A stretch of DNA of 38,162 nt from positions 1 to 38,162 of the forward strand of contig CAMZLH010000060.1 in NCBI GenBank assembly GCA_947311565.1. Reading direction: 5' to 3'. Of this stretch, positions 1-38,162 are shown piece by piece. Below the pieces are notes generated by a model, which worked only from the letters and a program-made list of their open reading frames with translations, had not been told where the DNA came from and did no database searches. Numbering within the stretch: the first letter of the stretch is position 1; each line of letters begins with the position of its first letter. The stretch comes from an uncultured Nitratifractor sp. (GTDB lineage Bacteria > Campylobacterota > Campylobacteria > Campylobacterales > Sulfurovaceae). The translations under genes and the position numbers were made by a program.

Positions 1-395
1 AATGTAATTACTTTATATCTTTTTTTATCAAAATTAGTCTGTCCATACTTTCTAGCAATCTTTAAAGCACCCTCATTTGCCTCTGCACCAGAATTTGCAA
101 AAAATAGTCTCATATCAAAACCACTTAAACCTACGATCTCTTTAGCAAGCTTTGCTTGTGGCTCTATTAACCAAAGATTAGATGTATGTAGGAGTCTTTT
201 AGACTGCTCACATATTACACTAGATAATCTCTCATTTCCATGCCCTACGCTACATACGCCAATTCCACTACTAAAATCTATATACTCTTTACCTTCACTA
301 TCGTAAAGTTTAGCATCTTTACCCTCTACAAAAGATGTTGCAATACGCCCATAAGAGTGTAGAATATATTCACTATCTAATTTTGTTATATCCAT
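1..395 (-). CDS. argD: Acetylornithine/class-III aminotransferase, N-terminal part (gene continues off the left edge)
   Basis: Minus-strand reading from ATG at 395 gives MDITKLDSEYILHSYGRIATSFVEGKDAKLYDSEGKEYIDFSSGIGVCSVGHGN...FFANSGAEANEGALKIARKYG, typical class-III PLP aminotransferase/ArgD N-terminus; not in the ORF track because it has no start/stop pair inside the window. Confidence 0.85.
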   Translation of the reverse strand, partial: MDITKLDSEYILHSYGRIATSFVEGKDAKLYDSEGKEYIDFSSGIGVCSVGHGNERLSSVICEQSKRLLHTSNLWLIEPQAKLAKEIVGLSGFDMRLFFANSGAEANEGALKIARKYGQTNFDKKRYKVIT

Positions 396-495
396 ATTAA
401 AAGCCCTTCTACATAAGTTTATATTTTATTATTAAAACTCATAGTTTTAAAAAATTACGATATTATACCATTTGTATTTAAATCAAAGGTGGAAT

Positions 496-1380
496 ATGTT
501 ATCTAAAATAGATAAAGGTATACTATATATGCTATTAGCTTCTCTCTCATTTGCACTAATGGGAGGAGCAGTTAAGATGATCTCTTACCTACCATCTGTA
601 GAAATTACTCTATTTCGTAATATTTTTGGTGTAGCGATTATACTATTTGCTCTGCTTAAAAACCCTAGCAACTCAAAAGGTGGCAAGCCACTACTTCTAT
701 TTTTTAGAGGATTTATAGGTTTTTTAGCTCTACTTGCATACTTTTATAATATGGCAAATATACCTTTAGGAGTTGCCACAACTTACAATAAAACATCGCC
801 TCTATTTTTAGCATTTTTTGCATGGTTGTTTTTTAAAGAAGAGCCACCAAAACTAGCAATTTTAGCACTAGTTTTTGGCTTTTTAGGCTTAGTTTTAATA
901 GCAAAACCTGTAGGTTTTAGCCTTAGTAAGTATGATATATTAGGGTTGTTTTCTGGTATAGGTGCAGCAATGGCTTATACATCTATTAAAGAGCTTAAAA
1001 ACTACTACGATACAAGAGAGATTGCACTATCATTTATGCTTGTTGGAACTATTGGACCAATAGTCTTAATGGTAATTTCAGAGTTTTTTAAATTCGACAA
1101 GAGTGTAGATTTTCTCTTTAGCCAATTTATTATACCAAAGGGTATTGATTGGTTATTTATAATTATTATTGGTCTATTTGCTACAGCTTCGCAACTACTA
1201 ATGACAAAATCTTACTCTATAACAAAAGCCTCGATTGCTGGAACAATTACATATACACAGATAATATTTGGAGTAGTAGTTGGCACACTATTAGGAGATA
1301 TATTTCCAGATACATATACGTTAATTGGAATGTTATTAATTATATTTGCAGGTCTTTTAGTTACGCTACCAAAGAGGTAG
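496..1380 (+). CDS. EamA/DMT-family transporter (start moved to ATG 496 behind AAGGTGG)
   Basis: ORF 472-1380; multiple hydrophobic helices in two EamA-like halves; RBS aaaggtgg just upstream of MLSKIDKG. Confidence 0.8.
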   Translation: MLSKIDKGILYMLLASLSFALMGGAVKMISYLPSVEITLFRNIFGVAIILFALLKNPSNSKGGKPLLLFFRGFIGFLALLAYFYNMANIPLGVATTYNKTSPLFLAFFAWLFFKEEPPKLAILALVFGFLGLVLIAKPVGFSLSKYDILGLFSGIGAAMAYTSIKELKNYYDTREIALSFMLVGTIGPIVLMVISEFFKFDKSVDFLFSQFIIPKGIDWLFIIIIGLFATASQLLMTKSYSITKASIAGTITYTQIIFGVVVGTLLGDIFPDTYTLIGMLLIIFAGLLVTLPKR

Positions 1381-1383
1381 CAA

Positions 1384-2253
1384 CTAAAGAGATAGCTTTA
1401 AATCTCTTTTTATAATTAGTTTATGTAGCCATAAAGAGAAGGCAATTAACCCACCACCAATTAGTAAGCTAGTATAGTTTATATCTCTGCCCCAAAGAAG
1501 TAAATTAACTACCAAACCAAGTGGAACAACCGCATTATTCATAATTGCCAATATTCCACTATCAACCTTTGTAGCTCCTCTGTTCCATAAAAAGTACCCA
1601 ATACCCGAAGCTACAACACCAAGCCATATAAGAACTGCTACTTGTGTAGTATCTAGATGCATTTTTGCACTGTTACCAAATAGTAAAAATGCTGCCAAAG
1701 AGATTAATAAAGCCCCAAAATGAAAATATCCAAAGATAGTCGATTGCTTAATATTTTGTAACTCTTTTTTCTCTAATAGCTTTTTATAAAGAACTTGCCC
1801 AAGAGCAAAAGCAACATTAGCCCCCTGAACCATCATAAAGCCTAAAAAGAAGTTATCATTTATTTGAGTCTGCTTAATTACATATGCCCCAAGTACAGCA
1901 ATTGCTGCAGTTACTATATATAAGAAGTTAAATTTACCTTTTAGAAAATCGTAAATTATAGTTACATAAATTGGTGTAAAGATAGTAAAAAGTAGAACCT
2001 CTGGTACACTTAAAAAGAGAAATGATTTAAAGAAAAATATATACATTATTCCTATTTGAATAACCCCAATACCCATAATCTTAAGCTTCAAAGAGTTTGC
2101 AACCTTAAAATTTGTAAACGGAATAAATATCAAAGAAGCCAAACCTACACGAATTAAAACCGAAAAGTAACTATCGACTTTGCCAGCTAAATAAACTCCA
2201 ATAAAAGAGAAAGAGAATGCCCATATAAATGTCATTATTGCTAAAAATCTCAT
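1384..2253 (-). CDS. EamA/DMT-family transporter
   Basis: 289-aa polytopic protein, start MRFLAIMTFIWAFSFSFIGVYLAGKVDSYFSVLIRVGLASLIFIP typical of EamA family. Confidence 0.8.
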   Translation of the reverse strand: MRFLAIMTFIWAFSFSFIGVYLAGKVDSYFSVLIRVGLASLIFIPFTNFKVANSLKLKIMGIGVIQIGIMYIFFFKSFLFLSVPEVLLFTIFTPIYVTIIYDFLKGKFNFLYIVTAAIAVLGAYVIKQTQINDNFFLGFMMVQGANVAFALGQVLYKKLLEKKELQNIKQSTIFGYFHFGALLISLAAFLLFGNSAKMHLDTTQVAVLIWLGVVASGIGYFLWNRGATKVDSGILAIMNNAVVPLGLVVNLLLWGRDINYTSLLIGGGLIAFSLWLHKLIIKRDLKLSL

Positions 2254-2329
2254 TAAGATCCTTTTTATTATAAAATAAGTTTGGAATTATAGCAGAGATA
2301 CAACTTATTTGCAATAAAATAGCTATCGC

Positions 2330-3037
2330 TTACTTTTTGGCAATAAAAGTTACAAAATTTCCCCACTGAAAGAGAGTCTCTACACTCTTAAACCCAGCCT
2401 CTTTACACATTGTAATATTTTCATTTATTGTAAATGGAATAAGTACATTCTCTAAAGCCTCTCTTTTCTTTACAATCTCTGTTTCGCTATAGCCTTGACT
2501 TTTTTTGTATTTGTAGTAGATATCTATAATATCTTTATCTGTTTTTTTATCTTCAAATACTATCTTTTCACTAAAAATAAAAATCCCACCATCTCTTAAA
2601 CCATCAAATACTCTTTTAGTTAATTTTGGTCTATTTAGTGGGCGAATAAACTGTAAAGTGTAGTTAGCAACTATACAATTAAACTCTTTAATACTATACT
2701 CTAACATATCAGCATACTCAAAAGATATATTCTCTACCCCATAAGCTTTAACTTTAATATTTGCTTGTTTTAACATTGGCTTAGAGTTGTCAATTCCAAT
2801 AAGCTCTAAATCTTTAATTTGGCTATTTAAATTAATCAAAAACTTACCCGTAGAGCTACCAAGGTCTAAAACCTTATCTCCACTTTTTGCATAAAGTTTT
2901 AAAAAATCAATTATAAGCTCTTGTACCTCACTATAAAAAGGAACTGACCTATTTAACATATCATCAAAAACCGAAGCCACAGCCTCATCGAACTCAAACT
3001 TTTTATCTAACTCTTTACTAAAGACTCTATCTTTCAT
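2330..3037 (-). CDS. cmoA: Carboxy-S-adenosyl-L-methionine synthase
   Basis: [35 protein letters not shown] and SAM-binding [13 protein letters not shown]; closely matches the CmoA pattern. Confidence 0.9.
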
Positions 3038-3040
3038 TAA

Positions 3041-3215
3041 ACCTCAAATATCTCTTTTAATTCAATCTCTAAGCCCAAAGGTTCAACACTTATCTTAGCA
3101 TCTACGCCATTACACCAGTAAGCTTATACTCTTTGCCTATTAACTCAATTCTACACAATCACATATTTAGCATTTACCAAAATCTACTCTACCTTCTGCT
3201 AAGTGCTACTTGCAT
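3041..3215 (-). pseudogene. Possible decayed coding fragment upstream of cmoA
   Basis: Minus-strand reading gives protein-like pieces in different frames: [50 protein letters not shown]; stops and frame changes interrupt them. Confidence 0.35.
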
Positions 3216-3351
3216 TATTCAAATATCTGATACTTTAGCCTAACTTTAAGTTTTAAACTCTTTAAAGTTAAATTCAATATTAAAGATACTTTATATGAGC
3301 CTAAAACTCACATCTAAAACCAAAAACCAATCAGAAATTAACCAACACATA

Positions 3352-3389
3352 AGCTATAATTTATGCTAACTAAAACCTAAATTATAGCT
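3352..3389. terminator. Hairpin-forming inverted repeat downstream of the 3400-4194 gene
   Basis: agctataattta ... taaattatagct, 12-bp arms; lies just past the minus-strand stop at 3400. Confidence 0.4.
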
Positions 3390-3399
3390 ACTTAACACT

Positions 3400-4194
3400 C
3401 TACTTCTGATAAGTTCGTGTTCTTACAAACCATCCTTTTCTAAATCTCTTTAGGTTTCGCTTTGGTGGTGATACTTTTATTAGTCTATCTAAAATATATC
3501 TAGTAGAGTTTGCGAAGGCCATAAATTTATTTGGATTGGTTTCGTCGAAGTGCTCTAACACTTGGTATAGTCCCCAGCCTGTATTTTGGTATCGTTCTGT
3601 CTCTAGTGTGCCGTCGCCTTTAAAGTTGGTATAGTCTATTAGGCAGTATGCTCCTTGTGGGTCTATTGTACCATTTGATTTATATAAAAGTTTACTAAAT
3701 ACTCGTTTTATTTTTGCTCTCTCTTTTGCATTTGAAGCATAATTAATTAATTTTTTGTATGCACTATTTAATCTATACACCATAAATTGTGCTTGAAGAG
3801 CTTTTGTATTGTTTAGAAATGTTGTTAGCTCTTGCATTTTTGGAGTATTTAGTTTTTTTGCTCTTTTCCACTCGGCATAACTATTCCATACACAACTCAT
3901 ATTTGGATTTAGCCATTTTGGTGGCTTTGCTCCTCGTTTTGTTATAAACTTTAGCATATTTGGAAAGGCGTGATAAAACCACATTGGCTTATCTTTAGTA
4001 AACCAAATAAAGTGCCCTACCCCTAAACTTGCAAACTCTTCACCCTTATTCCACCACACTAAGTATTTATGCTTACCCGCACCTTCATTTATCCAAATCC
4101 TATTTGCTATAACTAGAGCATCTCTGTTACTAAGCTTAATATCTGCCGATAAAAAAGTACTAAAAAAAAGAGCTGCTATTAATAATTTTTTCAT
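3400..4194 (-). CDS. Secreted protein of unknown function, possible lysozyme-like fold
   Basis: 264 aa; signal peptide MKKLLIAALFFSTFLSA; NRIWINEGAGKHKYLVWWNKGEEFASLGVGHFIWF has an E...GxGH arrangement reminiscent of lysozyme-type domains. Confidence 0.6.
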   Translation of the reverse strand: MKKLLIAALFFSTFLSADIKLSNRDALVIANRIWINEGAGKHKYLVWWNKGEEFASLGVGHFIWFTKDKPMWFYHAFPNMLKFITKRGAKPPKWLNPNMSCVWNSYAEWKRAKKLNTPKMQELTTFLNNTKALQAQFMVYRLNSAYKKLINYASNAKERAKIKRVFSKLLYKSNGTIDPQGAYCLIDYTNFKGDGTLETERYQNTGWGLYQVLEHFDETNPNKFMAFANSTRYILDRLIKVSPPKRNLKRFRKGWFVRTRTYQK

Positions 4195-4264
4195 TTTACC
4201 TACCTCTTTATTTAATTAATAATTTTTGGAAATAGTCTTCTTCTATATTTTATCAATCTGCCAA

Positions 4265-4286
4265 TTGGTGCAACGCGTTACACCAA
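4265..4286. repeat. Palindromic intergenic element TTGGTGCAACGCGTTACACCAA
   Basis: 22-nt dyad symmetric except for one base pair; GC-rich relative to surroundings; between bcp stop and the start of the next gene. Confidence 0.6.
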
Positions 4287-4307
4287 CGCATAATAAACAA
4301 AAGCCAA

Positions 4308-4775
4308 CTATCCCTTAAGCTCTTTTAACTTTTCTAAAACCTCTTGTGCATGGTTTTTAACTTTAACTTTCTCCCATTTATGTGCAATATTTCCATCTGG
4401 ATCTATTAAAAATGTACTTCTAACTATTCCCATGTACTCTCTTCCATATAGCTTTTTTAACTGCCACACACCATATTTTTGAGCTAGTTCCTTCTCTTCA
4501 TCGCTTATTAATGTAATTGTTAAATCTTTTTTTGCAATGAAATTACAGTGTCTCTTAACAGAGTCTGGGCTAGCACCTAAAATTGTTGCGCCACTCTTTT
4601 CAAACTCATCTTTTAATGCTGTAAAATCTAGAGCCTCTGTTGTACAACCAGGTGTACTATCTTTTGGATAAAAATACAAAACTATCCAACTACCTGCAAA
4701 ATCTCTTAAACAAATCTCTTCACTATCTTGATTGGGCAAACAAAAATCTGGTGCCTTAGTTTCAATATCTACCAT
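4308..4775 (-). CDS. bcp: Thioredoxin-dependent peroxiredoxin (Bcp/PrxQ)
   Basis: APDFCLPNQDSEEICLRDFAGSWIVLYFYPKDSTPGCTTEA with peroxidatic PGCTTEA motif. Confidence 0.92.
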   Translation of the reverse strand: MVDIETKAPDFCLPNQDSEEICLRDFAGSWIVLYFYPKDSTPGCTTEALDFTALKDEFEKSGATILGASPDSVKRHCNFIAKKDLTITLISDEEKELAQKYGVWQLKKLYGREYMGIVRSTFLIDPDGNIAHKWEKVKVKNHAQEVLEKLKELKG

Positions 4776-4970
4776 TTTATATCCTAATATAATTTTAAAC
4801 CATATCGTCTATACAGATACTCTATAATATATAAAGTATAAACTAGGTTATACTATTATATCAAAAAAATACTTATCACTATAGCAAAACTCTATTGATA
4901 GTTTTTCTACTGTTATATAGTAATTATATTAACTTTTTAAGATATTAAGTGCTAATCATAATCTCTTTTT

Positions 4971-4978
4971 TGTATAAT
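4971..4978 (+). promoter_or_regulatory. Probable sigma70 extended -10 (TGTATAAT) for the UbiD-family gene
   Basis: TGTATAAT about 35 bp upstream of ATG 5012. Confidence 0.45.
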
Positions 4979-5011
4979 AATAAGCAAAATGTAGATGTAA
5001 ATGGAGATTAA

Positions 5012-6841
5012 ATGCAAGATGTTGTAGAGTGGCTAAAGCAAAATGGTAATTTAAAAGTAATAGATATACCTTTAGATATTGAGCTAGAGATTCCTCATGT
5101 AGCTTATGTAGAGGTTAAAGAAGATAACTCACAACCAATTCTATTTACAAAACCTATATATAAGAAAAAGGGTATCGAATATGATACTCCTGTTTTAATG
5201 AATATTTTTGCTAATAAAGATATTACTAGTAAAATATTTGCTAAAGAGCCAGACATTATAGGAGAGCAGATAGATAGTTTAATGAAATTCAAGCCACCAA
5301 AGGGGTTTTTAGATAAAATTAAGATGCTACCAAATGTAGTTAAACTTAAGAATATATTTCCTAAAAGAAGTAGCTCTAGAGGTGCATCTCAAGAGGTTAT
5401 TTGGCAAGGTAGCGATATTGATTTAGATAAGCTTCCAATTTTGAAAACTTGGGAAGAAGATGGTGGTAGATTTATAACTATGGGGCAAGTTTATACCCAA
5501 AGTCTTGATGGCTCTATGCAAAATGTCGGTATGTATAGGTTGCAACAGCTATCAAATAACACTCTTGCAATGCATTGGCAGATACACAAAGATGCAAGCA
5601 ATTTTTTTGACCAATATACTGAAGCTGGAAAGAAGATGCCAGTTAGCATTGGAATTGGTGGTGACCCTCTTTATATTTGGTGTGGTCAAGCACCTATGCC
5701 TCATGGAGTCTTTGAACTACTTTTATATGGACTTATTCGTAATAAAAATGCAAAATTGGTAAAAGGTATTACTAACGATATCTATGTACCAGAAGATGTA
5801 GATTTTGTAATAGAGGGGTTTGTTGATCCAACTAAATTTGCACCAGAGGGTCCATTTGGCGACCATACGGGTTATTATACTCTAATAGAGAATTTTCCAA
5901 TAATGGAAATTACTGCAATTACACACAAGAAAAACCCAGTATTTGCAGCAACAGTTGTTGGAAAACCACCTCTAGAAGATAAATATTTTGGATGGGCAAC
6001 AGAGAGAATATTTTTGCCACTTCTAAAGCCACTAGCCCCTGAACTAATTGATTATAATATGCCAGAAAACGGAGTCTTTCATAACCTAATACTAGCAAAG
6101 ATGCACCACAAATACCCAGGACATGCAAAGCAGTTTATGCATGCATTTTGGGGTGTTGGGCAGATGAGTTTTGTAAAACATGCAATATTTGTAAAAGATG
6201 ATGCACCAGAGCTTGAAGAGTTTGATAAGCTAACAAAGTATATTCTAAACAGAGTCAGCAAAGAGAGAATATTTATAAGTGAGGGTGTGGTTGATCACCT
6301 TGACCACTCAAGCCCAAAACAATTTGTAGGTGGAAAACTAGGAGTCGATGCAACTGGTGATATAGTAGAAAAAAGAGTTAAAGATATTAGCGATAAAGTG
6401 TTGCTTAAAAAGATGCAAGAGATTAATAGCAATATTTTATCACTAAAGAGTTACTACAAAGATACAGCAAATCCAATAACAGTAATTGCAGTTAAAAAGA
6501 GTGAATCTATGCTAAATCTATTTAAAAAGTTAGAGCCACTTAGTGAGTATTTATCTATATTGGTTGTAGTTGATAGCCAAAATAATGATTTAGATAACCC
6601 ATATATGTTAATTTGGAGAGTAGTTAATAATATTGATAGTAACCGTGATATTATTTTAGAGCCATTTATTGCCATAGATGGTACAAACAAAAATAAACTT
6701 GACGGATTTAACAGAGAGTGGCCAAAAGATGCAAACTGCACAAAAGAGGTACTTGATAGATTAAATAAGTTAAAAGTAATCGATATTGATGATGAGTTTA
6801 TAATTAAGCATAGCCTACTTGATTTTAATTTGTATAGATAG
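5012..6841 (+). CDS. UbiD-family decarboxylase (menaquinone biosynthesis decarboxylase)
   Basis: 609 aa; UbiD-type motifs including FAPEGPFGDHTGYY and VVGKPPLEDKYFG; mqnC in the same window fits the futalosine pathway. Confidence 0.9.
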   Translation: MQDVVEWLKQNGNLKVIDIPLDIELEIPHVAYVEVKEDNSQPILFTKPIYKKKGIEYDTPVLMNIFANKDITSKIFAKEPDIIGEQIDSLMKFKPPKGFLDKIKMLPNVVKLKNIFPKRSSSRGASQEVIWQGSDIDLDKLPILKTWEEDGGRFITMGQVYTQSLDGSMQNVGMYRLQQLSNNTLAMHWQIHKDASNFFDQYTEAGKKMPVSIGIGGDPLYIWCGQAPMPHGVFELLLYGLIRNKNAKLVKGITNDIYVPEDVDFVIEGFVDPTKFAPEGPFGDHTGYYTLIENFPIMEITAITHKKNPVFAATVVGKPPLEDKYFGWATERIFLPLLKPLAPELIDYNMPENGVFHNLILAKMHHKYPGHAKQFMHAFWGVGQMSFVKHAIFVKDDAPELEEFDKLTKYILNRVSKERIFISEGVVDHLDHSSPKQFVGGKLGVDATGDIVEKRVKDISDKVLLKKMQEINSNILSLKSYYKDTANPITVIAVKKSESMLNLFKKLEPLSEYLSILVVVDSQNNDLDNPYMLIWRVVNNIDSNRDIILEPFIAIDGTNKNKLDGFNREWPKDANCTKEVLDRLNKLKVIDIDDEFIIKHSLLDFNLYR

Positions 6842-6899
6842 ATTAACTAATCACTCTTATGATAAAGAGAGATTACTCTATATTGCCTCACTAAGGTAA

Positions 6900-7060
6900 A
6901 TAGATCAATTTTTGATAGAGTGATTTTGAAGCCCTACTCTTAGCTAAGGCAAAAGAATTAACAGATAAGTATGGGTAAAAGTACTGTACCCATACTGAAG
7001 AGCATTAGAAGGCAATCTGCAAGCAAAAAAACTTTTAAATTAAGAAGTTACTCCTAAAGA
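6900..7060 (+). pseudogene. Possible gene remnant
   Basis: Reading DFEALLLAKAKELTDKYG then stop, with a continuing-looking tail in another frame; contains the inverted repeat at 6968-6996. Confidence 0.25.
6968..6996. repeat. Inverted repeat AGTATGGGTA-aaagtactg-TACCCATACT
   Basis: Perfect 10-bp arms; between the convergent ubiD-like gene and purH. Confidence 0.6.
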
Positions 7061-7103
7061 TTTTTTAATATATTACCCACCTTAGTTCGTTTAATCATTA
7101 CTA

Positions 7104-8636
7104 TTAATGTAAGAAGTGTCTTACTGTAGTAAAGTACATAGAGATACTATGCTCATTAGCAGCCTCTATAACCTCTTCATCTCTAATACTTCCACCTGGT
7201 TGAATAATTGCACTTACTCCAGCAGCTGCCGCAGCATCAACAGAGTCTCTAAATGGGAAAAATGCTTCACTTGCTAGTGTTGAGCCACTAATATCTAGAC
7301 CCATCTCTTTAGCTTTTTTAATTGCACATTGTGCAGCATCTACACGGCTAGTCATACCCATCCCAACTGCTACCATTGCACCATTTTTTACATATACTAC
7401 ACAGTTACTCTTTGTAAGTCCTGCTACCTTCCATGCTATCTCTAAATCTAATAGCTGCTCAGCAGTTGCACTATCCGTTGTCACACATTTTGCATTTTTT
7501 ACTTCGTTATCGCATATACAGTCACTATTTTGATAGACAAATCCACCATTAATATGTTTAAAGTCATATTTATCATTAGAAGTTAATAGTCTTTCACTAT
7601 TAAAGCTAAATAGTTTTAATCTCTTCTTCTTACTAAACTCCTCTATAGCCTCTTTAGTAAAGTCACCTGCTACTATAACTTCTAGGAATATCTCATTCAT
7701 CTTTTTTGCAAGCTCTAAATCTACAACGCCATTTACTGCTACAACTCCACCAAATGCAGAGATAGGATCGCACTTAAGAGCCTCTGTATAAGAGTTAAAT
7801 AGTCTATCTTTAATTGCAAATCCACATGGGTTTCCATGTTTAACAATACAAACTGCATCTTTCTCTCCAAAACTTGAAGCTATCTTTAAAGCACCATTAA
7901 TATCTGTTAGGTTATTAAAACTAGCTTCACCTTTTACACTGTTAAAGTTTTGACTATAAAAGTTCTCAAACTCGTAAAGTGCACCATCTTGATGAGGATT
8001 TTCACCATATCTTGTATTAAATGCCTTTTTACCAACTATAAATTGCTTATCACCAAAGCCACTATTATATCTTTGATTCATATAGTTAGCTATCATACTA
8101 TCATATGCTGCTGTATGCTCATAAGCCTTTATCATTAAGTCTCTTCGGAATTCAAAACTATCACTCTTAGTTTTTACTGCCTCTATAACTTTAGAGTAGT
8201 CGCTACTATCTGTTACAATTAAAACATCTTTAAAGTTTTTAGCAGCACTTCTAACCATTGTTGGTCCACCAATATCGATATTTTCTATAATTTCATCAAA
8301 ATCATCTGTTCTCTCTATTGTCTCTTTAAATGGATATAAGTTTACACATACTAAATCTATGCCTTCAATTTCTAGCTCTTTTGCTTGCGATGCATGAGAC
8401 TCGTTATCTCTTTTGTATAAAATACCTCCATGTACATATGGATTTAGTGTTTTAACACGCCCCTCAAAGCACTCTGGAAATTTAGTAATTTTGTCTATTT
8501 CTACAACATCTATACCACTCTCTTGTAGTCTCTTATATGTACCACCTGTTGATACTATCTCAAACCCAAGGCTACTTAGCTCTTTTGCAAACTCAACTAC
8601 GCCGCTTTTATCACTTACACTTAAAAGTGCTCTCAT
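7104..8636 (-). CDS. purH: Bifunctional AICAR transformylase / IMP cyclohydrolase
   Basis: [41 protein letters not shown] and C-terminal [32 protein letters not shown]. Confidence 0.97.
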
Positions 8637-8660
8637 ATATAATTCCTTTTTACAAAATAA

Positions 8661-8675
8661 TGGTATAATTATACC
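8661..8675. promoter_or_regulatory. Palindromic overlapping -10 region of divergent purH and kdsB promoters
   Basis: TGGTATAATTATACC; the GGTATAATTATACC core is a perfect 14-nt palindrome presenting TATAAT on both strands in the 62-bp gap. Confidence 0.55.
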
Positions 8676-8698
8676 TAAATGCCCTTAGAAGGATAAAA

Positions 8699-9418
8699 AT
8701 GATTATTATTCCAGCAAGAGTAGAATCCTCTCGTTTTCCAAATAAAGTTTTAGCAGATATTGCAGGTTTACCTATGGTAATACGTACAGCAAAAGCAGTT
8801 GAAAATATCGATAGAGTAGTAATAGCAACTGATTCGCTAGAAGTTGTAGAAGTAGCTAAAAAGCATGGTTTCAAAGCAGTAATGACAAGTAGCAGTTGCA
8901 ACTCTGGAACAGATAGAATATACGAAGCTGCTAAAAAGTTAAATTTAAGTAAAAATGAGATTATAATTAATGTTCAAGCAGATGAGCCATTTATAGAAGA
9001 GTGTGTAGTTAAAAGCCTTTTTGAATTAACTAAAGAGAAAGCAGAAAATAGTGATATTCTTTTAACAACTCTTTATAAAATTGTAGATTTTAAATCTGCA
9101 AATAATCCTAACTTAGTAAAAGTTGTAACTGATAAAAGTGGTTTAGCTCTATATTTTTCAAGAGCACTAATACCTTACGATAGAGATGCAACTAAAGATA
9201 AATTTAAAGCTCATTTAGGTCTATATGGATATACCTACTCTAAGTTAGAGATGTTTTGTAAAATGGAGAGCTCATATTTAGAAAATAGAGAAAAATTAGA
9301 GCAACTAAGAGTATTAGACAATAGCTATAAAATAGCTATAAAAGAGGTAGAGAGTAGTAGTTTTGGTATAGATACTAAAGAGGATCTTCAAAAAGCATTA
9401 AAGTTTCACTCAATATAA
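8699..9418 (+). CDS. kdsB: 3-deoxy-manno-octulosonate cytidylyltransferase (CMP-KDO synthetase)
   Basis: IIIPARVESSRFPNKVLADIAGLPMVIRTA ... NVQADEPFI motifs. Confidence 0.95.
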   Translation: MIIIPARVESSRFPNKVLADIAGLPMVIRTAKAVENIDRVVIATDSLEVVEVAKKHGFKAVMTSSSCNSGTDRIYEAAKKLNLSKNEIIINVQADEPFIEECVVKSLFELTKEKAENSDILLTTLYKIVDFKSANNPNLVKVVTDKSGLALYFSRALIPYDRDATKDKFKAHLGLYGYTYSKLEMFCKMESSYLENREKLEQLRVLDNSYKIAIKEVESSSFGIDTKEDLQKALKFHSI

Positions 9419-9440
9419 CTTATCTATAGAAATATTACTT

Positions 9441-9478
9441 ATCTTTTTAGTATCTCTTACAAATTATACTAAAAAGAT
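9441..9478 (+). terminator. Hairpin downstream of kdsB
   Basis: atctttttagtat-N12-atactaaaaagat, 13-bp arms, 22 bp after the kdsB stop; AT-rich stem so weak as an intrinsic terminator. Confidence 0.4.
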
Positions 9479-9711
9479 ATTAAAAGCACCACTTAAACCC
9501 ATGCCATACTGTTTAAATATATCTTGTGCTTTTTTCTTTATATATATTTATTCTAATTTTATTACTCACCGTAGTCACAATTTGATCCTCTATTATAAGT
9601 TAATATTATAATAAACAATCTCTATTTTGTAAAATTTGGAATCTATATTGAGCTCTTAAGTTTTAATATTTATAGAAAGTTTGATCTTGGTGGATAGATG
9701 CCAAAGCTACA

Positions 9712-9744
9712 GAGACTGCGAAAGAAGCAAGCCTTTCGAGTCTC
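9712..9744. repeat. Hairpin GAGACTGCGAAAG ... CTTTCGAGTCTC
   Basis: Near-perfect inverted repeat with one bulged base in non-coding sequence. Confidence 0.5.
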
Positions 9745-9800
9745 AATATCCTAAATAATAACATTTTTTCTTCTAAAACTTGTAAAATTTATAATTGTTC

Positions 9801-9938
9801 TCATGTAAACTCACCACTAAAAACCTCTTTGCCATCTACCATACCTTTGACCTCTAAAATATACTTTTTGCCTTTAATCTCTTTTACATCAGCTTCAAAA
9901 ACAACTACATCTTTCTTAAATATGTGGTAAATTCTTAC
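9801..9938 (-). pseudogene. 3' fragment of a hotdog-fold (FabZ/dehydratase-like) gene
   Basis: Minus frame from the palindrome edge: VRIYHIFKKDVVVFEADVKEIKGKKYILEVKGMVDGKEVFSGEFT*; no start codon, 5' portion missing at the repeat boundary. Family call rests on the C-terminal VDGKxVxxGEF pattern. Confidence 0.45.
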
Positions 9939-10011
9939 TCGTTACGAAGTTGCACTTCGTAACGTATAGACAAAATTACAATTACTTATACAGTTTTTCT
10001 TACTTTACCAA
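9938..10011. repeat. Copy A of a ~75-bp dispersed element containing palindrome CGTTACGAAGTTGCACTTCGTAACG (9940-9964)
   Basis: 11-bp perfect arms with 3-nt loop, followed by ...TTATACAGTTTTTCTTACTTTACCA, which matches copy C at 11103-11177. Confidence 0.8.
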
Positions 10012-10018
10012 TACAAGC

Positions 10019-10084
10019 TACGCCGTAAACTATTTTATATCTGCAATATCTTTAAACTCTTTATAAACTTACCTGATTGTATTT
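10019..10084 (-). pseudogene. Duplicated 3' end of glyS (non-functional fragment)
   Basis: tacgccgtaaactattttatatctgcaatatctttaaactctttataaacttacctgattgtattt matches glyS 3' end at 11314-11379 with 61 of 66 positions identical by eye; contains in-frame stops. Confidence 0.85.
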
Positions 10085-10106
10085 CTCGTTACTTGAAGTT
10101 ACAATT
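10085..10106. repeat. Degenerate copy B of the palindromic element
   Basis: ctcgttacttgaagttacaatt resembles ctcgttacgaagttgcactt and lies at the truncation edge of the glyS fragment. Confidence 0.4.
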
Positions 10107-10204
10107 TAGTGTAAAGAGACTCGGACATGTCGGACATGGACATGGTAGCTTTTTTGGTAGTTATAGCATATCTCTACTTTGAACATCTCTTTATCTCCTC
10201 TTTT

Positions 10205-10915
10205 CTAACTCTCAAAAACCTCTTTTGTCTCCACACAATAAGCACTAAGCCTTGCTCTATCAAAAGTTTTTCCAGAACCTGTATCAACGCAAACATAATT
10301 TTTCCCTATCTTTACCTCTGAATAAACTACATGACCATAAATATTGAAAATTTCTGTATCTTGGCTTGGTACTTCTCGGTTACTTTGGCAAACCTCTTTA
10401 AAGGCTTGAAAGTTCTCATCTTTCAAATGCCAAAAATCTCCTGCACTTCCATGGGTGACGACAATAGGTAAATCATAACCCTCAAACTCTCCCAACTCCA
10501 AATAGCAAGGTAGAGACTCCATCCATGCTAAATCCTCTTTTAACTGCTCGATAATTAGGGGTTTGTCTAATATGTAAACCGCATCATCTATCTCATCTGT
10601 TACCAATCCATAAGAGCGTAAAACTTCTGTTCCATTGAGTCTGCTCCAAAAGTTTTTACGCCTATCTCTTCTGTAAATCTCAATAGACTCTAAAAAAAAG
10701 TTTGCATTCTCTAAAATATAACACTCATGATTTCCTTGAACGACTGCAAAAGCATTATTGCGTACAAACTCTATAACCTCCCTACTTTTAGCCCCTCTGT
10801 TTATTAAATCTCCTACAAATATAAGCTTTGCATCTTTTGGAAGTTTAGATACAAGAGAGATTAACATATCAAACTCTCCATGAACATCTCCTATAATATA
10901 GTGTTTACGCTTCAT
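10205..10915 (-). CDS. Calcineurin-like / lambda-type serine-threonine protein phosphatase
   Basis: Start at MKRKHYIIGDVHGEFDML preceded by G8-rich Shine-Dalgarno; GDVHGE, GDLINRG, GNHE, THG and YGH metallophosphatase motifs. The ORF track's longer 299-aa version includes an unrelated ABC fragment. Confidence 0.85.
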   Translation of the reverse strand: MKRKHYIIGDVHGEFDMLISLVSKLPKDAKLIFVGDLINRGAKSREVIEFVRNNAFAVVQGNHECYILENANFFLESIEIYRRDRRKNFWSRLNGTEVLRSYGLVTDEIDDAVYILDKPLIIEQLKEDLAWMESLPCYLELGEFEGYDLPIVVTHGSAGDFWHLKDENFQAFKEVCQSNREVPSQDTEIFNIYGHVVYSEVKIGKNYVCVDTGSGKTFDRARLSAYCVETKEVFES

Positions 10916-11104
10916 CTCCCCCCCCTTGCTAACCATACTTTCACTCTTATCAATAGTTGTTTGACGGTGTGCAATTGTTATGACTGTTTTATTTTTAATA
11001 TACTCATCTAAGGCATCTAGTAATTTTGTCTCCGTATTGTGATCGAGTGATAATGTTGATTCATCAAATATAATTACATTTGGTTTGTCTAAAAGAACTC
11101 TCAC
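10916..11104 (-). pseudogene. C-terminal fragment of an ABC transporter ATPase
   Basis: RVLLDKPNVIIFDESTLSLDHNTETKLLDALDEYIKNKTVITIAHRQTTIDKSE has Walker B, D-loop and H-loop; Walker A and signature motif absent, cut at the palindrome. Confidence 0.85.
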
Positions 11105-11177
11105 TCGTTACGAAGTTGTACTTCGTAATGCATACTCAAAGTTTCAATTTGTTATACAGTTTTTCCTAACTTTACCA
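11103..11177. repeat. Copy C of the ~75-bp dispersed element with palindrome CGTTACGAAGTTGTACTTCGTAATG (11106-11130)
   Basis: Same palindrome and same flank (TTATACAGTTTTTCCTAACTTTACCA) as copy A. Confidence 0.8.
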
Positions 11178-11210
11178 TAAGAAGCAGTGACAAGTTTATA
11201 AATAACAGAG

Positions 11211-11233
11211 ATTATCGGGTCAAGCCCGATAAT
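11211..11233. repeat. Palindrome ATTATCGGG-tcaag-CCCGATAAT
   Basis: Perfect 9-bp arms with 5-nt loop, resembling common REP-like GGGTCAAGCCC elements. Confidence 0.7.
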
Positions 11234-11280
11234 GACGCTTTAAACTAATAACCAATCTATCACTATCGACTATCACTCTA

Positions 11281-11298
11281 GTGAGCCTAAAGGCTCAC
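11281..11298 (-). terminator. GC-rich hairpin downstream of glyS (GTGAGCC-TTTA-GGCTCAC)
   Basis: Perfect 7-bp arms just after the glyS stop on the minus strand; no clear U-tract. Confidence 0.45.
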
Positions 11299-11312
11299 AT
11301 CCAATAACCAAT

Positions 11313-13334
11313 TTACGCCGTGATCTCTTTTATATCTGCAATATCTTTAAACTCTTTATAAACTTGCCCGATTGTATTTTGTCTATTTGCTTTTAAGCTC
11401 TTATCTTCACTGTTTACCAGCACATTATCAAAATAGTTATCGAGTTTCTCTTTTAAGCCAAATAGGGCTTGTAGTTTATCTTTATAGCTTGGATAATCTT
11501 TTGATTTTATCTCTTTAAAGGCATTATACAACTCACTCTCTTGTAGTTCAGTAAATCTTGACTCATCTACCTTTAAATCACTCTCTAAATCTATATCTTT
11601 AGATATATTTGCAACTCTTTTGAATGTGGTAAATAGCTCTTTTGTATCTTGGTTTTTTAGTATTTCGTCTAAGGCATCTATCTTTTTAAAGATACTGTTT
11701 AGGTTTGTATCGCCACTGTTTAACACAGCTTTTACTATAGATGGGTTTGTTTTGGCTATTTTGTAGATTCTCTCGTATATAAACTCTTTTAGAGTGTTGT
11801 AGTCAAACTCTTTGTAGTTGCCTTCTATACTATTGAAAATTGTATCTAAATCGAAATCTAAATTGAACTCTCTAACAACTCTTATAATTCCATTTACTGC
11901 ACGGCGAAGGGCAAATGGGTCTTTGCTTCCTGTTGGGATTTTACCAACACTAAATAATCCAACTAGGGTATCTAGCTTAATAGAAAGGGCTACTAATGCA
12001 CTATCTACACTGCTTGGTAGCTCTGCATTGTCACCTGTTGGCATATACTGCTCTTTTATTGCGTTTGCTACCACTTTATCTTCGCCAAGGGCTTTTGCGT
12101 AGTAGTAGCCCATTAAGCCCTGAAGCTCTGTAAACTCATATACCATTTCACTCATTAAGTCGGCTTTTGCTAACTTAACAGCTTTTAAGATTAAATCTTT
12201 ACTTTTGATTTTATCGCTATAGAGTGTGCTTAAGACCTCTGCAATTTTTGCTTCTCTGTCTATCTTGTCCATTAAAGTGCCAAGTCCGTCGATAAACTGC
12301 ACTTTTTCTAAGCCGTCAGTGCTTAAGCCTCTTTTTAGGTCATTTTTATAGAAGAATAGCGCATCTTCAAGGCGTGGTCTTAGCACCTTCTCATTTCCTG
12401 CTACAATCTTGCTGAAATCATTAGTTACAGCGTTGCTTACTACTACAAAGTTGTTTGTTAATTTGCCATCTTTAAATACAGCAAAGTATCTTTGATGCTC
12501 TTTCATAGAGGTAATTATAACCTCTGGCGGTAGCTCTAAAAACTTCTCATCAAATGTGCCAAGTAGTGGTGCTGGGTTCTCTGTAATTGCTACAACCTCT
12601 CTTAAAAGCTCACTATCTAGCTCTACTTCTACACCATTTTTTGCCTCTATCTCTTTTATGCCATCAATAACTCTGCTCTCTCTTGCCTTGCTATCAAGCA
12701 ATACACTGCCACTATTTAAAATATCTTCATAAGTTGCAAAGCTAACCTCTTTCGGCTCATTTGTAACCATTCTGTGAACTCTTGTCGTATTGCCACTCTT
12801 TACTTTAAAAAGATCGATATCTACTACCTTATCATCTAGCGTTGCAACAATCCAGCGAATTGGGCGAATAAACTCTTCGCTCAAACTCCCCCATCTCATC
12901 ATTTTACCAAATGCCATAGAGGCTAACCACTCTTTTACCATTGGCTCTATAAGCTCTTTGCTATCAACCCCAAGGCTCTCTTTTTTGTAGTAAAGAACCT
13001 CATTTTTACCCTTTGTAGAAGTGCTAATTTGCTCCAAATCTACACCACATTTCTTAGCAAACCCAAGTGCCGCACCTGTTGGTTTGTCATCTTTGTATGC
13101 AATGTTTAGTGGTGGTCCAAACATCTCTACTACTTCATCGCTCTGCTTTAGTGGAAAGCTCTCGCTTCTAATTGTAAGCCTTCTTGGTGTATAGTCGAAC
13201 TTATAGTCGCTATCTAGCCTATTGCTCTTTAAAATATCTGCCCAACTTTTATCTATTTTATCTAAAATCTTTAGCAAAGGAACAGCTGGAAGCTCCTCGA
13301 CACCTATCTCTATTAAAAGTTTTGCACTACTCAA
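11313..13334 (-). CDS. glyS: Glycyl-tRNA synthetase beta subunit
   Basis: 673 aa; [12 protein letters not shown] start, RFGP-like segments, [26 protein letters not shown]. Confidence 0.95.
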   Translation of the reverse strand: [673 protein letters not shown]

Positions 13335-13632
13335 AATATCTCTCCATATTTAAATTGTATTATTTTATCTAAATTGTTATAAAAGCTTGGATTGTCTTAC
13401 ACTGATTATTGATATTAAAAATTTACTTAGTTAGGTGATAATATACTCTTATAAATAGATATAGGGTTATAGAGAGCTAACTCTCTTAATTAATAGTATT
13501 TAATAAAATAACTACTTATTATAAAATAGATATTAAAATATAATAATTTAATTAAAGTTACCATATTATGGATAGTTTTAAGTTATCTAGTATATAATAA
13601 TAAATATTTTTTTATATTAAAGGAGTTAAATA

Positions 13633-16600
13633 ATGAAAAAATTTTATCTTATATCTACTGTTGTAGCTTCTCTTCTTTTTGGAGCCCAAACAGATACTAA
13701 TATTCAAATGATATCAGATATAAATATAACACAACAGGCGCCTGCTTTAGAGGAAGCAATTATTATATTTAAACCAGGCATTAACATGGGTAGTATGATA
13801 TCTAAAATGGGTGGATTACTTAGTAGTTTTACTCATCATGAGTTTAAACTCATAAATGGTATGCATATTAAAGTTAAAGGTACAAGTTTTGAGACAATAA
13901 AAAATATTCTTTTAACACTACCTTTTATAAAAGACTCTATCGAATCTATTGAACCAAACTATGCATTTAAACCAATGGCTACTAGTAATGATAGTTACTA
14001 CTCTAATCTATGGACTATAGAGAATACTGGTCAAGAAGTAAATGGAAAAAGTGGAACTAATGATGCCGATATGGATGTAAAAGAGGCATGGGATATTACA
14101 ACAGGTAGTAAAGATGTTGTTGTAGCAGTACTAGATACAGGTATTGACTATACACATAATGATTTAGCAGATAATATGTGGAACGGTTCTACTAAACATG
14201 GTGTTGATTTTGCAGGAGACGATGATGGTAATAATGATGATGATCCAATGCCAGAAGAACCTTATAACGAAAATGGACACTACCATGGTACTCATGTAGC
14301 TGGAATTATTGGTGCAATAGGCAATAACAATAATGGTGTTAGTGGTGTTGCTCAAAAAGTACAAATAATGGCAGTAAAGATTTTTAGACCAAATGGATAT
14401 GGATATGCTAGTGATATTTTAGAAGGATTAGACTATGTTTCTGATCAGGTCGATGCTGGTGTAAATGTTGTTGCAATTAATGCAAGCTATGGTGGTGGTG
14501 GAAAGAGTGGTGATAGTATGGAAAAAGCTATTATCGAACTAGGTAAAAAAGGTGTAGTATTTTGTGCTGCAGCTGGTAATGATGGTAAAGATATAGATAG
14601 TGATCCTGTATATCCTGCTTCATATAATGCAGATAATATTATTACTATTGCAGCTAGTGATCAAGATGATAATTTAGCTAGTTTCTCTAATTATGGTGCT
14701 AATAGTGTAGATGTAGCAGCACCTGGCACAAATATTCTAAATACATATCCTGAAAATAAATATGTTTACTTACAAGGTACATCTATGGCAACACCAAATG
14801 TAACTGGTACTGTTGCTCTACTATCTTCTGTTGATCCTGACTCTAGTGTAGAAAGTAAAATAAATGCAATTAAAAGTGGTGTAGATGTTAAATCTACTCT
14901 TGACGGAAAAGTCTCTACAAGTGGTAGAGTTAATACTTTTACAGCTGTTAAAAGTTTAGATAGTAGCTCAACTAATCATAATCCAGTAGCAAATACAGAT
15001 AGTTCTATAGCAGAGTATGAGACTAAAATTATTATAGATGTATTAGCAAATGATAGTGATACAGATGGAGATACTTTAACAATTAAAAGTATCACACAAC
15101 CTAAAAATGGTAGTGTAGAGATTATAGATGGTAAAATAGAGTATACACCAAATAGTGGCTTTAGTGGTGATGATATATTTAATTATACAATTACTGATGG
15201 AAATGGTGCTAATGACAGCGCCAATGTAACTGTAACTGTAAATGAGAAACCAAATACACCTCCAGAGGCTAAATCTCAAAATATTACTATTAATGAAGAT
15301 AGTAAAAAAGAGATAGAGTTAACAGGAAAAGATATTGATAATGATAATTTAACATTTAAAGTAACTAGAGAACCATCTAATGGTGCATTAACTGGAACAG
15401 CACCTAATTTAACATATACTCCTAATAAAAACTATAGTGGTAAAGATAGTTTTGCTTTTGTTGCTAACGATGGAACTGTAGACTCTAAGAGTGCTGTAGT
15501 TAATATTGTTATTAACTCTACTAACGATGCACCTTTAGCTAAAGATGATAGTGTTAAAACAGATGAAGATAAAGAGATAACAATAGATGTTTTAGCTAAT
15601 GATAGTGATAACGATGGAGATAGTTTAACTATTAAAAGTGTTACAAATGCTACTAATGGTAAAGTAGAGATTAAAGATGGTAAAATAATCTATACACCTA
15701 ATAGTAACTTTAATGGTAAAGATAGTTTTACTTATACTATAGAAGATAGCAGTGCAACTCAAAGTAGTGCAACAGTAAATATAGTTATTGACTCTATTAA
15801 TGATGCTCCTTTAGCTAAAAATGATAATGTAAATACTAAATATGAGACAAAAGTAACAATTAATGTTTTAGAAAATGATAGAGATATTGATGGAGATAAT
15901 TTAACTATTAAAAGTGTTACTGAAGCTAAAAATGGTAATGTAGAAATTAAAGATGGAAAGATAGAGTATACACCAAATAGTGGCTTTAGCGGAAATGACC
16001 TGTTTAATTATCAAATAAAAGATAGTAATGGTGCAAACTCTACAGGTACTGTTAATATTATAGTAGAATCAAAGCCTAATACACCTCCTGTTGCAAACGA
16101 AGACAGTGTTAAAACAGATGAAGATAAAGAGATAACAATAGATGTTTTATCTAACGATAGTGATAACGATGGAGATAGTTTAACTATTAAAAGTGTTACA
16201 GAACCTAAAAATGGTACTACTAAAATATATAATGGTCAAGTAGAATATATTCCAAATAGTAATTATAATGGAGATGATAGCTTTACCTACACCATAGAAG
16301 ATAGCAGTAAAGCTACAGCTACAGCAAAAGTTAATATAGTTATAAAAGCAATTAACGATGCTCCATTAGCAAATGATGATAGTGCACAAACAGATATAAA
16401 TAAAACAGTAACCGTTGATGTTATAAATAATGATAGTGATATAGATGGAGACTCTTTAATAATAGAGAGTATATCTACGCCAACTTATGGAGATGTTGTA
16501 ATTAATAATGGCAAAGTAGATTATACTCCACATAAAGATTTTTCTGGTAAAGATAGCTTTACATATAAAATAAGTGATGGAGAGTTAGATTCAGAAGCTA

Positions 16601-16899
16601 CTGTAAATATTGAGGTTAAAAAAGCTAACAATATAGAACTGCCTATTATAAAGATAGACCCTATAGAAAATATATTTAAGATGTTTACCAAAACTGGTGA
16701 ATTAATATTAAAAGATAATGGTCTATATAGCTTTAACAACGACAATGGAGATATTGAACTAGATAAAGAGAACAATACAGCTCTCTTTAGACACAATACA
16801 ATTCCAACACCTATTGAAGCTATAAAATTAGATGATTTTAAAATTGATGCTAGTAAATTAGAGTTAAAGTTTAAAATGAATAGTAATATAAGATTTTAG
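13633..16899 (+). CDS. Secreted subtilisin-like (S8) serine protease with tandem Ig/cadherin-like repeats
   Basis: Signal peptide MKKFYLISTVVASLLFGA; catalytic blocks VVAVLDTGIDYTHND, NGHYHGTHVAGIIGA, GTSMATPNVTGTVALL; followed by six NDAPxAxDDSxxT..DVLxNDSDxDGDxLTIKSV..GKxxYTPNxxFxGxDSFTY units. Confidence 0.92.
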   Translation: MKKFYLISTVVASLLFGAQTDTNIQMISDINITQQAPALEEAIIIFKPGINMGSMISKMGGLLSSFTHHEFKLINGMHIKVKGTSFETIKNILLTLPFIKDSIESIEPNYAFKPMATSNDSYYSNLWTIENTGQEVNGKSGTNDADMDVKEAWDITTGSKDVVVAVLDTGIDYTHNDLADNMWNGSTKHGVDFAGDDDGNNDDDPMPEEPYNENGHYHGTHVAGIIGAIGNNNNGVSGVAQKVQIMAVKIFRPNGYGYASDILEGLDYVSDQVDAGVNVVAINASYGGGGKSGDSMEKAIIELGKKGVVFCAAAGNDGKDIDSDPVYPASYNADNIITIAASDQDDNLASFSNYGANSVDVAAPGTNILNTYPENKYVYLQGTSMATPNVTGTVALLSSVDPDSSVESKINAIKSGVDVKSTLDGKVSTSGRVNTFTAVKSLDSSSTNHNPVANTDSSIAEYETKIIIDVLANDSDTDGDTLTIKSITQPKNGSVEIIDGKIEYTPNSGFSGDDIFNYTITDGNGANDSANVTVTVNEKPNTPPEAKSQNITINEDSKKEIELTGKDIDNDNLTFKVTREPSNGALTGTAPNLTYTPNKNYSGKDSFAFVANDGTVDSKSAVVNIVINSTNDAPLAKDDSVKTDEDKEITIDVLANDSDNDGDSLTIKSVTNATNGKVEIKDGKIIYTPNSNFNGKDSFTYTIEDSSATQSSATVNIVIDSINDAPLAKNDNVNTKYETKVTINVLENDRDIDGDNLTIKSVTEAKNGNVEIKDGKIEYTPNSGFSGNDLFNYQIKDSNGANSTGTVNIIVESKPNTPPVANEDSVKTDEDKEITIDVLSNDSDNDGDSLTIKSVTEPKNGTTKIYNGQVEYIPNSNYNGDDSFTYTIEDSSKATATAKVNIVIKAINDAPLANDDSAQTDINKTVTVDVINNDSDIDGDSLIIESISTPTYGDVVINNGKVDYTPHKDFSGKDSFTYKISDGELDSEATVNIEVKKANNIELPIIKIDPIENIFKMFTKTGELILKDNGLYSFNNDNGDIELDKENNTALFRHNTIPTPIEAIKLDDFKIDASKLELKFKMNSNIRF
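14977..16620 (+). repeat. Six tandem ~275-bp coding repeats (Ig/cadherin-like, 'tandem-95' type)
   Basis: Repeated protein motif; units starting near 15545 and 16105 share a ~95-nt nearly identical stretch (agtgttaaaacagatgaagataaagagataacaatagatgtttta...). Confidence 0.85.
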
Positions 16900-16907
16900 G
16901 AGATATC

Positions 16908-17174
16908 ATGAAAAGAGTAATAACATTTTTAGCAGTAGTTGGTTCACTATTTGGATTTAGTGGTTGTAATAGTAGTGATATTCAAAATACACCTGAAAAA
17001 GAGAGCGTAGAGACAAATATAAGAATGTCTCTGCATAGAGAGTATATTGTACAAAAAGGTGATGAGATAGAAAAATTATCTGATGATGCAGAGTTAAAGA
17101 TAGTATCAGATTTCGATACTAACACTACAAAAGTAAGATTATTAAGTGGTGAGGCTGCAATTATTAAAAAATAG
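16908..17174 (+). CDS. Small lipoprotein of unknown function
   Basis: MKRVITFLAVVGSLFGFSGCNSS has lipobox FSGC; 8 bp after the protease stop, RBS aggag. Confidence 0.7.
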   Translation: MKRVITFLAVVGSLFGFSGCNSSDIQNTPEKESVETNIRMSLHREYIVQKGDEIEKLSDDAELKIVSDFDTNTTKVRLLSGEAAIIKK

Positions 17175-17176
17175 TG

Positions 17177-17182
17177 TATAAT
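17177..17182 (+). promoter_or_regulatory. Possible -10 (TATAAT) of the NYN-domain gene
   Basis: gtgTATAATac about 20 bp upstream of ATG 17201. Confidence 0.35.
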
Positions 17183-17200
17183 ACTTTTAAAAAGAGTTTT

Positions 17201-17941
17201 ATGAATCAAAAAGATAAAATAGCCCTCTTTATAGATTGCGATAATATATCTTATCGCTCTATAGAGGGAATTATTAGTGAACTTAGTAAGTATGGTACTG
17301 TAAATATTCGCCAAGCTTATGGTAACTGGACAAAAGATAATCTTAAAAACTGGCAAGATAAGCTTCTAGAGTTTGCAATTAAGCCAATTCAGCAATTTGA
17401 CTACTCTAAAAGTAAAAATGCAACAGATATATTAATGACAATAGATGCCATAGACCTACTTCATACAAAAGATATAGATACTTTTGCATTCGCAACAAGT
17501 GATAGTGATTTTACACCTGTTGTTATGCGAGTATTAGCAGAAGGTATTAAAGTTTTAGGATTTGGAGAAAAAAAGACACCAAAGCCATTTATTGCAGCTT
17601 GCTCTCAATTTATATATACAGAACAGTTAGAGTCCACTCTAAGTAAAGATAAAGTTTTATCTACTAAATATACTGCTAAAAAAGAGAAAAAAAGTTTAAA
17701 AGATGATAGTTGGCTAGTACAACTTTTATATCGTGCATTAGAGCAGACTTCAGACGATTATGGGTGGGCAAACCTTGCTGATATTGGTGCATATATAAGT
17801 AACTCTACTTCATTTTCACCAATTAACTATGGATACAAAAAGCTAAGTACACTTATTAGAGATATTGAACTATTTGATATAGCATATGATGAAGTGAGCA
17901 AGATAATGAGTATTAGAGATAAGCGCTCAAAAATAGTATAG
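17201..17941 (+). CDS. NYN-domain (LabA/DUF88-like) protein with C-terminal OST-HTH/LOTUS domain
   Basis: IALFIDCDNISYRSIEGIISELSKYG ... KNATDILMTIDAIDLL ... DTFAFATSDSDFTPVVMRVLAEGIKVLGFG; C-terminal DDYGWANLADIGAYISN...INYGYKKLSTLIRDIELFDI. Start at MNQKDK preferred to the upstream GTG. Confidence 0.85.
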   Translation: MNQKDKIALFIDCDNISYRSIEGIISELSKYGTVNIRQAYGNWTKDNLKNWQDKLLEFAIKPIQQFDYSKSKNATDILMTIDAIDLLHTKDIDTFAFATSDSDFTPVVMRVLAEGIKVLGFGEKKTPKPFIAACSQFIYTEQLESTLSKDKVLSTKYTAKKEKKSLKDDSWLVQLLYRALEQTSDDYGWANLADIGAYISNSTSFSPINYGYKKLSTLIRDIELFDIAYDEVSKIMSIRDKRSKIV

Positions 17942-18235
17942 AGTCTCTTTAAAATTAACTACTTTACTATCTTTAATATCAATACCTTCATCTTTTAAAA
18001 GCTCTATTTTTCTATCTACCCCTAATATATGTGTGTAATTACCTATTCTACCACTACTTAAGACTACTCTATGACAAGGTACTTTTGGAGCAAAAGGATT
18101 TTTACCAACTGCCGTTGCAACTGCTCGAATAGCTTTTGAGTCTATTGCCTTAGCTAATAGTTTATATGTTGTCACTTTTCCTTTTGGAATTTCTCTCAAT
18201 TTATTCCATACTTTATTCTGTAGTTTAGTTGGCAT
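17927..18235 (-). CDS. Small MGMT/ATL-family DNA alkyltransferase-like protein
   Basis: KVWNKLREIPKGKVTTYKLLAKAI...VGKNPFAPKVPCHRVVLSSGRIGNY; PCHRV active-site motif; 102 aa. Confidence 0.85.
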   Translation of the reverse strand: MPTKLQNKVWNKLREIPKGKVTTYKLLAKAIDSKAIRAVATAVGKNPFAPKVPCHRVVLSSGRIGNYTHILGVDRKIELLKDEGIDIKDSKVVNFKETLYYF

Positions 18236-19496
18236 CTTTTAAATACTTTTTAACTTCTCTATTCTCTATATAATTTATAGCTAAATTAAATAGATAACTA
18301 TCTTTATATTTTTTATATTTATTTTTTTTGATCATATTAGCTTTAAAATATTTTAAAACTATTTTAGACTCTTCAAGTACAGGCATAACTCTATCTATAT
18401 TTTTATCACTTTTTATAGCCTTAATGAATCTTTTTGTTGCTCTATTCATAGCGATATCTTTTAAAAAATAGAAAGGTTTATCTATATCTTTATACTTAAG
18501 CTCTTTAGTAGACTTTTTTAGAGATTCTGTATAAGCTTCTATATCTCTGTTAAGCAGTTCTCTTTTAAGTTTTTTCTCTTTTTGGGCCAATACTATTAAC
18601 TCTTTCAAAACAATATTTTGCATATTAACTAGAAATTGACTTTTCTTGTTAATTAATAGTTTAAATGTTTTATGAGTATTTATTAGTTTTTCAAACTCTA
18701 ATAGTAGTGCATTAATATTAAAAAATATTTTCTCATAACTACTCTTTTTTATAAATTTTTTATGTAACTTTAAAATAGTTTTAACTCGAAATAATGCCTT
18801 ATTTACTCTATACAAGTATGACAAATTTAAATTTTCTTTAAACTTTTTAAAGTTTAACTGATAAGATATTAGTAGTCTATCTAAACTATTTTTAAAAGCA
18901 TATTTTATATTTTCATAATCTGAAATATATAAATCAAAGGATGGTTTATATATTGAGTTACTCTTCTTTATATCGATTAAAGATAGAAAAGAGTCTTTTC
19001 TTAAAGGTATTTTCATAGAGAGAGATAGTGCTCCATTACTATATATACTCTCTTTTGTAATCTCTTTTATAATAAATGGTTTTAAAACTTCTGGTATTTT
19101 ATGCTCTGTAGCTTCATAGATATTTTTAAACTCTATCTCTAAAATAGATAATCCTTTTAGTTTACCTTTAAATTGATCAAACTCATACATATTACCATCA
19201 ACAAAAAATTTATATCTATCTTTTTTAATAATGCCACCACTATTTTTGCGCTTTGCCTTTTTGTACTCTTTTTTAGTAACTCTACTCTCAATCTCTTCTC
19301 TAACTAAACCACTACCCTTTTTGATATTTTTTATATAGCTATCACAATCTTTTCTATATCGAAGTGTCTCCTCTTTGGTAGCAAGTAGATAAAATTGCTC
19401 CAATTTAAATATAGCGTATGAAATCCCATCTTTTTTGAGTGCATCTAAAACAGTGTTTTTACAGAGAAATCTCTTCTCTATCTCTAAATTTGCCAC
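18225..19496 (-). CDS. CYTH-CHAD domain protein
   Basis: N-terminal EIEKRFL CYTH signature with alternating E/K/R motifs; C-terminal helical CHAD-like region (FKNSLDRLLISYQ...VNKALFRVKTILKLHKKF). Confidence 0.75.
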   Translation of the reverse strand: MANLEIEKRFLCKNTVLDALKKDGISYAIFKLEQFYLLATKEETLRYRKDCDSYIKNIKKGSGLVREEIESRVTKKEYKKAKRKNSGGIIKKDRYKFFVDGNMYEFDQFKGKLKGLSILEIEFKNIYEATEHKIPEVLKPFIIKEITKESIYSNGALSLSMKIPLRKDSFLSLIDIKKSNSIYKPSFDLYISDYENIKYAFKNSLDRLLISYQLNFKKFKENLNLSYLYRVNKALFRVKTILKLHKKFIKKSSYEKIFFNINALLLEFEKLINTHKTFKLLINKKSQFLVNMQNIVLKELIVLAQKEKKLKRELLNRDIEAYTESLKKSTKELKYKDIDKPFYFLKDIAMNRATKRFIKAIKSDKNIDRVMPVLEESKIVLKYFKANMIKKNKYKKYKDSYLFNLAINYIENREVKKYLKDAN

Positions 19497-19559
19497 CTTA
19501 TGCCTTTTGGGTTAAATTAATTATATTATAATATAATCTTAAAAACAAAAAGGTAAATT

Positions 19560-19718
19560 ATGAGATACTTATTAATTTTATTACTAACTTTGTTATTTTT
19601 AGATACAGGATGCACAAAAGATGTTAAAAAAAGAGAAATTTGTACAACTATAATAACAGAACCAGAAAGTTTACAAATATTAAATAAAAATAGTGGAGAG
19701 AACTTTGGCAAAAAATAG
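19560..19718 (+). CDS. Small putative lipoprotein (52 aa)
   Basis: MRYLLILLLTLLFLDTGCTKDVKKREICTTIITEPESLQILNKNSGENFGKK*; lipobox-like DTGC; RBS aaaggt; below the ORF-track length cutoff. Confidence 0.6.
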   Translation: MRYLLILLLTLLFLDTGCTKDVKKREICTTIITEPESLQILNKNSGENFGKK

Positions 19719-20316
19719 AATAAAATACTTTAAGACACCAATAATAGCAGGTAAATATAAAGGTAAACAGATTGAAATACCTGCAATATCAACTACAAGA
19801 AGCTCTAAATCTATACTTCGAGAGTCTCTTTTTAATTCAATTTCATTAGAAGTCATCGGTTGTAATTTTGTAGAGCTATTTGCAGGTAGTGGCTCTATAG
19901 GGCTAGAAGCACTTAGCAGAAGTGCAAAAAAAGCTTACTTTTTAGAGCAAAATAAAAATGCATTAAGATTATTAAAAGATAACACATCTAATATTGCACC
20001 AGATAGTTCTGTTGTAATGGCAGGAGATGCATTTATACTTTTTGAGACTCTATATAGTAATTTAAAAAATAGTGGTGAGTGTAGCTTTTTCTATTTTGAC
20101 CCACCATTTAGTATAAGAGATGGTATGGATGATATTTATGATAAATGTATAGAGTTGATAGCACAAATTAAAGATCCATTTGCTAAGATGGTTATTGTAG
20201 AGCATATGAGCGAATTAGAACTTCCTAAAGAGATTGGTTATTTAGAGCTATTTAAGTATAAAAGATTTGGTAAAAGCTCTCTAAGTTACTATAGGCTAAA
20301 AGGTGAAGATGAGTAA
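19705..20316 (+). CDS. rsmD: 16S rRNA (guanine966-N2)-methyltransferase RsmD
   Basis: IIAGKYKGKQIEIPAISTTRSSKSILRESLFNSI, VELFAGSGSIGLEALSR, FYFDPPF; TTG start at 19705 likely. Confidence 0.85.
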   Translation: MAKNRIKYFKTPIIAGKYKGKQIEIPAISTTRSSKSILRESLFNSISLEVIGCNFVELFAGSGSIGLEALSRSAKKAYFLEQNKNALRLLKDNTSNIAPDSSVVMAGDAFILFETLYSNLKNSGECSFFYFDPPFSIRDGMDDIYDKCIELIAQIKDPFAKMVIVEHMSELELPKEIGYLELFKYKRFGKSSLSYYRLKGEDE

Positions 20317-21118
20317 GCTAAAGTTACCTAAAATATCTATAGCTATATTAGTAGTAATTATTATAATCTCTATTTTTGGATCTTTTTTATATACACAATC
20401 ACCTTATCAATTTAACAAAGATTCTATTTTACAAGCACCTAGCATGCAACATTTAATGGGTACAGATAGGCTAGGAAGAGATATCTTAGCTAGAGTAATC
20501 AAAGGCTCACAAGCCTCTTTAATAATTGGTGTAGGTTCAGCTTTAATCGCATCTTTAATTGGGCTATTTTATGGTGTAATTGCAGGATATTTTAGAGGTT
20601 TATGGGATAAAACTTTTGTATTTATCGTTGATATATTTTTAACATTTCCTACATTTTTCCTACTTTTAACTTTGGTTAGTTATATCGAGGCTTCATCTTT
20701 AATTTTAATTATAGTTATTGCTATTACTGGCTGGATGGGTACTGCAAGGTTAATTAGGTCTCAGAGTTATCAAATAGCAAATAAACCTTTTATAAAAGTT
20801 CTTAAAATAGCTAATGTACCTACGCTTAAAATAGTTCTAAAGTATTTTTTACCTCTTCTTGGTCCAATATTTTTTATTAGCTTCTCTTTTGGTGTAAGTG
20901 GAGCAATTTTAGCAGAGAGTGGTCTTAGCTTTTTGGGTTTAGGTGTTACACCTCCAAATATGAGCTGGGGATCTATTTTAAGTAGTGGAAAAAGTGTTAT
21001 GGAGATAGCTTGGTGGGTTAGCTTTTTTCCAGGATTTTGTATATTCTTAGTAACCTTTAGCCTAATTCAGGTATCAGATTATCTTCAAGAGTACTTTAAT
21101 CAAAAAGAGAAGATGTAG
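20309..21118 (+). CDS. ABC transporter permease, OppC/DppC type
   Basis: APSMQHLMGTDRLGRDILARVIKGSQASLIIG and EAA-loop-like ESGLSFLGLGVTPPNMSWGSIL. Confidence 0.9.
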   Translation: MSKLKLPKISIAILVVIIIISIFGSFLYTQSPYQFNKDSILQAPSMQHLMGTDRLGRDILARVIKGSQASLIIGVGSALIASLIGLFYGVIAGYFRGLWDKTFVFIVDIFLTFPTFFLLLTLVSYIEASSLILIIVIAITGWMGTARLIRSQSYQIANKPFIKVLKIANVPTLKIVLKYFLPLLGPIFFISFSFGVSGAILAESGLSFLGLGVTPPNMSWGSILSSGKSVMEIAWWVSFFPGFCIFLVTFSLIQVSDYLQEYFNQKEKM

Positions 21119-21156
21119 ATATTACCTCACTAAGCCCATACACTACCTTTTTTAGG

Positions 21157-21162
21157 TAGAAT
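21157..21162 (+). promoter_or_regulatory. Possible -10 (TAGAAT) for the SulP gene
   Basis: aggTAGAATttcgc 24 bp upstream of ATG 21187. Confidence 0.3.
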
Positions 21163-21186
21163 TTCGCTAAAAAAATGGGGTATTTA

Positions 21187-22725
21187 ATGTTTAATATTAA
21201 AAACTATCAAATGGGAAACCTAAAAAATGAAATCCTCTCAGGGTTTGTTGTAGCTGTTGCTTTGGTTCCTGAAGCTATTGCTTTTTCTTTTATTGTAGGT
21301 GTTAATCCTATAGTTGGTCTTTATACTGCTTTTATACTAGGTCTTATCACATCTTTGTTTGGTGGAAAACCAGGAATGATTAGTGGTGCTACGGGTTCTG
21401 TTGCTGTTGTACTTGTTGGCTTAGCACTAGAGGCTACTAGATATCTACAAACTCAAGGTTTAAGTGGAGATGAACTTGCTATTGGAGTTCTTAGTTATAT
21501 TGCTCTTTCAGCAGTTGTTGCAGGTGTTATACAGATGCTATTTGGAGTGCTAAAACTTGGTAAATTTATTCGTTTAGTTCCACTACCTGCTATATATGGT
21601 TTCGTAAATGGTCTTGCAATTGTAATTGCATTGGCTCAACTTAAATTCTTTACAGGAGAGGGTTGGCAGATGTATACAATTGTAGTTGCCTCTATGGCAA
21701 TAATGTATATTTTACCAAAATTCACAAAAGCTATTCCTGCTGGACTTATAGCAATAGTTGCCCTAACTCTATTGGTATATTTTTTAAAGATAGATACAAA
21801 GACTATTGGTGATTTAGCTAACCTTACACAATTTAAAGGTGAACTGCCTAAATTTAATATTCCTGATACTATATTTAGTTTAAGTGCTATAAAAATGGTT
21901 CTTCCATATGCAATTATAGCTGCACTTGTTGGCTTAATTGAGTCTCTGCTAACACTTGCAGTTTTAGATGAAATTAGTGGAAAAAGAGGAAGTGGAAATA
22001 AAGAGTCTTTCGCTTTAGGTCTTGGTAACTTTACTTGTGGCTTCTTTGGTGGTATGCCAGGATGTGCAATGATTGGACAATCTGTAATTAACTATACATC
22101 TGGTGGTCTAGGAAGAGTCTCTTCATTTGTTGCATCAGTCGGTTTAATTACACTTGTAGCCTTTTTAACAGATACACTGCAACTAATTCCAATAGGTGTT
22201 TTAGTTGGTATTATGTTTATGGTCAGTATCGGTACATTTGAGTGGAGTAGTTTTTCTCACTTAAAAAAGATGCCAAAAGAGGATGCATTTATTATGGTTA
22301 CAGTAACTGTAATTACAATTTTCTTTGATTTAGCAGTTGCTGTTATTATTGGTTCTATTCTTTCGGCACTTGTATTTGCATGGAAGCAGGCAAAAATATA
22401 TGCTTACACCAAAGAGTTAGGTAGCAGTGCGAAATTATATGAGTTACATGGTCCACTTTTCTTTGGTTCGGTAGAGTCTTTCTCTGATGTTTTCGATATA
22501 GAAAATGACCCTAAAAATATTATTATAGACTTTAAAAGTGCAAGAGTAATGGATGCATCTGGTGTAGAAGCAATTGAAAAAATTACAAAAAAATATAGCC
22601 AATTAGATAAAAATGTTACACTTAGACACCTAAGTGGTGACTGTAAAGCTACACTGCAAAGAGCAAAAGCTAATATTGTAAATGAAGATGACGATCCAGA
22701 ATACAAAGTAGCTAGAGATTATTAA
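21187..22725 (+). CDS. SulP-family anion transporter with STAS domain
   Basis: SGFVVAVALVPEAIAFSFIVGVNPIVGLYTAFILGLITSLFGGKPGMISGATGSVAVV; C-terminal STAS FFGSVESF...IIIDFKSARVMDASGVEAIEKI. Confidence 0.93.
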   Translation: MFNIKNYQMGNLKNEILSGFVVAVALVPEAIAFSFIVGVNPIVGLYTAFILGLITSLFGGKPGMISGATGSVAVVLVGLALEATRYLQTQGLSGDELAIGVLSYIALSAVVAGVIQMLFGVLKLGKFIRLVPLPAIYGFVNGLAIVIALAQLKFFTGEGWQMYTIVVASMAIMYILPKFTKAIPAGLIAIVALTLLVYFLKIDTKTIGDLANLTQFKGELPKFNIPDTIFSLSAIKMVLPYAIIAALVGLIESLLTLAVLDEISGKRGSGNKESFALGLGNFTCGFFGGMPGCAMIGQSVINYTSGGLGRVSSFVASVGLITLVAFLTDTLQLIPIGVLVGIMFMVSIGTFEWSSFSHLKKMPKEDAFIMVTVTVITIFFDLAVAVIIGSILSALVFAWKQAKIYAYTKELGSSAKLYELHGPLFFGSVESFSDVFDIENDPKNIIIDFKSARVMDASGVEAIEKITKKYSQLDKNVTLRHLSGDCKATLQRAKANIVNEDDDPEYKVARDY

Positions 22726-22918
22726 TTAAAAACTCTAGCCTATTAAAACCATAAAGTTATTAAACTCTAAGATGGATTACAGAACAATTTTTAAAACACT
22801 TGAAAAGTTATATGTTCCAAGTCGATGGCGTATAGACAAAATCATATTTTAGCAAAAGAGTATTTTATATCTTAAGTATCCAATCTCTAGATAAGAGTAT
22901 TAAAAATAAAGGATAAAA

Positions 22919-23626
22919 GTGACAATAGAAGAGTTAAAAAAAAGCTATCAAGAGGCAAAAGAACTTTCTTCTCAACTTAATTTTATTGAGAAGTTATTAG
23001 AAAGTAATGACAAAGATATCATTGAATACCATTATTCTCTTTTAAAATATAAAGAAACAGATTTTTTTTATTTGCTAAGAGCAAAATTTGTGAAAAGAGG
23101 TAATATTGGTTCAATATTCTTATTAGAAAAATTACAAAAAGAAAAGAATATTGCTTTAAAAGCAGAAGCACTTTTTATATTAGGATTATTAAGGGAAAAT
23201 TTGAATTTTAAAGAGATAAAAATATTAAAGTTTAATGCTAGTCAATTTATTTTAAAAAAAGAGAATTATGTAACCCAATATTATGGTATTATTGTTTTAG
23301 GTTGGATAGGACAAGAAAAGGAAGTAAAAATATTAGAAAATGAATTAAGTAATAATTTAGATGTAATATTAAGAAGTTATGCTAGTTCTGCTTTAAGGCA
23401 AATTTGGTTTAATCATGAAAATTTAAAAGAAAAAATATTAAGAATTTATTTTAATTCATTAAAAAATGAAGACAATAGCATAGTTAACAGTACATCTATT
23501 TCATGCATACAAGACTTGTTACAAAAAAAATTTGGAATAAATGAAGTGAATGGAAAAATATCAGGCAATGTTGAAAAAGCAAAAATAAAGGTACTAAATA
23601 TACTTGAAAAGGATTTTACTAAATGA
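22919..23626 (+). CDS. HEAT-repeat-like protein of unknown function
   Basis: GTG start with aggataaaa upstream; helical repeats (ALKAEALFILGLLRENL, TQYYGIIVLGWIGQEKEV, RSYASSALRQIWFN). Confidence 0.6.
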   Translation: MTIEELKKSYQEAKELSSQLNFIEKLLESNDKDIIEYHYSLLKYKETDFFYLLRAKFVKRGNIGSIFLLEKLQKEKNIALKAEALFILGLLRENLNFKEIKILKFNASQFILKKENYVTQYYGIIVLGWIGQEKEVKILENELSNNLDVILRSYASSALRQIWFNHENLKEKILRIYFNSLKNEDNSIVNSTSISCIQDLLQKKFGINEVNGKISGNVEKAKIKVLNILEKDFTK

Positions 23627-24429
23627 AGATATTTTATTATGATGCTGAAACACAAAATAATTTTGTAGGTGATAAAAAAATAGAAAATATTGATAAAGTT
23701 ATAGAAGATTTTTTTTATTTATCTGATATAGATGGTTCATTTTTTGGTTTAATAAGTGAGAATAAGCAAGTAATACAATTCTCATGGGAAAAAGATGATA
23801 TATGGAGTGTAGATATACCTTTAAAATCAACATTTGAAAGTGATGATATAAGAACATCTTTACAAAAATATGCAAACTACGATGAATGTATAAATATAAT
23901 AGAAAATACATACTATAATAGAAGTATTAACAATCTATATAAAGTTTTAATTATGAAGGAGACTTTAGAAGAAGTAAAAAGTAGAACAACAAATATTTCA
24001 AAATACAAATTAAATATAGAGGGTATAGAAAATATAAAAGAAGAGATAGTTTATCATGGATGGGAGAGAGGATTATTTCTTTATTGGTCATATAAGAATA
24101 ATTTATTAGTTCCCGAAGTGGAGAAGCAGAAGCTCATTGAACTCTATTTGGATGAATTAGAAAGCCCAACACATGAAATATTTTCAGAGGTTTTAAAAAA
24201 CTCTATTGGAGATAAGTTTGACTTACAGTTTTATAGGGAAGAGAGTAGAGAGTTTATTTTAGATTATATTTACTTTTCTACAGAAGAGTATGATTTTTAT
24301 ATTGATATAGAAAAACTATACCCAGAGATAAATAATACAACTGAAATATCTGAAACAGAAAAAGAGTATACTCAAATTATGAAAATATTTGATAGTAGAT
24401 ATGAAGAGTATCAAAAGATTAGAGAGTAA
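23623..24429 (+). CDS. Uncharacterised protein, translationally coupled to the HEAT-repeat gene
   Basis: ATGA overlap at 23623-23626; 268 aa with DIDGSFFGLISENKQVIQFSWE and IVYHGWERGLFLYWSYKNNLL segments. Confidence 0.6.
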   Translation: MKIFYYDAETQNNFVGDKKIENIDKVIEDFFYLSDIDGSFFGLISENKQVIQFSWEKDDIWSVDIPLKSTFESDDIRTSLQKYANYDECINIIENTYYNRSINNLYKVLIMKETLEEVKSRTTNISKYKLNIEGIENIKEEIVYHGWERGLFLYWSYKNNLLVPEVEKQKLIELYLDELESPTHEIFSEVLKNSIGDKFDLQFYREESREFILDYIYFSTEEYDFYIDIEKLYPEINNTTEISETEKEYTQIMKIFDSRYEEYQKIRE

Positions 24430-24513
24430 AGGGAAACGGTTCAAATGTATATTTTATCCCTTATAGTAGAATAACTACTATAATTTATCACATAGGAATA
24501 TTTATCTCAGTTA

Positions 24514-25698
24514 CTAACTATAAAGTGTAGCAATTGTTGCATAAGATGAAAAGAACATTAAATGAGAAATACCTTCGAAGTAGTTTGTCTCTCCATTATC
24601 TGTTGTTTTCCAAGCTAGTATTATGGTTAGAAGAAGTGCTCCAACTTGAAATGCATTAAAGTCTAATGTTAGCTCTATATTATTAGCATAAGAGAGCATC
24701 ATTAGTATAGGTACTGTAAGCATAATAGAGACGGTAGATGCACCCATTGCAATATTTATAACTCTTTGTATCTCATCCTCTTTTGCTGCTTTAATTGCAG
24801 TCATTATCTCTGGTGCTACTGCAATTATTGCAATAATTAAACCTGCAAGTCCTGTTGATATACCATACTCTTTAGCCAATATAATACCATTTTTTGCAAA
24901 AGTTTCTGCTAAAACACCTATAATAAAGATAAAAATAAAGATTAAAAAAAGATTTATTAAACTAGGTAGTTTTTCAAATATATAATCTTCGCTATCCTCT
25001 TCTATATACTCTTTACTTCTTTTGGCTCTTTTTTCTGCTCTTTTTTTAAGTATCTCAAATTTACTTTTACCATCTATTTTAAAAAACTCTTTATGAGTTT
25101 TAGTTTGAAATATAAAAATAAATATATAAAATATAAAAAGTAATACAGATATTGCAACAGATGCACTGAAAAGTTTTTGTGTATCTTCTGTATAGTTAAT
25201 AATACTCGGTACCAAAAGAGCCGATGTAGCAACAAGAAGAAGTGTTGTATATGTACTAGATGTATCTTCATTATGCTCTTGCTCTTTATAACTTAAGCCA
25301 CCAATTAAAACTGCAAGCCCAAGTAGTACATTCATATCTACAATTACAGCCGATATTATTCCTCCCTTTACAGTCTCTAGACCTTGAGTAGAATCAGAAG
25401 CGTGAATAATAATCATAAATAGTAATACAATCTCTACAATTACAGCAGAAAAAGTTAATACAAAGCTAGCATATGGTTCTTCAAATCTATCTGCTAAGAT
25501 ATCTGCAATTTCAGCAACTGTTAAAGAGAAAGCTCCAATCGCAATAGCAGTAGAGAGTACACTTAATCCTTGTTGACCTGTTGTGTAAAAATAATAAGTT
25601 AATATTGAAAAAATAATTCCTAAAATTATATCTAAATACTCATATATAATGCGTGAAAGATTCGATTTATGATTAATCGAGGGGGGTTGTGAGTCCAA
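24514..25698 (-). CDS. Calcium/cation:proton antiporter (CaCA / ChaA-like)
   Basis: VAEIADILADRFEEPYASFVLTFSAVIVEIVLL and GLIIAIIAVAPEIMTAIKAA alpha-repeat-like motifs; TTG start. Confidence 0.8.
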   Translation of the reverse strand: MDSQPPSINHKSNLSRIIYEYLDIILGIIFSILTYYFYTTGQQGLSVLSTAIAIGAFSLTVAEIADILADRFEEPYASFVLTFSAVIVEIVLLFMIIIHASDSTQGLETVKGGIISAVIVDMNVLLGLAVLIGGLSYKEQEHNEDTSSTYTTLLLVATSALLVPSIINYTEDTQKLFSASVAISVLLFIFYIFIFIFQTKTHKEFFKIDGKSKFEILKKRAEKRAKRSKEYIEEDSEDYIFEKLPSLINLFLIFIFIFIIGVLAETFAKNGIILAKEYGISTGLAGLIIAIIAVAPEIMTAIKAAKEDEIQRVINIAMGASTVSIMLTVPILMMLSYANNIELTLDFNAFQVGALLLTIILAWKTTDNGETNYFEGISHLMFFSSYATIATLYS

Positions 25699-25739
25699 AT
25701 TTTTATCTCCTATTTTTTTATAATAATATAACTTTTATC

Positions 25740-26444
25740 TTAATTTTTGATTAATGGTATCTCTAAAAAAATATTATTTTCATTTAAATTTACAACTAAG
25801 CACAACTCTTTTGATAACTCTTTAATTCTACTATCATTACTGCAATATCTACCATTAGATTTAAACTCCAAAATAACAAGTGGATATCTTTTTTCATCTA
25901 AAACAATATGTTCACCAATACCAAGTTTTAGTGTAATATCTAAATAAGAGACAGATTTATATTCAGACAAGATAACTCTTATTAGTTTTAAAAAACTATT
26001 TTGATTTATCATGCTATTAGGGATATCTTGATCTGTAAATAGCCTAATATCAGCATTTGACTCTATTTTAAATTGAATAATTGCAATATCTAACATCTTA
26101 TTAAGATCTGTCATTGTATAGTTTTTTCTATTACTATTAATAGGTAACTTCTCTCTTGGTCTGTAGTATAGCCTTATAGCTATCCAACTATCACTATCAT
26201 AGCTTACATTTATAGCATAAAAATTTAAGTGATTATAGTTTAACTCTATCTGCGTAGTTTTACTACCATACTCTTTTGGTGCATTTTTTAATGATAAATC
26301 AAATATCTCTTTTATGCTTGCATAACTCATTAAAAGTTCTGCATTAGTATTTAAATATAAAATACTACCACTATGATTAAAAATAACAACAGGATTATTG
26401 TCAACCTCTAATAAAAATTTATAATCTACCTCAGAGATACTCAT
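25740..26444 (-). CDS. PAS-domain protein, possible degenerate sensor kinase
   Basis: VDYKFLLEVDNNPVVIFNHSGSILYLNTNAELLMSY PAS-like start; no clear H-box or complete ATPase motifs. Confidence 0.55.
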   Translation of the reverse strand: MSISEVDYKFLLEVDNNPVVIFNHSGSILYLNTNAELLMSYASIKEIFDLSLKNAPKEYGSKTTQIELNYNHLNFYAINVSYDSDSWIAIRLYYRPREKLPINSNRKNYTMTDLNKMLDIAIIQFKIESNADIRLFTDQDIPNSMINQNSFLKLIRVILSEYKSVSYLDITLKLGIGEHIVLDEKRYPLVILEFKSNGRYCSNDSRIKELSKELCLVVNLNENNIFLEIPLIKN

Positions 26445-27153
26445 TAATCTTTTTCCTTAATGTATTTCTATTTATGCCTAAAACATCAGATAGTTTTAAT
26501 TGGGACTTATATAACTCTAATCCAGCTTCGATTAATACTTTTTCAAATAACTCTATTTGCTCTTTATAAACACTATTCCCATCATAATTTTTTAAAAAAT
26601 AGTGATATAAAAGATATGATAGATCATCTTTATCTAAATTATTTAAAAGAATGTTTTTATATATAGAGCTCTTTAAACTCTTTAGGTTTTTAGATACATC
26701 TATCTCTAAACTATCAACTATAATATCTTTTTCTACATTAAAAATCTCTTTTGCCTCTTGTGTATAGTAATCTGCTAAAACTTTAATATCATCTTCTCTT
26801 TGTATAAGTGGTGGAATATGATATATAAATGCAAATTTATTCTCGACTCGTTTACTTAATCTATCACTATTGTATATTGCAACAACATTTACATTTTCAA
26901 AATTTAAAGAGTCTAAATCTGAAATTTTCTCAAAATTAGTAATAACAATATAGTGGTGTTCCTTTAGAGCTTTTTGAATATCTTGTAAATTAGAGCCATC
27001 AACCCAAAAAGAGTTTTTATAGACTTTTTTTACAATCTCTGTTTTACCACTATACCTCTCGGCATATATGACTGAAGATACAAAAATATCCATAGTAGAG
27101 CATAGCGACTGATAAATTTTATTAATCACAACAGAGTGATTTATTAAAAACAT
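26431..27153 (-). CDS. Fis-type HTH regulator with degenerate sigma54-activator AAA+ domain
   Basis: AERYSGKTEIVKKVY (degenerate P-loop), PPLIQREDDIKVLADYYTQEA (NtrC-type 'PPLRxRxxDI'), C-terminal LKLSDVLGINRNTLRKKINEYL Fis HTH. Confidence 0.7.
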   Translation of the reverse strand: MFLINHSVVINKIYQSLCSTMDIFVSSVIYAERYSGKTEIVKKVYKNSFWVDGSNLQDIQKALKEHHYIVITNFEKISDLDSLNFENVNVVAIYNSDRLSKRVENKFAFIYHIPPLIQREDDIKVLADYYTQEAKEIFNVEKDIIVDSLEIDVSKNLKSLKSSIYKNILLNNLDKDDLSYLLYHYFLKNYDGNSVYKEQIELFEKVLIEAGLELYKSQLKLSDVLGINRNTLRKKINEYL

Positions 27154-27341
27154 TTTAAGCCTTTATCTAATAATAGTATATTGATACTATATTGTATATT
27201 ATTATGCTTAAATTTTAGACAGTTAATAGAGTTAATAGATAAGTATATTAAATATAAAAGTACAATATTGATTATATTTAATAAAAAGTGATCTTAAGTA
27301 AATGATATATTCTTTGATTTACTTATGCAAGAACTCTTTAG

Positions 27342-27360
27342 AGAGGTTAAATTAACCTCT
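27342..27360 (-). terminator. Palindrome AGAGGTTAA-a-TTAACCTCT overlapping the PPIase stop codon
   Basis: 9-bp perfect arms at the 3' end of the minus-strand PPIase gene; no strong U-tract. Confidence 0.4.
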
Positions 27361-27870
27361 ACTCTCTACTATTTTAATAGATTCAATATTATCATTTTGA
27401 TTAAGACTATCTAAATTTTTAAAACTCTCAATATCATCCTCTTCTATTCCACCAAAAACAGTATGTACACCATCTAGATGTGGAGTATCTACAAATGTAA
27501 TAAAAAATTGGCTTCCTCCAGTATTTTTACCAGCATGTGCCATAGATATTGCACCTCTTTTATGTTTTACGCCATTACTTGTTTCACATGCAATTGCCCA
27601 ATCAGGACCACCAGTTCCAGCTAATGATGGATTACTCTTAGAGTAAGGACAACCACCTTGTGCCATAAATCCAGGAATTACACGATGAAATTTCAAACCA
27701 TCATAAAATCCACTATTTGCTAATTGAGCAAAATTAGAAACAGTATTTGGTGCATCTTTTGGATAGAGTTTAATTACTATATCACCCTTATTTGTCTCTA
27801 CTATTGCATATTGAAGTTTATTAAGCTCTGATTCACTTAGATTATACTCTTTTAAATTTCTGCCAAACAT
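27352..27870 (-). CDS. Peptidyl-prolyl cis-trans isomerase (cyclophilin)
   Basis: FHRVIPGFMAQGG...GAISMAHAGKNTGGSQFFITFVDTPHLDGVHTVFG. Confidence 0.93.
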   Translation of the reverse strand: MFGRNLKEYNLSESELNKLQYAIVETNKGDIVIKLYPKDAPNTVSNFAQLANSGFYDGLKFHRVIPGFMAQGGCPYSKSNPSLAGTGGPDWAIACETSNGVKHKRGAISMAHAGKNTGGSQFFITFVDTPHLDGVHTVFGGIEEDDIESFKNLDSLNQNDNIESIKIVESRG

Positions 27871-27932
27871 TAAAATCTCCAGTTTATTAAATTTTAGATA
27901 TTATTATACCAAAAAAAGTAAGGATAAAGCAT

Positions 27933-28619
27933 ATGAAGCTCTGTATAGCACTAGATTTACCCACAATTGATGAGAATTTGAAACTATTAAATAAGTTAAA
28001 AGAGTATGATAATTTATGGATAAAGGTTGGTTTTAGAAGTTACATTAGAGATGGTAAAGAGTTTTTAGAAGAGATTAGAAAGATTAACTATACATTTAAA
28101 ATATTTTTAGACCTTAAACTATATGATATTCCAAATACGATGGCTGATGCTGCAGAAGAGATAGCAAATCTTGGTGTTGATATGTTTAATATTCATGCAA
28201 GTAGTGGTAAAGTAGCTATGCAAACTGTCATGGAGAGATTATCTAAATTAGAAAAGAGACCACTAGTTTTAGCAGTAACTGCACTAACTTCGTTTAGTGA
28301 AGAGGGATTTCAAGATATCTATAACGATAATTTAAATAAAAAAACTATAGATTTTGCAAAACTAAGTTATGAAGCTGGATTAGATGGTGTTGTTTGTAGT
28401 GCATATGAGAGTCAAGGTATAAAAGATGCTACAAATTGTAACTTTTTAACACTTACACCAGGTATTAGACCTTTTGGAGAAGATAGTAATGATCAAAAAA
28501 GAGTTGCAACTATTGATTTGGCTAAAGATAATAGTGTAGATTTTATTGTTGTTGGAAGACCAATATATAAGAGTTCAGAACCCCTACTAAAGGTCAAAAA
28601 CATACTAGAAGCACTATAG
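27933..28619 (+). CDS. pyrF: Orotidine 5'-phosphate decarboxylase
   Basis: [63 protein letters not shown]. Confidence 0.96.
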
Positions 28620-28626
28620 AAGTGCT

Positions 28627-28737
28627 CTATTTATGTCCTGATCCCATAGATAATGCATTATCCATTCCTTCAATCATAAAGTAAACCCCAACGGCAAACA
28701 TTGCTAAAATAATTAATGGTGCGTATTTTTGTAACAC
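28627..28737 (-). CDS. 36-aa single-pass membrane microprotein
   Basis: GTG start behind AAGGAG; MLQKYAPLIILAMFAVGVYFMIEGMDNALSMGSGHK*; below the ORF-track cutoff. Confidence 0.55.
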   Translation of the reverse strand: MLQKYAPLIILAMFAVGVYFMIEGMDNALSMGSGHK

Positions 28738-28750
28738 TTTTTCTCCTTTT

Positions 28751-29083
28751 TTATCCAAATTTTAAGCCAGTAAAAAAACCAGCAACTATCGATGCACCGG
28801 CGATCGGCTCTAATGCTTTTATATGCTCATACACAAAACTATAAGAGCTCTTTAAACTGTATAAGAATGTATCAAAAATACTCATAATACTACTATTATC
28901 TATTGATAACAAACCTTTAGAGTTAAACCAAAAAATGGCTACTGTAGCTAATCCCAACATAAAAAGTAGCAGTTTAAAACTCTTTTTTAAAAAATATCCT
29001 ACAGATAAACCAATCATAAAACCAGAGCTAATTTGCCCTAATGGCATATTATTTAGTATACTTTCTTTTGAAATTTCATTCAT
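28751..29083 (-). CDS. FUN14-domain membrane protein
   Basis: GQISSGFMIGLSVGYFLKKSFKLLLFMLGLATVAIFWFNSKGLLSID...AGASIVAGFFTGLKFG. Confidence 0.7.
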   Translation of the reverse strand: MNEISKESILNNMPLGQISSGFMIGLSVGYFLKKSFKLLLFMLGLATVAIFWFNSKGLLSIDNSSIMSIFDTFLYSLKSSYSFVYEHIKALEPIAGASIVAGFFTGLKFG

Positions 29084-29254
29084 ATTTACTACCTTAAACT
29101 TCTATATATTTCATGCTATTATACTACAATAAATTTAAAGCAGTTAGATTAGTTTTTAATATAATTACCATTATATCATAACAGTTAATATAATTATCCT
29201 ATAAAATTTTTAATGTTAATTTAATGTAAATTAAGTTTAACTAAACCCATTAAT

Positions 29255-29263
29255 TGGTATAAT
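29255..29263 (+). promoter_or_regulatory. Extended -10 (TGGTATAAT) upstream of the COG3904-like gene
   Basis: taatTGGTATAATtactt about 35 bp before ATG 29298. Confidence 0.5.
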
Positions 29264-29297
29264 TACTTTATAGAAAATTAAATATTAAGAGTCAATT

Positions 29298-30302
29298 ATG
29301 AAAATAAGCATTTTATCACTATCTTTAATTACAATAGCAACTACCATATATACAAATGCTATGAATTTTAGCATTAATAAAAACTATATGGGTTATAACT
29401 TAATATACGCATATGGAAATATAAGATATGGAGACACTTATAAACTAAAGAGAAAATATAACCAATTATCTAAAAATAGACAGACTTTAGTTATTTTTAA
29501 TAGTAATGGTGGAATCTTAGATGAGGGTATTAAATTAGGTAAATTTTTAAAATCTAATCATTTAGGTAGTGCTGTTAAACAAAATGGAGTATGTGCTAGT
29601 AGTTGTGCAATTGCTTTTTTAGGTGGTACTAGCAGAAGTAACAAAAAATTAATGATACTACCTAGCAACGCCCAGTTAGGCTTTCACTCTTTCTACTATA
29701 GTAAAAAGAAGATGAATGTTGAAAAAGTACAAAAAGATATGTCTAAAATCTTAAGATATGCAAGCTATGTTAATACTCCTAGCTCTTTGTTAGCAAATAT
29801 GTTTAGTACTACATCTAAACACATATACTGGATCAGAGGAGATGATAGAATAGTTCTCAATATTAAAAGAGGTCTACGTAAATTAAAAATAAGATCTACT
29901 AAAGCTAATAGTAAAAGTAATAAATATAGGTCAGTATCAAATAGAAAAAAAGCTACAAAATATGTTAAAGAGTATATTTCTAAAATAAACTCTTATCTTT
30001 ATGCTAATAGAGGATTAAAGTTTAGAAATAGTTCTTATGCATATAATAATTTAAATTATAATAGCTGGATAGGTCATAAATTAAGATATATTAAACTTAA
30101 AAGTATTAAATTAAAATCTCATAATAGAGTAGAAGCTAAAGTTATATACTCTTTAAAAAATGGGCAAAGAATTTGTGCTACTAATACTTATAAGTTATCT
30201 AAAAACTATAAGCACAGGTGGAAGATATTGAATAAAAAAACCGTAGGTTGTAACTATAGATCTAGAAAAATACTAAAAAAATTAAATGTAGCTCTGCCAT
30301 AG
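29298..30302 (+). CDS. Periplasmic ClpP/SppA-fold (COG3904-like) putative peptidase with basic C-terminal extension
   Basis: Signal peptide; LVIFNSNGGILDEGIKLGKFL and NGVCASSCAIAFLGGTSR match COG3904-like nucleophile loop; C-terminal ~150 aa is Lys/Arg/Tyr-rich. Confidence 0.65.
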   Translation: MKISILSLSLITIATTIYTNAMNFSINKNYMGYNLIYAYGNIRYGDTYKLKRKYNQLSKNRQTLVIFNSNGGILDEGIKLGKFLKSNHLGSAVKQNGVCASSCAIAFLGGTSRSNKKLMILPSNAQLGFHSFYYSKKKMNVEKVQKDMSKILRYASYVNTPSSLLANMFSTTSKHIYWIRGDDRIVLNIKRGLRKLKIRSTKANSKSNKYRSVSNRKKATKYVKEYISKINSYLYANRGLKFRNSSYAYNNLNYNSWIGHKLRYIKLKSIKLKSHNRVEAKVIYSLKNGQRICATNTYKLSKNYKHRWKILNKKTVGCNYRSRKILKKLNVALP

Positions 30303-30373
30303 TTATAATTAATTCTCTTGCACAATCTTACATTTGCAAAACCCATTGTAAATGTCTAGGTTAAGTAGAGGAT

Positions 30374-32194
30374 TCAATTTATAGTTAATAGTTTTACTCT
30401 ATCCTTAGCTAATGCTATAATATCTTCATCATCAGCTAGGTTTAGCCAATTAAAACTTCTTCCACTTTGTATTGTACCATCTAATAAATCTCCACTACTT
30501 CTATATTTTAAATCTAATTTAGCAATTTTAAATCCATCTAATGTTTTACTAAACTCTTTTAATCTTTGTGGAGGCTCTTTATAGTTTGTATATAAAAAGC
30601 AGTAACTATCTATACCATAACGCCCTACTCTACCTCGTAATTGATGTAAAGTAGCTAAACCAAACCTCTCTGCACCTACTATTACAATTGTAGTAAGTCT
30701 AGGTAAAGATATTCCAACTTCTATAACTGTAGTAGCAAGTAAAATATTTCCACTATCTCTAAACTCTATTAAAACTTCATCTTTATTTTTATCTTTACCA
30801 TGAGTTGCATATACACCTTCGAATTTACCTTGCCAATAAGTTATAGCATCTGTTAGTGATGTATATGGTATCTCTTCGCTACTCTCAACTAATGGATATA
30901 CAATTAAAACTTGATGTCTATCTTTAATTTCACTCTCTATATGCTTTAATAGTTGTTTAAAATCACTTTTACCTATTGTTTGAGTATCTATTTTCTTCTT
31001 AAATGGCAATATTTTAATTGTAGATATATCTATTAATTCAGACTCTATTAATGCTTGACTTCTAGGAATAGGTGTGGCAGAAAACTGTAAATAGTGAGGA
31101 GATAGATCATTATCTCTAACTAAAGCATCTAATTTAGATCGCTGGTTTGCTCCAAATCTATGCTGTTCATCTACCATTACAAGAGAGACTTTTGGTAAGT
31201 CATCTTTATATAACAGAGCATGTGTACCTATAATAAAATCTGCATCTTTATACTCACCCTCAGTCACTTTTTGGCTTACAAATGCAATATTTAAAAATTT
31301 AGATAGGTATTTTTTTGCCTCTTCTAAAAGTTGATTTGCAAGTAGTGAGGTAGGTGCCATAAGTATAGATTTACCTCTATTAGCAATCATAGCAGCAGCT
31401 AAAATAACCATAGTCTTACCACTACCAACATCGCCAATTATTAACCTCTTTGCAGCTTTTATTGTAGAGTTTAAATCTACTTCTATATCAGCTATAACAC
31501 TTAATTGATCTTTTGTAAGTTTAAATGGTAACTCATTTAGGAAAATGTCCAAATCTGCTTTTAAAGCATTTATTGGCTTATTATAGACTCTTTTTTTTCT
31601 AAATTTAGCTAAATGGTTATATGCCTCTATAGATTTTAAATTTTGAATAATTTCAGCTCTATATTCGCTTCTATCTTTTATCTCTGTAATATTTTTAGGA
31701 TTATGTAACATAAGAATAGTATCTATTTCAGAGCCTAAAAGCCCTGTATTATATAGATTATCATAAGTAATATATCTTTTCATAAGAGCTCTAATATCAA
31801 TCTCTTTTAAAACTGTTTTATAAATTGGTGTTATCTCTCCAAAACTCTTAATAGATTTTGGTTGTGTAATCTGAAGTTCACCCCTAAAGTAGCTAGCTTT
31901 ACCACTAATTATATGTTTACTTCCCTCTTTAAAAAGATCTTTATGATACTTAGTAGTCTTAAAAAATATTGCTGTTGCTCTTTTATTAAACTCTATTAAA
32001 TAAAGAACTATCTGGAGTCTAAAATTAACTACCCTAGCAGATATAACTTCTACCTTTGCAACTAAGTTTCTTCCATCTACTATATCTTTACTAAGAGTTG
32101 TATCTTTATAGCTTTGTGGTAGTGTTAATGCAATATCTAGTAGAGTTCGCTTCTTTAACTTTTTAAGTAGAGTTATATCGCTACTACTAAACAT
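30374..32194 (-). CDS. recG: ATP-dependent DNA helicase RecG
   Basis: RLIIGDVGSGKTMVILAAA, VDEQHRFG, FSATPIPRSQA, ATTVIEVGISLPRLTTIVIVGAERFGLATLHQLRGRVGR. Confidence 0.95.
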   Translation of the reverse strand: MFSSSDITLLKKLKKRTLLDIALTLPQSYKDTTLSKDIVDGRNLVAKVEVISARVVNFRLQIVLYLIEFNKRATAIFFKTTKYHKDLFKEGSKHIISGKASYFRGELQITQPKSIKSFGEITPIYKTVLKEIDIRALMKRYITYDNLYNTGLLGSEIDTILMLHNPKNITEIKDRSEYRAEIIQNLKSIEAYNHLAKFRKKRVYNKPINALKADLDIFLNELPFKLTKDQLSVIADIEVDLNSTIKAAKRLIIGDVGSGKTMVILAAAMIANRGKSILMAPTSLLANQLLEEAKKYLSKFLNIAFVSQKVTEGEYKDADFIIGTHALLYKDDLPKVSLVMVDEQHRFGANQRSKLDALVRDNDLSPHYLQFSATPIPRSQALIESELIDISTIKILPFKKKIDTQTIGKSDFKQLLKHIESEIKDRHQVLIVYPLVESSEEIPYTSLTDAITYWQGKFEGVYATHGKDKNKDEVLIEFRDSGNILLATTVIEVGISLPRLTTIVIVGAERFGLATLHQLRGRVGRYGIDSYCFLYTNYKEPPQRLKEFSKTLDGFKIAKLDLKYRSSGDLLDGTIQSGRSFNWLNLADDEDIIALAKDRVKLLTIN

Positions 32195-32203
32195 TAACTT
32201 TTA

Positions 32204-33484
32204 TTATCTATTAGTTACAATAAAAAGACTCATATCTAAAATCTCTTTATGCTCTTTAATAAAACTATTTACTTCATCTAACTTTAAATTTTCTATAATA
32301 TCCAACTCTTTTTGGCTAAATCCAAGACCTAAGCCACTATAGTACTCACTAAAAGCTCTACCTACTCTTTGCGATAGTATCTCTACACGAAGTGGCTCAC
32401 TACCTAAAAAGAACTTTTTAGCACTTTCTAGCTCATCATTAGTTATACCATTTTTAACAAAATTCTCTACCACCTCTTTAACTACACCTATAGCCTCGGT
32501 CTGTTTCTCTAATTTTGTTTGTAAATATCCACTAAAATAACTACTACTTCTATTTACAACAAATCTACTATATGCAGAGTAAGCAAGACCTCTTTTAACT
32601 CTTACCTCTTCCATAAGGCGACTACCAAAACCACTACTACCCAATATATGAGAAGCAACTTTACCTATAACTTTTTTTGTATCATTTACATCCATAGTAT
32701 ATGGTGCGCCAAAGTAAATATAAGCTTGTTTAGTATCTTTTTTTATACTTTTTGTCTCTTTAGAACTATTTGCAATATATTTACCAATTTCTTCTACTTT
32801 ACCTCTAGTTAAATTAGAGGCAAACTTTTTTACTATAGATTTAATCTCATCTTTAGTAAAGTTACCACCAGCAACTACAATTAAATTATCTAACCTAATG
32901 TGACTATTAATAAACTCTTTTAAATCATCTAACTTTAAAGCCTTAATAGACTCTTTTGTACCAAGAGAAGGCTCTTCTAAAGGTGTTCCTTTAAATAGTA
33001 TCGAGCGTAATCCATTAGCTGCTATGTAATCAAAATCATCTTGTTTTTTCTCTAAAATAGCTAATCTCTTCTTTACTATTTTTTTAAAGACTTCATCTTT
33101 ATAGTTAGGTGATTTTACTACACTTATTAGCTTATCTAAGGCAAAATCGAACTGCTCCTTTAGGGATTCAATAGTAAAGACTAGAGTCTCTCTACCATTA
33201 TGTACGCTTAAATCTATTGCTCTATTCTCTAACTCTTTAGCAAACTCTATAGAACCTAATTTAATATCACCTTCATTTAAAAGGCTACTGCTCATTGTTA
33301 CTAAACCATTTTTACTAGAGGCCAAATTACCACTATTTTTAAATATAAACTCAACAGTTGTTAAAGGTAGCGCACTACTCTCTTCAAAAACTACTGGAAC
33401 ATCTACACCATCTATAGTTACATGTAGTAAATTTGCTGCCATTAGGTATCCTTGTATTAAAATTAAAGGTAAAATTTTTTTCAT
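32204..33484 (-). CDS. M16-family (insulinase-like) protein, apparently without the HxxEH zinc motif
   Basis: M16 fold signatures (FKNSGNLASSKNGLVTMSSSLLNEG, GSSGFGSRLMEEVRVKRGLAYSAYS); no HxxEH seen in the N-terminal half. Confidence 0.8.
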   Translation of the reverse strand: MKKILPLILIQGYLMAANLLHVTIDGVDVPVVFEESSALPLTTVEFIFKNSGNLASSKNGLVTMSSSLLNEGDIKLGSIEFAKELENRAIDLSVHNGRETLVFTIESLKEQFDFALDKLISVVKSPNYKDEVFKKIVKKRLAILEKKQDDFDYIAANGLRSILFKGTPLEEPSLGTKESIKALKLDDLKEFINSHIRLDNLIVVAGGNFTKDEIKSIVKKFASNLTRGKVEEIGKYIANSSKETKSIKKDTKQAYIYFGAPYTMDVNDTKKVIGKVASHILGSSGFGSRLMEEVRVKRGLAYSAYSRFVVNRSSSYFSGYLQTKLEKQTEAIGVVKEVVENFVKNGITNDELESAKKFFLGSEPLRVEILSQRVGRAFSEYYSGLGLGFSQKELDIIENLKLDEVNSFIKEHKEILDMSLFIVTNR

Positions 33485-33555
33485 ATATTCCTCTTTTAAG
33501 ATTAAAGCTTAATATTATATCAAAATTAATCTCTACAAAATTTTATACTATAAGC

Positions 33556-34626
33556 TTAATAAAATCTCTCTAAAATATTATAAGCTGTATCTCTCTTTGC
33601 AGGGTTTTCTCCAATATCTTTAATAAGCTCTATCATCTCTTGCTGATTCATACTATTTTCTGCTCCTGCAGCTGATACTACATTCTCTTCCATCATTGTA
33701 GAACCTAAATCGTTAGCACCCCAAAGTAGTGCAAGTTGCCCAATATAGCTACCTTGTGTCACCCAAGAACTTTGTATATTTTTAACATTATCAAGGTATA
33801 ATCTTGCAACAGCAAGTAGTCTTAAGTATCTATTAGAGCTCTGCTTTTTAATATCTGGTCTCTTTTTCATAAGAGCAGTATTAGCACCTTGAAATGACCA
33901 CATAATAAATGCCCTAAAGCCACCTGTCACATCTTGTAGATCTCTTACAACTTCTAGATGTTCTAGTATCTGCTCATCACTTTCTACTGTTCCATACATC
34001 ATTGTTGCAGTAGACTTTACACCTACTTTATGAGCCTCTCTATGTACATCTAACCATCTATCTCTATCTAACTTTTTTGGTGCAATTTGATCTCGTACAT
34101 CATCATTTAAAATTTCTGCACCAGCACCAGGAATAGAGCTTAACCCTTTACTCTTTAGCCTTAGTAAAACCTCTTCTAAAGATATATTAGATCGTTTTGC
34201 TATATAGTCTATCTCTATAGCAGAGAAACCATGAATTGTAACCTGTGGATATTTTTTATGAATATGTTCTACTAAATCTTCATACCACTCTATCTCTAGC
34301 TTAGGGTGTACACCACCTTGAAATAGAATTTGTGTTCCACCAATTGCTAATAGTTCATCTATCTTATTATCTATCTCTTCAAAAGTTAAAATATATGCAT
34401 CTTCATCTTTTTCATGTCTATAAAATGCACAAAAATCGCAATCTACCCAACATATATTTGTATAGTTTATATTTCTATCTACAACAAAAGTTGTAACACC
34501 TTTAGGATGCAACTCTTTTTTCTTTTTAGATGCCAATTCGCCTAGCTCTTTTAAAGATGCATTTTTAAGTAGCCAAAGAGCATCTTCTTTAGATAATCTT
34601 TTAGAAAAATCTATGTTTAAACCCAA
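33556..34626 (-). CDS. mqnC: Cyclic dehypoxanthinyl futalosine synthase (radical SAM)
   Basis: NINYTNICWVDCDFCAFYRHEKDEDAYILTFEEI, GGTQILFQGGVHPKL, GAGAEIL. Confidence 0.94.
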   Translation of the reverse strand: MGLNIDFSKRLSKEDALWLLKNASLKELGELASKKKKELHPKGVTTFVVDRNINYTNICWVDCDFCAFYRHEKDEDAYILTFEEIDNKIDELLAIGGTQILFQGGVHPKLEIEWYEDLVEHIHKKYPQVTIHGFSAIEIDYIAKRSNISLEEVLLRLKSKGLSSIPGAGAEILNDDVRDQIAPKKLDRDRWLDVHREAHKVGVKSTATMMYGTVESDEQILEHLEVVRDLQDVTGGFRAFIMWSFQGANTALMKKRPDIKKQSSNRYLRLLAVARLYLDNVKNIQSSWVTQGSYIGQLALLWGANDLGSTMMEENVVSAAGAENSMNQQEMIELIKDIGENPAKRDTAYNILERFY

Positions 34627-34628
34627 AG

Positions 34629-35024
34629 CTACTCCTTGCCTAACGAATCTAACACACCATTTATAAATTGATGAGACTTATCATCTGCTAACTCTTTAGC
34701 TAGCTCTATCGCTTCATTAATAATTATAGCTTTATCATTACCATCTATTAAAATTTCGTAACAACCCAACCTTAAAATTGATCTCTCTATCTTACCTAAC
34801 TCATCAAAATCCCACTGATTAAGGTTCTTCTTAATTTCTTTGTCTATTGTCTCTAAATTCTCTACAGTACCACTAAATAGTTTTAAAGAGAACTCTCTTT
34901 GTTTATTACGTATTTTTTTCTCTTCTAAAATATCTTCGCAAAATTTTGTAATCTCTTCATTACCTAAGTCGTAAGCGTATAACAAACCAATAACAGCGGC
35001 TCTAGCTTGGTGTCTTGTAGCCAT
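34629..35024 (-). CDS. nusB: Transcription antitermination factor NusB
   Basis: [21 protein letters not shown] ... ILRLGCYEIL, IIINEAIELAKELADDKSHQFINGVLD. Confidence 0.93.
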   Translation of the reverse strand: MATRHQARAAVIGLLYAYDLGNEEITKFCEDILEEKKIRNKQREFSLKLFSGTVENLETIDKEIKKNLNQWDFDELGKIERSILRLGCYEILIDGNDKAIIINEAIELAKELADDKSHQFINGVLDSLGKE

Positions 35025-35491
35025 TATGAAAGCTCACTATATAAATTGATCATCTCTACCAAACTAGCCATAGCCTCTGCACCTTTATTACCTGCTTTTG
35101 TTCCTGCTCTCTCAATTGCTTGCTCTATACTATCTACTGTAAGTACTCCAAAAGATACTGGTTTAGCATACTTTAATGCAACATTAGCAACACCTTTAGT
35201 TGCCTCTGCACTTACATAGTCAAAGTGTGGTGTAGCACCTCTAATTACTGCACCCAAACAGCATATAGCATCGTACTTGCCAGTAGCAAGAGCTTTATCT
35301 AAAGCAAATGGGATCTCAAATGCGCCAGGCACTAAAATTAGATCTAAATTATCAGAATTTCCACCATGTCTTGCATAAAAATCTTTAGCACCCTCAACTA
35401 ATCTATCTGTTATAAAATGATTAAATCTTGCACTAATTACTGCAACTTTTTTACTACTATCTACTTGTAAATTTCCTTCTACTATATTCAT
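35024..35491 (-). CDS. ribH: 6,7-dimethyl-8-ribityllumazine synthase
   Basis: [52 protein letters not shown]. Confidence 0.96.
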
Positions 35492-35499
35492 TTAAATCC

Positions 35500-36294
35500 T
35501 TATATTATTTGTATTTGTTTTATCTGTTCTACTAACTCTTTAAGCTTATCTAATTTTATCATATTAGCTCCATCACTTAATGCAATTGATGGGTCAAAGT
35601 GTGTCTCAAAGAAAAATCCATCAACACCTACAGCAGCTGCAGCTCTAGAGAGTGGTGGTACAAAAGAGCTGTCACCTCCACTACTTGCTCCACCACTTGC
35701 AGGCATCTGTACAGAGTGTGTAGCATCAAAAATAGTTGGTGCAAACTCTCTCATTACTACTAAGCTTCTCATATCTACAACCAAATTTCCATATCCAAAG
35801 CTACTGCCTCTCTCGGTTAGCCAGACACCATATTTCTTAGCTTCACTGTAGCTAACATCACCATTGAAGCCACGAGTTTTTAAAACCTTTTTAACAGAGT
35901 GCTCCATTGCTTGTGGTGCTAAAAACTGCCCCTTTTTAATATTTACAATAGATGCTGTATTTGCAGCAGCTACTAAAAGATCTGTCTGTCTACAAAGAAA
36001 AGCAGGAATCTGTAATACATCTGCAACTTCACTAACAACACTAGCTTGTGAACTCTCGTGAATATCAGTTAATATCTTATATCCAAACTCTTTTTTTACC
36101 TCTTCTAAAAGCTTTAGTCCCTCATCTACTCCTGGACCTCTAAAACTATCTATACTTGTTCTATTTGCTTTATCAAAACTAGCTTTAAAGTAAAAATCTA
36201 TACTACAATCTTCACTATACTCTTTAAGCTCTTCAGCAATCTTAAAAACATTATCACGACTCTCCAAAACACAAGGACCAGCAATTAAAATCAA
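35500..36294 (-). CDS. kdsA: 3-deoxy-8-phosphooctulonate synthase
   Basis: [59 protein letters not shown]-like, [10 protein letters not shown]. Confidence 0.96.
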
Positions 36295-36451
36295 AATACA
36301 CCTTTTTTGATTGGATTATAGCAAAAATAATATTAATATTGTAGAAATATTACAAATACGACGCCTAAGTATTTAAATACGCAATTCTAAGCTCTATAAT
36401 CAGTAAAAATATAGAGTTGTTACTCTCTCTTTACTTAGCTACGACTAGCAG

Positions 36452-36489
36452 TAAACCTTAACAAAAGCTAGTGATGTTGTTAGGGTTTA
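36452..36489. repeat. 13-bp-arm hairpin in the kdsA-ATPase intergenic region
   Basis: taaaccttaacaa-aagctagtgatg-ttgttagggttta; one wobble position. Confidence 0.5.
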
Positions 36490-36623
36490 GGTTAATCAGA
36501 AGGTTCTATTTAACATAAATTATTTCAGAGTCTATAAAAGCCTATCTAAAGACTCAAAACTAGATACTTTATATTAGTATAAAATATGCTATAATTGGCA
36601 CAATAATATAAAAAAGGCTACTT

Positions 36624-38162
36624 GTGGAACTTGTATATTTGTGGGTAGAAGAGTATAAAAATATTAAAAATCAAGGTTTTAACTTTTATCCAAGATTTAG
36701 GTATGAATTTAAAGCTGTTTATAAAAAAGATGAAAATGGTAAGAAAGTTTTAGATGAAGAGAATAGTGAATTAATTATAGAAGAGAATGATGACTATATA
36801 GAGAACTTTTTTGGCGAAAATATTAATGTGACAGCTATTGTTGGGAAGAATGGGAGTGGGAAGAGTAATACATTAGAATTATTAATTAAAATAGCGAATA
36901 AATATACTTTACTAAATACAACATGTTTTTTTATTTATAGAAAAATTGAAAAATGGTATATAGTAGGAAGGGTGATGCCTACTTGTAATGTTGATTTAGA
37001 AGATTCATTTTTTAATGGTAATGAGTCAATAAATTGGATTAATTATTTGTACTCACGAAATGATAATCTACTTAAAAAGTATATAGAACGACAAAGTATG
37101 TTTAATGGATACGGGGGTAATTATATATGGAAACATACACAAGTATATAATAGATTTTCAAATATTTTATCTTCATTAGAGAAGAAATATAAATTCAATA
37201 CATTTTTACTGAAAATAAAACTTGTGAATAAAAAAATTATAGAAGAGAAAGATTTTGACAATAATACAATTTTAAAAAGTGATACTATTAAATTTTGTGA
37301 AAAGATTATAAGTAGTTTTTATTCTAAAAAACAACGTTTGTCTGTAAACTCTATAAAAAATTTAACAATTGAATCATTATTATCACATAATGCTTTTTTA
37401 CTTTTTGTGACTTTTTATATTATGAATAAAGATAATTTAGAATTGACAGAAGATAACTTTGTAATTTGTCTCCAAGCTTTAGAAAATAATAATATTAATT
37501 TTATATTTGAAAAATTAGATGAGTTTAATAAATCACTTAATGAAGATAATGATTTTGAAATATATTTTCAACAACTTAAATTTTTAAAACAAAATATAGA
37601 TAAATTTGTTTTTGATGGTAATGAATTCTATATTTGGGAAGTTCCATTATCCGAGAAAGATACTATTTCGAAGATTATTGATAATACAAAAGTAATATCT
37701 GGAATTTTTGACCCTGCAACATTCTATTATCTAATAGAATCAGTTTATTATGATTTTTCCAATAATGAGACAAATATATTTTATAATGACTTATCTGAGG
37801 GAGAAAAAGAAATTTTTAAAATATCTATTGACTTTTTACATCATTTAGATTTTAACAGTAATGATTCTATATTTATTTTTGATGAAATAGATAATTCTTT
37901 GCATCCCATATGGAAAAAAGAAATTTTTAAAATTTTAATGAATCTTTTCAATCAATTTAAAAAAAAACATAATAATAAAAATATACATCTGATTTTAACA
38001 ACTCATTCTCCATTTTTATTGTCTGATATTCCAAAAGAAAATATTATTTTTTTAAAAGATGGAAAAAATGATAAAGGTATAAATCATAAACAAACCTTCG
38101 GAGCAAATATCCACACCCTTTTAAGCGATAGTTTCTTTATGGAAGATGGGTTGATGGGGGAG
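36624..38162 (+). CDS. AAA ATPase (SMC/OLD-like, possibly PtuA-type), partial: runs off the right edge
   Basis: Open from GTG 36624 to the window end (513 codons): MELVYLWVEEYKNIKNQGFNFYPRF..., Walker A IVGKNGSGKSN, signature LSEGEKEIFKIS, Walker B IFIFDEIDNSLHP, H-switch LTTHSPFLLSDIP, ...NIHTLLSDSFFMEDGLMGE. Absent from the ORF track, presumably because no stop lies inside the window. Confidence 0.85.
   Translation, partial: MELVYLWVEEYKNIKNQGFNFYPRFRYEFKAVYKKDENGKKVLDEENSELIIEENDDYIENFFGENINVTAIVGKNGSGKSNTLELLIKIANKYTLLNTTCFFIYRKIEKWYIVGRVMPTCNVDLEDSFFNGNESINWINYLYSRNDNLLKKYIERQSMFNGYGGNYIWKHTQVYNRFSNILSSLEKKYKFNTFLLKIKLVNKKIIEEKDFDNNTILKSDTIKFCEKIISSFYSKKQRLSVNSIKNLTIESLLSHNAFLLFVTFYIMNKDNLELTEDNFVICLQALENNNINFIFEKLDEFNKSLNEDNDFEIYFQQLKFLKQNIDKFVFDGNEFYIWEVPLSEKDTISKIIDNTKVISGIFDPATFYYLIESVYYDFSNNETNIFYNDLSEGEKEIFKISIDFLHHLDFNSNDSIFIFDEIDNSLHPIWKKEIFKILMNLFNQFKKKHNNKNIHLILTTHSPFLLSDIPKENIIFLKDGKNDKGINHKQTFGANIHTLLSDSFFMEDGLMGE

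Follow-up and report, generated by a model that had tools for sequence, protein, structure and literature searches.

The open reading frame at 36624–38162 of the window (the whole stretch of DNA that was analysed, 38,162 nucleotides in length) is likely to encode the ATPase of a two-gene, Septu-like ATPase-HNH system of the PDC-M62 type, whose interiors appear to be exchanged at fixed chromosomal sites. The PDC-M62 system itself is an already listed predicted candidate related to Septu, and the locus described here would be expected to act in phage defence.

The truncated ATPase gene and its family

Contig C60, which is the entire window, ends in the assembly at 38162, and the reading frame runs from a GTG codon through 513 codons to this last base without a stop. 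Since the window is the full contig, the truncation comes from the assembly and not from the choice of window. The chance of 517 open codons is ~1e-18 at the base composition of the window, relatives measure about 480–665 amino acids, and the GTG start is plausible because relatives begin with MELVYLWVEEYKNI at the same position. The first-pass annotation had described an AAA ATPase open to the last base that carries Walker A, an LSEGEK signature and two further motifs; the gene proved to be real and cut short by the assembly, and all four motifs were found, as Walker A, ABC signature, Walker B and H-switch at residues 73–81, 390–395, 416–428 and 458–470, respectively. The features of the gene and its left flank are listed below, C18 being another contig of the same genome.

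35500..36294, − strand: kdsA (KDO-8-phosphate synthase), left chromosomal neighbour, outside the system
36295..36623, no strand: intergenic region from kdsA (reading left) to the ATPase, no Rfam family and no tRNA
36624..38162, + strand: SMC/ABC-type ATPase gene, PDC-M62A type, GTG start, 513 codons, open at the contig end
36624..36863, + strand: conserved 5' block, residues 1–80, MELVYLWVEEYKNI to Walker A, phylum-wide amino-acid identity 83–87% at residues 1–20 and 78% at residues 61–80
36734..36887, + strand: stretch common to the window and C18, 108 bp identical, then 96%
36840..36866, + strand: Walker A VGKNGSGKS, residues 73–81
36864..37778, + strand: hypervariable middle, residues 81–385, AT-rich, about 11% identity to any relative
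37791..37808, + strand: ABC signature LSEGEK, residues 390–395
37869..37907, + strand: Walker B / D-loop IFIFDEIDNSLHP, residues 416–428
37995..38033, + strand: H-switch LTTHSPFLLSDIP, residues 458–470
38094..38162, + strand: conserved 3' block TFGANIHTLLSDSFFMEDGLMGE, residues 491–513, GC-rich compared with the middle; the contig stops within this block

A PADLOC search, which had been proposed with the original description, returned PDC-M62A (PDLC04737) as the best of 5,027 models by a wide margin, with an E value of 5.7e-67 and an alignment of protein residues 2–513 to model positions 2–523 of 601, and the best PtuA model among them reached 7.8e-20. In Pfam the ATPase matched AAA_21 at 76 bits, with AAA_15 and SMC_N weaker, and it scored 52 bits against a cut-off of 500 for the curated NCBIfam PtuA model NF041760 (a retron Ec78 effector model) and 63 bits against a cut-off of 300 for the restriction-associated AAA ATPase model TIGR04435. 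An alignment profile search matched the structures of retron I-A PtuA, Septu PtuA and AriA, and a fold search using the predicted ATPase, a model of low confidence (pLDDT 60), gave the same structures.

The HNH partner, its distribution and known relatives

C18 starts with a second version of the ATPase that lacks the first 37 residues, and this overlaps by 14 nt a gene for a 303-aa HNH protein, with lpxB next. The HNH protein matches PDC-M62B (PDLC04743) with an E value of 6e-69; its gene is the only HNH gene counted in the whole assembly, and the window contig stops before the downstream neighbour of its own ATPase. Among 29 evaluable relatives, meaning those with a reasonably intact ATPase and sufficient downstream sequence and with C18 counted in, the HNH gene directly follows the ATPase, overlapping or abutting it, in 27. 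The exceptions are L009, where the HNH gene comes after an inserted nucleotidyltransferase-HEPN pair, and L021, where the ATPase (6001–7512) has no HNH gene and alaS is next. By eye the L009 pair (7704–8373, between ATPase and HNH, 4-nt overlap) is MNT-HEPN toxin-antitoxin-like, and a pair of the same type is present in L125 at 7431–8097, just 3' of the HNH gene. Truncated ATPase remnants were also seen in L039 and L042, and these, like the HNH-less ATPase of L021, are decay products of the system.

An HNH partner of the TIGR02646 or PtuB kind had been anticipated, and of this an HNH partner as such is supported by C18 and nearly all relatives; the C18 protein lies well below the TIGR02646 and PtuB cut-offs and scores 23 bits against 150 for NF041761 (a retron Ec78 effector model). 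Its alignment profile matches 9n69_F, a TIGR02646 HNH chain, while a fold search of the PDB with the predicted structure of the partner (L005 1683–2594, pLDDT 91) found no meaningful match. The protein combines a helical N-terminal region of 115 residues with a conserved HKRPLSKLIKDISEEL end, and in the predicted model the helical region is a possible new docking domain. In clustering, HNH pairs were filtered by length.

Relatives are encoded at 38 loci of GTDB genomes, and every locus with a named group belongs to Campylobacterota. Of 298 phylum members searched with the PDC-M62B model, 48 carry the HNH gene, and these represent 23 of 58 genera. The model also matches Sulfolobus acidocaldarius, used as a control genome, and the HNH family may thus extend to archaea. 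Mobile carriers amounted to just six IMG/VR viral contigs (L189–L194) with distant ATPase relatives at 36–42% identity, and plasmid matches were partial only.

Of the known systems, PDC-M62 as listed by PADLOC (A and B) has the same gene order and overlap, with A matching over the readable ATPase and B matching the C18 HNH protein. Septu (PtuA-PtuB) is likewise formed of an SMC/ABC ATPase gene followed by an HNH gene, the profile search matched E. coli PtuA (8ee4/8eea), and the Walker A, signature, Walker B and H-switch expected of such an ATPase are present here. However, the sequences are far below the curated PtuA and PtuB cut-offs, and the HNH protein differs from that of Septu in its long helical N-terminal region and conserved end. 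PDC-M62 and DefenseFinder Septu calls frequently duplicated each other in the B. cereus group, with 203 coinciding pairs (PMC11811056). PARIS AriA belongs to the same ATPase fold group, although PARIS has a Toprim-type AriB partner whereas the relatives and C18 have an HNH gene.

The first-pass annotation had placed the gene in a Septu- or retron-type locus. Retron I-A effectors (Retron-Eco7/Ec78 and Ec83) likewise comprise an ATPase and HNH pair, and their ATPases are the best-scoring solved relatives, which would favour a retron I-A locus of reverse transcriptase (RT), ncRNA, PtuA and PtuB. However, kdsA and not an RT lies upstream of the window ATPase, a YxDD scan around 61 ATPase genes of relatives found no adjoining RT-like gene, no Rfam family reached its gathering threshold in 33000–38162 (Rfam covers only part of the retron RNAs), and the scores against the NCBIfam retron PtuA and PtuB models are far below cut-off. 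A retron is therefore very improbable and was rejected; the HNH gene that follows the ATPase in relatives, together with the lack of an RT, argues for a Septu-type ATPase-HNH system, and it is this ATPase-HNH defence part of the original proposal that survives. The window copy could instead lack a nuclease partner, being an orphan or in decay, as might be read from the single HNH gene in the assembly, the HNH-less ATPase of L021 and the fragments in L039 and L042, but all of its motifs are intact over 513 codons and its conserved 3' block is intact up to the contig end, and we think this unlikely.

Conserved ends, variable interiors and fixed sites

Among Campylobacterota ATPases residues 1–20 are 83–87% identical, and residues 61–80, the Walker A region, have an identity of 0.77–0.78 across the phylum. 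In a set of 50 ATPases identity is 0.12–0.23 over residues 81–380 and 0.60–0.78 over residues 461–513, the C-terminal GANIHTLLSDSFFM block, with Walker B at 0.46 and so below the first 20 residues. The middle of the window ATPase (residues 81–385) is about 11% identical to its relatives, which is chance level, and it gave only two weak matches among 398 other genomes of the order; some distant middles align at 22–31%. Likewise, the last 20 residues of the HNH protein are conserved at 0.70 compared with 0.41–0.64 for the HNH motif. The first relatives had been found partly via N-terminal peptides; in a control set of 20 ATPases found via the HNH model or in congeners the conservation profile was unchanged, which rules out search bias as the cause of the conserved ends.

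The ATPase had been noted as more AT-rich than its neighbours, and its GC content is indeed 22.8% compared with 30.8% (sd 3.8) for the 29 other genes of the window, with the deficit localised to the interior at 36888–38078 (19–21%) and the conserved ends at 27–39%. With amino-acid content and host codon usage taken into account, GC3 of the window gene does not deviate at its N-terminus (0.00), is low in the middle (−0.08) and is high in the C block (+0.06). In relatives the mean GC3 of the middle is 0.145 (sd 0.03 between hosts) and that of flanking genes 0.333; corrected in this way, GC3 deviates most in the middle (−0.175), followed by the HNH body (−0.10) and the ATPase N-terminus (−0.05), and stands at +0.02 (not significant) in the last 28 HNH codons, and GC3 depends only weakly on the host in the middle (slope 0.15 versus 0.36–0.67 for the ends). 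Amino-acid bias is excluded as the cause of the low GC3 of the middle, as the effect persists after control, and the low values could come in part from weak selection on codons. Because the ends fit host codon use and the interior deviates from it, the ends look resident and the interior looks like a recent arrival from an AT-rich source.

Four Sulfurovum-type loci (L006, L008, L018 and L026) have colinear upstream DNA common to all four over at least 1.1 kb, with 1.1 kb at 89–91% identity in comparisons with L006 and 5–6 kb at 74–82% among the other three. Their DNA homology ends at ATPase nucleotides 208–222 (codons 70–74), just past Walker A, and resumes at the C-terminal block and, for L006 and L026, also downstream of the HNH gene; the middles are 6–12% identical and the HNH types differ. 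A gene for a 138-aa PIN-domain-like protein (VNVFLDANICLDLLD...) abuts the ATPase start at 0–1 nt in these loci (L006 699–1115, L008 and L018 both 5583–5999, L026 5584–6000) and lies on the side of the breakpoint that does not change. Eight genomes carry the system behind the same amidase gene, which is 0.90 identical; at this site the ATPase N-terminus is 0.78 identical, the middle 0.10 and the HNH end 0.89, and two of the eight (L178 and L019) have a different HNH body with a similar HNH end. At the purD site, in the window's own genus, L124 and L125 have the ATPase in common over most of its length (87% at the DNA level), their tails and HNH genes differ and the flank resumes at 90%, with a third version in L123. 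When labels were permuted over four sites, using a statistic that ignores species relatedness, site was predictive for the ATPase N-terminus, the tail and the HNH parts and not for the middle, whose similarity was 0.11 both within and between sites (p 0.157). The reverse arrangement is given by L031 and L172, which occupy different sites and are 85% identical in the middle and 95% in the C block, with 64%, 52% and 68% in the N-terminus, tail and HNH, respectively.

The unrelated middles at the same sites, the sharp breakpoints and the AT-rich composition of the middles together point to repeated cassette exchange through the conserved ends. The pattern could also have arisen with no exchange at all, if the middle were no more than an SMC-type insert of the usual fast-evolving kind, which diversifying selection drives apart through point mutations and small indels while the two ends of the protein stay constrained. 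SMC, Rad50 and OLD ATPases commonly have variable insert regions, so that the pattern is partly generic, and the alignment of distant middles at 22–31% implies common ancestry. Gradual change of this kind is nevertheless improbable in our view, given that locus-mates with ~90% identical neighbours have middles of 10% identity, the level of unrelated pairs, that DNA homology breaks off sharply, that L031 and L172 have near-matching middles beside N-termini only 64% identical, and that compositional foreignness is limited to the interior. We found no report of the exchange of ATPase interiors at fixed sites, for PDC-M62 or otherwise, in the literature searched, a scope outside which most subscription journals and preprints fell.

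Two versions in one genome and the proposed working

The first 108 bases of C18 are 100% identical to window positions 36734–36841, after which there is one mismatch and a short further match (96% to 36887) before the two diverge just past Walker A. ATPase residues 1–37 and the HNH gene each occur once in the assembly, which is 99.99% complete, and C18 begins exactly within C60-identical sequence; the most economical interpretation is a single locus, kdsA / ATPase-HNH / lpxB, of which the window and C18 versions may be two alleles in the sequenced population, and this would explain both gaps. Alternatively, they may be two separate loci in one cell, a kdsA-side and an lpxB-side paralogue, with the 5' stretch collapsed in the assembly and the HNH gene of the window copy unassembled. 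When the missing 3' part of the window ATPase was sought in its own genome, the C60 end matched only C18, over the last 84 bp and at just 80%, with no visible rejoining, and kdsA and lpxB are apart in the relatives examined, both of which favour two loci; the single copies and the exact start of C18 speak against them, as does the fact that lpxB no longer adjoins ubiD here, beside which it usually lies. We regard two loci as a serious contender, if somewhat short of an even chance. A tandem array between these genes was rejected, as kdsA and lpxB are not adjacent in relatives, and neither the ancestral gene order nor a synteny comparison with G009 distinguished one locus from two. ubiD (window 5012–6841) and lpxB (L005 2611–3651) are divergent neighbours in the four congeners examined, and their separation here suggests that a rearrangement touched the defence locus.

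Eco7 PtuAB and Septu EcB88 cut tRNA-Tyr on infection, another PtuAB is reported to cut DNA, and both ATPase and HNH are required for PtuAB (PMC11555353, PMC13096335); the tRNA-Tyr cleavage suggests a possible target for the HNH protein described here. In the working that we propose, the conserved N- and C-terminal halves would form an ATP-binding head and hold the docked HNH protein inactive in a complex, and the variable middle would sense a product of an infecting phage or a change that the phage brings about. The HNH nuclease would then be freed or activated through ATP turnover and would cut nucleic acid (tRNA or DNA, as PtuAB) and so stop the infection. Systems at fixed sites would be renewed by homologous recombination through the conserved ends, with the middle swapped for an unrelated version, and such a swap would often also take the ATPase tail and most of the HNH gene. 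The specificity gene hsdS of type I restriction systems has a similar layout, with exchangeable recognition parts set between conserved blocks, although here the exchanged part lies inside an ATPase and includes most of a nuclease gene.

More tentatively, and as a proposal that we hold to be somewhat less likely than not, the conserved ends may be recombination handles of an immune locus that shuffles alleles. Campylobacterota would have one or a few fixed sites that draw interchangeable sensor cassettes (the ATPase middle) and effector cassettes (the tail and HNH) from a common AT-rich pool, with the sequenced population carrying two such alleles at kdsA / ATPase-HNH / lpxB. To our knowledge, the trigger of most ATPase-effector defence systems is unknown. 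Here the head and the site stay constant, and often the nuclease as well, with only the middle replaced; this makes the middle the likely recognition part, and it probably is the part that senses the virus. If the exchange is as proposed, defence diversity would arise via the exchange of parts within genes at fixed sites and not via the gain and loss of entire systems, and the effector half could be exchanged on its own, as between L124 and L125.
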